A stretch of 64,000 nt of DNA from Schizochytrium sp. TIO01 (Eukaryota > Sar > Bigyra > Thraustochytrida > Thraustochytriidae): NCBI GenBank assembly GCA_004764695.1, contig SMSO01000014.1, positions 7,058,029-7,122,028 on the forward strand, in the 5' to 3' direction. Positions 1 to 64,000 of this stretch are shown piece by piece (the stretch's first letter is position 1; each line of letters opens with the position of its first letter). The translations under genes and the position numbers were made by a program. The notes under the pieces are model-generated. The model worked only from the letters and a program-made list of their open reading frames with translations. It was not told the DNA's origin and made no database searches.

Positions 1-2040
1 ACCATACAGTCGTGCACACCAAAAGTTTGCTCGCATTTCTGCATTTTTCTCTGTACCACTCACATCAAGCGGGTGTACAGTTGGTCGCCGATTGGGACAA
101 TCGGGTGTGCAACAGCATCGGCACGGTCGGGGTTCACCGTCTTTCCACTGAAGACAATTTTTACATCCTCTAGTTTTTGTTTCGTGTGAAGATAAGTCAT
201 ATTGCACAGCCTGGCATGGCGCAGCACCAAAAATAAGGTTGAGAAATGCAGTGACATGCTGCAAGTAAGGTGTAAGAATAGCGGTGCGCATAGAACGACT
301 TCTGGCAAGGCGCATTTCTGCGCGGATGAGCTCCTTAAGAACCCGTGAAACGGCATCTAGAAGGAGAACTTGACGACACGCTTGAACTTTGCTATGATGA
401 AAAACAAGACCAAGGAAACGCATGTTGACTCCAGCAGTGTGCAGTTCTCGGCGTATAACACGGTTAGGAAGTCCAACATTTGTGCGTGAGGGAAGGAGAT
501 CAGATGGTGGGAGTTGGTCAAGTTCATTTGCAACTCGTGGCACAATTTCTTTCAAAAGCATTTCTGTAGCTTGGATTACATTGTCATCAAAACTTGCGTG
601 TTCTTTGCGTCTCGATGCAAACTTTGAGAAGGCGTCACTCGAAAGGGGGAGGTGAAAACTCCGAACAAGTTCTGCTCGGAGCATGTAAATCAGATGATGT
701 CCACGCTGATTGCTCTGTGCACCTCCAAGGCTTTCAAAGCTAGTGTACATGTTTTCTCCATTTGGTGAATCTCTAGAAACCTTGTATACGGACTGCACGA
801 TCTTAGCAAGACGATGCGGCGGCGGTTGTGGTGGGAATAGGCGAGCAAAGTCAACAGCATAGTGGCGCACATCCTGCTGTCCGTCAGGCAGGGTCCCAAC
901 GATACGATGAACCTCCATATCACATGGGAGGTGGATCCATCTTTCGTCTGTACTGTACTGGGTGCGCCACTGTGGAGTTACGCGAACTGGGTGTTTCGCT
1001 AGATTAAGAGATTTTGCGGCACTCTCGATTAAGCTTTTCCCAGCAAGAGCATCATCTTCCAGGTTCCTACCCCCATTACTGGATCCATAGCATAATGTTT
1101 CCTCACCTTTGATGGGGAGAAGAGACATGGCTACGAGTTTGTAGCCCAAGTAGCGAATGACAGCAACCAAGGGAAGCTTGAGACCAGAATTGACACAATG
1201 TAAAGCGGTGACACCTTTTAATTGATGGTTGGCTTCCTTTGATGCGAGGGCATCACCTCCGTAGAGTTTGTGACTGTCGAGAGGAAAGCGAAAAAATATA
1301 TTTCCAGCAATATACTTTTCACCTCCTGCGAATCCCCCGACCTCATTTGTAGCTGGACGAATGGATTTCTTATCATCAGGCAAGTGCTTCTCACTAATGA
1401 TGACCTTTCCATATGTTGTAGCGGCGTGCTTAAAGTCCCGCACAAGTTTTGAAAGTCGGCTGAAGGTATCTGCTTTTTTGTAAATAGTCAAATCTGGCTC
1501 AATGTCTTTAACGAGGCGTTGAAATTCTTCATCAAAGCTTGTTTCGAGATCTGCAAAGTTAAGTGCACGGCTCTTCTCCGCTTGTTCCTGGGGTATAATG
1601 GATTCCGTAGATTTTTGTCTTGAGACGTTTGTTTCTGATGAGCAGTCTTGTCTTATGAGAGGTGGAGGTGATGTGAAATTCTCCTCGGGTCCACTCTCCG
1701 GAATGTTCTCATAGTTGTTTTCTGGAGCCTGGGAGCTAATGTCTTGGACTCGTTTCTGAGGTTGCTCCAGAAGTTCGACGTTATCAAAATCATCACCACA
1801 ATCCCCACTGTGATCAGCTTCTTCTTCCAAACTGATATCAGAGTTCATGCACACATCGCTCAAATTTTCATACGCCAAGGAGTCCTGGCTAGCGTAAACA
1901 GGTTCATACGAGGCCTCAAAGTCGCCCTCCTGCTGAAAGGTCCTTTTCCACGGATCCTGACCAAGGCTCGTCTCACCCGTTGATTTTCTATCCCGGCGTT
2001 GTTCATCCCCACGCGCAAGGAAGGGCGAGTACCTTGACAT
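1..2040 (-). CDS. CLU-domain protein, 3'-truncated by window edge
   Basis: A single open frame of 680 codons runs from ATG at 2040 to base 1 with no stop, so the C-terminus lies outside the window. Residues 1 to about 190 are acidic and Ser-rich and look disordered. Residues about 240-470 match the Clu domain: EANHQLKGVTALHC, then AVIRYLGYKLVAMSLLP, ETLCYGSSNGG, the VDFARLFPPQPP segment and LRAELVRSFHLP. Clu proteins are cytosolic, bind mRNAs for mitochondrial proteins and affect mitochondrial distribution. This copy lacks the usual long N-terminal Clu_N region, so it is a divergent member, not a standard CLU orthologue. Residues about 624-647 are rich in cysteine (CKNC, CRCCC, then C) and may bind metal. 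The start is the first in-frame ATG after a stop near 2190. Clu assignment is fairly sure; function is inferred. Confidence 0.8.
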   Translation of the reverse strand, partial: MSRYSPFLARGDEQRRDRKSTGETSLGQDPWKRTFQQEGDFEASYEPVYASQDSLAYENLSDVCMNSDISLEEEADHSGDCGDDFDNVELLEQPQKRVQDISSQAPENNYENIPESGPEENFTSPPPLIRQDCSSETNVSRQKSTESIIPQEQAEKSRALNFADLETSFDEEFQRLVKDIEPDLTIYKKADTFSRLSKLVRDFKHAATTYGKVIISEKHLPDDKKSIRPATNEVGGFAGGEKYIAGNIFFRFPLDSHKLYGGDALASKEANHQLKGVTALHCVNSGLKLPLVAVIRYLGYKLVAMSLLPIKGEETLCYGSSNGGRNLEDDALAGKSLIESAAKSLNLAKHPVRVTPQWRTQYSTDERWIHLPCDMEVHRIVGTLPDGQQDVRHYAVDFARLFPPQPPPHRLAKIVQSVYKVSRDSPNGENMYTSFESLGGAQSNQRGHHLIYMLRAELVRSFHLPLSSDAFSKFASRRKEHASFDDNVIQATEMLLKEIVPRVANELDQLPPSDLLPSRTNVGLPNRVIRRELHTAGVNMRFLGLVFHHSKVQACRQVLLLDAVSRVLKELIRAEMRLARSRSMRTAILTPYLQHVTAFLNLIFGAAPCQAVQYDLSSHETKTRGCKNCLQWKDGEPRPCRCCCTPDCPNRRPTVHPLDVSGTEKNAEMRANFWCARLYG

Positions 2041-3570
2041 CTCGACGCGGTCGTGTCCAGCACGCCTCGTGTCGTCCGTCGCCCGCTCGCTTGCCCACTG
2101 GACCGTGCAAAGGCCGCCGCAATTGAGATTTGCTACTCCTTGAGCGGCTTTTGATGTGACTAGCGACTCGGAATTATACACCTTATTTAACTATGAATAT
2201 TGCACTAATACGCGCCAATAGCAGCAGCACTCAAAACATGGAGTCTACACACGGCAAGAGGAGTTCATTCTCCCTTAGTTTCAACCAAGGCAGCATCTCC
2301 AGCAGCAACTGGTGCATGAATTACAACCTCGCCACTCAGACTTGCATCGAAACGTTTGGAGTCGTGTCCACTTCAACTACTCCATTTCGGATCACAGATG
2401 TCCAGGAACACCTGCTCCTCCTCCTCCGTCCCTCTTTAGCCAAAGATGAACAACTCGATTTGGGTTCTAAGGAAAGAGAACAAAAGAACGAGGGAGCAAA
2501 AGAACACCGGCGGGTGGCGAAGTCATACAAGACCGTGGCAGTTCACGTGCGGAGCGCACCAGACCGAGGAGGGCTTGATTCTTGGCCCTGATTGTGTTGG
2601 TCCTTCAGGTAACTTACCTCCTCCAACGATTCCTCGACTTCTTGAACTCGCGTGTTTTGCTTTTTCGTCAATTAGACCCGATTGATTGAACGCAGCCCGA
2701 AGTTAGAATGTGGACGTCTCGTCGTCTTGACGATGACTTGAACTGGCGTTACCAGCGAAAGCTAACCGTCTCGAGTTCGTGGGTGTGGTGAACAATCTCA
2801 CAGATGCTTTTCGATGAAAAATCTAGTTTGGACTTTACCGCTTTTGATTCGAGTGTGAGCTTCCGAAGAGATTGAACCTCGTCGTCGCGAAGGTCCCCTT
2901 TGCCAAGATGTTATGCCGTTCTCCTTGATAGTGTTGTGTTGCACCGTCAACAGCCTTTGTCGTGGCGTCATGCATGTAATCATTGAAAGCTACAGGATAA
3001 ATAAAACAGAAGTGCATTGTGGAAGCATCTGTGAGACTCACTCCGCACGAAGCTGCCAAGCCGTCAAGCAGGCAGCCAGTCAGTCAGTCATCCAGTGGCC
3101 TAGGCCTCTCTCGTGTCTGCCTCCATCGAGTCTGAGCACTTCGAAGCCAAACGGGCAACATCTTTGGCCTTCATGGACTCGTTCTGCTTCAGAATACAGC
3201 ACAAAGGAATTGAGCGAATCGATCGAAGGATGCCTCAGAAGAATCCTTTTGGAGTCTTTCCCCCGCCCCGTCCTCCTAACCTATACACTAGTCTTCAGTA
3301 CGCCTCACTTTTTTGTCTTCCCTGTTTTTCCCATCTTTTCTCTTTGTCGATGATAGCTTTGAAAAGATGAGCACCGTTTCGGAATCCCGGAGCGACTGAC
3401 TGCCTCGGGCTCGCTCAGCAATCCCAGTTCCTCTTGGCGCAGTCCGCGAAGGCCGGTCTTCGTCTCGCGCCAGCCTTCCCTTTTCTCTTCCTCTTGCTTG
3501 CTAAGCACGTTCCTGCCTTCCACGTCTTCTGGTTTCCTTGGGTCTCTTGGATCCGCCTTCGCGAGGCACC
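2041..3570. other. Intergenic, divergent promoter region
   Basis: This stretch lies between the starts of the minus-strand CLU gene and the plus-strand MFS gene, so it must hold both promoters and 5' UTRs. Short open frames here start mostly at non-ATG codons, are Ser/Arg-rich and match nothing I recognise. A minus-strand GTAAGT-like sequence near 2613 could be the donor of a leader intron of the CLU gene; I could not pair it with confidence. Confidence 0.5.
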
Positions 3571-5532
3571 ATGGACTTCATTCGCGTGCTGGTGCTCATC
3601 TGCTGCTGCCTGCTCAGTCTCGGCTCTTACTACTGCTTCGACCTTCCTGGCGCTCTTCCGGATGACTTTCGGCGTGTGCTAGCGCAAAACAACCCGGGCC
3701 AACAGGGTCTCTTTTACTCAATGTATTCGCTGCCCAACACGGTGCAACCCTTTGTCGGCGGCATCATCATTGATAAGGTGCTCGGTCTCCGTATTGGCGC
3801 CACAATTTGTTGCACGCTTGTTGCTATTGGGTGCTCCGTGGTTGCCTTTGCCGCGAGCGTCCCTGCCTGGTCTGGCACGAGCACCGCTTTCCTCGTCGGC
3901 GTCTCTGGTCGCTTCATCTTCGGTCTTGGTGGCGAGACGTTGGCAGTTTGTCAGAACGCATTTTGCGCCAAGTGGTTTCGCGGTGCAGATCTCGCCACTG
4001 CCTTTGCGATCGTGTTGAGTTTCGCTCGCGTGGGCAGCGCCGTCAACTTTGCCATCGAGCCCAAGCTTGCGTCAGAGTATAGCTTCTCTTTTGCGCTCTG
4101 GGTTAGCGCCGCCTTTTGCGTTCTCTCTGAGTTTGCATGCTTCTTGCTATCCTTCCTCGATATTCGCTACGAATACCTCACCGAGGACGAAGACAATGCC
4201 GAGGCTGTCGACATTGAGTCCAGCTCTGACCTTGACTCTGGTCTCAACAATCTCAACTCTGGTACTAGCTCTGATGCTCTATTGGACGTGAATGCCAGCA
4301 GCGACAGCCTCAATGAGAACCTCTTGGGAGGCCATGCCTCACGGCAGGCACGCCGGGGGTCTGAGGGAGATAGCCGGGGGTTAGCTATCGAGGAAGTTAC
4401 GCATGAGGGCATTGATGCTGCTAAGGCGGAAGAGGACACTGTGTGGTATGCTCTGCGGCAGGTCGTGGGGTACCGGGAGATGTTGATCTACTTAATTTGT
4501 GTTCAATTTTATGTTGCGGTGTTTATTTTCATTGCAGTGGCGTCAAAGTTTCTTACGGATACGTATGATGATATTGATGCAGTATCGGCGGGTCTACTCG
4601 TCTCGGTGCCGTACACAGTTAGTGCCATCGCATCGCCTTTGCTCGGCATGACAATGGATAAGGTCGGACGCGGCCTGATTTTTGTTGGACTGGCGTGCTT
4701 GAGTCTTTTCGGTGTGCACGCCACCTTTGCCATCATGCCACATAGCGTATCTCCTATGGCTGTCATGGTGTGGCTTGGCATCACCTATTCTACCTGCGCT
4801 GCCTCCCTCTGGCCAATGATTGTAAGTTTAATGACGCTCGCATCCAGGGTCTGTGATGTCTGCACTTTGCAACAGCACAATATTTTAGTAACAGCGATAT
4901 AAAAGCAATGGCGACTAACACGTGTTTTACATGACCTTATGTGTTTAATATTCTGATTGTTTCGTGTTTCTTCTTTGTACACCTTCGGATAAATCCAACC
5001 GAAATGTACATTCTGGCAATAATATTTGGACTTCTGGAAATTGAAATCAATATACGCACTTACCTTGCAAATCTATCTATGTTTATAGGCTGTGGTGGTA
5101 GAGTCCAAGTACATTAGTATGAGCTATGGCCTCATGATGAGCTTACAGAACACCGGGCTTGCTATTGCTCCAGCATTCATTATGAAGCTTGTTCCGTCAA
5201 CAGATAGTTCCCCGGAGGTGATCGCTGCAAATTACCGCACTATTGAGCTCATTTTTGCAGGTTGTGCAGCAGGCGCTTTCATTTGTACAGTTCTTTTGTA
5301 CTTTGTAGATCATGCTCACGGTGGTGGCGAGCTCAGCGCTGCAGCTTCTGCGATGCCGATGTCGGTGCAGCCTTCACCTCGTCTCAACCCTCTCAACCCC
5401 CGTGCCTCTCCATTCATTCGTCAGTCGAGCTTTCGGCCTTCAACACGGGCGCGCGAGGTTATTGCCCCCAAGACTCCGCACGCAATTCGTCAAAAGTACT
5501 TTCGCAAACTGCGCATCCAGTCCCACATTTAA
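3571..5532 (+). CDS. MFS transporter, MFSD1-like, two exons
   Basis: Exons are 3571-4821 and 5089-5532; the 267-base intron has a GTAAGT donor and a TTTATAG acceptor, is phase 0, and gives 564 residues. The ATG at 3571 sits in a good context (cacc before it); an open frame from TTG at 3538 is less likely. The protein has about 12 hydrophobic segments in two halves. The first half has the MFSD1-type features GQQGLFYSMYSLPN and VGGIIIDKVLGLRIG; the second has ASPLLGMTMDKVGRG, the MFS A-like loop. Between them, residues about 205-295 form a long acidic, Ser-rich loop. MFSD1 proteins are lysosomal or endomembrane transporters reported to move dipeptides. The family call is sound, the substrate is inference. 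The cytosolic tail is Pro/Arg/Ser-rich. Confidence 0.85.
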
Positions 5533-6349
5533 TAAGAGTCCATCGACTCCTGCTCAAGTATTATATCCCCACGATACAAGTTTTTGGCAGTGGTCATTGT
5601 AAGGTAGCATTCTGATCTACTATGCAGAGGTTGGCATCATTCATTTCAACCAAGACGATTTAATTGCAGGTGACAACCAATTTAATCATATAGTCGCTGC
5701 CTGAGGATTAATATTTACTTTGGCTCATCGATTTTTCCCGAAGAAGAAAAAATCAAGCTCGAATTCGTGGCAAGACCTGTAATCGTCTTATTTCTCTTTT
5801 ACCTGTCATAGACTCTAACAACGCGTTTGTAATAGTTTGTTCAGATATTTTCTAATTAAAATTTTCCCTTCCTAAAAGTACTATTCTACAAGCCAGTATT
5901 GTTTCGCAAGGAAAAGATTGAATTCCATCCATGCCTACTACTATCAGTGTTTTGACCAGCTTGTTGCTGGTCTGCGGATGGAGTGGTAACACGCTGATAT
6001 TTTAGAGGGCGGTGTCTAGTTATAGCTAGCTCGGTACATAAAGAAAGGCCGACAACCGCTCTCGCAATTGCACAGAAGACAAGAGGAGATTCATGGGTGA
6101 ATACAAGATAATGAAAATACAGGACAGCTATAAGCGAAAATACAGAACAGAAGGTTGCGCAAGCGCAAATGGGGAACTAGCAGCAGCTAATTCATCTACT
6201 TCTATTCTGAGGGCCAAAAAAGAGGCAAGATCGAGAAGGCCAGAAGCCCTCATTCAATTTTGTGACCCCATGATGATTTTCAACAGGTCGTTCCCGACCT
6301 ACACAAGTACACACCCTCACTTATCTTGATCCGCGCGGATAAAGAGATC
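5533..6349. other. Intergenic, AT-rich
   Basis: This holds the 3' UTR of the MFS gene and the upstream region of the next open frame. I see no RNA gene, repeat array or conserved coding segment. Confidence 0.5.
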
Positions 6350-7219
6350 ATGGATCATGATGAAGTCTTTGCGCAACTGTTGTTGCAGATGCTTTGGAGA
6401 TGGAAGCTTGCAAACCATTTGTGCGCTATTGCCGGGACCGCAGGCTCCGCAGCGATGGATAGGGACCCACCGAGGAAGCCAGCAGCATTGCCAACCCGTA
6501 CCGATGAGATTCCTGTGTTGCACGAGGCTCTCTTGGACGCCCAACGAGGTCTTCGCGACGGCGAGGCCAAGGCACTTGTGAGAGAATTGCGCGCGAAACC
6601 TTCTCCAACCAGAGAGGTTCGTAACCAGCGTATTGCGGCGCAAACGCAGCAGAAGCGAAACTCAGTTGCGAGCGTGCGTAGTAGCATGAAAATGCATCGG
6701 CAGCGGTTGGTCTTCATCACAGTGCAAGACTTTGAGGATGCGGTTCTCGTGAGACAAACTCAGGAAAGCCTTTTGCGGCATGCTTTCATTATTCTGCCAG
6801 ACACACATTGGACAGCAGTACATCCAATCCGCATACCTGGTTTACCAGAAGAATCTGCCGTGCGCCTAGATGATTGTGTGATTGAGCAATTGCAGGCTAA
6901 AGAGATAAACGGAACGTTATTCTGGTTGGGCAGCAAGGAAGGCAAAGGACAGTCCTTCGAGGAGCTTTCTGCTTGGATTCGGGCCAAGGCGGATCCTGCC
7001 ACCGGCAACCGGTACCATGCTCTGCAAATGAACACAACTTGGTGGAGACGACGTTTCCCCATGCCGAGTGTGCCTCCGAAATTTACGCGGTCGGGGGAAA
7101 AGATCGCGAGGAGCCTACAAAGTACTAGCACAGAACCGCATTGTTTGCTGGAGATGCTCCACCAAAGCAACCCAGGAGTTTTCAAGTTCATGACTTCGCT
7201 ACCGCGCAACCCAGTTTAA
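6350..7219 (+). CDS. Hypothetical protein, 289 aa
   Basis: An uninterrupted frame from ATG at 6350 to TAA at 7217-7219; a frame opening at TTG 6326 is only 8 codons longer. It is not recognised. The N-terminal third has a Leu/Trp-rich stretch (AQLLLQMLWRWKLANHL). The centre is basic (residues about 90-125), and the C-terminal half has a folded-looking composition with several Trp and Pro (FEELSAWIRAK, TTWWRRRFPMP). There is no signal peptide or clear membrane span. It could be a lineage-specific gene or a remnant of a mobile-element protein. The length of the frame and its mixed composition favour a real gene, but there is no family support. Confidence 0.45.
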   Translation: MDHDEVFAQLLLQMLWRWKLANHLCAIAGTAGSAAMDRDPPRKPAALPTRTDEIPVLHEALLDAQRGLRDGEAKALVRELRAKPSPTREVRNQRIAAQTQQKRNSVASVRSSMKMHRQRLVFITVQDFEDAVLVRQTQESLLRHAFIILPDTHWTAVHPIRIPGLPEESAVRLDDCVIEQLQAKEINGTLFWLGSKEGKGQSFEELSAWIRAKADPATGNRYHALQMNTTWWRRRFPMPSVPPKFTRSGEKIARSLQSTSTEPHCLLEMLHQSNPGVFKFMTSLPRNPV

Positions 7220-8571
7220 GCCCACCGTCACCACTAGTGCTTCATGGGCTCTGGTTGGTCCCTGTGAAATGTAATATATAAAGTAATCAATCACCAAGTC
7301 TTTGTCTACTGATTGGGCCTCCTCCTTTGGGGACAAGAAAGAAAAGATCTATTCATTTCCTACGCTAGACACCATTCGTTGCGTGAGCCCCATGCTTGTA
7401 TCAGATGGGCCCGAGGCTAGAGGGGTTTTCAAATCAACAAGGGGCGTAGTGAGCCCACGTTAGGGGTCTGCTGCCATTCCGTCAGGTTCTGCGGAGTAGG
7501 GAGCAAATTCTTATGACTTATAGGGGAGATACAAAAACGAAGATTTGAGCGGGGTTGGTGAGAGTTTTGTCATTTCAGACGCCGAGCGCGCCGGTGTTGG
7601 TCCGGGACCTTTCGGGAGGGTCCAGAACGACTGCCAAGATCGTGTTTTGCTCGCCGGCTTTGGGTAGTGGTAGAAAGCTCGATCACCGAAGGCGTTTTTG
7701 ACCTGCGCGTCGAGTCTGCGGCGACTGATTTTTTGCTAGAGGTCAATGATGACCACCGCGGTAGTCCCTCATAATTGTACTAGTAAAAAAAAAAAAAAAA
7801 CTTTTCAAAAAGAAAAGAAAATATAAATTAGAAAACAGATAAAAGAAATTAGACCTAGGAAGGTATTGATCATGAGCGCTGCCACTGTTTTTGTAAAGCA
7901 CTAATGAGTGATTCCAGACAGGGGATTTTAAAGGGGTTGGTTTTAGGTGATGGAGGCCAAGTGAGGTAGCTAAACAAAGGCAAAACGATCGGGGATAACA
8001 AAGGAAAAAGATGAATTTGCTGATGTTTGGGGTCTCTGCTTGTTTAAAAGATGAAAATAAATTCATGATGATGCTTTGCAATCTTGCAAAGGAGGATCTA
8101 GTTTTTAAAAAGTTCTTCACCATGATCATCTAGCTGTTGTGTACATCTTTAGAACTATGTACAACAATCTAGCAGTTTAAAAATGGAGAGGCTTGGGGGG
8201 GAAAGGTATAGGATCACAGTAACAACTGAGTGGAGAGGAACGAGAAGAAGAAAATCAGAAAGAATTGAGGGGAGTCGACGATACCGAGTGCCCAAAGTAT
8301 ATTTATTTGAGCAACAAGGTTCGTACGCACAAACACACATGGATTATTAAAAAGAATAGCAGGAGCAGTAAGAGCAAGGGGCGAGCGTACTCATCCAGAT
8401 CACATATCACCCAAATTGCCATCAGACAGACAGACAGCAGTGCTTGTGGCTAGAGTTTATGTCACTGCGAAGGGGGAAGTAGTGTTGGCACAGGATGTAC
8501 GGAGTTTAGGACGAAGAATACGGCATCGCTAGAAAAGGCCAATCTATGCGTAAGGCATGGCGACCTTGAAT
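7220..8571. other. Intergenic, convergent 3' regions
   Basis: This lies between a plus-strand and a minus-strand gene end. A 17-base A tract at 7784-7800 is followed by A/T-rich sequence. No coding or RNA feature is evident. Confidence 0.45.
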
Positions 8572-9696
8572 TTAGTTGGAGGCGGCCTCACGGCGCTTCT
8601 GGGCAGCCTTGGCAAGACCCTCGAGAACCTCGCGGGTGCTAGCCATGTCAATGCAGGCATCAGTGATGGAGACACCGTACTTGAGGGAAGCGGGGTCGGT
8701 GACACCAATGTCCATCTTCTGGTTGCCCTCGCCGATGTTGGACTCGATCATGAGACCGGCGATGCTCTGGCTGCCAGCGGCGATCTGCTCTCCGAGATCA
8801 GCGGCAACCTTGGGCTGGTTCTTGTGGTCCTTGTTGGAGTTACCGTGGCTGCAGTCAACCATGATGCGGTTCTTGATGTTGGCCTTCTCGAGGAGCTCCT
8901 GGCACTTCTCGACGTGCTCCTTCGAGTAGTTGGGTCCGTTGCTGCCACCGCGCAAGATCACGTGGGACGCCTCGTTACCGGTGGTGGAAACAATAGCGGC
9001 GAGACCCTGCTCAGTGACACCGAGGAAGCTGTGCGGGTTGGAAGCAGAGCGAATGGCGTCGACGGCCATTTGGACGCTGCCACCAGTTCCGTTCTTGAAG
9101 CCAATGGGGCAAGAGAGTCCTGAGGCGAGCTCACGGTGGATCTGGCTCTCGGTGGTACGGGCTCCGATGGCACCCCAGGTGATGAGGTCGGAGGTGAACT
9201 GGGGGGAGATGGAGTCGAGGAACTCAGTGCCAACGGGGAGACCAAGCTCGTTGATCTCGAGGAGGAGCTGACGGGCGATGCGAAGACCCTTGTTGATGTT
9301 GAAGGTGCCGTTGAGGTCAGGGTCGTTGATGAGGCCCTTCCAGCCAACGGTGGTGCGGGGCTTCTCGAAGTACACGCGCATGACGACGAAGAGGTCCTTC
9401 TCGAACTCCTCCTTGAGCTTCTTGAGCTCCTGGGCGTACTCGATGGCGAGCTTGGTGTCGTGGATGGAGCAGGGGCCGACAATGACGAGGATGCGGTCAT
9501 CCTTGCCGGAGATGATGTCGGAGGCCACCTGGCGAGCCTCGTGGATCTTGGCGGCGAGCTCGTCAGAGACAGCAAGCTCCTCGAGGAGGATGGCAGGGGG
9601 AATGAGTGGCCGGAGCTTGACAACGCGAACGTCGCGGGTCTTGGTGCTCTCGCCGTTCAGCTGCTCATCAGCCTTACGCTTTGCGGGGACGGACAT
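8572..9696 (-). CDS. 3-deoxy-7-phosphoheptulonate (DAHP) synthase, type I alpha
   Basis: 374 residues, the usual length for AroF/G/H and Aro3/4 enzymes. It condenses phosphoenolpyruvate with erythrose 4-phosphate, the first step of the shikimate pathway to aromatic amino acids. Key family blocks are intact: VIVGPCSIHD (metal ligand Cys76), RVYFEKPRTTVGWKG, GTEFLD, GAIGARTTESQ, GFKNGTGG, the DCSHGN motif (His284), MIESN (Glu318) and SITDACI (Asp346). The start MSVPAKRK is an ATG at 9696. No transit peptide is obvious, suggesting a cytosolic enzyme. Codons end heavily in G or C, which suggests high expression and explains the long shadow frames on the opposite strand. Feedback by Phe or Tyr cannot be read from the sequence. 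Confidence 0.96.
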   Translation of the reverse strand: MSVPAKRKADEQLNGESTKTRDVRVVKLRPLIPPAILLEELAVSDELAAKIHEARQVASDIISGKDDRILVIVGPCSIHDTKLAIEYAQELKKLKEEFEKDLFVVMRVYFEKPRTTVGWKGLINDPDLNGTFNINKGLRIARQLLLEINELGLPVGTEFLDSISPQFTSDLITWGAIGARTTESQIHRELASGLSCPIGFKNGTGGSVQMAVDAIRSASNPHSFLGVTEQGLAAIVSTTGNEASHVILRGGSNGPNYSKEHVEKCQELLEKANIKNRIMVDCSHGNSNKDHKNQPKVAADLGEQIAAGSQSIAGLMIESNIGEGNQKMDIGVTDPASLKYGVSITDACIDMASTREVLEGLAKAAQKRREAASN

Positions 9697-9825
9697 CTTT
9701 CTAGAAAGTTTGTGGTGTTGTGCTGCGACTACTGCTGCTTGACACTCTTGTCGAGGTTTACGTTTGGGGATTGCTGACAGTCTCTGTAGGCTTGCTTTCC
9801 ACGGCTCCTATTTCTCCCTGCTATC

Positions 9826-9842
9826 ATATAATATAATATACC
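9826..9842 (-). promoter_or_regulatory. Possible TATA-like element of the DAHP synthase gene
   Basis: An alternating TATAATATAATATA stretch lies about 130-145 bases upstream of the ATG. It is only a sequence match with no other support. Confidence 0.25.
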
Positions 9843-10498
9843 TTGCTTTGACTGCTTTTCTTTCATTCTTAGTGAACGATTTCTTTTTCTTTCTTTTTTA
9901 ACTGTTAAAATTAAACATCATTTATCTAAGTAGGTAGGAAGTTCACCATATTAAAAGACAAAAAAACAAAAAAAAACATTCTTGCTTTCAATTATCGTGC
10001 TTGCCTTCCTTCTTTTCGGTCGTATGCTTCCTGCTTCCCAGCATTCTTTCAAACTCGAAAACAAAGGGCAAACTGAAAGGTGCATTTCCAGCTCATTCGA
10101 CTCATCAGCCTGTTGCTGCAACTGGGTGGACGCCTTCTGTAGTCTGGTTGATCTTCTTCTTTCGTGCAGCCAGAGCTCGTTTCTTTAATTTGTCGGAGGC
10201 TTTTGCAAAAGCTTTGTGTGTAAATAAACCAAGCGCATGGGACAACCAACGAACAGCAACACAGATAAGTTTTGATTTATATACAAGGCAGAAATATTCT
10301 TTTAAAGGCATTTTTAAATTGAAAAAACAAGCGAATAGACAAAATTCATTTCATATTTTTAAAACTTTAGTTTTATAAACAAGAAATGAAAAGAAAAGAC
10401 CACTATGCCGCAATAGCGCTGATTTACTTTGGGTAGTTTATAGCACTTGGTAGCGCACGGGTAAGAGCTGCAGGAGAAGAGTTTGCTCTGAGCATATG

Positions 10499-10518
10499 TT
10501 ATATATATATATATATAT
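10499..10518. repeat. (TA)n microsatellite
   Basis: About ten TA units in the gene-poor region. Confidence 0.8.
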
Positions 10519-10695
10519 GGCAGAAGAGGCCTCGAAGGACGGCAGCCTCTTCAAAAGGTCTCTCCTTTTCCACGTTCTGAATGCAAACGGAGACCTCGCT
10601 GCGTAGACCTTCTGTCGCATGCCGCCTCTTTTCAGTTTGGGGCTTTCTCGATTGTTTCAAGTTGTTTCAAGTTGTTCCAGGTTGCTCGTTTGCTA

Positions 10696-10756
10696 TTTTG
10701 ATTGATATTTTATTTTGATTATTATTTTGATTATTATTTTGATTATTATTTTATTT
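10696..10756. repeat. ATTATTTTG-type tandem repeat
   Basis: Imperfect copies of a T-rich 12-base unit (TTATTATTTTGA). Confidence 0.7.
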
Positions 10757-11044
10757 GGTTGTTGGATTGATTGATTGTTCAACACCCTTCTTTTCTCACG
10801 CCTTCTTCCACTCACCGCCGCCATCTCCCATTCCCTTTCTTGAGAAGATTGTGCACGGGTAAGTAAGCAAGTAGGTGAATGGGCAGCTCAGCTGCCTATC
10901 GCTTCCTCGCGCTCCCGCCTCAATGTAGGTGTCGGCGCGAGGCTCTTCGCAGGGCGGCGCTTTGCAAGAACTTGAGACAGGAAGGTCAGCCTGAGGGGAA
11001 TAGGGAGAGCTGCCCAATCAATCGATTTCCTCGATTGCACTGCG

Positions 11045-11150
11045 CTTTCTCTCTTTCTTTTCTCTTCTTTCTTCTTTCTTCTCTGTTTTCTTTTCTTTTC
11101 TTTTCTCTTCTTTCCTTTTCTTTTCTTTTCTTTTCTTTTGATTTCTTCTT
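11045..11150. repeat. Polypyrimidine tract (TTTTC)n
   Basis: About 100 bases almost purely C and T on the plus strand, mostly TTTTC and TTTC units. Confidence 0.8.
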
Positions 11151-11173
11151 CCAAACCACTACTTTCTGCATCT

Positions 11174-11211
11174 TATTGATCGATTGATTGATTGATTGAT
11201 TGATTGATTGT
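11174..11211. repeat. (GATT)n microsatellite
   Basis: About nine GATT units. A shorter GATT run recurs near 11822-11850. Confidence 0.85.
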
Positions 11212-11378
11212 CTGTTTATGAGCGCTGTTTGTTCATCCATTGTTGGTTTTTGTGAAGGTGCGCTAAGGCAAGCGCTAAGTGGGCACCTACCTTCTTCGTC
11301 CTCCCTCTTTGAAGAGGTCCTTCCCTTTAAAGTCTGCTATTCATTACATGTTCATTTCAGGCTTCGCCAAAGCATGCA

Positions 11379-11425
11379 AATGAATGAATGAATGAATGAA
11401 TGAATGAATGAATGAATGAATGAAT
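11379..11425. repeat. (AATG)n microsatellite
   Basis: About eleven AATG units. Confidence 0.85.
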
Positions 11426-11538
11426 AATTGCAAACCGCCACTGTCGCTCGCTCGCTTGCTCCTTTGCTTGGAAACCGAGCCAGACGCCGTGGCAGAGAGA
11501 GCTTAGACCGCCTCCTCTTCCACTCGGGAACGCTTTGC

Positions 11539-11576
11539 GGTTGCGGCTGGGCTTGGAGGTTGCGGCTGGGCTTGGA
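11539..11576. repeat. Tandem 19-mer, two perfect copies
   Basis: The 19-base unit GGTTGCGGCTGGGCTTGGA occurs twice head to tail. Confidence 0.85.
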
Positions 11577-11982
11577 GGAAGCATTATGAGTGAGTGCAAC
11601 AAAGCACAGAGCATAAAGCTTGGCTCGCTAGGTAGCAGCTATTCTTCGTTTCCAGGGAAGAATGAAAAGCACCAGATCAAGACGAAAACCTGTGCAAGAT
11701 CAAGGAAGGCCCATTGAGATTGCCACCAAGATGCCTCCTGGTCCACACGGTTCCCGAAGACACGGAGGCCAGTACCGTAAGCTTTTGTTGGAGCTTGCTT
11801 CTTCAATTGGTTCTATATTAATTGATTGGTTGATTGATTGATTGATTGATTCCTGCATCGATTTATTCATTTGACACCAAGCACTGCAGCTGCTTCCCGG
11901 TCAAGCCACGACCGGTCTTCTCGGCCAAGAATGCGACGCCATTCGCAGAACTCGCAGCAGCTGTGACCACGCTCCCCGGTCG

Positions 11983-12080
11983 GTTTGTTTATTTATTTAT
12001 TTGTTTGTTTGTTAGCTTATTTGTTTGTTTATTTCAAGTTGTTCGTTGGTTAGCTTATTTGTTTGTTTATTTCAAGTTAT
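11983..12080. repeat. TTTG/TTTA tandem repeats
   Basis: Two related blocks of TTTA and TTTG units, with the stretch TTAGCTTATTTGTTTGTTTA repeated. Confidence 0.7.
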
Positions 12081-15000
12081 TTTGTTAATGTAATATTTCA
12101 TCATCGAATTTGGCCAATGGGCTTGGATCAGTGAATCAGTGAATTAATGAATCAGACATCAAACTCACGAATGATAAAGAAGAGCGAATGGAATATTATG
12201 AATGCATCGCCAGTGTTTCCTACAAAGTTCGTAGTAAGTCGAAAAGTAACAAATGCTTTTGCAACTCCGAGATTCGCCCTACGAGCTTCCATGAAAGGCA
12301 GTGCGAATTAGTGCATGGTCGTGCAGGTGGCGTACTGCAATCTCCGCATCCATCCACGGCGTGCGGGCCAGACAAACCTTCGATGGATGTTCGATTAGAG
12401 TCATGAGACCGAGAGGGCTTTTGGAGGATAGGCGTCTACTTTTCAGCAGTCTAAACTTCTGGGACCACCGGCACCCGTTCAATCAATTGGTGCAGCACTC
12501 TTCGCTTACCCAGGTCGGGTTAATCGTAGCTTTTATTTGGGAGGTAGGCGAGCTGCCCACAACCAAGTTGCAGCCTGCAGAGCTGCGAAGTATATTCTGT
12601 CCAAATTAATCATTGGACGAACGGCCCAAACGATCTTTTTACATTGCATTTTAGCCGCCGTAATTGAAAGCGATTTCTTCGCATGTGCATACCGAAGTGT
12701 TCTGGGGAAGGCAGCGAACCATTTGAAAATCACATCTAAACATTCCCGCACACAAGCGAGGCTCTCCCAAGTAGAGCGCATACAGATTAACAAACCATAC
12801 CTAGTTGTCTGTAGACAGCTACGATGAAGATTTGCTCAGACCTAAGAAGTAAGCAGCAGTGTTACAGAAAAGACCCGCTCTCATCTTGGAATCAATCCCC
12901 CAATTCATTTTCAAAACTAGATAACCAGTCATTCCTTGCTCTCGACACGTATAACACAGCCACTTAATACATCGAGATATCTGTGCCACAAACCTTGGAA
13001 CGCCAAGAACTCCAAACTGATTTGACTTTTAGAAAAGATAGATGACATCTGGTTTCGTTGTATTCATTTTTCATAGGAGGGTGCTAGTGCGAGGAATAGG
13101 AAGAATCGAGCGAGCGGCATACGCGGTGGCGTTGTCCAGGTCGCTTGTCCTGCTACAAGTTCTGTTAGCTCTTATCAGTAACACTGAAGTTCTTACAAGT
13201 AGGGAATGTAGTACCTAGGTGCACCAGAAATGGCGTATAAAACCCGGCAATCTCTGGAACCAAGAACTCCTGTTGCCTAATTTGCAGTATATGGTAATCG
13301 CGGCGGAAAACCGAGTTCAACACCAGCCGCAGCAACATCTCCATGTTCTCACTCCCTTTCTTTACCTCCAAGTTGTTACGTTTGCAGCTGTTTTGTTTGC
13401 AGTAGATTTGAGCCCGCCACTGCAATAGAGAAAGTGAACCATTTTACATCCATCTACAATTCCAATCTCCGTTGCATCGACGTATTCTTCAATTTTAATG
13501 CTTTCTCGGAATGCAAAATAGCGACCACATCCAAAAAATGCTGGGAAGAGCGCTGTTACACACAATACGGCGACCGTGAGCTACCGGTCTAGAGAGACGA
13601 TGTTCGCGCAACACGCCTTTGAACTTGGGGCGCAATATTTTAATACACAGTAGGCTTCACAACGCAGGTCGTGATTTCTCGAGTAGAATTGATGGCTTGA
13701 TGCGCCAGGAGCGCCGAAAGGAAGAAGCAATACGAAAGATTTGAGGTTTTTGTCGAAAAATAACGGAGGATGCCTGTAGTACCTAGGTCCTACAAGACAG
13801 AGGGAGTAAACAGGATCTATTTTCGTACGGGATCTTCTTTGCACAACCTGGTCTCAGATTGGAAAGTTGTGACTGCCGGCGCTAAGATAGTAGTTTGACA
13901 TTCTTGGGCAGATTTTACCATGAAAGCCACTGTCGAGAATGCCGAGACGGATATCTCCAAGCCAGAATCATAGCTAGCTAGCCACAAGAGAAAGCTTAGA
14001 TACTATCGTGTGATTGTTTCATGTTTTTAAACAAGAAGAATCCGCCAAAAAGGTGGAGTTAGACCACGCTTCACAAGATCTGCAATTGTATAAAAAATGT
14101 AAAACCGTCACCGTCAAGACTACTTGTAAGACGGATCGCGATGATTCCAGGAAACAATCAATCAATCCATCAACAAAGAAGTGGCATGAATGAATAAAAA
14201 TAAGATTCACTCGGCTAGGCCAGCACTACAGCGTGGCCACTTTCTTTGAAGATAGCCACTCCTGAAGATCGTGATTTCTCTACTCGAAGCTCGAGAGATC
14301 CCTGCTACAGCGACGGTGTGTGTATATGGTAAGGTATCCAACTCATGTCTTTATAAAAATCTCCATATTCATGATACCAACGCAGTTCGCGAAATGTGCG
14401 GCTGCGGACACTCCGGAAGCGACTTTCACCATAGGAGTCTTTAGAGCGGGACTAACCATCTCTCTGCGAGAAAATGGTGGATCCTTTTTTCTTCCTTTTA
14501 TTTTTTAAATATGAAAAAGAAAGTCATATCTTTGGTAAATTTAATTATTTTTATTTTAAAAAAGGAAGTACTTTTTTAAAATATTAAAATATTAAAATAG
14601 AAGACAAGAAAACTCGTTTTCTTTTCTGGTCTCGCGGTAATTCAAACTCGGCGCAATCAGCGAACTCACGTGAAGCTTTTGCTGGGGAAAATACATCACT
14701 CTCAATCGCCCCAAAGCGAGCATTTTCCACAACCATGCCTCAAAAGGGAGTAGGTTAATATTAAGCCCCCTTTGCGTGCAGCTCGCAGCTTCGGCTGATT
14801 GCGGCAGCTATATTTCGCAGCCATTTCTTTCATTTCCTTCTCCTTTCCAATGGAATCGCACAAAAATTCCAAGAATTAAAGGAGCATTCATTGCTTTCAC
14901 TTTAGTTTTGAACGATCAGTGCGTATACTGAGCACACTTAAAACCTTTCCTCTCTTTCTTCCTTCCTCTCTTTCTTTGGTCTCTCCATGTTACGAAAGCA

Positions 15001-15374
15001 GAAACAAAAAACACAACGAAGTCCTTCGTCCATTGCACTCACTGCTCACTGTGCCAACCTGTGCACGCCCGCCGGAAAGTTGCGGCAACGATTGCCGCCA
15101 TGGCAATCATATCATATCCGCTGCCTGTCCGAGCAGGATCGTCCCAAGATTCCGCAAGCCCATGCCGATTGGCTTCTGCGGGCTCATACGCCCTTAGAAA
15201 TCATTGCTTCCTTCCTCGTACAACCGACAGGTATTCGAGGATGTACGTGTGAGAAGCATTCGAGGAATTCAATGCCTTAGGGAAAAGGAGAAAACCAAAG
15301 GAATTTGTCGTTTCGAGCTTTGAAATTTGAAATGTGCACTGTATCATTGATTGTATACTGTATTCATTATGAAT

Positions 15375-15380
<6 letters not shown>

Positions 15381-15415
<35 letters not shown>

Positions 15416-15427
15416 GAGAGAGAGAGA
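15381..15427. repeat. (TA)n then (GA)n compound microsatellite
   Basis: About 15 TA units followed directly by about 8 AG units. Confidence 0.85.
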
Positions 15428-15757
15428 AAGCCGCGGCAAGTCTTTCGACCATAAGGGTCCACATACGCCATAAGCTAAGAGTGAATCTGCGGCTCCGAGG
15501 GCACGAGGCCGGCGCAGAGGCAGGCGTTTCTCTGGATATGCGGCAAAGGAATCAAACCTACTCGCTTTGTCGTCTGCGCGGTGCTTCAAGTTCACCCCAA
15601 AGCTGCACAAGAGCTGGCCGAACGACTCTTCTCTTGGTGTCAAAGGTACCGACCGTCGAGGGGCTAAAGGCTGAAAGACCCAGCGCTCGTTGCCCAAGTC
15701 TGAGGTTCCTCTTCAATTGAATCTCTTCTGCTTTTAGTCCAAAGTTGTGGTTTTTAA

Positions 15758-15869
15758 ACGGAAAAGGAAAAGGAAAAGACAAAGAAAAGGAAAAGGAAAA
15801 GGAAAAGGAAAAAGAAAAGGAAAAGGAAAAGGAAAAGGAAAAAGGAAAAGGAAAAGGAAAAGGAAAGAA
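15758..15869. repeat. (GGAAAA)n hexanucleotide repeat
   Basis: About 18 GGAAAA or near units. The Lys/Gly-rich frames across it are repeat translations, not genes. Confidence 0.85.
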
Positions 15870-16938
15870 GAGTCAGAACTACAACAGCTCAGAGGAACGA
15901 GTCCGGAACGGTCCATCGCATCTTCTTCCGAAGGTGGTGGTAGGAGCCTACTACTACTGCTATTAAGTACTTCTCCAGAGTCCTGAATTCCGTAGAAACA
16001 ACTAGTAGTTAGCTAGGTACCTACTTCATTTTCTAAAAATCTATTAAAAATTGAATTGACCATTTTACTATTTTCTACATTCATTTGCAACTTCCTTTGT
16101 TTTGAATTTTTAAAATTAAAAAGGTCGAACTTGCGCGGAATGTGCCTCTTCCTCTGAAGTAGGTAAGTAAGTACCTATTCTTCTACCATCGATAATGGAG
16201 CGACTGCAATTCATGGGCGCTGCTCATGCTCGCTCGAGGCGATCGTGCGGTGGCGCTGGCGGAGCTGGTGTAGCACCTTCGTGGATACCTTTGGGAATAT
16301 GCACCTGTGCGCAAAGCGAGCGGATTAGATGGTTGGTACCAAGGCCGCTTTGTTTTGCTGGTTGAAACACATTCACGGCGGAAGAAGGATCCAAGAGCGA
16401 GCCCCAAATCGGGGCCCCAAATCTGACATTGCAGTGAAGAAGAGACATTCTTACCTTTGGATTGTGAAATATAATTTACAAAATAAATAAAATATATCCT
16501 ATCGAGAACAGGGACTCTTCGTGGGAGCCCACACCTGTGGCGAAGACGAGTGTCGAGAACGTTGTAGCAACTACATCATTCCCAGCGCCCCATGAGCAGG
16601 CAGATGGATACCTCGAACTGATTCTCGGCAGATCTTGGCCCACGTGACAAGTCTGTGCATCCTCATGTGCACCCTCGTGTCTGGATTCTCCTGGTATCAA
16701 AACTTGGTGAACGGACACGGTCACCAAGAAGCAGCAGGAATGCTGAACGTGGAGTGTGGATAAGCGAATTGAAATGATGGTGGTGTCGAAGGACCTGGAC
16801 ATCCCGTGTCTCAAGACAAATGATACCTGCTAGCTAGCTAGCTGCTACTTATACAGCTAGCTGCAGACGTGCTAGCAGAGTTGGCGATGATGACGTCAAG
16901 ATTTGCAAAAAGGTTGTACTACGACAATTTGATACTAG

Positions 16939-17314
16939 CATGTGTCTTCAAATGCAAAAACCCATCATTCTGCGGAGCTCTTTGATTTCCCGGAAGCCAG
17001 GACATCAGCAGCTGCATACGGCATTTGCAAAATTCAGCCTTTCCTGAAACAGGTTTCCTGGCGCAATACGCAACACCAAAACCACTCAACCCCTCGAGTG
17101 CGTGAGTATACCCACTATAATTCTACTAGGCCAACAATTAACGGTCTATCCTGCCCCAAAGCGGCCTAAACAAGTGGTCCATATTTCCTTCCCCAAAGAG
17201 GCCTATCGCAATCTCGAATATCTTTTGCACCCGCGAGTTGATATACTCTTCAATGATGCTGGAGAGTTGGTGTCCTTGACGCGCGCGCCTCGTGATGGCG
17301 TTTCTGGGCGGTGA
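16939..17314 (+). pseudogene. JmjN-like coding remnant (possible split gene)
   Basis: The frame from 16939 (after an AG at 16937-16938) reads AELFDFPEARTSAAAYGICK then IQPFLKQVSW, which resembles the JmjN domain of Jumonji histone demethylases (consensus EF-x-D, then YGICKI-x-PP, W). The frame runs to 17101, where a GTGAGT begins. Splicing to the AG at 17128-17129 keeps phase and continues QQLTVYPAPKRPKQVV to TGA at 17312-17314, and gives TPRVRQQL, similar to the TPRIQ segment after JmjN in KDM5 proteins. The implied intron is only 28 bases, and there is no convincing start codon or JmjC domain. It may be a decayed fragment or an exon of a larger gene. It sits about 250 bases from the Fanzor element. 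Confidence 0.3.
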
Positions 17315-17579
17315 ATCTGCTCCGCCACAGGCACGTGGCCGGCGACCTGAGGTGATAAACGTGAAGCACGCAACTTCCTCTCCACGACTATACCGTTTTG
17401 GGCCCTGCCGGAGTCAGAGCCGCCTCGCGACGCAAGGCCGAGGGCGGCTTTCTTCGAGCGGCGGTGACGTTTTTTCGCCTCCGCCTCTTATTCCCCCTCT
17501 TTCTCTCCTTGGAGATAGATGCGTAGATCGAACAAACGAACATACTCACGACTGACGGCACGAGGGCGGGTTTACGGTA

Positions 17580-17761
17580 GCTGCGTGTAGCACTCCCCTA
17601 GCGCACCCCGCGGCGGCGGCGGTTCCACCTTAAAGTTGGCGATTTTGGTTTTCTCTTAGATTTTAAACTACAAAATTTGCAAAACTTGCATTTCATAGAA
17701 GGAGCTAAGACTCCATCACGGACTAGTTAGACTAACCCGCGACTCAATGAAATGATTTTTT
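17580..17761 (-). ncRNA. Candidate guide (fRNA/omegaRNA) region at element right end
   Basis: In TnpB and Fanzor elements the guide RNA scaffold lies at and beyond the 3' end of the nuclease gene, ending at the transposon right end. Position is the only strong evidence. On the minus strand I see short inverted repeats: GTTAG-T-CTAAC (about 17726-17736) and GGAG-TCTTAG-CTCC (about 17703-17716). A GC-rich stretch lies at about 17600-17626. The 3' boundary and fold are unknown. Confidence 0.35.
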
Positions 17762-19213
17762 TTAAATCATGTCCTTGGATAGGTAGCGTAAAAGGATGCC
17801 TCTTGCGGCATGGACATCACGGTCTGCTACATGGTTGCACTTGAGATTAGGGCATTGGAAAACCTTGGATGCCCCGAGTTTATGGTGGAGGGTACCGCAC
17901 TCATTGCATGTTTTTGAAGTGTAGCTCTCTTGGCAAAGAACAAGCTTGCACCACGGGAACATCTCAGCCTTATGAATGAGAGCCTGGCGGAACCCAAAAT
18001 GGGACCAACGACACATCATTCGAACAGACTTCTTGGATATCCGTCGCTCCATCCTCCTGCTCATCTTAGAGGTTTCGAATTTGGGCAGGAGAATAACACG
18101 ATAGTTTTCACAAAGCCAAAGCGCGAGCTTGCGGTGAATCTCAGTGATCTTGTTCTTGATCTTGAGTTGGGCGCGATAGAAGGCGCGCTTCAAGGGGGTG
18201 TTGAAATCGTATGCAGTTTTCTTTTTATTTTCTTGAGCTTTATCAATCCTGCTTTGGATCTTATCAACGCGGCGACAGAGATAGAATATGGTTCTAAAAT
18301 CTTTCCCTGTGCCCCATTCAATGGCGCGGCCATCAGCATCATACATCGTCTGAAACGAGCGAACACCTGGATCTAGAGCAATGACACTGTGGTGCGCCTT
18401 GGGTGCCTGGTCCATTGGACGCTTTTCTTCTTCTCGTAAGAAGCAGAAGTACACATGCCCAAGGCGATTCATTTGCACACGCATGGCGTTCTTAATCTGA
18501 CTGGGGAACTTTTCTTTGCGCGTACGAAACTCTTTTAGAAAGCTGGTGGTCTTTGATTTCTCCGTATTCCAGATACGTGCGTTCACTTCGAAAATCTGTG
18601 ATTCATCACGCTTGGTCCGAAACTTATAAAAAGATTGCTCATGAACTTTCTTTTGTACAGCGAGTTCTTCGTTTTTGGCTCGTCCAGAGTTAAGAGCCTT
18701 GAAGAAATCCAGAATCCCGGAATCACGGATAGCCTGTGGGACCTCGAGAACCCATTCAGGAGCATCATGCCTTTCTTTAGATCGAACGGCTTTCTTTTCT
18801 CCATAGAGGGCACCATACGTTTGGGGATTCCCATCTTCATCTACTAAAACCTGCTTCGTCTTGGAATCCTTTTTGATGCACGCTTCTTGATGCAATTTGA
18901 TGGCTTCTTCCTCGCCCTTCGCCACGTCTCGGTGAAACGCAACGCCAGTATTGTAGGCTCTTCTAGTGACACCAAACCATTTAAGCAACTGTGTACGCTG
19001 ATCTTTAGTAGGGTATACCCTGACCTTTTTGGCACGGACAAGGTCATATTCTTTCTTGATGGTCTTGCGCGCCTTCGTGCGAGCTCGCTTCTTCCTCGCT
19101 GCGTCGTCGCCGTCTATTTTGCGCTGCTCGTTTTCCGTGATGCGATGCCACAAAGACGGTGATGATTCCGAGGAGGTCTTTGGTGAAGGTGTCTGCGTCT
19201 CCGGCATGTGCAT
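17762..19213 (-). CDS. Fanzor (TnpB-like RNA-guided nuclease), IS607-associated
   Basis: Likely start is ATG at 19213 (or ATG 19207), giving 483 residues. The frame stays open up to 19702 but there it is antisense-frame sequence over tnpA. TnpB/Fanzor proteins are guide-RNA-directed DNA endonucleases. Residues about 38-54 are strongly basic (RKKRARTKARKTIKK) and may act as a nuclear localisation signal. The N-terminal wedge/REC part includes VRVYPTKDQRTQLLKWFG and RRAYN. RuvC-I is IALDPGVRSF (Asp281). At the usual RuvC-II Glu position there is proline (ILLPKFETSKM, Pro377). A glutamate appears in CQESYTSKTC (Glu429), as in Fanzors with the rearranged active site. Zinc-finger cysteines are 436, 439, 454 and 459. 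RuvC-III is ADRDVHAARGI (Asp466). All catalytic positions are present, with no stop or frameshift. It most resembles the Fanzor2 type because of the IS607 partner. Confidence 0.92.
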   Translation of the reverse strand: MHMPETQTPSPKTSSESSPSLWHRITENEQRKIDGDDAARKKRARTKARKTIKKEYDLVRAKKVRVYPTKDQRTQLLKWFGVTRRAYNTGVAFHRDVAKGEEEAIKLHQEACIKKDSKTKQVLVDEDGNPQTYGALYGEKKAVRSKERHDAPEWVLEVPQAIRDSGILDFFKALNSGRAKNEELAVQKKVHEQSFYKFRTKRDESQIFEVNARIWNTEKSKTTSFLKEFRTRKEKFPSQIKNAMRVQMNRLGHVYFCFLREEEKRPMDQAPKAHHSVIALDPGVRSFQTMYDADGRAIEWGTGKDFRTIFYLCRRVDKIQSRIDKAQENKKKTAYDFNTPLKRAFYRAQLKIKNKITEIHRKLALWLCENYRVILLPKFETSKMSRRMERRISKKSVRMMCRWSHFGFRQALIHKAEMFPWCKLVLCQESYTSKTCNECGTLHHKLGASKVFQCPNLKCNHVADRDVHAARGILLRYLSKDMI

Positions 19214-19742
19214 CTTGGCCGTGTACCACGAGTTTGACATTTTTTCTTTCGAAAAGGTGTTCCAGGAGGTCGACTGCGATTCGCGCAAGTCGGTCGCGGT
19301 GCATGACCACAACTTGGCCGATTCCGCCGCGGTCACAGGCGTCCAGTAGGGAGCACAGGCCTTGGCGTTTGAAATTGACCCCGCTACCGATGTCTTTGTA
19401 GACGGCGGAAGCATCTGGGTAGGCGCGCTGGAGATCGCCAACCTGGCGTTCGAGGTCCTCCTTTTGCTTGGCCGAGGACACTCTGGCGTAGATAACGGTA
19501 CATCCAGAGCTGCGTTGCTCGCGGCCGGTGGAACCGCAATCAAAGATGCGCTCAACATCGTCGCAGGCGTAGATGCGCTTGCCTCCGGGGAAGCGCGCGC
19601 AGCGCACGCGTCCGCCATCGGCCCAGCCCCGAAGGGCGCTTGCTGAGACCCCAAACTTCCGGTGAAAGAACTTTGCTGGTTTGTATTCGAGGTTTGCTCC
19701 ACTTGCAGTGTTTGGAGCTTGGCGGTTCCTTGGCCTCCCCAT
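19044..19742 (-). CDS. tnpA: IS607-family serine recombinase (TnpA)
   Basis: 232 residues from ATG at 19742. The N-terminal part (residues about 20-66) is a MerR-like DNA-binding helix-turn-helix: FFHRKFGVSASALRGWADGG and ARFPGGKRIY. The catalytic domain begins VIYARVSSAKQKEDLERQ, with Ser89 the nucleophile next to Arg87. It continues through YKDIGSGVNFKRQGL, VVVMHRDRLAR and LLGIITVFVASHHG, ending in an Arg-rich tail. IS607 recombinases excise the element as a circle and insert it with little target specificity, typically between G residues. The last about 170 bases overlap the start of the nuclease gene in another frame, a compact arrangement. The protein is full length, with all catalytic residues visible, so it is probably functional. 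Confidence 0.93.
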   Translation of the reverse strand: MGRPRNRQAPNTASGANLEYKPAKFFHRKFGVSASALRGWADGGRVRCARFPGGKRIYACDDVERIFDCGSTGREQRSSGCTVIYARVSSAKQKEDLERQVGDLQRAYPDASAVYKDIGSGVNFKRQGLCSLLDACDRGGIGQVVVMHRDRLARIAVDLLEHLFERKNVKLVVHGQDAHAGDADTFTKDLLGIITVFVASHHGKRAAQNRRRRRSEEEASSHEGAQDHQERI

Positions 19743-19814
19743 TTTCTTACCTAACCTCCACTTCTTATTAAAGATCTAACTAAGTATAATATATGATTAA
19801 TATGAAACAAGCAC

Positions 19815-19837
19815 ATCGAAATATAAGTTATCGAAAT
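19815..19837 (-). promoter_or_regulatory. Direct repeat upstream of tnpA
   Basis: ATTTCGAT occurs twice on the minus strand (19837-19830 and 19822-19815), spaced 15 bases start to start, about 75-95 bases upstream of the tnpA ATG. Its position near the expected left end makes it a candidate recombinase-binding site. I found no matching copy at the other end. Confidence 0.25.
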
Positions 19838-20508
19838 TTTAACGGTTTTTGTCATACTGTTCATGAAACGTAGAACAAAGAGAGAGATTTGATATTGGTG
19901 GGTTTTTCCTTTCTCTGCTTTTCTCCTAATTCCGAGCTGCTAGGGCTGCGCTAGGAACTGTTACGGAGGCGATTCCTAGTGCGCAGGTAGATGGCCCCTA
20001 CTGTATCAGGAAAGGTACTAGTAGTAGTAGAGCTTACACTAAAGGGGCTTATGAGAGAGAAGAATTTGAGGCAAGTGCTAGAGTTCCTGATAAGTGACGG
20101 TTAGTGGGTGTTCCTGGGGTATCACCTAGCTAGCCAGTTGGTAAGAAGCACAGTATCTTGGATGCATGCTGGGGCGGGTCAGATTCCGGTGCGAAGGCAG
20201 CGAGGAGCCGTGAACGTGGCACTCGTCGGCCCGTCTCGCTCAGCTTTGGGAGCCATTTTGGGAGCTCGTTCATCGTTCTGGCTAGCCAGAGGGGCATGCA
20301 TGCCACAATCTCCCCATCGATCATCACTAAACCTCTGCAGCAAGCGCAGCACCGTAGTGCCTGCTACGGTTTAGGATAGGAGGGCGAGCATCTACATGCG
20401 CTTGCAATCTGTACCCTCCTGGACTTCGCTACGGAGATGAAGATAGATAGATAATGGAGGCACTTCTAGGGATTAGGATAGGAGGCGCGCAGGCAGCCGG
20501 GAGGGCAG

Positions 20509-20541
20509 TTAGCTAGCTAGCTAGCTACTAGCTAGTTAGTT
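20509..20541. repeat. (TAGC)n palindromic microsatellite
   Basis: Five or so TAGC units followed by TAGT variants. Similar short CTAG runs occur near 13973, 16831, 21908 and 58975. Confidence 0.7.
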
Positions 20542-20646
20542 TAACTAGTAGTTCAAGGCTGCGAGGATTCGTGGGACCCTCATCGACCAATTGGTGTGTT
20601 TCTTTGGCGAATGGAGTGTCTCACAGATGCGGTTGGGACTGCGATC

Positions 20647-20673
20647 TCAGCATTCAGTCAGTCAGTCAGTCAG
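20647..20673. repeat. (CAGT)n microsatellite
   Basis: About six CAGT units. Confidence 0.75.
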
Positions 20674-21198
20674 TCCTGCCGTTAGTTTCTCTCGGCTGCC
20701 TGATCGCCGACCCGCCGTTGGAGTCAAGAAGGGCCATCCTTGCTTCCTTCCCTTCGTTCGCTCGCTCTCATCATAACTAATCTCAGCTGTGCTTTCTCTC
20801 TCTCTCCTTTCATAACGCCCAGAGAGAGCTCGCTCTGTCTGAACATGGTATTTCAAAACGAATTGAAAACCAACAAAATCAACAACGACAACAACGAGAA
20901 CAACCACCACAACAACGCATAATACCAGCAGACAGCAACAACAATGTAAACAACGAAAGCCTAACCGTGCGCTGCTGCCGCTACCGAGCTGACCGGGCTT
21001 GCTTGAATGAGTAAAGACGACGAATTGGTCTCACGAATTGGTCTCCACAAGGAGGAGGGCATACGGGCCCTCTTTCTTCCCTTCCCTGCGGTGGTTAGAC
21101 CAGTAGTTGGAGCGCCTCTGCTGTAAAGAGGCGGTGGTTAGTTAGTGAGGCCTTAGAGTACACGGTTAACTTAAGAGAAGAAGAGTAAGAAGAGCAAG

Positions 21199-21275
21199 GT
21201 ATCTATCTATCTATCTATCTACATATATCTATCTATCTGTCTATCTATCTTATCTATCTTATCTATCTGTCTATT
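21199..21275. repeat. (CTAT)n microsatellite
   Basis: Interrupted CTAT units with CTGT and TTAT variants. Confidence 0.8.
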
Positions 21276-22532
21276 TTGAGCCCAGCGGAGGAGGATAAGG
21301 CCACGAGGCGGAGCGCTCGCTTTCTCGCCTGTGGCCTGCCTGCCATTCCATTTGGCCTTTGGAATGGATGGGATAGCTGACTCCAACCCACGCACTGCGA
21401 AGGCAGCGTAACAAGGTCCCAAGAGTTATCTCGAATTGGGCGGCGAATTCATTCGATTGCTTCGGCCTTGAAGGCAGAGGCCCTCAGAAACGGCGGTGGA
21501 GGTTAGCCCATATTGGCCGTAGTAAAGAACGACGCGGCGTTCCGACGCTGCGTTCCCCTGCGCGATTTTTTCCCAGGCCTCATCCGCCCGGGCCAGATTT
21601 TTCCCTCTCTTTTTTCCAGCTGGGAGGGCATGGGAAAAAGATGCGGCGGGGGGTACAAGTGAAGTAAATTTGCTCAACAAGTGAGCTATAGTTCTCTGCA
21701 CAGTAGACTATAACCGCGCAAGTGGAGCTTTCCTCTCAGTGTGCATGAGAGGGCGTGGTAAAATATCGCAAGTGAGTTAAGTGGTCTGCCTCTGGGACCC
21801 CTCGACACAAGTGCTCCCAGAGGGGCTCAGAGGGGAAGTGAGGGGGCCCCCATGAGAGGAGGATCTTCGCATTTCGGGTCCCGCCTGCGGGAGGAGTCCT
21901 AGCAGCGCTAGCTAGCCAGTTGGCTAGGGTGCGGTCCCATAGATACGCTGAGGAAGGCGCCAGGGAAAAACAAGCAAGAGAAAGAAAGGGATCTCCGTCT
22001 ACAAGCATCTCTGTCTCTCTGTGCGCTAATTCTGCTGCCTACGAGCTAAGATAAAAGAGGTGGATAGGGGGTTCGCTAGGGGTGCGCTAGGGCAGGCGGC
22101 GGGAAAAAGAAAAGAATAGAAAAGAAAAGAATAGAAAAGGACCCTCAGAGAAGAAGGGGATAGATAAGTAAGTAAGTAGTAATAAGGGCTTCTTGGCGAG
22201 TTTTTAGTTTTTAGTTTTTTGTTTGTTCTTTCTTTCGTGATGGTTTTTGTTTCCTCTCTTTTCGTTGAAGGATCGAGCGCTTTGAAAGGAGTTTAAGGCG
22301 AAGGAAAAAGGCGAAAAGCGAGGCAGGAGAAATCGCGAGGCCTCGGAAAGGGGCCGCCGGCTGGGGCGACCTGCGAATCCGCGGGGAGGCGAGCTCAGGC
22401 AGGCAGGGGGGCCGCTCGAGAGGGCCCCCAGAGCAGGCGCTGGGCGGCTGGCGAGCGAAAACGGAGCAGGATTTCACGGACTGAGTGAGGAGGTGGAAAG
22501 AAAGAAAGCACCTTGAAGGATTTTTTTCTTTT

Positions 22533-22575
22533 TCTTTTTCTTTCTTTCTTTCTTTCTTTCTTTCATTCTTTCTTC
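22533..22575. repeat. (TTTC)n microsatellite
   Basis: About nine TTTC units in the region 5' of DEK. Confidence 0.8.
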
Positions 22576-22699
22576 TCTTGTTGCTCTCTTTGTTTGTTTC
22601 CTTTCTTCAACGTGTGAAGGGAAAGAAAGAAAGGCCGATTTAATTAGGGACAAGCAGGCGAAGATTTGAATTCTGTTTGAATTTGGAGACGGAGGTACT

Positions 22700-22930
22700 G
22701 TGTGTTTGTTTGTCTGACTGATTGTTTGTTTGACTGATTGATTGTCTGATTGTCTGATTGTCTGACTGACTGATCGTCTGAGCGATTGCTTGTTCGATTG
22801 TTCGATTGTTTGCTTGTCTGATTGTCTGATTGTCTGATTGTTTGATTGTTTGTTTAAAGTCGTTTGATTGTTTGTTTAAAGTCGTTTGTTTGTTTGTTTA
22901 AAGTCGTTTGTTTGTTCGATTATTGTTTGT
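22700..22930. repeat. TGATTGTTTG/TGTCTGAT repeat block
   Basis: About 230 bases of imperfect GATT, GTTT and GTCT units, including GTTTAAAGTCGTTTG repeated three times. It lies directly upstream of DEK and may be transcribed in its leader. Confidence 0.75.
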
Positions 22931-23140
22931 TGAGCGTGAGAAGGTTTTTCCTGCCTCATATTAAGGTGGCAAGGGCCTAGCGGAGTCCTAGGCGCGGCGG
23001 TAGGCAGCGGTAGACGGGGCTAAGCGCTCCGTTGAGGCGGATACGGCGCAGCAGAACCGCAACTGCAAAGGCGCTTGAGCAAAGAGCAAGAGCAGCGCAG
23101 AGAGAGAGAGAGAGAGCGCGAGGTGAGGCAGACAAAGAAG

Positions 23141-24565
23141 ATGGCAGACGCAGACAAGAACGACAAGAAGGCGGAGGAGGCAGGCGCCGCCGCCGCCTCG
23201 GCCAAGGGCGACGATGGCACGGAGACCAAGGTGTCCGTGGAGGTGAAGGAAGGCGAAGCGAAGGAAGACAAGAAGGAGGAAGAGAAGGAGACCAAGGAGG
23301 ACGCCATGGAGGTAGACGAGGGCAAGGCCAACGGCAAGAAGGAGACCAAGAAGGCCGCACCCAAGAAGGCCGCCGCCGAGAAGAAGGAGAAGAAGGAGAA
23401 GAAGGAGCCCGCAGAGGGCGAGAGGCGCAGTGGACGCTCCCGCAAGCAGGTGGAGCACTTCGCCCCGCCTGAGCCCTCCACCAAGGAGGAGGACGAATTC
23501 GTCGTGCCCAAGGGCAAGGGCATGGCCATCTCCGACATGGAGAAGATCAGCCACTTCCTTAACAAATTCCCCGTCAGCTCTGAGGAGATCCAGGCCCTTC
23601 ACAAGGCCTTCTACGGACGCAAGGGCAAGCGCGATGCCAAGAAGAACGTTCTTGCCTTCAGCGGACTCGTCTACCCTGACGGCAAGGCCGAGGCTGGCCG
23701 CGACAAGGTCTTCAACACTATCGGCGTATGGAAGATCGACTTTCTCCGCGAGATGATGGACAACTTTGGCGTCGACCGTGGCCAGAAGACCAAGAAGGAG
23801 GAGCTCCTCGACACATTCATTGACTGGCTTGAGAAGCCCACCTACGACCCGGAGATGGCTGTACCCGGAAAGGCCAAGAAGGCCCCCAAGAAGAAGGCTG
23901 CTCCTAAGAAGAAGAAGGCTGCACCCAAGAAGAAGGCCGCCGCAGGAACCAAGCGTAAGAAGTCCGAGGCCACCGAGGGCGACAAGGAGGGAGCCGAGAA
24001 GAAGGACGGCGAGGAGAAGCCCAAGAAGAAGGCTAAGAAGGAGACCACCGAGGGCGACAAGCCCAAGAAGGCTGCCGCCAAGAAGCCCGCTGCTGAGAAG
24101 AAGGAGAAGGCACCCAAGAAGGAGGGCGAGGAGAAGCCCAAGAAGGCTGCCGCCAAGAAGCCCGCCGCCGAGAAGAAGGAGAAGGCACCCAAGAAGGAGG
24201 GCGAGGAGAAGCCCAAGAAGGCTGCCGCCAAGAAGCCCGCCGCTGACAAGAAGGAGAAGTCCCCCAAGAAGCCCGCTGCCGAAAAGAAGGAGGCTGCCGC
24301 CAAGAAGCCTGCTGCCGAGAAGAAGGAGAAGGCACCCAAGAAGCCCGCTGCCGAGAAGAAGGAGGGCGCCGCAGAGAAGAAGTCTAAGAAGAAGCCATCG
24401 GACGAGCTCGTTAAGAAGATCAAGGACCGGCTTAAGTCCATCTTTGAGGAGGGCGACAGGGAGAAGCTCACCGTGGCCGCTGTGAAGAAAACAATTAAGA
24501 AGGACATCCCTGAGTCCGCTGATCACACCGCTCTCATTGGCGAGCTCATGAAGGAGCTCCTCTAA
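23141..24565 (+). CDS. DEK: DEK-like chromatin protein with long Lys/Ala/Pro repeat region
   Basis: The ATG at 23141 gives 474 residues; a TTG-started frame from 23075 would add 22. DEK is a nuclear chromatin protein that binds DNA, preferring cruciform or supercoiled forms, and histones. Residues about 1-95 are acidic and Lys-rich. Residues about 96-235 match the DEK core: RRSGRSRKQVEHFAPPEP, LHKAFYGRKGKRDAKK, NVLAFSGLVYP, then a SAP-like helical unit (LREMMDNFGVDRGQKTKKEE, DTFIDWLEKP). Residues about 240-415 are a histone-H1-like tail made of near-identical units such as KKAAAKKPAAEKKEKAPKKE. The last about 55 residues are the DEK_C domain (KIKDRLKSIFEEGDREKLT, VKKTIKKDIP). Codons are nearly all AAG, GAG and GCC, suggesting strong expression. 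The repeat tail is longer than in animal DEK. Confidence 0.92.
   Translation: MADADKNDKKAEEAGAAAASAKGDDGTETKVSVEVKEGEAKEDKKEEEKETKEDAMEVDEGKANGKKETKKAAPKKAAAEKKEKKEKKEPAEGERRSGRSRKQVEHFAPPEPSTKEEDEFVVPKGKGMAISDMEKISHFLNKFPVSSEEIQALHKAFYGRKGKRDAKKNVLAFSGLVYPDGKAEAGRDKVFNTIGVWKIDFLREMMDNFGVDRGQKTKKEELLDTFIDWLEKPTYDPEMAVPGKAKKAPKKKAAPKKKKAAPKKKAAAGTKRKKSEATEGDKEGAEKKDGEEKPKKKAKKETTEGDKPKKAAAKKPAAEKKEKAPKKEGEEKPKKAAAKKPAAEKKEKAPKKEGEEKPKKAAAKKPAADKKEKSPKKPAAEKKEAAAKKPAAEKKEKAPKKPAAEKKEGAAEKKSKKKPSDELVKKIKDRLKSIFEEGDREKLTVAAVKKTIKKDIPESADHTALIGELMKELL
23865..24370 (+). repeat. Coding tandem repeats in the DEK tail
   Basis: Repeated units of roughly 60-75 bases. Those at about 24055-24245 are almost identical, encoding PKKAAAKKPAAEKKEKAPKK. 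This is likely to vary in copy number between strains. Confidence 0.8.
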
Positions 24566-25948
24566 ATGATGTGTTCTTCACATACTCACTCATTTAACCC
24601 TACTACATCTCATCAATACAACTACCTACCTACCTACCTGCTACTAACCTTCCTTCACTCACTCTCAAGATATTCCATATCGCATACATATATCTCCCCA
24701 CTCGCTCTCATAATGGCATTGCATGTTCTCCAACCCAAGCCAACCTAAATTTACTCGAAAATGGAGCTAGTTCGCTGTGCATAGACCTCTCTCTTTGTTG
24801 CCCTCGAGCTGGTTGTCTGGTTTTCTAACGCGTAACAAATTCATGATCAATTTTTGCAATTTTTAAGTCTCAAGAACAGAAATCAATTCATGCGGCTATG
24901 TAAAATGAGAGCACATCCAACCCAGTACTACAGTAGTACTATATCTACTTTTGGACAACAACAGACAGCACCGTGTCCCTCCTCAGGACATTTCTCCTCT
25001 CTGGCAAGTCTGACTTCCTTTTCTTTTCTTTTTTTTAATTGAAAATTTTAAAACCTCTTGCATTATTATTTGATGTTTGAAGTTTTTAGGAAAGCTGAAT
25101 TGGACCTCTAGATAAGGCAGTATCTCGTATAAATATTTTAGAGTAGCTCGACTCTTTCGCAAGATATTTAAAATATCAGTAGAAAATTGTAATGAAAGGT
25201 AGAGCTCTGGCTATTCTATGATGCGCCGCACGCTTTTACATAAACCATCCCGTAATTTTAGAAGTAGATCATGGCTGTTCATCATGAGCAATCCACTCTT
25301 CACCCAAACCGACAGTTGATGTTTATAAAATAAATTAGAAATACTGCTTCCCGTGTCTTTCCCTCTCTTTTCAAATCAGCTTACAAAGTAGAAAACATTA
25401 GTTCTGCATGTAATGGATGATGAAATGTTGCTTCTCCAAACTCTTCGAAATTTAATAAGGTCTTGTAGGTTAACCAAGTCAAGATTATGCTTTCTGTGAT
25501 TCTGGAAAAACACTCGAACAGAGCCATGACCTAGGCTATTTCGCCAGTCATGACCTCATTTTTACTTCATCATCCTTGCGTTGACTCTTATAAGCGTATG
25601 AAGTGACGCTAGAAAATTAAGTTTCGAATAGTGTCACTAATTTGTCAAGTACTTTCGTAACGTGCAAAGACGCCTTTCGGCATGGAGAGACTAAAGAATT
25701 GCTACAAACATAAACAAAAAAAATGGACAAAGAAAGATTTCGAAAATAATAAAATAATTAGATCAAGAGATACGGCACCCCATATCAAATTCGATTGGAG
25801 CTTAGGCACAAGACCCAAGGGCCCAGGGCTGCGTTGGAGCGGTGGGTACTTGCGGCTCGCTAACACTAAGGCTTAAGAAGGCAACGGAGCGACCAAGTAC
25901 AGAGCCATTTCCCTGTATTCTTGTCGCCATCCATCTTTTCCTTCAATT

Positions 25949-25996
<48 letters not shown>

Positions 25997-26153
25997 CAGT
26001 CAAGCTGGGCTCTGGTTGTGAAGCAGACTACAACGCGGATAAGCTAGGAGTTGGACCTAAACTTTTTCTCTTCATCCACTAAGAAAGACAGAGGTAGCGA
26101 AAGCATAGTATCATAAATTAGAGAGTAAGGTACCTATCCCCTTGACAAGAAAA
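24566..26153. other. Intergenic, no gene seen
   Basis: This is the DEK 3' UTR, then AT-rich sequence. Only microsatellites and short unsupported frames are present. Confidence 0.5.
25948..25995. repeat. (AAC)n trinucleotide repeat
   Basis: About 16 perfect AAC units, about 160 bases upstream of the R-SNARE start. Confidence 0.9.
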
Positions 26154-27034
26154 ATGCTTCATAACAACGAATCAGAAAAGTAAGTTGTCTTGTGTTTGGC
26201 TTAATGCAGGTGAAAAGAGATTGATTACAGCATTGAGAACAAGCACGACTCCTTCTCATATACGAACATTCCCGTCTAACAAAGATACCCACTCCCACTT
26301 CATACATATGATTGATTCTTTATTTGTTGCACATTTATAGTAAGAGCTCTGGCAGCGTGCAGGGCAAAATTAAGTTTGTCGCTGTGGCACGCGCAGAAGA
26401 TGGAAAGCTAGTTGCCACCTATCTTCCGGATAAAGCAGATTCAGATGTCGAAAAGTATCATCATGCAGTCCATGAAGTGCTTAGTGCACCTGATTTTCAG
26501 ATGAAGGTTAAACCTGGTTCGCGTTACCGCTTAGTAGGCGATATCAATGCCTTTAATTTTTCCACAGATGCTCAAGAGCGAGTTTACATTGTTATCACTG
26601 CTTCTAACTACCCAGAGCGAATGGTATTCCCTCTCATCCAAGAAATTATCCCTGCGTTCAAACAAGCGCACGGGGAGGAAGCCCTCACGTGCGAGGAGGG
26701 AGCACTTTCGAAAAAGGTGGAGCCCTTGTTTGCAAAACTCGTCAAGACCTATGATGACCCAAGTTCTGATAAGATCGCTACCCTGCAAGGTAAAGTTGGC
26801 GATGTGACGGCTACCATGCAGGACAACATTGGTAGCATGCTACACAGTATGTCCCGTGCAGAGCAACTCGAGGCAGACACCGCTCGTCTGCAGGACGAAG
26901 CACTTCTTTTTGACAAAAAAAGCAGTGAACTCAAACGTAGGGAAATGTGGCGCAAATGGAAATTGAACATCATCATTGGAGCTGTGCTCTTAGTCATTCT
27001 TGTCATCATTATTGTAGCTCTCGCTACCCGCTAG
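26154..27034 (+). CDS. Longin R-SNARE (VAMP7-like), two exons
   Basis: Exons are 26154-26179 and 26341-27034. The 161-base intron has a GTAAGT donor and a TTTATAG acceptor. Exon 1 encodes MLHNNESE and its two extra bases complete the first codon of exon 2, giving 239 residues. A start inside the intron (TTG 26312) is an artefact. Residues about 15-125 are a longin domain (KIKFVAVARAEDGKLVATYL, YRLVGDINAFNFSTDAQERV). The SNARE helix starts at VTATMQDNIGSML and is followed by RREMWRKWK and a C-terminal anchor (NIIIGAVLLVILVIIIVAL), so it is tail-anchored in an endosomal or secretory membrane. Aligned without gaps to VAMP2 and VAMP7, heptad layers +2 to +8 fit, but the zero-layer arginine is replaced by Ser (LHSMSRAEQL). 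Family call is strong; which vesicle step it serves is not known. Confidence 0.88.
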
Positions 27035-27460
27035 CTTCAGTATAGCACCACACTCACGATTTACGAAGGATTCAAGTTTTGCGCCTCGCTCACTCCCTCT
27101 TTTTCTCTCTGCGTCCCTTTTAATGTTGACTCTTTTCATATATATACAACAACTGCAACTTACATCGCATCATCTTTATTATTGAAAAAATCTACGTCCT
27201 TTGTACTTTTTTTTTTCTCTCAACGACTAATTCAACAGAATCGTGATTCTCATCGTTCTTCTGTTTTCTAATACAACTTTTTCATCCTCTTTTTTTTTTT
27301 TACTTATCCAGATTTACTATTCAAAGTTGCTCTTAATAGTGCTCCGTCTTTACCAAAGCAGTGAATCTTCTTTGCTTTGGTTTCTCGATTGAAGGAAACA
27401 GACAACAAAAATGGAATATAATTCAAGTAATATATAGTTTTGAAATGCTAGAACAAATTT
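27035..27460. other. Intergenic, convergent 3' ends
   Basis: T-rich sequence between the R-SNARE stop and the stop of the minus-strand gene. No feature seen. Confidence 0.45.
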
Positions 27461-29023
27461 TCACATCCAACGCCCCGTAGTATTACGACGCTGGCCACCT
27501 TGAAAAGAGTTCGCAAGAGGGTCATCCCACGCTGCCCTTGTCTTGAAACCGAGTGCAGGATCGAGAAGCGTTGACTGGTATCTAGCGCGTACCATATTTT
27601 GTGCCTTCTCACGACGTCTACGATTATAATCACGTTCCATGCGTTCTGTAAAGTCCTCGCCAAGCACACCGAGGTCATACACGCCCGAAGTAGCAAGAGA
27701 GTGCTCTTTTGTCTCAAATTTCGGACGGAATGTGCAGCCTGCGTCTCGAAGAGCTTCTTGCTCAGCAATCACTCGCTTCGCGTCACGTTTGTACATATCT
27801 GTCTCCATACGATGCATGAACTCCCCGCTTACTTCACTCCAGTTCAAAGACCTCGTCTTCACTCTGCGGGTTGTTGCAAATGTCGGATCATACACGATTT
27901 TCTCTTCTGGCCGAAACGAAGGAGCTGTTTTGGTCTCCAGGTCAGCACGTTTTTCCTCACTCTCGCGCATCTTTGATTCCATGCGGTCTAGAAAGTTTTC
28001 ACTAACGTCTTGCCAAACTGTCTTGTATCTGTAAGCCACTTTGCAGTCGCGACATTTATTTTTCCTGTTTTTCACCTCATCATATGATTGTGTGGCATGG
28101 CATTGTGGACAAACTTTCTTATCGACACGTTTCTCATATTCAGCCTTACCCCTTTTCGTCTTGAGCGCTTGCTCTTTAACTTCGTGGGCAGTTTCGAATC
28201 GCTGTAGACATGGTCCAGAGTTCCTAACCATAGATCGCGAAGAACGGTTAATTTTGGGCTGGAAGGTGCAGTTTTTTTCATCATCTTCTTTAATAAATCG
28301 TTTTGGGGTCCCAGACTTGTTTGAAGAGCGGGTCGTTTTCGTTGAGGAGAGTCTTTCCCGAGACTCTGCCAGCGAGAATCGACGACTACTGCTACCGTGG
28401 TGTGCTGACCCCCTACTCTGACGACGGGAACGAGGAGAGCTTTGCTTCATTTCCATGGGCTCAGCATAAAGCTTGGCCCAGGCTTTTGTGACTGAGGATT
28501 TCCGATCTCGATGTGACGACGACATTTGTTGATTGTTTTGATCCTCCTCGTTCTCTTCGTCTTGCTCACCATCCCCACTAGAGATATCAGCACTTACTTG
28601 CTGCAAGACGCTGTTTGCTTTTGTCGTCTCGTTTGATAAAGCCTCATCCTTTTCAGGTGTTTGCCTTTGCAAGACATCTTGCGCTGCAGATTTTAATATA
28701 TCAGACGTGCTGGATTTTCCCATTGCCGCCGCTTCAGGGGTTTCAGCATCTTCATCCTGCTGCTGCTGGATAGCTCGTGTTGCTTCTGCCAGGACGCGCT
28801 GAGTTTGTAGTTGCCGGGGCGTCTGAGCCTTGTCGTTTCCAGAATGTGGGGATTGCACTTCATTGTGAGTCTCGCTCTGCTGCTGGCTTTCGCAGTCCTG
28901 TGTCTCCTGCTCATGCTCTTGTTCCTGTTGCTCATGGTGTTGCTTTTGCAGCTCCCTCTCCTCCCGAGCGACCTGTGCTAGTGCAGACGGCGCAGCATCC
29001 CTTGCAGTTGCTTCCTGCGACAT
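27461..29023 (-). CDS. Zinc-ribbon protein with three F-x-x-RME repeats
   Basis: ATG at 29023 (MSQEATARD) gives 520 residues; the frame opens further from TTG 29122, which is less likely. Residues 1-170 are Gln/Glu-rich and probably coiled coil or disordered; 170-245 are Ser/Arg-rich. A four-Cys zinc ribbon occupies about 305-327 (CPQC then CRDC). It is followed by three copies of a unit (about 336, 395, 450): WQDVSENFLDRMESKM, WSEVSGEFMHRMETDM, and LGVLGEDFTERMERDY. Short CTFxPK motifs (CTFQPKI, CTFRPKF) precede or follow them, a motif that recurs in protist cytoskeletal or flagellar proteins. I do not recognise a named family. A structural role is a guess. The repeat pattern and zinc ligands make a real gene very likely. 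Confidence 0.8.
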   Translation of the reverse strand: MSQEATARDAAPSALAQVAREERELQKQHHEQQEQEHEQETQDCESQQQSETHNEVQSPHSGNDKAQTPRQLQTQRVLAEATRAIQQQQDEDAETPEAAAMGKSSTSDILKSAAQDVLQRQTPEKDEALSNETTKANSVLQQVSADISSGDGEQDEENEEDQNNQQMSSSHRDRKSSVTKAWAKLYAEPMEMKQSSPRSRRQSRGSAHHGSSSRRFSLAESRERLSSTKTTRSSNKSGTPKRFIKEDDEKNCTFQPKINRSSRSMVRNSGPCLQRFETAHEVKEQALKTKRGKAEYEKRVDKKVCPQCHATQSYDEVKNRKNKCRDCKVAYRYKTVWQDVSENFLDRMESKMRESEEKRADLETKTAPSFRPEEKIVYDPTFATTRRVKTRSLNWSEVSGEFMHRMETDMYKRDAKRVIAEQEALRDAGCTFRPKFETKEHSLATSGVYDLGVLGEDFTERMERDYNRRRREKAQNMVRARYQSTLLDPALGFKTRAAWDDPLANSFQGGQRRNTTGRWM

Positions 29024-29992
29024 GCTTACGTAGTGTTCGTTGCGATGCTCAGAAGTAGTATTGAATGATGAACAAATTGGGCTTTGCTTGCAATTTGCTC
29101 CTCTAACGTCTGCAAAATCCAACGTCTACGAAGATCTCGTCTTATCCTTTTGGCCACGAGCAAATGGACCTCCATAGCCTGTGACCCCTCATAGCGTAGA
29201 GGCCTTTATTTTACTCACAGTTGACTTTTGCGGTGTGTACCATCTCGTCAACGGCTATCCGGGTTGTGGAGTCTATATGTTGCTGTCATTTATTATTATT
29301 CTTGTTTTATTTTATTTGTCCTTTTCAGATTTAAGTGAACACGGTTACCTAATATCATTCGTAGTACCGAGGTATCTTCTTTCTTTTCAAAACGTTTTAT
29401 TTTAGTTTATGTTTTATTTTATAATTAAATTAATTATAGTAATTTTAAAAAAAATTTAAAAAATCTAATTTGAAGAAACAGCGCTACCGTGAGGCACTGG
29501 AGCATTTTGCACAAGCAGTTTAGATCAGAGAGGAAGTCCAGCGTAAAATTAATTCGATGTTTGGAGAAGTTAGCAGGCACGGAATAAGATAAAGATATCA
29601 TTTCTACGTTTAAACGTAGGTCCACTATATTGTAAAGTGAAAGAAAGATTGTCGTACTGGCAGTGGCGAGTTTCCTGTGCACAAAAGCGAATGAGAATAC
29701 GCTTGAGACCTTTGTTCTGATGCGATGTAGGTACCATCAGTGCTGCCCAATGAAAACACTAATTATGTAAGCATGTTTGACGTAGTTTTCCAGTTGACCT
29801 CCCTACTCGAAATTAGAAATATCATAGTTTGTTTGGGCGAACATTTCAGTGCTTGTAGTGCATTCAGAGGCTAAAACCAGCTCGAGAATCTCCTGGAGCC
29901 AGAACTTGTATGGCATTTCTGACGGTATGAACAAAATTAAGTATATACTTAGGGGTCTACAAAAGAATATGCGAACCTTGAGTGTTGCTAGT
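29024..29992. other. Intergenic, AT-rich
   Basis: A minus-strand upstream ATG at about 29175 opens a short frame ending before the main start and may be a uORF. Otherwise nothing is supported. Confidence 0.4.
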
Positions 29993-30499
29993 TTAAAGTT
30001 TGGCGAACATGACGTGCGCGTCAACGAGTCCAAGCTTTTGGTGCTGAAAGACCTCAGGAAGAGTGGTAAGCACCTTAAAACCTAGGTCTTTCCAAAGCTT
30101 GACGGCGGCCTTGTTAGAGGCAACAACAAAATTAAATTGAATGGCGTAGTACCCAAGACGTTTAGCCTCAGGAATGGAGTGCTCACCCATTTTGCGGCCG
30201 ATACCGAGGTTATACTTTGTAGGATCTACCATAAAAGACCCATTGGCAATGTGCGAACCTAGGCCCATTTGGTTGTCTTTGAGGATGTAAGTGCCGACGA
30301 TCTCACCGTCCACTTCAGCTACATAGGTATGGAACTTCTTCCCATACCAGTTAGCGAGTGCATCCTCACGGCTCATGTCGGGGGGGAAAACATAGGTGTC
30401 ACCCGTCTTGATGACCTCGTGGAAGATCTCCCAGATTCTGTCAACGTCTGCATCGCATGCCTTGCGAATCGTCACCACTGGCTTATCCCCGGTCGCCAT
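29993..30499 (-). CDS. GNAT-family N-acetyltransferase
   Basis: 168 residues from ATG at 30499 (MATGDKPVVTIRKACDADVD); a TTG-start frame adds 10. GNAT enzymes move acetyl from acetyl-CoA to amines. Beta strand 1 and helix 1 read VVTIRKACDADVDRIWEIFH; the central strands include HTYVAEVDGEIVGTYIL. Motif A is NLGIGRKMGEHSIPEAKRLG, with the acetyl-CoA pyrophosphate loop (GIGRKMG), and motif B includes NKAAVKLWKDLGFKVL. Size and order fit a complete single-domain enzyme, close to the group annotated as phosphinothricin- or amino-acid-type acetyltransferases. The substrate cannot be told. Confidence 0.9.
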   Translation of the reverse strand: MATGDKPVVTIRKACDADVDRIWEIFHEVIKTGDTYVFPPDMSREDALANWYGKKFHTYVAEVDGEIVGTYILKDNQMGLGSHIANGSFMVDPTKYNLGIGRKMGEHSIPEAKRLGYYAIQFNFVVASNKAAVKLWKDLGFKVLTTLPEVFQHQKLGLVDAHVMFAKL

Positions 30500-31569
30500 C
30501 GCTCCAAAAAGTTCAATAGCAGATCTCAAGGACCCAAGGACCAGCCGTCCACTCCTTCAATCTACCACCACGTGCCAGCAAGCCGTCCGGAGACAGTAGT
30601 AGTAGTAGCACCACCACCACCACCAGTAGAAAATCCTCCACTTGTGAGTTATGACTTTGCCTGGCCCTTTGCCTGGCCCTTTGCCAGCACCAACAAACCG
30701 ACAGAGTTAGCTTTTGTGCAGTTGCTGTTGTTATCAATGTAGTGCAAAGCATTTGCGTAGTGTAGTGCTCTCCCAGGGACCCTGTACTCTTGCCTAGTCC
30801 ACTCTTAGCGTCCACAAAAGCGACTTTTCGTAGGTCTATTATACCTACAGTAAACTCTTTGTTTGGAGATCACCCAAAAAGAAAAGGAAATCAAAACGAT
30901 GTGACCTCAATTCTTCCTTCATCTTCATCTCTTGCTCGATATATTGAATGAACTCCAACTGCAACCACGTTGAGAGCAGCAAAATCCCAGTGGCTTATGC
31001 GTGAGGCCAGATCAATTCTCGAAGGGGTGGAGCTTTTGAGAGGTTTTTCTACGCCACCGTGGAGATGGAACGTCTCTGCAAACAAAGCCCTCAGTGCGCC
31101 CTTGAGTCAGCACGTGTGCGAGAATGCACAATATGAATAAATGCAATTGCACAATGCTCGGAAGAGAGTTCATGATCTGCGAACAGTTCGAAGCTATGTG
31201 TAGTGAATGCTGAGACGACTGCGAATCCGTGGGGAATGCCATGATACGAAATGCAATTGTCAATGAAGTCGGTTGAGCCGCACAAGATGGAAAGCTTGAA
31301 CACATAGTAGAGCTGCTTGGTTAAGCCAGCCTCGCGTATGAAGATGAAGTCTGCCAAGCCCTAACACCCATCAAAGTGGGTGTCAACATTATGCTTGGCT
31401 TCGTTGAAAATGGTCGTTCGTGAGCTGGGATTGTGCTGCGAGTACACTGGAGTGGGCAAAGAGTTAGATTGAGAGAGGTGAAAGATGTTTAAAAGATCGC
31501 AATTCATCATTCAATGCAGATTTGGGTTGCACTATCGCAGACACAGAACTCGAGAATCCAGCTGACGCT
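30500..31569. other. Intergenic, divergent promoter region
   Basis: It contains short AGT and ACC triplet runs (30595-30628) and a tandem CCTGGCCCTTTG (about 30659-30685). No gene is supported. Confidence 0.45.
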
Positions 31570-32805
31570 ATGTGCGGGCGAGGACGCTTCGCGCTGCAGG
31601 CCTCAGATGTTGTTGCTGCTGCAGGACTGCACTCGGCGCCGGGCTCGTCTGCGTCGTCTTCGTCGGCTGCTGGTGGTGGTGCTGGCGGCAAGGAAAGCTA
31701 CGATGAGCCTCAGGGCGATGCCTCCAGTGGCCAAGATGCCACGGATGACATGGCTCCAGTGGACGAGTCGCGGCTTCAGCAAGAGCTAGATGGACTCAGA
31801 AGAGAGAATTTTGGACCTGCAATGGTTGCAATGATCTTGGTACGCGACGCTAAAACAGGAAAACGCGAATTGCGTAAAGCGCAATGGGGCTTGATCTCTA
31901 AGAACCCAGGAAAAGCCATAACTGCAGGAGACTTTTTCCAGAAGTTCAATGCAAGGGAGGATAACCTTGAATATGCACACCGACCAAGACTTGCGCGGCA
32001 GCACTGTGTAGTGTTCTTTAATGGGTTCTATGAGTGGAAGAACAACAAAGACCCTTTGTCCAAGAAGGTCACCAAACAACCATACTATATTTATCCGAAA
32101 GAGCAGGCAGTGCTTCGCCTTGCTGGGCTCTATGAAACATGTGTTGACCCTGGCTCGGGAGAAGAGCTAACGACGTTTACAATAATAACTGTGAATGCTG
32201 CGAAATCTTTTGAGTGGCTGCACCACAGGATGCCGGCAGTTTTACCCAATGATACAGCTGTGAACGAATGGCTGGGCGCCACAGAATGGAATCCCAAAAC
32301 TCATGCAATTTTAAGACCTGACGAAACATCTCTCCAATGGCATCCTGTCACACCATCGATGGGCAAAACCTCATATCAGGACTCTGATTGTACCAAGGCT
32401 ATTAAACTTGAGAAAAAGACACCGTCTGTGCTCTCCATGTGGTCTAAGCAGGAGAAATCAGGTTCTTCAAAGCCTAACACAACTCCACTATCTCCTACGC
32501 CCTTGAAATCTATGCCGAAGGGGACTCCAGAGAAAGTGGCAAAGCCTGAACCCGAGGTTGTTTCTTTGCTTTCAGATTCCCCAGAACTCATTAAAGTTTC
32601 TTCCCCGCACCTGAAACGTAAGCTTCCTGCGGGAAAATATCATGAATTTTCCTCACCTCTAGCGAAGGTCTCCAAGAAAGAGGATATCAAAGTTATGAAG
32701 TTAAAACAATCTTCAGCAAAGAAGCCAGCGAAACCGACATTAGCTACATCGCCCGCGGCAAAGGGACAGCGCACACTCGGCGCTTTTTTTGCAAAGAAAG
32801 ACTAA
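31570..32805 (+). CDS. HMCES: HMCES-like abasic-site shield (SRAP domain) with PIP box
   Basis: The start must be ATG at 31570, because SRAP proteins need Cys2 exposed after Met removal: MCGRGRFAL. This gives 411 residues. HMCES/YedK proteins form a covalent thiazolidine crosslink with abasic sites in single-stranded DNA and protect replication forks. Visible active-site residues are Cys2, Asn127 (FNARE), Glu155 (GFYEW) and His218/219 (LHHRMPA). The RENFGP segment corresponds to the R-Y-N-x-x-P block. A low-complexity Ser/Gly/Asp insert of about 55 residues separates Cys2 from that block. The tail (about 270-395) is Lys/Pro/Ser-rich. The last 13 residues hold a PCNA-interaction motif, QRTLGAFF. 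A nuclear replication-linked role is well supported by family and motif. Confidence 0.95.
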   Translation: MCGRGRFALQASDVVAAAGLHSAPGSSASSSSAAGGGAGGKESYDEPQGDASSGQDATDDMAPVDESRLQQELDGLRRENFGPAMVAMILVRDAKTGKRELRKAQWGLISKNPGKAITAGDFFQKFNAREDNLEYAHRPRLARQHCVVFFNGFYEWKNNKDPLSKKVTKQPYYIYPKEQAVLRLAGLYETCVDPGSGEELTTFTIITVNAAKSFEWLHHRMPAVLPNDTAVNEWLGATEWNPKTHAILRPDETSLQWHPVTPSMGKTSYQDSDCTKAIKLEKKTPSVLSMWSKQEKSGSSKPNTTPLSPTPLKSMPKGTPEKVAKPEPEVVSLLSDSPELIKVSSPHLKRKLPAGKYHEFSSPLAKVSKKEDIKVMKLKQSSAKKPAKPTLATSPAAKGQRTLGAFFAKKD

Positions 32806-34093
32806 TTTCTCTTCTCTTGGCTCTCTTTATTGTAAAAGTAACCCTTTGGACTGGTATATCAAAACTGCCTCTGTGCATAATTACACAATACACATGCATT
32901 GTTATTATTTTCATATGTTTCCTCTACTTTGAATCAACTTGAATTAGATTTGCAGATTCAAGAAAAGAAAGTAAACAAGTTGCAAAGACACCACTGTATT
33001 AAGCATAGACATATCTTGCGCATAGGGCTTATAATACAGTTGTAAGTTGTACGTCACTCTATACATGTGGCCCGCACAAAACGATATATACAAGTTCCTT
33101 ATCTTGCAAAGGGCGATTTTGCAAAAGCCATCGTCCCTAACCCCCAGACATATATACATTCCATCCTCGCACCCATAACTTCGCACAAAGCATCTTAAAT
33201 ACCCTTTACGCTTTCAAACATTAAGTAAGGTTATGAGGGTACGATATCTACTACTTCTTGAAAGACGCGACGAACGGAACCCCCAAAGCCGAAAATAGAA
33301 CGAACTGCATTTCACCAAATCAGGAGGAAGTAAAGCCATTGAAAGCATACTAGCATCAAAATTAATCGTCAAGCTTCTTTGGCCTGTGTCACCACCTTGA
33401 GCTATGCTCATCACCGCACGCCTTAATGAACACCAACTGATAACTCACAAAGAGAAAAAGGCAACACCAAAATTTATTTTTACAAAAATAATACTATTTA
33501 AGATAAATAAGAATCGTAGGTAGGGCCTAATGCCAATAGTAATTGAAAGTAGATGGAACGAAACATAATCGGAATCAACATAATTGTTTAATTTTAACAC
33601 CGATTCGGAAACAAAAGAAGCAAGCAAGAAACGAGGAGTGCCAAAGCGCAATCAATCTGCTCACGCCTCCAGTCGGCCGACCTCGCTCTCCGAGCGTCGC
33701 GGAGGTTGAAGGTCGCGTAAGTAAGGGCGCTCACCAGGGCCCAGGTGCGCCCTTGCCTGCTCGGACTCGCGTACACCGCTTGAGAACGTTTTGAGTGTCG
33801 GCATTGAGGTACTGAGTTTCTTCGCTTTTCTCCATATTCCACCGTTTCTTGCATACCCTCTTCCGGTCTAGTCCAGGGAAAGAACTTGTCGCAGCCAAAG
33901 AAGTTTGTAAGTGAGGTCTTGAAGTCTTTCTGTTTTTACTCTGGTGAGTATCGATATAGACGTGATTTCGTCAATATCAAGCTTCAATTGTTCGAGCTGA
34001 TTATCTAGTTTTGTTGATCTCGAAGTTGACCTTGCATTTTTGCGATTGGTGCTAGTTTCACGGAGCTCTGAAGAGTTTATAGATTATTACAAA
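32806..34093. other. Intergenic
   Basis: No gene is supported. A GTAAGT at about 33909 could start a leader intron of the next gene. Confidence 0.45.
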
Positions 34094-35563
34094 ATGCTTC
34101 GCAGACTACTGGCAGGATCTGACCACAGCGCCTCCAGCGATGACAACAATTCTTCCTCATCGCATCGCCGTGACAATGACTCGATTTGTGCACGATTTTG
34201 CCAGTTGCCATACTACTTGACAGGAGATCACCCGGACCAATTTGTCTCAGAACCGGGAACTGGCGTGGCAAGACTTCCCACCGGCGCTACTGGGCGCAGA
34301 GGAAGTTCACGCCGCGGTCGCAGTCGCTCCGGAAGTGGAAATGAAAGAAGCAGTAGCAATCGGGGAGCTGGATCAGACCAGACGAGCAGTGCTGGAGGTA
34401 GTAGCAGTTCACGTCCTGACGGTGCTTTATCGCCGCTGCGAAGGCGTGAAAAGGAGGAAAGCACTAATCTCGCCAAGTTTCTCGCTCTGGGGAAGACGTT
34501 GACAGCAGCAGACGCAGAGGAAGAGGCCAAAATTCTCGAGGGCGTTGAAGGTATTGGTGAGGAGTGTGGAATCTGTAGCCTAAAGGTCGCAACACACTAT
34601 GCCCTCCCATGTCGCCACCGAGCCTGCAAGGTATGCTGGAGCCGCTGGCTTGCAGACCATGACAGCTGTATGGTGTGTATCAGCAAGGTGGTGAGCTTAC
34701 GCAGGTATCCGGAATCGCTTCTGCCACTCACCCCATATGAACTTCAAGAGAAAAGTTCGAGTGCACGGATAAGTGGAATTGTAGAAAGGGACGTTAATCC
34801 CACACTTGCTTTGCAAAGTGAACTTGTCGTTGTCGAACAAGCTTCTGAACGTTGTGTGCGCAGTATCTTGCTTGTGAAAGACTCGTTAGATCAGATCCTT
34901 GATGCTTTGCAAACGGTGGAATCACATTTGTTCAACATCACACGTCCTGATCCGGGCCATACTGTAACTGTGGAATCCCTGACCTCCGTACTCGCTGTGG
35001 AGCGAAGCACTGTTGTCGAACAGCTCATTGCTTACGATAATATTTTTACGGAGCGTGGTGATTGGGTTGCCATGGACAATGAAATGTCTCTATTGGCCTC
35101 CGCTGTGCAGTCATTCTCAGGGCGATTTGATACCTATGTTGAAAGAGATAATGGTATTGATACAGCCGATAAAGCAGCTGATGCCGCTCTTGTTGAAAAT
35201 GCTGTGGAGGTTTTTGATGTTCTTGTTGCTTCAAATTCGCTACAAGCACAGTGGCACCGTCTAAAGTCGATTTTAAAACGCCTCGGATCAGAGAGCTCCC
35301 TTATGCTGGGTCTAATGCGTATTTTCGGCATGATTCATATTTCTCATTCCGGAGGTGAAAGCAATGATATTCCAGCCTTTGCTTTGCGTGTCATGGCGTC
35401 TGCTCAGTCAAAATTTGAAGGAACTGACAAAAGACTTAATGACACGCTGCTCCCCGAGGCAACCTTTCTCTTGGAGCGCCTTCAATCAATGTTTCCCACC
35501 GCCGGGGGGACAGATGATGATGATGAAACGGATCAAAATAAAACTGCGCTCGCTGCTGTGTAA
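34094..35563 (+). CDS. RING-HC finger protein, putative E3 ubiquitin ligase
   Basis: 489 residues from ATG at 34094 (MLRRLLAGSD); the upstream frame from TTG 34040 is not favoured. Residues about 20-125 are Ser/Arg/Gly-rich and disordered. A C3HC4 RING spans residues 158-195: CGIC, then C-R-H-R-A-C-K-V-C, then CMVC, with all eight ligands present and a Trp after the sixth. RING proteins recruit E2 enzymes for ubiquitin transfer. The C-terminal 280 residues are helical and acidic without a domain I recognise. They include VERDVNPTLALQSELVVVEQ and a long region that may be coiled coil. The tail is Asp-rich. E3 activity is inferred from the RING alone. Confidence 0.85.
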   Translation: MLRRLLAGSDHSASSDDNNSSSSHRRDNDSICARFCQLPYYLTGDHPDQFVSEPGTGVARLPTGATGRRGSSRRGRSRSGSGNERSSSNRGAGSDQTSSAGGSSSSRPDGALSPLRRREKEESTNLAKFLALGKTLTAADAEEEAKILEGVEGIGEECGICSLKVATHYALPCRHRACKVCWSRWLADHDSCMVCISKVVSLRRYPESLLPLTPYELQEKSSSARISGIVERDVNPTLALQSELVVVEQASERCVRSILLVKDSLDQILDALQTVESHLFNITRPDPGHTVTVESLTSVLAVERSTVVEQLIAYDNIFTERGDWVAMDNEMSLLASAVQSFSGRFDTYVERDNGIDTADKAADAALVENAVEVFDVLVASNSLQAQWHRLKSILKRLGSESSLMLGLMRIFGMIHISHSGGESNDIPAFALRVMASAQSKFEGTDKRLNDTLLPEATFLLERLQSMFPTAGGTDDDDETDQNKTALAAV

Positions 35564-36181
35564 AGAAGATGTACCTGTGATCACTGAAACAAGTAAAAAA
35601 TCTCGCATCGTTTGGGCGCCTGCATCGGCCTTTGCCCACCTGCATGTATACAACTCCCATCAAGATAGTCTTGTTAGCTTGAAAGCTCCCACATCCCTAT
35701 ACTATTCTATCAAACGTACCTTCTAGGGACTATCTACTACTACTCCTACCGCTCTTGTGACTGCTACTACCGATGAGAGGAAGACGATCTCTCTTTTGAT
35801 ATTGTTGATAAGATGATGATGATGATGATGAACTCCAATTTCTTTTCTACTGCCTTTTTACCCAGTTTGTGTTAAGTTTGTCAAAACTTGAGTCATATGA
35901 GCTCCCCAAAACAACCTTGCAAACATCTCCAATCATCGGCGCAAGATATTGCATAAAGAAAAAAGAAAGAAAAAAAGGACAGACATAAACTATAGGATAA
36001 TTGGATCAGTATGGCACATGAGATGCTATTAGTATATCGTGGATTGTTTCATATCAAAGCTTGATTTTTGGAGGAAAAAGGATTTAGTCTCCTTGTGCAA
36101 AGACGCAAGGTTCTTAAAGACACAGTCCAGATTGCTATACACTCGTTGTCACGCGCTCGAACTACACTATCAAGAGAAATC
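35564..36181. other. Intergenic
   Basis: A short GATGAT run lies at about 35812-35831. No gene is supported. Confidence 0.45.
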
Positions 36182-37091
36182 ATGGCTGGCGTGCTTTACG
36201 GTCTTGACAAGGAGGTAAGTCGCAACATCCAGGGGGGACTTTGGCTTGGCGACTAAGATGGCACCAGAGTAGGAAAGAGCTGGACTTGATCCATTTTTTA
36301 AAAGCTGGACACTCGCCTCCGTAGACTCCTCACGCTTAGTCGCAGCGATACTATCGCTCCAAAGGCAGTGAAACATCGCCTAAGCAGTCTGGCTTCAAAG
36401 GTAAAGGTTGGAGAACGTAAAAGCAGAAAACTCACAGCCGCTTGCTTCTATTTGTTCATGTATGATTTTCCATATTAATATAAACGTTGCTTCATTCAAT
36501 ACACACTATGTGTTACACTCGAGATCTTTGTAGCTCGCAGAGCGCGAGGCCTCTAAACGTGACCCTGAACTTGAGGAGCGTGTACGTGCCTACCTTGAAG
36601 AGCTCACTGGTGAAGACGTCGGTGAGGACCTCTTGGAATCTCTGAAGGATGGCACAATTCTCTGCAAGGCGATGAACACCGTCAAGCCGGGTGCAATCAA
36701 GAAGATTCATGAAAGCAAGATGCCATTTAAGCAAATGGAAAACATTCAGTCGTTTCTTAAGGCTTGCCGTAGCGAGCTTGGCATGGCTGAGTTTGATCTC
36801 TTCACCACTGCCGACCTTTTCGACGGCAAGAGCATCGTAAACGTTACCAATGGTCTTGTTTCCTTCTCCCGTGCTGCTACACGTGCCGGGTACGCAGGCA
36901 CCTCACTAGGACCTAAAGAGTCTGCCAAGGGTGCGCTGAAGGAATGGGATGTTAACCCTAATGCCAGTGTCTCCAAGATGAACCAGGGCAGCGTAGAGAC
37001 CATGGACAAGCGAGGAATCGACATGAGCAGTAACCCAACTTTTGGTGCGGACAACTCGCGTAAGGTTTGGGGAAACCGCACCATGGAGTAA
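36182..37091 (+). CDS. Calponin/transgelin-like actin-binding protein, two exons
   Basis: Exons are 36182-36214 and 36534-37091, with a 319-base phase-0 intron (GTAAGT donor, CTTTGTAG acceptor), giving 196 residues. Exon 1 encodes MAGVLYGLDKE; exon 2 continues LAEREASKRDPELEERVRAY, matching the YGL start of calponin CH domains. The CH domain covers residues about 20-130: LKDGTILCKAMNTVKPGAIK, KMPFKQMENIQSFLKAC, LFTTADLFDGKSIVNV. One calponin-type repeat lies near the end (GIDMSSNPTFGADN). The layout, one CH domain plus one repeat, is that of transgelin (SM22)-type proteins that bundle actin filaments in the cytoplasm. Starting exon 2 at an internal codon would lose the beginning of the CH domain. 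Confidence 0.9.
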
Positions 37092-37971
37092 AAATTCTGC
37101 AAACTTCATCTAATGCGAGAATCAGATGAGTAAATACGTAGGTCCTTGCCAACCGTACATTTGAGGTATCAAATTCGTCCGAGTTTCTTTTCTTCTGCTA
37201 ATAAATCCAAAAGTGTTCTTACTAATATCTATGTTTGTTTCTACCCTACTTAGGCACTTTCTGCAACATTTCTGCTTAATTTAGACGACCCAGAGTTTTC
37301 AGTGTCTTAAAAAGGACGTCACTCGCTCCAAAGGTGAATATTTACTATAATACCCTGAAGAATCTTAGAAGGCAGTAGTTTACAGCCTTACTTTTTTAAC
37401 GAGCTTAGACGTGCTTAACCTCAGTACCGTTCCAGGTTTGGAAAGCAAGGGCGTGCCTTTTTTGTTTCTTTCTATAACACGTAAAAGAAGTCTCGAATTG
37501 CAGAATACTTGAATTTGGGATATCTTTTTTGTTCAGCTATCAGAATTTTATTTTTTTTAACGAAGGCTAAAGGATTTGACAGGGCTGCACCAGAAGTCCT
37601 ATATGCCTGTTATCATTATATCGAAACAAGATGATAATAGAACAATATTCATTGATAGTGATAATTGTGATGGTGGTAAAAATATCAGGCTTTCCAATGT
37701 TAAAATTATAGCTTTTACATTAGAAATACCACTGTGTTTGTTGTGTATTGTAAAAGCGATAAGGATACCAAGGATCCTTAGTGATGAGAAAAACGATAAA
37801 CAAATAGTACAAGCAAGTCCCTACGATATCTTTGCTCTGGCTCAACAGTATGTGGAATTTATAGCTGAAGTGATGTACTGGTTTGTAACTTGCGAATTCA
37901 TTCGGGTTGCTAGTTATCGTTTCCTTAGTAGATGTTCAAGAAAGCATTGCAGTGTGAAATAGACTCCCACC
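37092..37971. other. Intergenic, AT-rich
   Basis: An AT-rich 128-codon frame at 37576-37962 begins at TTG and has no recognisable motif, so I do not call it. Confidence 0.4.
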
Positions 37972-38448
37972 TTACCAGCGGAAGCCCCACAAAAGTCCAG
38001 TTGAAAAACCTGCGGCATGAGGTCCATGGAACTTGAGAATACCAAACACCTTGGTGACGTAGTAGCGCACATCCTTGGTCGTAACAGTTCCACTGCCATC
38101 TGTGTCGATCCTCTTAATCAAGTCTCCACGGATCTTGTCCCAGCGTACCTCAATGTACCCCGCATACTGCATACCTTGGAGGCAAATGAATCCCACGCCA
38201 AGAGCCATGGCAGCAATTTTGCTGGCTTGCTTGACAGCATAGCCTGTGCAGAATCCTACAGCGCCACCAAAGCCAAGGCGCGTGAGGATCGGGCCAAGAG
38301 TGCCAGACACCACATCGACCAGGGCTTGGTCCTCCTTGGTCAGCACGATCTCATTGTCATCCACCTTGGGGCCTACGACTTCATCGAAAACGCCATTCTC
38401 AATATCAGCGCTCACATCCACGATGTTGCTGCTGTTGTCGTTCGCCAT
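37972..38448 (-). CDS. FUN14-domain membrane protein with an EF-hand-like loop
   Basis: 158 residues from ATG at 38448. FUN14 proteins (FUNDC1 group) sit in the outer mitochondrial or other organelle membranes; in animals FUNDC1 recruits LC3 for mitophagy. Residues about 50-100 hold the first two hydrophobic segments (LGFGGAVGFCTGYAVKQASK, IAAMALGVGFICLQGMQYAG). The C-terminal segment AAGFSTGLLWGFRW is the usual end. Between them the loop DTDGSGTVTTKD has EF-hand calcium-ligand spacing. I see no clear LC3-interaction W/Y/F-x-x-L motif near the acidic N-terminus, so a mitophagy role is not supported here. It is convergent with the calponin-like gene. Confidence 0.88.
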   Translation of the reverse strand: MANDNSSNIVDVSADIENGVFDEVVGPKVDDNEIVLTKEDQALVDVVSGTLGPILTRLGFGGAVGFCTGYAVKQASKIAAMALGVGFICLQGMQYAGYIEVRWDKIRGDLIKRIDTDGSGTVTTKDVRYYVTKVFGILKFHGPHAAGFSTGLLWGFRW

Positions 38449-40627
38449 CTTTCACTCCGCGCTACAACAAGAACCTCAACGTCCAAGGGGCAGTCCTAGC
38501 TGACTTCACTCCGCTCCTCTCCAAACAAAGCACAAGAACCGCAGGATGCTTGACAAAAACCGGGGTCTGCCAGCGCTTGAAGAAGAGGGCGTCCACCGAG
38601 GTCGGCGAGTTGGTGTGGTCAAACGAGGTTTATTGAAAAAATCAGAGACCGACCCCAGCAGATATTGAGACTACCAAAACAGTCGGCTCTCCTCAAAGTT
38701 GACCACCGCAAACTAAGAACTCTCCTCTCCCAAACGGTCAGCTCTTCTGCGACTCCGACCTCTCTCACGTGTCCGCGTTCACGACTTTAATAGCCAGTGA
38801 TGAGCCGAAGAAAATCAGACATAGGCCCAGAAAGAAAGCCACAAGAAGAAGAGAAAAAGAAATTAAAAAAGGAAAAAGCGTCCTCAAAGAATATCAAAAG
38901 GAGACGGCGCGAGATGAGGAACCCCGGCGGCACGTTCCGCACACCTAGACGATGTATCAGAAAGGTCCAAGTACGTGAAGAACAGGACGCGATGCTGTGT
39001 GCCAGTGCGGTGAGAAACTGATTACCGCTAGTGTGTTACAATGTATGACTCCTTACGCACATGAGGTTTGCTCCAGCGAAAATTGTTTGCTCAGGGATAG
39101 TTTATGACATCTGGTACATTGAATGTTGGTACGTTTTGCTAGATAAGAACTAAAACGAATGCGGTACCTAGTTAGCTCGGATCTAGCACAGAGGTATAGA
39201 CGATCATAATTTTTCTTTCTGGTTGGATAATTCTTCTTGAACATGAAGGTCGTTGTAAATTATAATTTTTCTATCGGTGATACTTTCAATGATGACTTAC
39301 CAAATACAACTGCCAATAAATTAAGCTCCAGCGAAAACTTCAGGCCGTTCCCAGAGAATCCTTAAGCGATGGAACTGCATACTGCTTATCACTACTCGCA
39401 TTTCTCATAACCACCTTTTATTTAATTATATTGTACAGTTCGCTTGAACCCCAAGAGAGATGAGACCGTCCTCATATAAGAAACCAATAGCCTAGGGCCA
39501 TTTGACGTATGCACACAAGGGAAAAGTATCATGGTCTAGTCTCTACAGAAGAAACTACCTTTTAACAAAAACTCCAAAGCCATCTGCAAATCCTTTCTTA
39601 AATTCTGTAGAAAGCAAATACCCCCTTCGCACAAATGAAAACCTTCGACTTCATTAGTTTTCAAGTTATAAAAATGTCTTTCTCTAGTTCACTTGGACGT
39701 GATATTTAGCAATATTATGACTCTTATGATTGTTTCCCATGAACTACTATATTTTGGTCTCTATTCGTTAACTTAAATTCCCCTGCCTTACCTTGGCATC
39801 GGCTCAATACCTTAATTCCCCTTCTGTTCATCACATCCTATCATATATTTTGACTATATCAAAGCCAAACCTAACATCCAATGCAAGTCACCGCGCCAAT
39901 AGCTTCAAGTATTTGTGTACCTCCTTCGCTCTTTTCCCACCCTCAAATCACAAAAGAATGTTAATATACAGCACACCTGTACTTCGCTTTCTCGGATTCA
40001 ATTCGTGAGTTGACGGTTTCCAATAAAATCATTGCATATATCTTAGTTCCATACTTCCCTCTCTGAAAGCAAGCGGATCAGTTTTCCCGGAGTGATCATC
40101 TTCAATGCAACCATCGGCACGGTATCCAGCCAACCAGCCAATAGAGCTGGAAATACTTTCTCTTCGGAATCTTCCTTCAATGGAATACACTGCGCGCTAG
40201 ATCTGATTTGGTAGAATTTCAGTACTACTCATATTAACACACATTAACAAATACTGCTATTACGTTGCGGTGCAACTTCAAGATTTCTCATTCTTTTAGA
40301 AACTCCCGCAGAAAATGCCACTATGTGAAAGCGGCGAAAAAAAGAGATTGCCCATGATTCCTTGGGAGTAGTTCGTAGCATGGTTGTTTAAGCATCCTCA
40401 CCAATGCATATAAGAACTATCTACCCAAGTTTGTGATAACATTGTATATAAAAAGGTGCATGGGTTGAAACATCTCGAGTCTGAAGAATCATTCCTTTAA
40501 GCGGCAAAACCAAAACTCGAACACACCAAACAAGTGACTTCAAAGCAACAATCAAGCTTCTAAAGAATATAACACACATCAACTTAGACTATTCACCCAA
40601 GCAATACCCTTTACTCAACAACATAAA
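38449..40627. other. Intergenic; includes decayed 5' copy of the SDR duplication
   Basis: No gene is supported in 38449-40000. From about 40030, patches match 42535-43130 at an offset near 2504 (for example CGGATCA at 40074/42579, GGCGAAAA near 40333/42838), showing that the SDR tandem duplication unit includes upstream DNA. Confidence 0.5.
40444..40455 (+). promoter_or_regulatory. Possible TATA box of SDR gene 1
   Basis: TATATAAAAAGG lies about 180 bases upstream of the ATG. The corresponding place in copy 2 is only weakly TATA-like. Confidence 0.35.
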
Positions 40628-41566
40628 ATGAAGGTCTTCGTCACCGGTGCTAGCGGATGGGTCGGCAGCAAGGTCACCCAACTCCTCATCCAACAAGGTC
40701 ATCAAGTCACCGGACTTGCACGCTCTGACAAGTCTGCCGAGCGAGTTAAGAACCTTGGCGCCGAACCTGTTCGTGGAGGCCTCGAAGACCTCGATGTGAT
40801 CAAAGCCGCCAGCAAAGATGCAGACGCAGTCATCCACACTGCATTCAACCATGAAGATTTTAACAAGTATGTCGAGAACTGCGAAATCGATCGCAAGGTC
40901 ATCAGCGCCATGCTCGACGCTCTCTCAGGCTCTGGCAAGACATTGGTTGTCGCCACAGGTCTCTACGGACTTGGCGATGAGGAGTCTATGGCCGAGACCA
41001 CAGGAATCAAGGGCATCCGAGGTGCCACAGAGCCCATGTTGCTTGAGCGTGGTGAGAAGGAGAACATCCGTGTTGCTAGCGTGCGCTTGCCTCCAACTGT
41101 ACACGGCGTAGGTGACCAGGCATTCCTCAAGATCCTCAACGGGTTTGCGCAAGCCGCCCAGGTATCTCCGTATGTGGGCGACGGTAGCAACCGCTGGGGT
41201 ACGGTGCACCGTGATGATGCTGCCAATGCATTTGTGTTGGCCTTGACCAAGGGTCCTGCTGGTCAGAGGATTCATGCTGTCGCCGAAGAGGTTTCATTCA
41301 AGGACATCGCAGAGGTGCTAGGAGCAAACCTTAAAGTGCCTGTGAAATCTGTAAGTCCGGAGGAGGCAGCTCAACATTTCACATTCTTGACTCCGTTTGT
41401 GACAAGTAAGTACACAGCCCCGACTGAGATTACACGTGCGCGTCTTGGATGGGAGCCTAAAGGTCCTGGATTGCTTGAGGACCTCCGCAATCCCAAATAC
41501 TTTGGTACTCCTAATAAGAAGCGTAGCATCTTCTCGTTCTTGTTCAAAAGAAGGTCAAGCAAGTGA
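40628..41566 (+). CDS. Atypical SDR (NAD(P)-dependent epimerase/dehydratase-like), copy 1
   Basis: 312 residues from ATG at 40628. The N-terminal Rossmann motif is VTGASGWVGSKVTQLL (T-G-x-x-G-x-x-G of extended and atypical SDRs), followed by TGLARSDKSAERV and a GGLEDLD segment. DADAVIHTAFNH marks the end of strand 4. The SDR Tyr-x-x-x-Lys pair is not in classic form: the region reads TTGIKGIRGATEP, so this belongs to the atypical group, often annotated as epimerase or 3-beta-HSD-like. Substrate binding is likely through RWGTVHRDDAANAFVLAL. It ends in an extra tail (KKRSIFSFLFKRRSSK) absent from copy 2, basic with a short hydrophobic core that could attach to a membrane. Role unknown; redox or isomerase chemistry is inferred. 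Confidence 0.9.
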   Translation: MKVFVTGASGWVGSKVTQLLIQQGHQVTGLARSDKSAERVKNLGAEPVRGGLEDLDVIKAASKDADAVIHTAFNHEDFNKYVENCEIDRKVISAMLDALSGSGKTLVVATGLYGLGDEESMAETTGIKGIRGATEPMLLERGEKENIRVASVRLPPTVHGVGDQAFLKILNGFAQAAQVSPYVGDGSNRWGTVHRDDAANAFVLALTKGPAGQRIHAVAEEVSFKDIAEVLGANLKVPVKSVSPEEAAQHFTFLTPFVTSKYTAPTEITRARLGWEPKGPGLLEDLRNPKYFGTPNKKRSIFSFLFKRRSSK

Positions 41567-43130
41567 ATAATAAACATAGATTGTATGAAAGTAGGCAGAG
41601 CCATTATCCCTAATTGATTTTTACTTTTAATTCATCAAAATACATTTCTTCTGTTTTTATGATATTGTGATAGTAAAAGTACAACTCTCTGCTTTTGTTA
41701 CAGCTACACCTCCACTATTTTGATAAAAACGCCTGTTATCTGAGCCACAATATTGAAAGATTTTATTATAACAGGCCTATTTCACTAACCCTTAAGGTAC
41801 ATCCGAGTGGGCTATTTGAAAATTGCAGTAGCTATACTATTAGCTTGTTCTTGACTACCTATAACGTTAGTGAAAGTATAGTGAAGGAATACTACGTTCG
41901 TGTGGAGACCTCATGACGCCGAAAGCAAATAGATTCTCATGTAGCTACCTACTTCCTGTGAGTTTGGTTAGATTGGCCCACAGTTTAGTTGATTAGCGAA
42001 CGGATCAATTTGGCGTGTCTCTAATTAGTTGCACTAAAGCAACACTAAACTTGCTTAACAGATTTTAGGCTAGAATGACCAGGCCGAACCACATCCTGGA
42101 AAACATGTATTGCTTGTTCATACTGTCGAATTGTTTTCGTTTATCCACATTTGACAATGCCCATGGCTTGTTTTCGCCAACGAATTTGGTACCAAGACAT
42201 AATAATTACTGCCAAACTTCGGCAGCAGCAGAAATTTTGCCCTATTTAATCTTTTAAAAGATCAGTTTAAAAAAAATAAGAATATCTAGAGGCTTATATA
42301 AATCACAAATAACAACAACAATAATAGTTGTAATGATACTAACATGAAATTCGGTTTCTTCAAGCTCGATTTTTTAAGAAATCTTATGGGTTTCTCTTTC
42401 CAGTTTCTATGCCCATGTATCCCGAAGATTACTTTACTTTTCTCCCAACACCTAACAGAGGTGCAGATTTTCTCAATATTGCAAACTTCACACTTTCTCT
42501 CGGGTGTGTCTTTCAAGTCGCCGACTTTATGCGAGAGATCATTGTTTGTTCCGTATCTATAGCTTGTTTGCTAGAAGCCGGATCAATCTATTTCTCTGTT
42601 CACTCTTTGCGAATCCACCTGTATCTTTCCAGCCAACCAAAGCTGAACTGACTTCTCCTGCGGAGCTTGTTGGAGCAATAACTTAGGGTGTTACCTGTAA
42701 CTAGCTATATTTGATACCCACTTTTATTAGTATGTTACTACTAGTATGACGTTGCGGCGAAAATCAAAAATTTGCCATTTTCTGATAACAATTTTAAAAT
42801 GTTTTGTTAATAAAATATTCCATGATTTAATACCCACGGCGAAAAGAAGAGATTCACCAAGATTTCTCGGAAGTAGTAGAACATAACTAGGCACTTGTGT
42901 TGATGCAGTTGAGCACTACCAAGAGCAATCGTTCACAGTAGAAGTAACATCAATCATGATGCTACAGAAATGTATATTGAATAGAAGTATCGATTCCAAG
43001 GGGAATAACAAAACCAAAACTCGAACGCACCAAACAAGCAACCCCAAAGCAACAATCCAGCTTCCCAATATATTACATACGTCAACTTAGACTATTCACC
43101 CAAGCAATACCCTTTACTCAACAATATAAA
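41567..43130. other. Intergenic between SDR copies
   Basis: AT-rich. From about 42535 it aligns in patches with the region upstream of copy 1, and the last about 110 bases are highly similar to the leader of copy 1. No gene is seen. Confidence 0.5.
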
Positions 43131-44012
43131 ATGAAGGTCTTCGTCACCGGTGCTAGTGGATGGGTCGGCAGCAAGGTCACCCAACTCCTCATCCAACAAG
43201 GTCATCAAGTCACCGGACTTGCTCGCTCTGACAAGTCTGCAGAGCGAGTTCAGAGCCTCGGCGCCAAACCTGTTCGTGGAGGCCTCGAAGACCTCGATGT
43301 GATCAAAGCCGCCAGCAAAGATGCAGACGCAGTCATCCACACTGCATTCAACCATGAAGATTTTAACAAGTATGTCGAGAACTGCGAAATCGATCGCAAG
43401 GTCATCAGCGCCATGCTCGACGCTCTCTCAGGCTCTGGCAAGACGTTGGTTGTCGCCACAGGTCTCTACGGACTTGGCGATGAGGAGTCTATGGCCGAGA
43501 CCACAGGAATCAAGGGCATCCGAGGTGCCACCGAGCCCATGTTGCTCGAGCGTGGTGAGAAGGAGAACATCCGTGTTGCTAGCGTGCGCTTGCCTCCAAC
43601 TGTACACGGCGTAGGTGACCAGGCATTCCTCAAGATCCTCAACGGGTTTGCGCAAGCCGCCCAGGTATCTCCGTATGTGGGCGACGGTAGCAACCGCTGG
43701 GGTACGGTGCACCGTGATGATGCTGCCAATGCATTTGTGTTGGCCTTGACCAAGGGTCCTGCTGGTCAGAGGATTCATGCTGTCGCCGAAGAGGTTACAT
43801 TCAAGGACATCGCAGAGGTGCTAGGAGCAAACCTTAAAGTGCCTGTGAAATCTGTAAGTCCGGAGGAGGCCGCCGCACATTTCACATTCTTGACTCCGTT
43901 TGTGACAAGTGAGTACACAGCCCCGACTGAGATTACACGTGCGCGTCTTGGATGGGAGCCTAAAGGTCCTGGATTGCTTGAGGATCTTCGCAATAAAGAA
44001 TACTTCGCATGA
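43131..44012 (+). CDS. Atypical SDR, tandem copy 2
   Basis: 293 residues from ATG at 43131, nearly identical to copy 1. I count about 15 amino-acid differences in the shared part, clustered in residues about 38-48 (ERVQSLGAKP versus ERVKNLGAEP) and the last 60 residues (VTFKDI, AAAHFTF, SEYTAP). The centre, about codons 50-220, has identical protein and almost identical DNA. The protein stops at RNKEYFA and lacks the basic tail of copy 1. The same Rossmann motif and family apply. Relative to copy 1 it may differ in localisation because of the missing tail. Confidence 0.9.
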   Translation: MKVFVTGASGWVGSKVTQLLIQQGHQVTGLARSDKSAERVQSLGAKPVRGGLEDLDVIKAASKDADAVIHTAFNHEDFNKYVENCEIDRKVISAMLDALSGSGKTLVVATGLYGLGDEESMAETTGIKGIRGATEPMLLERGEKENIRVASVRLPPTVHGVGDQAFLKILNGFAQAAQVSPYVGDGSNRWGTVHRDDAANAFVLALTKGPAGQRIHAVAEEVTFKDIAEVLGANLKVPVKSVSPEEAAAHFTFLTPFVTSEYTAPTEITRARLGWEPKGPGLLEDLRNKEYFA

Positions 44013-44359
44013 ATCATTTATAATTCTAAATATATAAAAATGTAAGTCATTTCCGCTATTGTTTCTCGGTTTTCATATAACTATCAGAAAGTATTGTTAA
44101 AGTTGAACTAGTTTAGATATAACATTAAATCAAGCATTGGAGTCTTGTATATTTTTAATCTTACTTTTAAAGATTCCATGGTATAGTCTTACGTGTTCAA
44201 TCTCTTCACTTGAGTCTGATTGACCTGCAGTACTAATGAGATCGAACGATTTGAAACCCGAATCGTTTTAAAGAAAATTAGTTGTAAGATCGACACTTAG
44301 TCGGAATAGAGATTTAAAGAAATAAAAACATGACTTCCTGAAATGCGATTTCTAAGAAG
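44013..44359. other. Intergenic, convergent 3' ends
   Basis: AT-rich; nothing seen. Confidence 0.4.
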
Positions 44360-45265
44360 TCATTTAAATACATCAGCAATTTGAAATTGGCGCGGGCTCG
44401 AGCGCCGGGATGTGGTTGGTCTACGAGGAGGGCGTAGTGCAACATATTTGCTTGGGTTTGGGATACCTAGAACAGTTTGTTGCTCAATGCGTGGGTTTCT
44501 AAATTGTAGAGTTTTTGCGACGTTACCTTTGCGCGTATGATTTGGTTTGCTAGTATTTTGCACGTTGCATATTTGATTATGGCGTTCTTGTTCGTCTAAT
44601 AGTGCAATAAAATGCTCGGGACCAAGGGTCGGATCAAATGGAGTTGCGGGGCCGCCAAGTGCGGCTGTGATAGCCCGCTGACGCATATTCATAGATGTAG
44701 TAGTGTGCGCCATTGCCTGCAGGGTTGAAAGCATAGATGATGTATTTTCAGTGTAAGTTTCAGTAATTTGTTGTGGTTCCCCAGTGAGCCCCTTATTCTC
44801 GAGTTTGGTGTTTGAGTCTGAGCCAGAAGTTGAGTCCATTGAGATCACCTGATAGTTAGACTCGGGTTGGTCAACCTCCTCTTGATTGTTACCAGGACAA
44901 CCATTGGTATGCAGATTATGATCAGTTTGGTTTCTTGGGTCTGAACGCCGGACAGCCTCACGTATTTCACACAAAACTTGTTTCAAGTGCTCCTCTCGAG
45001 AATACTGTTGAGGGTACTTTAATCTATGGCTTTCTATGAATTCATCATGTGTCAATTGGTTCGAAACTGAAGGCTCGGGTGTACGCGTTTGTCGGCCCAA
45101 TAAATTGACCGCCAAAATTGCATCTTCGTGTCGTTCAAGCTCGGCATCGCCTTGTCGTTGTTCGTAGTGTTGTTTACTTTGTCTTCGTATGGGAAGCGGC
45201 TGTCTCAGAGCGAGAAGATCGTTCTGTACATCTACTGACAACACCGGCAGACGAAAGCTCTCCAT
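44360..45265 (-). CDS. Hypothetical disordered protein, 301 aa
   Basis: ATG at 45265 (MESFRLPVLSVD). The composition is rich in Gln, Asn, Ser, Thr and Glu, with no signal peptide, membrane span or cysteine pattern. Middle residues (about 130-180) are acidic and Ser/Thr-rich. The C-terminal end is basic (RPPRRPTTSRRSSPRQF) and ends ADVFK. I recognise no domain; it may be a nuclear or cytoskeletal disordered protein. A helical stretch, MNMRQRAITAALGGPATPFD, looks like the only ordered part. A single long frame with ATG and balanced codons supports a gene. Confidence 0.55.
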   Translation of the reverse strand: MESFRLPVLSVDVQNDLLALRQPLPIRRQSKQHYEQRQGDAELERHEDAILAVNLLGRQTRTPEPSVSNQLTHDEFIESHRLKYPQQYSREEHLKQVLCEIREAVRRSDPRNQTDHNLHTNGCPGNNQEEVDQPESNYQVISMDSTSGSDSNTKLENKGLTGEPQQITETYTENTSSMLSTLQAMAHTTTSMNMRQRAITAALGGPATPFDPTLGPEHFIALLDEQERHNQICNVQNTSKPNHTRKGNVAKTLQFRNPRIEQQTVLGIPNPSKYVALRPPRRPTTSRRSSPRQFQIADVFK

Positions 45266-45800
45266 CGTTGTTGTTTACCTAGTTAACAACCGCGGACTGC
45301 GTGTGACTGCATAAAGCTAGGTCGCCGCAAGCGGATTAAACAATCCGAACACCTACAAGCTAGCCAAACAGCTGCGTTTGGATGTTATACAACTCTTTAT
45401 ACTTCAATCATTGATTGGTGATTGGCTACGGATCAGATTCCTCTACCCTCCCCTCACTTTACCTCAATATTTCTGGCGAAATCGCTCCTTGTAATGCTAC
45501 TGTTGTTCTCTATGGAAAAGTCGAATGTTAAAATCCGTTGTGCAAGGCTTTCCCTTATTGGGTTCACTAGGTCTTCTCTGACCGTCCGTACGTTTTCACT
45601 TGAAGATAATTCTATGTCGTGGTGTGTACTATTCCTTGTAATAATTTCTTGTGCGATGCTTCTTCGAGTTATTCGATGTTTTGATGGTGTCAGAAGGCAC
45701 TGGATCCTTGCCCAATCGAGGTCATCTTCTACATAGGAAAAGCTTACATCACCTGCAAATCGAAAGTGGGGGCATTGTTGCTCAATTGCTAGTTGTTGTG
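45266..45800. other. Intergenic, divergent promoter region
   Basis: In-frame sequence upstream of the next ATG stays open to 45651 with another ATG at 45684, but its composition looks non-coding. Confidence 0.4.
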
Positions 45801-46757
45801 ATGAATGCTCAAAAAGAAGCTCTGCAACGCCGGTCTCGCTCCAAAAACGATGAGTCAAAGACTTCGTTCAAGGAGCTCATTGCTGCATCACGCACAAAAC
45901 GAGGTGCCAAAACAGAACGAAGGACTTTAGCAGAGGTTGAGCACTCTTTCCTGCCTCGCGAGGCTCGAGAAGATCAGCGACCTCCGCACAGACGCCCAAA
46001 GTACCATAATATTTTCGCAAAAACTGCAGAGTTTAACCAGCGCTTGGAATTGAAGGATGCTTTGCAACGCTTCCAGAAGATTCGTCCAAATACTCTTTGT
46101 GAACAATCCTCGGTTTCAGATCAAGAAAAGATTGCATGGAAAGATGTTCTCACTAGGTGGAAACATCTTCGACATGGATATTCTAAGCAGATACAACAGC
46201 AGAATAAAATTCGACACCAGACACTTCAAAATGAGTGGAGTGAGTGGCTAAAGCTCCACAACCCTGTTTTGAGCGCTCAGTGGACAGCGATTCGAGATCG
46301 CCGTATGGACCTCTTGCAGTGGTTTCGCGTTCTTGACTTGGATGGAAGTGGTGAAATTAGTACTGCGGAACTTGTTGACCCATTGCTTACGGTAGGGCTT
46401 TGTCGTAACCGCCGTGAGGTTGAAGAGCTTGTGGCTAGTATTGATGCAGACGGTTCCGGGGCCATCGGTTTCGACGAATTTCTACATATTATTTGTTCGG
46501 AGGATGGAGAGGGACCCAATAGCGGAAATGCCCTTGTTCAGTTGTACAAAACAGCAGCACAGGGCGAACTTGGAGACTCATCTACTTTAGATTTTTCTTT
46601 GATCCTTGCATCATACCGCCGAAAAGTTATATTACATGCTCTTGCGCCAACATCGGAGCACGCAGAGCAAAGTGATTCTCGGAAACGTGACACATTATGT
46701 GTCAATGCTCTTGCGAATGAGTTTTGGCAACGTAAGTATTCAATCCCTCCGCCCTGA
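45801..46757 (+). CDS. EF-hand protein with two adjacent EF hands
   Basis: ATG at 45801 (MNAQKEALQR) gives 318 residues if unspliced. Residues 1-160 are basic, helical and Arg/Gln-rich (KHLRHGYSKQIQQQNKIRHQ). Two canonical EF-hand loops follow: DLDGSGEISTAE (about 179-190) and DADGSGAIGFDE (about 215-226), both with all calcium ligands. It is probably a calcium sensor; partners are unknown. Near the end a GTAAGT donor at 46732 interrupts EFWQR. Splicing to TTTGTAAAG at 46783 (52-base intron) would end the protein R-I-P-E, and a further AG near 46847 would give a slightly longer tail. The 3' end is therefore uncertain. An alternative start is ATG 45684. Confidence 0.8.
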   Translation: MNAQKEALQRRSRSKNDESKTSFKELIAASRTKRGAKTERRTLAEVEHSFLPREAREDQRPPHRRPKYHNIFAKTAEFNQRLELKDALQRFQKIRPNTLCEQSSVSDQEKIAWKDVLTRWKHLRHGYSKQIQQQNKIRHQTLQNEWSEWLKLHNPVLSAQWTAIRDRRMDLLQWFRVLDLDGSGEISTAELVDPLLTVGLCRNRREVEELVASIDADGSGAIGFDEFLHIICSEDGEGPNSGNALVQLYKTAAQGELGDSSTLDFSLILASYRRKVILHALAPTSEHAEQSDSRKRDTLCVNALANEFWQRKYSIPPP

Positions 46758-47447
46758 TCAATAATGGTCCTCTCTTTGTAAAGGAATTCCAGAATGAAAA
46801 ATATGAAATAGCCTATACGAGATTGAATTTATTTGTGTGTCCGTCAGAAGGAAATATAACCGCTGAAGACACCATTTTGTTATAAGATTGGTTTTTCATT
46901 ACAATTACTAAAATTAGAAATCAATTCGAATTCGCGTCCCAGCTAATCTTCGGTTTTTAAATACGTGAGCCAATTTTGATACCCATACCATTTTTCCAAG
47001 ACCGCATTTCTAACAGCAAATAACTTTGGTCTGCTTCACTACATACATAGGCTACATGAACTGCTCAGATAATTTTTCGTTGGGAGTTGCTTTTCTGTTT
47101 ATCTCCTCTCACCCACAAAAATACATTTCAGAATATGAAAGGCGAGTTTATAACATGCACAGCACTGGATCATTCTATCATTCCCTGCATCACGAGTCTG
47201 CTTTCGTATTTGAAATATTACATATAAAACACAAATTGGAGAAAGAGAGACATGCAGTGCTTTCATGACCAAATGCGATCTATTGAGGAAGCAAGAAATT
47301 CCCCTTTAAAAGGCTTGTATGAATCTGTAAAGGATAAGACTTATATTTCCGTCTCCAGTTTTTCGGAAAGGTAGCAAGCGACTAGCCATTTTTGTCTCTT
47401 GTCCTACAGTTGTCTTCTTTCTTAATCGGTTTTGAAATTCGGAGATC
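46758..47447. other. Intergenic, convergent 3' ends
   Basis: AT-rich. It may include a last small exon of the EF-hand gene. No other feature. Confidence 0.4.
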
Positions 47448-49871
47448 TTACCAGACCTCACACCGCGTGGTTGGATTCATAGTACTACCTGCCGGGCATT
47501 GAAAAGCATCCGCAAACGGTTGAAAGGATTGGAGAGTTCCAATAACACGGAATCGACTAGGTGAGTGCACATCATTTAAGACAACCTTTTCCATGGTCTG
47601 GTCTCGCATATTGCCACACCATGTGCGAGCAAATGCAATAAAAAACATTTGGTCAGAGGTATAATGAGAAAGGCCTGGTAGGTTCAAGAAGAAGCTCTCG
47701 TCAGTTCCTTCTATTACGTTTAATTCCTGCTCTTCTCGAGCACTCTGATAAGCTGTGTAAGCTTGCTTGAGTCCCGCATGATCAGCTATATTCTCGCCTA
47801 GGGTAAGATTGCCTCGTACATGAGCTTTGCCATTCAATACAGTAAATGCATCATACTGCCTACGAACGCAGTCAGTTTGTTTCCGAAAACTGTTGTAAGT
47901 AGCGGGTTGCCACCAGGTTTCAAGATTACCCTTTGAGTTATATTGAGCACCAACATCGTCAAAGCCATGTGAGAGCTCGTGACCTATAACTGATGCAATG
48001 CAGCCATAGTTAAGAGCCGGAATGTAGTCCTTATGAAATAATGGTGGTTGAAGAATACCAGCGGGAAATACAAGCTCGTTGTTTGAGTTTGAGTAATACG
48101 CGTTTACATCAACTGGGTTCATATGCCATTCCTCTTTATCAACCAAATTGCCAAGACGTTTCAGCACTCGGGTGAGGTCATAGGTTGCAGCATTGCGCAG
48201 ATTAGCAAAGTAATCATTTTCAGAAATAGAAAGAGAATCATAGCGGGAATTCAGGGCAACGTCATCCATGATAAAATCAGGATAACCGATCCGAAATTCA
48301 CTAGCATCCACCTTTTCACGTGCACGAGCACGCGTAGTCTCATCCATCCAGTCAAGAAGACCAAGATTCTTTTTAAAGCTATCTTGAACACGCTTGACAA
48401 GCGCAGAGGCCTTAGCTTTTGAATCTTGTGAGAAATGACTGTTTAGAAACATTCGCGCTACAAGAAACCCTAGTCGGGACTCTGTGCGAGAGACGCACAA
48501 TTTCCAACGCGGAGTTTGCATTTCGATACCATAAACAACCTTGTCAAATTCAGCATCATTATTGAGAAATTTTTGTGGGAGATGCGGCGAAAAATGGAAA
48601 ATAATACGAAAGAGCAAGTAGTCCCTGACAGTCTCAAGCGATGTCGAAGCGAGAAGATTTTCCATTCTTTCCAGAAAAGTTGTTGATTCAACAGTTACCG
48701 TGTGCAGAGCATGAATAGAGCTCTGGTCAGCACCTTGAAGAACTGCATAGAGGTATGAGGAGAGCTTCATGTTTGGCATGAGCGCATCAAGGTCTTTGAC
48801 GAGTACGGGTGTATTGGAAGTTGTGGGATCACGAAGCTTCTCAGGGGGTTCCATAATTCCGGCCAGTTCTTGCTCAAATAGAACAATGTTGCGTGCACGC
48901 TGAAGATTCATATGTGCCTCCCCGCGCCAGGCTGTGATTTGACTGACGATGAGTTTGCGCAAGGCTACCAAAGAAGAATCTGAGTCAATGTTCTTTCCAA
49001 TGTACGCTGAGCGACTCGGCAATGCTAAACCACCTTGACCAAGGTACACGACATTCTTGGATGAATTGTGCACGCCAGCATAGATGCCAAAGTCAAAGAA
49101 TGCACCAACACTGGCCCGATGCATATTGGTGAGGATACCTCGGAGAGTATCCCACGCCTGAGCATCCCATGTAGAATTGGCATCAACTGTCCACGCGTGC
49201 AAGCCTAGGTCCGATGCAAACCGATCAACTGGCACAGTTCCTATGATATTGATCCTGTTTAGATCCATGCATGCACGATAGAACTTGCGTGGCTTAGCCA
49301 TGTATGATGACATCGTTGATGAGTTTGTCGTGGAAGCATCATTTTCAAGAAGTTGGCGTAGAACTAAACGGTTTTGGTCGGCAATTTTGCTCAGGGTAGA
49401 CACGCTAGCTTCTGTAGGCTCAATCGGGTGCGACTGGACCCAGTTTCCGCAAACATGCTCATAAAAATCATCGCACGGGTTGGTAGAAGCATCGATACTG
49501 GCAAGTAGATCGCTGGCTGCATGAATGCAAGCTTCTGTCTCGCATACAGAGGCCCGATTCTCCTCAAGGACTTCGAGTTGTTTGTCTCGTAGCCCAACGC
49601 TGAGCAAGGAGAGCAGCAAAATCGCGCAGCTCAGAAGAAGGGCCTTTTCTAAAGTTGACCGTTGTTGCCAGGCTTCGCAGCACAGCATATCTTGCTGCTG
49701 TTGTTGCTTTGAACTGTCGACCTGAGCAAAGTAACGTCGCTGAGGATCCCAGTGCGACTCGAGATTGTCAATACGCTCGGCCTCCAGCTCATCGATACCA
49801 TCGTCATCCTCTGAATCCCACCTTGGTGCTGCACCAGTGTTATGTTTGTTCCTGCGATCTGGCATCTCCAT
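47448..49871 (-). CDS. M13 (neprilysin-like) zinc metallopeptidase, type II membrane protein
   Basis: 807 residues from ATG at 49871, close to the usual 700-800. A cytosolic acidic tail (1-75, with a Gln run) is followed by one membrane span (about 76-94, ALLLSCAILLLSLLSVGL), so the catalytic domain lies outside the cell or in the lumen. The N-terminal M13 domain has NPCDDFYEHVCGNW (131-144). The catalytic domain has NAYYSNSNNELVFPAGILQP (590-609), the zinc site HELSHGFDD (His631, Glu632, His635), GENIADHAGL with the third ligand Glu693, FARTWC and the final CxxW (CEVW). Ten or so conserved cysteines are present. These enzymes cut peptides on the amino side of hydrophobic residues. It looks complete and active; the physiological substrate is unknown. 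Confidence 0.96.
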   Translation of the reverse strand: MEMPDRRNKHNTGAAPRWDSEDDDGIDELEAERIDNLESHWDPQRRYFAQVDSSKQQQQQDMLCCEAWQQRSTLEKALLLSCAILLLSLLSVGLRDKQLEVLEENRASVCETEACIHAASDLLASIDASTNPCDDFYEHVCGNWVQSHPIEPTEASVSTLSKIADQNRLVLRQLLENDASTTNSSTMSSYMAKPRKFYRACMDLNRINIIGTVPVDRFASDLGLHAWTVDANSTWDAQAWDTLRGILTNMHRASVGAFFDFGIYAGVHNSSKNVVYLGQGGLALPSRSAYIGKNIDSDSSLVALRKLIVSQITAWRGEAHMNLQRARNIVLFEQELAGIMEPPEKLRDPTTSNTPVLVKDLDALMPNMKLSSYLYAVLQGADQSSIHALHTVTVESTTFLERMENLLASTSLETVRDYLLFRIIFHFSPHLPQKFLNNDAEFDKVVYGIEMQTPRWKLCVSRTESRLGFLVARMFLNSHFSQDSKAKASALVKRVQDSFKKNLGLLDWMDETTRARAREKVDASEFRIGYPDFIMDDVALNSRYDSLSISENDYFANLRNAATYDLTRVLKRLGNLVDKEEWHMNPVDVNAYYSNSNNELVFPAGILQPPLFHKDYIPALNYGCIASVIGHELSHGFDDVGAQYNSKGNLETWWQPATYNSFRKQTDCVRRQYDAFTVLNGKAHVRGNLTLGENIADHAGLKQAYTAYQSAREEQELNVIEGTDESFFLNLPGLSHYTSDQMFFIAFARTWCGNMRDQTMEKVVLNDVHSPSRFRVIGTLQSFQPFADAFQCPAGSTMNPTTRCEVW

Positions 49872-50259
49872 GGCGTCGACCGTCTCCCGACCCGTCTCAA
49901 TTCCAGGTTTTGATCTTGTGCTCCTGATTCCAACCCATCGTCTTTCTCGCTACTATTGAATACGTGTACGTAGTAGGAGCTGGTAGTAGTAGACGACTAA
50001 CTATTGAGCCACTCTCACCGACATAGTAATTAATTAATCTACAACGGGAGAAATATACCTGCTTTCGCACCTATTACCTGTCGTTTCCTTCCTTTCTCAG
50101 ACCCCAAAAGCGAGGCCCATTTTCACGATTCAAAGGTCATGAGTCAAAACGGTTTAGCTCGGGTCAAAACTCAGGCCAAAACAATCATTACCCATGAGCC
50201 AAGTCCAGCACATCGCCGAGCAGTACCTGGGTACTCTCTGGAGTCTGTACAACATTGTT

Positions 50260-50292
<33 letters not shown>

Positions 50293-51269
50293 GCCACAGT
50301 CAACTAGCCTACTACTGCCTACCTACCTAACAGAAAAGCAGTGGTGCGGATACTCTATTTACAGACTCTTTTCTCTACTTTAAGCTACCCTCCAAAGTGG
50401 AATATACGCGGATCCCCTTGTGTAGCAGATTTATACTCTGTTCTTGCGGCCCAAAGTAGGGAATGCGGGCCCTATAGCGCACTTGCAGCGCACCGTTACA
50501 AGCGCAGAATAGGCATCTACAAGTAGAGAATAGGAATCGACAAGTAGAGAATGCAGCGCAACTATCGATTCCGTGTGTTGAACTATCTATCTATTGTGTA
50601 TTGTGAGCATGGTTCGACGAGGGGCCACACGCAATCCCTGAAAAGTAGCGAGCAGACGCGAGTCCCACTCGCACGCGACGTGCGAGGCCGCGGCGACGCT
50701 TCCCGGCGTTCCCGAGAGTGTCCGCCCGTTCTCACCGAGTCGTCTGCTTGGATTGTGGCTCGCTCGTAAGGCGCTCGAGGCACCACCAGAGGAAGCATTG
50801 ACAGGAGTCCGCGATCGCGTGCATCAGTTAAAAAGCCAAATCTGAGTGAGCCAGGTTTTTGTAGTTGTTAAAAGAAGACCAGGAAACGTTAAGAGTTAGT
50901 TAGTGAGTTAGTGAGTTAGTTCATCAGCGAGAAGATCGCAATTCGGAGGACTCGGAAGATTTAACCCCTCTTATTTCATCCCAATTCCCGCAAGTGTTTC
51001 ATTGTCATTTGCAATAAACGGGCTCAGCCAAGATTGCTCCGTTGCGCGATCGTGGGGTGAGCGGCAGATTGCAATTGATCGATTGATTCATAGATTGATT
51101 GGCCACTTGAGTTAGCAAGCAAGCGTGCCTGCTTTGCGAGGATTAGAGTCTACTCTGTTTGTTGCAGCGTGCGGCGCAGGGTGGTGCGAGTAGTTGGCAG
51201 TTGCTGATACTTGCCATTGGTTGATTATCCCAACCATATAGCCCTTTCTTTTGGCGATTTGACTCAAGA
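49872..51269. other. Intergenic, divergent promoter region with (TTG)n
   Basis: This lies between two divergent genes. A (TTG)n run of about 13 units spans 50252-50291. AGTTAGTG repeats occur near 50892-50920. No gene is supported; short frames here are repeat-derived. Confidence 0.5.
50252..50291. repeat. (TTG)n trinucleotide repeat
   Basis: About 13 units, one interrupted by TTA. Confidence 0.9.
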
Positions 51270-52994
51270 ATGCGTACCATAGCAGGTGTGATTCGCACGG
51301 TTTTACTGCTGGCAGTTGCTCTGTGCGTGGTAAGCCATACCCTGGCTTCCTCCAATGCCTCAGGACTGATTGAGGGAGGGGACTTGCGTGTGTCTGGAAA
51401 CTCTACTACATTGGTCTTGGCTCCCCAGGATGCAGTCGCGGAACCCAGCACGGTGGCCCCGGTCCCAATGCAAAAGAACTCCCCTTTGAAGAAGAATGTA
51501 ATGTGGAATATGGTTAGGATGTTCGCTCTTCCGGTCTTGATTTTCATGTGTTTTGTGGCACTTGCAATCGTTTGTGATGACTACCTGGCACCATCACTAG
51601 AGACTTTTGTAGACAAGGTTGGGATGCCTCACGATGTTGCAAGCGCCACCTTCTTGGCCTTTGGGTCCTCGGCCCCAGAGATTAGCATCAATTGCGTAGC
51701 TACAATTCATGGCAAGGTGAGTCTTTCACTGAGCGCAGTGCTTGGTTCAGGTATCATCGCGTATACGGTAATTCCCGCAGCCTGTGTACTTGTGAGCAAA
51801 GGTCAGGTTCTGCGTCTTGAAGCTGTGCCTTTGATTCGAGATATGGTTTTCTATGCGGCTTCATTGTCTGTATTTGTAGTATTTACATTTGAAGGCTCGT
51901 TCACAAAGGAGCGCAACATTTCGATGCTTTTGTTATTTGTTGGTTATTTGGTCGTCATGGTTGTGCTCGGAAAGATTTACCATGGAAAAGACTCGTTGAG
52001 TAACAAGGTTACGGGTGCTACTGTTGAGGAACAGCTACCCTTGACAGGCGAGACTAGCGAAATTGATTCGCAGTGGGAAAGCAAGGAACCATTTGATCGC
52101 ACTCGTCTTCTTGTACGCTGGAAGACAGACTCTGATATTCCTCGTCACCACATTGATGAGGGATACGGAACGCGAAACCCTTTTGATGATGAGTTATCTG
52201 AGGCAGAGGCGCGACAAGAGCTTGAAGAAGTTGAAAATAAGTTAGACCAGGCTTTGCGTTGGATTTCCACTCCACTTCGTCTACTTTTTCACGTGACCAT
52301 CCCCCCTCTCTGCTGGTCGCCCCCTGATGATGATGATGATGATGATGATGACGAGGCTGATATTGGCCCTAGTGCAAGCGTTATAAGTGCAAATGACGAG
52401 GTGAAGCAGAAATTAAGCAGAGTTTACCCCTTGACGATGTTAATGTCGCTGGTCTACGTTGCGCTGTTCAGTGAGCTCGTGCTAATTTTTACAACGGACT
52501 TTGCGGAGCTTGTTGGCCTGTCCCATACGATTGCAGGCCTGACAATTGTTGCTCTTGGTGCTCAGGTTCCCGATTTATTTGCTAGCATGTCAGTAGCTAA
52601 GCAGGGGGAAGGGCCTAGTTCGATTGCTAATGCTGTCGGTTCACAGATTATCAACATTCTAGTAGGCATTGGTGGTCCATTTCTTGTTTATAATTGGCAA
52701 ACTGGATCTGCTGTTGACGTTATGTCATCTGGGGCAAGTGATGGTGCTGGCCTCGCTATGACAGGCGTAATGATGTTATTTCTTGTGGTGGTATTTTCGA
52801 TGTTATGTTTTCGCCACATGAGCTGTGGCAAGGGTGACCACCATCAGCACAACCATTCCAGCCACAACCATTCACACCATCACCATCACCATACCAAACC
52901 CGCGTTAACAAGTCTCGATGCTGTAATTCTAGCGGTGCTCTATGTGGTCATGATTGTTGTGCTAGTTTGTTCAGAAACGATTGTGCGTGTATAA
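51270..52994 (+). CDS. Na+/Ca2+ (K+) exchanger family membrane protein
   Basis: 574 residues from ATG at 51270. A signal peptide covers residues 1-27. The first alpha repeat is ASATFLAFGSSAPEISINCV (about 124-143, with the cation ligand Glu137). The second is IAGLTIVALGAQVPDLFASM (about 421-440, Asp435), matching K+-dependent exchangers (NCKX/SLC24) and relatives. The large cytosolic loop (about 235-385) is charged and includes a nine-Asp run (353-361). A second acidic/basic feature is a His-rich loop (523-541, HHQHNHSSHNHSHHHHHH) before the last membrane span. About 10-11 spans are predicted by eye. It exchanges sodium for calcium across the plasma or an internal membrane. The His and Asp runs could sense or bind metal ions. 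In the first repeat the usual F-N after GS is changed (GSGIIAYT), so cation choice may differ. Confidence 0.9.
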   Translation: MRTIAGVIRTVLLLAVALCVVSHTLASSNASGLIEGGDLRVSGNSTTLVLAPQDAVAEPSTVAPVPMQKNSPLKKNVMWNMVRMFALPVLIFMCFVALAIVCDDYLAPSLETFVDKVGMPHDVASATFLAFGSSAPEISINCVATIHGKVSLSLSAVLGSGIIAYTVIPAACVLVSKGQVLRLEAVPLIRDMVFYAASLSVFVVFTFEGSFTKERNISMLLLFVGYLVVMVVLGKIYHGKDSLSNKVTGATVEEQLPLTGETSEIDSQWESKEPFDRTRLLVRWKTDSDIPRHHIDEGYGTRNPFDDELSEAEARQELEEVENKLDQALRWISTPLRLLFHVTIPPLCWSPPDDDDDDDDDEADIGPSASVISANDEVKQKLSRVYPLTMLMSLVYVALFSELVLIFTTDFAELVGLSHTIAGLTIVALGAQVPDLFASMSVAKQGEGPSSIANAVGSQIINILVGIGGPFLVYNWQTGSAVDVMSSGASDGAGLAMTGVMMLFLVVVFSMLCFRHMSCGKGDHHQHNHSSHNHSHHHHHHTKPALTSLDAVILAVLYVVMIVVLVCSETIVRV

Positions 52995-53454
52995 TCGTTT
53001 TCAAAATCCGACAAATTACTCGTATTCGCTTCTAATTTGAGGCTTATTTACATCCTTTTTACGTTTTGCAGTCGTAAGGTAACAGCAGAATCTTTCAAGG
53101 TACATTTTCTACTTTTAAAAGCGGATATTTGTACTAGTTTGGATGCACTGTTAATGGATGTAGCAGTGTCACAATTTGGACACCTTAAACCTATACTGCT
53201 GCTGTTGATGGGTGTTTATTTGGTTTTGGTTTTGTCAAACAAAGAATAAAAGAAAAGAACGCACCCCATCTCCTAATCATTTGAAAATTTTGATATTTTG
53301 TTGAACCACAGAATATAGCTGAAGATATTGTTGGTACTACAGTGAAAATCTTGTTTGAGCCAGTTCTCCAACCTGGAAATGGGAGATGACATCAAGTGAT
53401 GTAAAAGTCAATAAATTCGCTCAAAGTACGAATATCAAACATTCTCAGTCCTCG

Positions 53455-53479
53455 CCCCCCCCCCCCCCCCCCCCCCCCC
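53455..53479. repeat. C25 homopolymer
   Basis: Twenty-five consecutive C on the plus strand (G on the minus strand). Confidence 0.85.
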
Positions 53480-54159
53480 TATTTATTTTAAAAAGAAATC
53501 AAAAGAATAAAAAGTATTCTTGAAAAACTTGCTAACGTGCTCGACGCTGTACTTTAGGGTGTTGGACACAGTTTAAAGGAATTGATGATCGGTCTTGGCG
53601 ATGAGATGAAGCAAACGTGGTCGCTTGACAAGGTGGCGAACGAGCTTTGGGGGCGAGAAACAAAAGATTTGCCGATGACTGAAGTGGCAGTATAAGGCAA
53701 GAAAGCAAAAAGAAAACGTAAACCCCCGCCTTTGAGAAAGAATGAAATGTGTGGAGATGAATGGATGTATGTACGTAAAAAGATCAAAGACTCCGTTACA
53801 GATGCGCCCAAATAACCTGAGAAATGAAAAACGTCATGGGGAATATGCCACGTGACAATTTCTGTTTGTTGCTACTGAATAAAGAACCTGGACCGCATGT
53901 GAACGATACCTCGCCAAAGAAGGATTCTTAAGTGCACTTTGAAGAACCAGAGTGAAAATCTGTGTCGCCAACCATGGCAAAAGGGGTTCGCGAATATTGA
54001 CAAGCACTCAAGAAAAGGTGGAGCAACCCTACTCTGGAAAGATGATCAGCATGAAGTAGGTAGAAACCCATTTGGTGAGATCATGCATACCTTTATAGCA
54101 CCCTGATTGACGTTTCCCGCTGTTTTCTGTTTATTTATATGGGTGTGGGGGGCTGGAGA

Positions 54160-54634
54160 GAGGAGAGCGGAGTATCGTGAAACGTTTGCAAGGAGGCAAC
54201 AAGGAAGGCAAAGATTTTATTTGGAGCGTCTCAGGGGGAAGACGAGATCCCGAGGCAACCTTGGGGCGCAACGGTAAGAATCGAGTCAACTCGTCTTTCC
54301 AGTGGGGGGGGTAGTTGATGTTGTTATGAAGGTTCGAATGAAGGATTCTTTGAGGTACTCCACCTCCCTCTTCTATTTGCAGAGCTTGGGTATGATGAGG
54401 GAGATCCTCGTGCTGGAGTACAACGAAAGGACTGCCTCTTGCTTGTCTGGGAAGATAAAAGAATGTGGAGATTGTTAAATGAGCACGAGATGAAGGAGTT
54501 TGATTGTGATCACAGATTTGAAAGTGTAAGTAGTGTATAGAGTATTATTCACTTTCTTCTTCAAGTTGTATAACGTTGTTGTTGGGATTGTTATGGCTTG
54601 CCTGTTGGCTACCAGGGCGTATTATTGGTCGTAA
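54160..54634 (+). CDS. Putative split gene, 3' part, ending in a membrane anchor
   Basis: Exon A ends at 54273 (donor GTAAGA) and reads SIVKRLQGGNKEGKDFIWSV. Exon B is 54383-54525, behind the acceptor CTATTTGCAG and before donor GTAAGT, reading ELGYDEGDPRAGVQRKDCLL then VWEDKRMWRLLNEHEMKEF. Exon C is 54566-54634, behind TTCTTCTTCAAG, reading LYNVVVGIVMACLLATRAYY-WS and stop TAA. Phases agree at both joins, and exon C is a hydrophobic span, so the product would be C-terminally membrane-anchored. The second intron is only 40 bases. The 5' end is not found: exon A has no ATG and its start near 54160 is a weak acceptor; an upstream segment ending at 54057 fits in phase. Family not recognised. Confidence 0.4.
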
Positions 54635-54779
54635 ATTGGGGAGGGGGTGTTTGGGGAATGAAGCGTCAAAAGATTCCACACGGGGTTGTGGTATGATGAT
54701 ATATGGACGTATGCGTGGAGGGTACTTGGCTTTTCAGTCATTCAGCCAGTCAGTCTACTACTTGTGCGTCATTCCTCTT

Positions 54780-55859
54780 TTAGTGGTTGAGGAGGAGCAC
54801 AGAGCAGATGAGGGCTGCCCAGGTGCCGAAGTAGCCGTTACCGACGTTGGTAAACGGGTTGAAGAAGGTGAGCACGATAAGAGCGACCGCCCACCAGACA
54901 ATCATGAACATGACAAAGACCTTGTTGCCCTTCTCCGGGAGCTTGGCGGAGAGCAGAATACGGATGAGCACAACTGCAAAAGAGACGCATCCAACAGCAA
55001 TAGCGTAGGATGCATTGTAGTCCTTACATCCATGGCTGCACTCTGCGACTCCAGAGAAGAGCACAACAAGGGAGGCCACAAGCAGGATAGCATAGCGGTG
55101 TCCAAGCTTGGAGAAGCGGTCAATCGTGTCACGCACGCGTCCGACAGCATTGGCAAGAAGCATGAGAGAGCAGAGCAGCCCTCCCCAGGCCGCAAAGTAG
55201 CCGTTGCCGGGCACGACAAAGGGTGCGTCTGAGCCAAAGGTCGTGAAGCCAGCGACGAAAACCCACCACGCGAAGAAGAAGATCACGAGGGCCAGCTGAA
55301 GCTTGGGTGTGAGGTTGTTCACGCGGTCAAGCGCGAGGTAGACGATCGAAACTACGAGCGAGATAACGCCGGCGGCGACGGCGAAGCCGCTCTTACCCTT
55401 GCAGTAGTTCTGGTCGCTGCAGGTTGTGGAGGCAGAGATGGTGAGAATGACGGAAGCCACGAGCACGAGCAGAGGGTAGCCACCGTTGTTGAAAATCTTC
55501 TCCTTGGCGCCGTCCAGCGTGACAGCGTCGTGCTGGCCATAGGTCGTGTCGCCGTCGTAGTGGGCTGCGCCATTTCCGTGGTTGCGCTCCAGGTCATCGT
55601 CATCGTGGGCCTCAGGAGGAGGTACGGGCACGGCGTACGCCTGCTCCATGCTGCTGCCCTGCTGCTGATGAGTGTCACTCATGGCGAAAGCGTCAGCCTC
55701 AGCGTCCCCAGAGGATCCGTGGCGGCTCAGGTACTGCTGCTGCGAAGGAGGCGGCGGCGCGACGGAGGAGGTGGTCTGCGCGAACGGATTCTGTGTCGGG
55801 GAGGAAGGCGTCTGCTGCTGCTCTTGCGAGGAGGCCTCAGCTGTCTTTCCATCCAGCAT
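54780..55859 (-). CDS. Eight-TM protein built from a duplicated four-TM module
   Basis: 359 residues from ATG at 55859. Residues 1-120 are cytosolic, Gln/Pro/Ser/Asp-rich, with an EH-domain-type NPF tripeptide (QNPFAQ, residues 24-26) that suggests endocytic sorting. Then come eight spans at about 128-144, 158-177, 187-207, 219-238, 254-272, 284-304, 313-332 and 341-357. The two halves are clearly related: each has a Cys pair after its first span and a shared end motif, GNGYFAAWGGLLCS (218-231) and GNGYFGTWAALICS (340-353). The second half ends at NH and stop right after the last span. MARVEL-like or tetraspan sorting proteins are the nearest idea, but I know no named family. The gene is convergent with the split gene upstream. 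Confidence 0.85.
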   Translation of the reverse strand: MLDGKTAEASSQEQQQTPSSPTQNPFAQTTSSVAPPPPSQQQYLSRHGSSGDAEADAFAMSDTHQQQGSSMEQAYAVPVPPPEAHDDDDLERNHGNGAAHYDGDTTYGQHDAVTLDGAKEKIFNNGGYPLLVLVASVILTISASTTCSDQNYCKGKSGFAVAAGVISLVVSIVYLALDRVNNLTPKLQLALVIFFFAWWVFVAGFTTFGSDAPFVVPGNGYFAAWGGLLCSLMLLANAVGRVRDTIDRFSKLGHRYAILLVASLVVLFSGVAECSHGCKDYNASYAIAVGCVSFAVVLIRILLSAKLPEKGNKVFVMFMIVWWAVALIVLTFFNPFTNVGNGYFGTWAALICSVLLLNH

Positions 55860-55963
55860 CTTGTTTGTATGTTTGTTTGTTCGATTGTTTGTTTGTCTGA
55901 TTCTTTCATAGATATGATGATAGATATGATGATAGATCTATCTTTTTAAGTGCGATTGTTTGT

Positions 55964-55994
55964 TTGTTTGTTTATTTATTTATTTATTTATTCC
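55964..55994. repeat. GTTT/ATTT tetranucleotide repeat
   Basis: Three or four GTTT units followed by about four ATTT units. Confidence 0.75.
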
Positions 55995-56781
55995 TAATAA
56001 ATGCTTTTGTTTTCCGCTTCCCTTTTCGTTTTATCTTCCTCTTCTTTCTTCCTCTGCTTCTCCTCTTTGCTATCTTCTTACTGTAGTCCTTAATTGCTTT
56101 CTAAGCGCCTCTAGCAAAAAGCATTTTCATCTCGCTTTTTTACTTTCTTTTTTCTTCCTTTTCTTTCTTTTTTTCTTTTTCTGTTGCTTCTTTCTCACTT
56201 TTCCAAGTTTAGCTTTTTCGTGCGGTAGAAAATAGAGAAGAACTTGAAGCTTGTCTAAGTTGAAGTGCGCCATCATGTTGGCTATACCTATCTACTGTTA
56301 CTAAATGAGCGTATCATGATTGGATGTCTTGAATCAGATCATCATGATAGGCACTACCACACCTATTTACCACTACGTTCCCCTGCCAATCTGGAGATAT
56401 GATATTTTTTACATAATGTTTCTACTATTGAGCCTCTTTCTTTTTCTTTATAAATGATAAATGTTTTTAAGTATGTTTTCAGAAAGATTTAATTTACTTT
56501 GCAAATAATTAGTATCTGGAAAACTTGAGTCGGCGTCAAGTAACCTAACTATCATCAGCAGAATAGACCATCCACCGTGCATGAATCATAGTAGTGTCCA
56601 ACAGCTGCTCCTGATTGGCACTTTCACTTCCGAGCTCCAAAGTGGCGAGGGAAACTACTATGTTCGCTTAATACTCCAGCTTGAACAAAGCAAAAGATAT
56701 GCAAGAACCTGAACGAGGCCTTTCTCCTATCGTAGATTGTTGCCTCTACGTACTACTAACTACTACCAGGTGATTGAACCC

Positions 56782-56838
56782 GGTTAGGTTAGATTAGGTC
56801 AGGTTAGGTTAGGTTAGGTTAGATTAGGTTAGATTAGA
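56782..56838. repeat. Telomere-like (GGTTA)n array, imperfect
   Basis: About eleven GGTTA or GATTA pentamers on the plus strand (TTAGG register), interrupted by one GGTCA unit. TTAGG is the arthropod-type telomere unit and a one-base relative of TTTAGGG and TTAGGG. The array is interstitial, not at a sequence end. Confidence 0.8.
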
Positions 56839-57045
56839 GTCGCAACCTCCCAGTTCTGTGGCAACTAACTGCCCGCGGTGAAGCTTGGCGAATGTGACGT
56901 GATTTGAAGAGATAGATGGCCGTGGGACTGGCTGGAAACCATTCCACGTCCGAGTGTCGCTGCAATTCTTTATCCCCAGGTATACAGCTCCAGAGATCTT
57001 TGAGGATTCACTGGAACAATCAGAGGTTTCTGTTTCCGATTCTTC

Positions 57046-57100
57046 TTTTGTTGTTGTTGTTGTTGTTGTTGATGATGTTGTTGATGATGATGTTGATTGA
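57046..57100. repeat. (TTG)n/(GAT)n trinucleotide repeat
   Basis: TTG units followed by GATGATGTTGTT variants. Confidence 0.75.
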
Positions 57101-57545
57101 TGTTGAGGTAGGTAGGTACTTACTAACCTACATGATTGCCATGATGGCCTCCCATTAATTATTAACTTCTGCTGTTCTAAATGAACAATAAACTTTCACT
57201 TCCGGATGAGTCGTGATTTCTCTCCTTTTTCCTCCTCCTCAGCCTTCACCTTCCGCAGCCCCTCGTACCTTTCAGCGGGAGCCAAGGCGCCGCCGAAGAA
57301 CCGGAAGGAGCCCTGGGCAGCCTCTGCCAGCAGCACCAGACCGCGAGCTCCGTCTTCTTCATCCATTCCACAGCACTGTCGCTCGCGGCAACAGCACTAA
57401 CGGACCCTTCTTCGTTTCCCCCGCTGTCTCGTGCGTCTATCTTTCTTCGCCTTCTTATCCAGTGCTTTCTCCTTTAAGCCCCTTTTTTATTTCATTAAAG
57501 TTGAAACAAATTAAACTTAAGTTGAAGTTTATGAATAGATAGAAT

Positions 57546-57666
57546 AAACAAATAAATAAATAAATAAATAAACACAAACAAACAAACAAAAAATAGAGTT
57601 TTATGATATCATGGTGGACCTTTAAACAGAGACCCACAAACAAACAAACAAACAAACAAACAAACA
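57546..57666. repeat. (AAAT)n and (CAAA)n microsatellites
   Basis: AAAT units at about 57546-57573, CAAA at about 57576-57590, and CAAA again at about 57638-57666. Confidence 0.8.
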
Positions 57667-57894
57667 GCTTTCAACACACTCGCTTCTTCCGCCTTTCTAC
57701 GTGGCGAGTTCTCTCCTGGGGACTCCAAGGCACACGCTCGCTCCTTTTGGGTTCTCTCGCAGCCAACTAACTCTTCGCCGTGTCCTCTCGAGAGCGAGCG
57801 AGTGATCACATGCGCCGCATTCTTCGAGTTCTTCGCACCACGATTGATCCTGAGACCCTCCTCTTCGGTCACCCTCGAATCTTTCTTTTCTATT

Positions 57895-57938
57895 CTACGC
57901 TTTTCTTTTCTTTTCTTTTCTTTTCTTTCCTTTTCCTT
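57895..57938. repeat. (TTTTC)n microsatellite
   Basis: About seven TTTTC units. Confidence 0.75.
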
Positions 57939-58659
57939 CCTTTCCCTTCGCAGAGAGGCACTAGAGTATGATCGAATGGAGAATCCATCCTGAGACGAAG
58001 CAAAGACCTAAGTTCCCTTCTCTCCGTCGTTCCTGCTCTCCGTGCCGCTTGAGCATCAACGCGCGGCGACTCGAGTGCGAAGGACAGAGCACAAGTGCAG
58101 AGAATCGAACAGAAGAGAGTAGAATAGACGGCGAATTCGCCATCCCATCTTCTACTTCTTCGTTCACTCTTTTTCTGTTTCTTTCTCAAAGCTATTTTTT
58201 TAATTTAATTAATTTGATTTAAAATTTAAAACTAAAGTTTAAAATAAAGGGAGTATAGTCGAAAGTAAGGAACAATCGATCCATTTCATTCATTCATTCA
58301 TTCATCGCTCACTCATTCAATAGTGGATGGCTGCTTAGGCGCGCGTCAGCGAGGGCAGTGCGTTCCCTTATTTGTTCCTGAGGTAAAGGACCCACTGTGA
58401 GGAGGCTGCCTGCCGCGTAAGGAGAAGAAGAGAGGACAGTTGGAGGAACTGAAGGATATGTGTGAAGGTGGCAGCGAATTGAGAAAAGAAGCTCAGACCA
58501 ATAAATAACAACAAAGTTTTATGGATATTGGTCCATACTTATGTCTATCTCCATTTTCAATTAACTTTTAAATAATATTATTATTACTCTTTTGAAGACG
58601 AGGAGAATGAATTCTGATGGCTGATTCTTATTCTTATTCTTATCCTTATTGTCCACTCT

Positions 58660-58692
58660 TTTTCTTTCTTTCTTTCTTTCTTTCTTTCTTTT
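58660..58692. repeat. (TTTC)n microsatellite
   Basis: About seven TTTC units ending in T-rich sequence. Confidence 0.75.
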
Positions 58693-59797
58693 TAATTAAA
58701 ATAGAAGTAAGAAGAACAAAAAAGCGAGCGTGTTAGAAAAGAGCGAGGAGGCCTTCCGTCTTCTTTCATCACTGCCCCGGAAACGAATGGAAAGAGGCCG
58801 CCAACGCACCAATGGCTTATGGAGGCTGCCAGAAAAGCTATGTAAACTCCATCAGCTCCGGCCTGGCCCGTCGCTTTCCTGGAGGGAGGTAGCATTTACC
58901 TCCCTCGCTCCCTCAGCGAGAGAATGCTGATTGGTGGGACGCTGTTTGATACCACTAACCGGGACCGTATCGATAGCTAGCTAGCTAGTAGTAATCGTAG
59001 CAAGATTGTCAAACTACGCACGATCACTGTTATGATGAAGGACCATTTACAAACAGGCTCTTGCGCTCGCTCTTTGGAAACCTTCAGTTCCTCTCAAGCG
59101 GTCCACAGTTTACTAAGCAAAAGACGCGGAGAACTCGCAGAAGTAAATAAAGACATTAATGTATTGTTTGACTTTTTGTTTTGTATTCTTAAAGGGTTCT
59201 TTTGTGTCAGTTGGTCGAAGACAGTGTTCGTTTTCTGTTCTCTAGGGCCAAGTTTGCTATAGCTCCAGTTCGCCGGCGAAGAGCGACTGAAATAACAACT
59301 TGAAAACAGGCGGTCTCTGTGGTTCTATTCTCGACCGCAAAGTCTCAAGTCGCAAGTCTCAAGTCTCAGGTCCCTGATTTACAGCGGCTTCCTTGCAGCG
59401 CCTTTGATTCCTTGGTACTTGCGAACTTGAGGCCCCGTCTCCACATCGAACGCCTTCTCCATGGTCAGACCATCGCCGCTGTCGCTCCGCTCTCCATACC
59501 ATCGCTTTTGCCGCTGTTGCTTTCCATATCACCATCCATGTCACGCCCATACCAGCTCCATCAAGCGACGCTGTGATGCTGCACGTGAGCGAAGGTGTGT
59601 GCGAGCGCGGTGTGTCTGTGTGAGTGAGAGTGAGAGTGTGAGTATGAGAGTGTGTGCGGACCTTCTGGTTTTACGGCGAGTCGCTGCCGCTGATGAGGTG
59701 CCAGCCAGAGCCTGCTCCCGCCAGTCCTCCTGCCTGCTCTGGCGAAAACCCAAGTCCAAACCCATCTCTCGAGAAGAGGAGGAAGGCAATGTATTTA

Positions 59798-59804
59798 TTT
59801 CCAT

Positions 59805-59839
<35 letters not shown>
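59798..59839. repeat. (CCAT)n microsatellite
   Basis: About ten CCAT units, one changed to CCGT. Confidence 0.8.
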
Positions 59840-59841
<2 letters not shown>

Positions 59842-59883
59842 ATAGGACTATTATAGTGCACGTGCTGTGTTTGACGTGCCAAG

Positions 59884-59911
59884 GTATCTATCTGTCTATC
59901 TATCTATCGCT
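59884..59911. repeat. (TATC)n microsatellite
   Basis: About six TATC/TGTC units. Confidence 0.7.
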
Positions 59912-62900
59912 TCATTCACGCGATTGCGGTCTGTGCCCGTGTGGATCGCGGGACGCACATAAGTGCCGGCGCCTGCGAGCCTCCGCACGTGGTCTCCTCC
60001 CCGCGCAGGACGGCTCCTGTGACCGTGGACTCTCCATGGTCCCAGAAGAAACGGCGTTGGACGATTGATGGATTCTCTCTGTAGAGCTGGAGAGGCATTG
60101 ATTGCTGATTGGGTAAGCTGGTTAGACGGTGCTTTCTGCGGGTGTGCGCACTGCTCCTGAAGGCGACTAGCAGGCGCGTTGTTGGCTTGGGGTCGAAGGA
60201 CATCCATCTCTGGCGGTTGTTTTGATGCGTGGCGTTCGCGAGCTCGTAGAAGGAACTCCTCGAGATGCTCCGGGGATGCCGCGGAGAATGTACTCTTTCA
60301 TAACAGTTTCGTTTCGTGAGCGCATGCATCTCCGCCACGAAGGAGGACCTGTGAAGTGAGCGCAGAAGACTCGCAGAAATTGGGTGCTGCCTTACACGAG
60401 ATTTCGAGCACCTCCAGATCAGATCAGATGGCTCAAGGATTCCGCGTGACGTTCTGACGATTTCAACGAGAGCTGGACAACGATATCTTGAAGCTCTCCA
60501 GACTATCTCTCAGTCCTGACCTCCAGGGATTTGCCTCGCGAAGCCTTCAACACAGGCAAGAACTGGAGCTAGCGAGCCTAAGCCGCTGTTTTCAAGGCTT
60601 TCGTGCGGGCAAAGCCCAGGCCAAAGCATATCGCCCACGGGCCAAAGCTCTGAGAAATCGAGTTGACTGCTTAGTTTCCGTGCGCTTAACTGCGTACGCA
60701 CGTTTTGGAGACATCCAATTCAATCATACGGTGATGCTCAAGCTGAGAAGAAGTGGTATCTACTCGCGTATTACATGGCCTGCAATTTTCAATCAGTTGG
60801 TTTCAAAACGTTTTTGTATCTTTTTCTTTTTAAATGTTAAAGAATATTTTATTTTGTTTTAATTTACCGTTTTAATTTAATTTAAAAAATAAATAAAAAA
60901 GTAAAAACCATAGCAGAAAATCTTTTCGATGAAAGTTCGTCCTCTCATTAAACAGGTGCACAAATACACGTTGCCGGTATTATCAAGTACACCCACATCC
61001 TACTATTCAGCAGGTTTAAAATGGTCAATCTCTTCGTACCGGAACACGGCGCCTGGTCGATGTCTGCTTCATACGAATGAGCACGAAGGAATCGAACGAA
61101 GCCTCGAGCGGCCAAGAGAGAGGCAGAGCAGAGGCGCGCGTTGCGGAGCGTGAAGACCAGGTCGAGCATGCCCAGGAGGCCCCGCGAGGGGCCCTGAGAG
61201 CCGCGGGCGCGGCTCCCATCGGCCATGAGCTGCGGTCCACCTCCATTCGCCACGTGACTGTCAAGCTCCTCAGCTGCTGCAAATGGTTGCTTTGCTGTTC
61301 TGTTCTCTCTGCACTGTTCTCTCTGCACTGTTCTATATGTCCTGTTCTATATGTTCTTGTTTGTTTGTCTCATTGTTGTTTACTCTGGCGCAGGAGTTGT
61401 GATTGCCGTGCTTTTGCGTTTCGCTCAAGCAGTGGCGGTTATGCCGACGTGCAGGTAGGCGAGCATGGAGCAGCGAGGCAGGGAGGAGAAGGGCAGCCTC
61501 CGGTTTTCGTTGCGGAACAGTCTTCCCTTCGATTGTCTGATATTTTCAGGGTGGTCTTTGTTTGTTCGATTGATCAACTATCTTTTGTAAAATTGCGAAG
61601 CGGGAAAGCGCGACTGAGAACGAATTCCTTTTTCTTTTCTCTTTTTTTTTTTCTTTTTTTTTTTTTTTAAGTCATTTATTACCTAGTGTAGCAGGTACTA
61701 GTAGCGGCTGTAATGGTTAGGGAGGTGGAAGGTGCTTTTTCTCTCTTCTCTTCTTTTCTTGAATTAAAAAACAATTTTAAGATTTTATTAAATGGATCTC
61801 GCGAAGCTCAGACAGAGGAGGCAGTGATGAGGGTGATGGTGATGACAATAGCGACGATGGAGATGATGGTAACTACAAACAAAGCATCTGAGGTACACGG
61901 CACTCGGTCGTCGAGCGATTGAAGCTCGGAAATTCATCTAGGTACTATTGAGTGGCAGCAGCGGCAAGAGCAGCTGTCAACGATGAGAAGTTGAATTCCA
62001 TACGCAACAGCTTGGCGAATTTACTGTAAAACGCTTAGAACTGTTGCTTCATTTTCAAGCCTGTAATTCATCATTTCACATAAACTGAGAAAGCCAGGCT
62101 TGTGTTTCTCAAGTCTACCATATCATTGATTACGAACTAGCTTGAACTAGACCTTGCTTTGCAAGCTTGGTATCGTTTTTCAATTGCGCAGAGGTCGACT
62201 GAGTGATTGTTTTGGCTTGCACTTTGAACTAAGTTTTTCTGTGTCTTTCTTCAATTTAAAAATGCAGAATTTGCCCATGACTACTGGGAGTGTACAGAGA
62301 GTTGTCCACACAAGTAGGCGTGCGCCAGATTAGCGAATTTTATCATTAAAAGTCTACTCTCTGTGGCGACATATGATGGATACCATGTTTTGGGGCACAT
62401 TTCAGTTCATGTCTCTAACCAAGGTCGTCAAGAGGTTAAATGTTACACAAAGCATGGAGACAAATTTGATCAAAATCCGGCGACAGGACAGGATTCTTCT
62501 TAGAATGCCATGGTGAAAACAACATGTTCTACCTTGAAACTTCTTCGAAGTTATTTACTCGTTTCTCATCGATACATATGATATCATGATGATCATTAGC
62601 CATTCCACGTGGCCTGCAAAAGATCTTGGAGTAGCTGCATGAAGACCACAATAAGCATGGGTGCTTGAAAGGTATTGGTTCGACACCCCAAAGTGGCAGT
62701 CAAGAACGATGTAAATTAACGTGATTTTGCGCTTGCTATCAAGCCAACTCCGACGACCTATAGCAGGAATCTTGCTACGATCAAGATGAAATCTTCAAAC
62801 ATTGTGCGTTGAGCTGATATTCTCCTCATTGGATAGAGCAGATTAGCTTGTGTAGGGTAGCGTTCAGAGGTAGTGTCACAAGAGGGTGAATTCTGACAAT

Positions 62901-63704
62901 GCGATGAAGTAAGACCTGTTGAAGAAAATGAAGGAGACATTCTGCATATAGGGGTTTTAGATACAGGGAGGGTGAATGCACAGGCAGTGTCGAACGAAAA
63001 GGTTAGGCATACTTAGGTTTGGGGAAGACACCTAGCTGGGTATTACTTCAATATTGGAATACGATTTGGTCACTGTCTGTCTAAAGGTCAAGTAGAAGAG
63101 TGTCATCTAGAGTACCTAGCCGAACGGTTGACGAATACGAGAAAGGCTTGCGATACTACGCAAACGACAGATCCTGTCAATACTGACAGAAATTTGATCC
63201 TTTTTCTTTAAAATCAATATTGAATTGGACTTGTGGTTCTTCTTCGCACACTAGAGCAAAGTTTGGTGCTAAATTAAGGGGGGTTCTGAGGCACAATGCG
63301 ATGACGTCATGTTTGGTCTGCAGCTGAAAATCAAGCCGTAACGTCCTGCCAATAACATGATGTAGAAGCACGGCATTGCATTGCAAACATCAAAGAGATA
63401 AACAGCAAGGTGTAGCGTGCCCATATCGAGAACGACAAGACACGAGTATACTCGCTAAGTATACCTATTCAAATGGTCATCCAAGATTTGATAATCCTGC
63501 TACCAGCACAAACGCTTAGTTAGTAAATTAAATTAAATTGAAATGAAAGTTTCTCCCCTCATTCCCATGTAACAACATCTTGCAAAAAGAAAAATTACTG
63601 AGAGAGCACAGGGTTTTACATCTGCCAAACCTTTTCCCCTTGATTCTCTATTTACTGATATCTTTGTACACAGCGATGCAGGCAAACCATTGCAAAGTAT
63701 ATGA

Positions 63705-63935
63705 TTAAAATGCGCAACACCCAGCACGTTTTGGTTTCCTTGAATTGGTCGCTTCTCCTTTATTCTCATGTCCTGGTGGCCCTTCGTAACCATTTGCACC
63801 ACATTCACTAGCATCGACGCCCTGGCGATGCTCTGTACGTTTTAGTTCGTAGACAAGTGCCCGGTCGCAAGGTGTCTGTGTCTTCACCGTGTTTGCGACA
63901 TTAAGCTCGTACCTACTACTTCTGTAACTTGCAAA
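63705..63935 (-). CDS. Last exon of a CaaX-box protein, possibly a Ras-like GTPase
   Basis: The frame is open behind a strong acceptor on the minus strand (CCCTCTTCTCTCCAG, exon from 63935) and ends at a stop at 63707-63705. The last residues are RKPKRAGCCAF: a polybasic run followed by CCAF, a prenylation (CaaX) signal for membrane attachment. The middle reads YELNVANTVKTQTPCDRALV then YELKRTEHRQ. It matches in spacing the end of Ras proteins (ETSAK segment, then helix 5 with LVREIR). The G5 SAK motif itself is not conserved. The other exons would lie beyond the right edge. CaaX is seen directly; GTPase identity is inference. Confidence 0.4.
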   Translation of the reverse strand, partial: FASYRSSRYELNVANTVKTQTPCDRALVYELKRTEHRQGVDASECGANGYEGPPGHENKGEATNSRKPKRAGCCAF

Positions 63936-63961
63936 CTGGAGAGAAGAGGGTAACGAATTCG

Positions 63962-63994
63962 CCTTGAGGTGAATTCATCTTGAGGTGAATTCAT
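63962..63994. repeat. Tandem 16-mer, two copies
   Basis: CTTGAGGTGAATTCAT occurs twice in tandem near the right edge, within the presumed intron upstream of the CaaX exon. Confidence 0.7.
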
Positions 63995-64000
63995 GGAAGT

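Follow-up and report, generated by a model that had tools for sequence, protein, structure and literature searches.

The window, as we call the whole stretch of 64,000 nucleotides that was analysed, carries an IS607-type element with two overlapping genes, and the following features were located:

17653 to about 19859, minus strand: IS607-type element of 2.2 kb, with bounds from copy comparison
19044-19742, minus strand: tnpA, IS607 serine transposase of 232 aa with Ser89, frame intact
17762-19558, minus strand: Fanzor2 (TnpB-like) nuclease of 598 aa, counted from the AUG that related copies keep
19202-19363, minus strand: N-terminal domain of the nuclease, putatively dual-coded, spanning residues 66-119 (CAPYW...NSWYTA) and read in frame +1 within tnpA
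17653-17761, minus strand: stretch from the nuclease stop codon to the right end, a candidate scaffold of the omega-RNA (reRNA)

The TnpA protein matched the NCBIfam IS607 transposase model NF033518 with 143.7 bits (cut-off 110) over model positions 3-187 of 187 as well as the Pfam Resolvase domain, and Ser89 (in YARVSSAKQ) aligned with solved IS607 catalytic domains, bearing out the full serine recombinase claimed by the sequence-only reading; TnpA thus belongs to the IS607-type serine recombinases, having an N-terminal HTH and a catalytic serine. The nuclease frame is free of stops from 17762 to 19750 (662 aa stop to stop), opens 8 nt ahead of the tnpA AUG and contains an additional in-frame AUG upstream, at 19618. 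Pfam identified TNB zinc-ribbon and HTH_OrfB domains, and the closest solved structure was mimivirus L79 / Fanzor2 (PDB 9b0l). All of the RuvC and zinc residues D396 (in DPG), E544, C551, C554, C569, C574 and D581 were found in the 598-aa protein, and they are invariant or almost so in an alignment of 67 rows, where conservation in the 25 locus rows is partly by construction because these were chosen by motif; W72 is present in all 42 remaining rows (the window and protein matches chosen by length). According to the consulted part of Yoon et al. (2023; PMC10711439), Fanzor2 is marked by a RuvC-I DPG and by an alternative glutamate six residues ahead of the zinc finger, and the window protein has D396-P397-G398 in RuvC-I, E544 as alternative glutamate and C551 as first zinc cysteine. 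The nuclease groups with Fanzor2/pro-Fanzor by both sequence and fold (best PDB match; tree of 64 rows, after three of the 67 without the core pattern were dropped). The TnpB-like protein with complete catalytic residues and its assignment as a Fanzor2 with an IS607 partner in a eukaryotic genome, both proposed from the sequence, thereby held up (motif residues, Pfam, 9b0l and copies on 11 contigs).

The two overlapping minus-strand frames had also been noticed from the letters and were confirmed, whereas selection on the overlap had not been raised. In the window copy, the Fanzor frame stays open across the whole of tnpA in the +1 frame. We compared 66 non-redundant IS607 loci classed by the DPG motif alone, and not by outcome, as DPG+ (46) or DPG- (20). 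They originate from 104 loci in which tnpA encodes 170 aa or more; 14 of these were dropped because no frame of 300 aa or more followed downstream, and redundancy was then removed. The relatives' loci come from the best 80 of 234, 34 listed loci and further given sets, and the overlap tests were run on DNA without the 45-48% identical eukaryote-like relatives. A nuclease frame at +1 covered 65-100% of tnpA in 46 of 46 DPG+ loci, as opposed to coverage of at least 65% in just two DPG- loci (L059, 0.90; L065, 1.00), with values of 0.35 for L179, 0.38 for L180 and at most 0.14 for the other 16. A set of 48 overlapping loci, used below, includes eight added for overlapping, and neither the two partial overlaps nor L059 and L065 are among its 16 controls; key tests were redone on all 66 loci split by DPG only.

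The part of the nuclease encoded within tnpA shows the motif PFW...S..LW..T.TD...NSWF across the lineage. In the predicted structure, residues 71-120 form a block with pLDDT of 68-92, compared to below 45 for residues 1-60. The alignment to mimivirus Fanzor2 begins at residue 68 of the model and residue 53 of the chain, where the resolved part starts, while alignments to the TnpB chains 8exa, 8h1j, 8bf8 and 8iaz begin only at 171-173. Searching the PDB with a profile of the domain gave a chance-level match only (E 1.5) and did not find L79; the link between the domain and L79 comes from the range of the structure alignment and from a weak profile match driven in part by the HTH. Pfam returned 0 families for the domain alone. 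The domain was preserved in L106 and L135 despite four and eight stops, respectively, in the tnpA frame, and likewise in L056 and L068, two loci in which tnpA was not detected. Its pattern was matched in just 4 of 14 loci without detected tnpA, the other 10 including distant TnpBs and truncated matches, and the pattern is strict, missing 22 of the 54 loci whose tnpA is intact, some with NSWF visible. A transcriptome-derived predicted protein (mmetsp), 99.2% identical to host copy L023, also contains the domain. The domain is typical of the Fanzor2/pro-Fanzor lineage and absent from ordinary IS607 TnpBs.

It is conceivable, though in our view rather unlikely, that +1 ribosomal frameshifting or splicing yields a TnpA-Fanzor fusion bearing the DNA-binding N-terminus of TnpA. 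The constant +1 register of the DPG+ loci and the opening of the window frame ahead of the tnpA AUG would fit such a product, as would the absence of any nuclease-frame AUG in the window from the tnpA AUG to +124. However, a separate start would be easy, since an ATG in the nuclease frame occurs no more than 75 nt from the start of tnpA in 39 of the 48 overlapping relatives (canonical controls, 7 of 16), frequently at a distance of 7-10 nt from the ATG of tnpA, and the loci lacking tnpA retain the domain without any TnpA part. The Tyr-Ala motif of TnpA was tried as nuclease start and rejected, an ATG being present at this motif in 18 of the 48 overlapping loci and in 7 of the 16 controls; no Shine-Dalgarno match was seen upstream of this ATG in those 18 loci.

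Within tnpA codons 75-190 of the 46 DPG+ loci, no +1 stop was observed compared to 152.2 expected from synonymous codon draws that preserve the TnpA protein and codon use, whereas the +2 frame was not depleted (381 observed, 366.2 expected) and neither was the +1 frame of the DPG- loci (133 observed, 153.1 expected). For the window tnpA alone, 0 stops were found in the +1 frame against 3.2 expected (P 0.0085), in a test that used loci filtered for overlap. These numbers make it very improbable that base composition and the constraint on TnpA amino acids left the frame open as a by-product, with the nuclease really starting near the end of tnpA like in other IS607 elements. Although the window tnpA is GC-rich (0.58), leading to fewer stops, draws keeping the TnpA protein still expect them, and the domain outlasts tnpA; GC is 0.38-0.50 in most of the 46 loci. 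The same explanation would accommodate the 15 copies of the host itself, in which the overlap region has an excess of TnpA-synonymous changes, while Fanzor-synonymous changes are no more frequent than expected (about 12 observed, 12 expected), so that at this short time scale no selection can be seen on the Fanzor frame. Changes in these copies were half as dense per site in the overlap (46 in 696 nt) as in the nuclease core (167 in 1279 nt); reduced synonymous change in tnpA is seen among the relatives, and within the host copies it takes the form of this lower density.

Between TnpAs that are 35-50% identical, fourfold third-base identity was 0.438 in DPG+ loci against 0.271 expected, and 0.262 against 0.251 in DPG- loci. 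Along tnpA it was 0.26-0.34 over the first approximately 90 alignment columns and rose to 0.89 at the stretch encoding NSWFS (48 loci), that is, conservation is highest at the nuclease motif, again contrary to a mere by-product. That the peak is confined to about 15 codons could be taken to indicate a promoter, recombination or regulatory signal in the DNA or RNA of tnpA instead of protein coding, but we give this very little credit: a signal would not account for the loss of all +1 stops across 115 codons, similarity persists at the protein level without tnpA (L056, L068), and the segment is predicted to fold confidently as protein. Both the tnpA frame and the +1 frame through it are under selection in the relatives. 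Stop depletion, synonymous conservation, predicted fold and persistence without intact tnpA together indicate that tnpA also encodes, in a second frame, the N-terminal domain of the Fanzor2/pro-Fanzor nucleases; this domain is presumably translated.

The host genome holds at least 62 DNA matches to the element (40 of 199 candidates scored) and at least 101 protein matches (88 of 334 candidates scored), hence the element is not a chance sequence, and the search for further copies suggested by the sequence-only reading was answered. Both frames were open in 8 of the 22 loci read, which are spread over 11 contigs of 1.1-9.0 Mb; with the frames of the window copy intact, the claim of an intact IS607-type transposon in a eukaryotic genome proved sound. 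Copies 99-100% identical to the window copy sit elsewhere with different flanks, near-identical copies occurring on several chromosome-scale contigs, and recent activity of the family in a thraustochytrid-like nuclear genome is therefore supported; among named relatives, the one closest to a neighbouring host gene comes from the thraustochytrid Hondaea fermentalgiana (62% identity). Recent arrival or activity had been proposed; activity stands, while the many copies in all stages of decay speak for long residence and renewed activity rather than a single recent arrival. One subfamily of TnpA-defective, Fanzor-intact copies has also spread in the host. In some copies, tnpA is interrupted by a 294-bp insert, which was rejected as a spliceosomal intron due to the lack of GT-AG ends; it is a dispersed repeat with 41 matches, and LTR-like since five pairs of matches stand about 5.2-5.4 kb apart. 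A 5' splice site just ahead of tnpA was rejected as well, with GTAAG missing from some copies.

In the nuclease tree, the window copy and a near-identical marine-eukaryote transcriptome protein fall in a clade of 13 rows (100/100), which includes a dinoflagellate protein and stands apart from the cyanobacterial rows. Scanning IMG/VR with the window protein and with a second protein (P0118) gave no relatives, and a profile scan gave no close viral relative among the 34 loci listed (best segments 22-49% identical); no Terminase_6N was found in the host genome. Recent arrival from a giant virus or from a bacterial donor, both of which had been suggested, or assembly contamination, is accordingly most improbable, for although the gene order is shared by relatives in giant viruses and cyanobacteria and one NCLDV capsid ORF lies on contig C9 of the assembly, the copies listed are all off C9, are distributed over large contigs and are in numerous cases decayed, and the tree places the window nuclease among eukaryote-derived rows.

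The ends of the element were set where matching between copies with different flanks breaks off. The left end at about 19859 reads CAG TATGACAAAAACCG... and the right end at 17653 reads ...AATCTAAGAG, so that the bounds of 17580-19860 given earlier are slightly off. CAG was the left end in 14 of 19 alignable copies, and CTA[AG]GAG the right end in 19 of 20 compared copies, all 19 followed by A or T. Because AG is found at both ends (left CAG, right AAGAG), it is likely the candidate core dinucleotide of the exchange; IS607 is described in the part of PMC6188088 consulted as inserting by exchange at a matching dinucleotide GG. No target-site duplication and no terminal inverted repeats were seen by eye in the 22 loci placed side by side, without empty sites. 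The candidate omega-RNA had a fold z-score of -3.56 (1 of 200 shuffles equally good) and 96.0% of 425 cells paired across 16 distinct copies, among which covariation was not above shuffles (97/500); an Rfam scan of the window gave 0 matches at gathering. If this scaffold is real, the guide would be host DNA below 17653.

Taken together, we consider it highly probable (roughly 85%) that the window contains an active eukaryotic IS607/Fanzor2 transposon with nested genes, in which the same DNA specifies the catalytic domain of TnpA and the N-terminal domain of the nuclease. By analogy with the IS607 family, TnpA most likely cuts out the element and integrates it with no duplication of the target, and work on TnpB and Fanzor suggests that Fanzor2 most likely binds the right-end omega-RNA and cuts the empty site, leading to the element being copied back. 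We infer that the full-length nuclease is made in this host, its translation probably begun by leaky scanning beyond the tnpA AUG.

As to the origin of the nesting, we give even odds to the N-terminal domain having been born by +1 overprinting of tnpA and then inherited through the Fanzor2 lineage, including later forms without tnpA. The order of transposase first and nuclease domain second is proposed because all IS607 elements share tnpA while DPG- TnpBs are without the overlap. Overprinting would tie the nuclease to the transposase, forcing joint evolution and joint movement, and in eukaryotes one mRNA could give both proteins through leaky scanning.

If true, pro-Fanzor/Fanzor2 constructs or annotations beginning after tnpA miss a folded domain that is conserved, and this loss could affect their activity as tools. 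At the sequence level it would also be a clear example of a domain that overlies the gene of a partner and has been retained in bacteria, viral contigs and eukaryotes, explaining how TnpA and the Fanzor-type TnpB lineage could remain linked and raising the direct question of how eukaryotes translate the second frame. TnpA-intact beside TnpA-defective copies offer a natural system for the contribution of Fanzor to transposition.

We found no earlier account of a Fanzor2/pro-Fanzor N-terminal domain dual-coded within tnpA; the nesting is not mentioned in the consulted parts of Bao and Jurka (2013; PMC3627910) and Yoon et al. (2023; PMC10711439), and 'overlap', 'frame' and 'N-termin' have 0 occurrences in the latter. 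Canonical IS607 TnpB loci (Chloroflexota-group and cyanobacterial, DPG-) have the same order of tnpA then tnpB, but unlike the window mostly overlap little and are not depleted of +1 stops. The pro-Fanzor TnpBs of cyanobacterial IS607 elements (Yoon et al., 2023) share the DPG, the alternative glutamate and, in our comparison, the nested genes, with 29-36% identity to the window nuclease in the best segment among the best 80 of 234 loci; their nuclease-frame ATG often follows the tnpA ATG by 7-10 nt, in contrast to the window. Mimivirus Fanzor2 (L79, PDB 9b0l) is 17-19% identical to the window nuclease. The closest parallel in kind is Fanzor2 of eukaryotic and viral IS607-like elements, for which the consulted parts of PMC3627910 and PMC10711439 describe the same IS607 recombinase beside a Fanzor2 with DPG and alternative glutamate, likewise without terminal inverted repeats or target duplication and in many copies per eukaryotic genome; compared to the elements described there, the present family additionally comprises the TnpA-defective, Fanzor-intact subfamily that spread.

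The element consists of two overlapping genes:

19044-19742, minus strand: tnpA, an IS607 serine transposase of 232 aa
open from 19750 to a stop at 17762, minus strand: the Fanzor frame, +1 relative to tnpA

The Fanzor frame encodes the TnpB features HTH, RuvC and zinc-ribbon, and the best solved relative of its nuclease is the mimivirus Fanzor2 (L79, PDB 9b0l). The nuclease carries both of the features by which Yoon et al. (2023; PMC10711439) recognise Fanzors and pro-Fanzors, namely DPG in the RuvC domain and an alternative glutamate that precedes the zinc finger by six residues. The window tnpA contains no stops in the +1 frame compared to 3.2 expected from synonymous shuffling (P 0.0085), and the case that the overlap is coding is made by relatives more than by the window alone. 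From viral contigs, prokaryotic genomes and further IS607 tnpA searches, we kept 66 non-redundant loci in which tnpA is intact and a long frame follows it; presence or absence of the DPG motif was the sole basis for dividing them. The nuclease frame lay at +1 over at least 65% of tnpA in 46/46 loci carrying the motif (DPG+) compared to 2/20 lacking it (DPG-). Within tnpA codons 75-190, the DPG+ loci showed no +1 stops (152.2 expected) and +2 stops at expectation (381 vs. 366.2), while the DPG- loci had 133 +1 stops (153.1 expected). Depletion of +1 stops was partial in codons 5-75 (32 vs. 60.3 expected), which may therefore often precede the true nuclease start or be mere linker.

Synonymous constraint in tnpA agrees with the stop depletion. 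Among TnpA pairs 35-50% identical, fourfold third-base matching was 0.438 in DPG+ loci (0.271 expected) and 0.262 in DPG- loci (0.251 expected). In pairs at most 50% identical, third-base matching varies along tnpA: it is 0.89 at the codons that overlap NSWFS of the nuclease frame, compared to 0.26-0.34 across the initial ~90 alignment columns. A comparison of 15 copies in the host genome does not strengthen the case: no nuclease-synonymous excess was seen in the overlap, the numbers being small, and the changes there lean toward TnpA-synonymous. Per site, the overlap had half as many changes (46 in 696 nt) as the nuclease core (167 in 1279 nt). The core is under mild purifying selection among these copies, with 98 nonsynonymous changes (119.9 expected) and 67 synonymous (40.1 expected).

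Judged from sequence and a predicted model, the dual-coded segment is a domain (nuclease residues 66-119, the N-domain), with the core pattern P[FY]W...S..L...T.TD...NSW[FY]. It is kept despite 4 and 8 stops in the matching tnpA frame at loci L106 and L135, respectively, and at L056 and L068, where tnpA was not found; the strict pattern occurred in 9/11 broken-tnpA loci, three contig-edge loci and 4/14 loci with no tnpA found. At L115 and L130, an early tnpA frameshift swaps the frames, so that upstream of the shift it is the tnpA frame that encodes nuclease-like residues; downstream of it the N-domain is intact. An AlphaFold2 model (67-row alignment, mean pLDDT 83.8) had residues 1-60 disordered and residues 71-120 with block pLDDT values of 68-92. 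Structure alignment to the mimivirus Fanzor2 starts at residue 68 of the model and residue 53 of the chain, where the resolved part of the chain begins; alignments to the listed TnpB chains start at 171-173. Since the output gives only the first and last aligned residues, and L79 was not matched in a sequence search by the N-domain profile alone, the link to L79 is good but not final. Pfam held no family for the segment.

The assembly comprises 64 Mb in 37 contigs, and the contig that carries the window is 7.46 Mb long. A metallopeptidase in the neighbourhood of the element has its best named match in the thraustochytrid Hondaea fermentalgiana (62% identity). The window also holds two nearly identical tandem NAD-epimerase-like open frames (40538-41566 and 42981-44012) and, at 23036-24565, an open frame rich in lysine and alanine that contains an array of tandem repeats. 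Elsewhere in the genome, contig C9 (26919-27449) carries an intact open frame that matches PF04451, the major capsid family of NCLDVs, at 107 bits; no Fanzor copy among those listed lies on C9.

A DNA search gave at least 62 element matches in the host genome, and 22 loci, spread over 11 contigs, were read with flanks; no flanking duplication was seen at these. The copies share their ends: on the right, 19/20 of those compared have CTA[AG]GAG, with A or T as the next base in each of the 19, and on the left, 14/19 alignable copies have CAG. Three young copies (L010, L015, L017) have an old, decayed member of the family 25 to ~500 bp away, which may be chance or a site preference. Both frames are open at 8/22 loci (L009-L012, L014-L016, L019), the L016 nuclease differing at its C-terminal end, and six have a damaged tnpA with an open nuclease frame (L013, L018, L021-L024). 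Seven of the 22 (L013, L018, L022-L024, L027, L030) share a tnpA nonsense change that, in the nuclease frame, amounts to a Glu-to-Asp substitution; a 294-bp repeat insertion in tnpA is common to five of the seven (L022-L024, L027, L030). Since identical tnpA damage occurs at different sites, copies defective in TnpA have been mobilised, presumably with TnpA supplied by intact ones. The repeat contains a TAACC tandem and has 41 matches genome-wide, five pairs being ~5.2-5.4 kb apart (LTR-like). Lying upstream of the open Fanzor frame, it might drive that frame. A predicted protein from a marine eukaryote transcriptome (P0003, mmetsp) is 99.2% identical over 601 residues to L023, of the TnpA-defective, insert-bearing subfamily; such a copy is therefore transcribed in the same or a closely related organism.

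For transposition, TnpA probably acts by recombination at a short core sequence, for which AG, present at both ends, is a candidate. The nuclease probably uses RNA from the right end, where the 109-nt stretch that follows the nuclease stop has a better fold than shuffled sequences (z -3.56); the candidate stems are kept by the copies (96.0% of cells paired), among which covariation was not significant. The first AUG past that of tnpA is in the nuclease frame in 11/14 copies checked (+124 or +172), an order that suits leaky scanning, and in three insert-bearing copies it is in the TnpA frame, within the insert. However, the tnpA AUG itself lies in a strong context (AAGAAAATGG), which does not suit leaky scanning, and frameshifting or splicing is a possible route to the nuclease. 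Cyanobacterial loci (e.g., L060, L118, L134, L162) start tnpA with ATGNNNNATG or a close variant, which puts an ATG of the nuclease frame 7-10 nt downstream of that of tnpA; one at +7 occurred in 9/48 overlapping loci and 0/16 controls.

IS607 elements that carry Fanzor2 have been described from both eukaryotes and viruses (Bao and Jurka, 2013, PMC3627910; Yoon et al., 2023), and N-terminal extensions of Fanzors have been noted (Saito et al., 2023, PMC10432273). No statement that the extension lies inside tnpA was found in the accessible text of these three, PMC11061315 or PMC6188088, or in wider literature searches; a prior mention elsewhere is possible. The element itself belongs to a known kind, and what is new is the nested, dual-coded N-domain. 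Ordinary IS607 elements can have short tnpA-tnpB overlaps, in agreement with the DPG- loci here.
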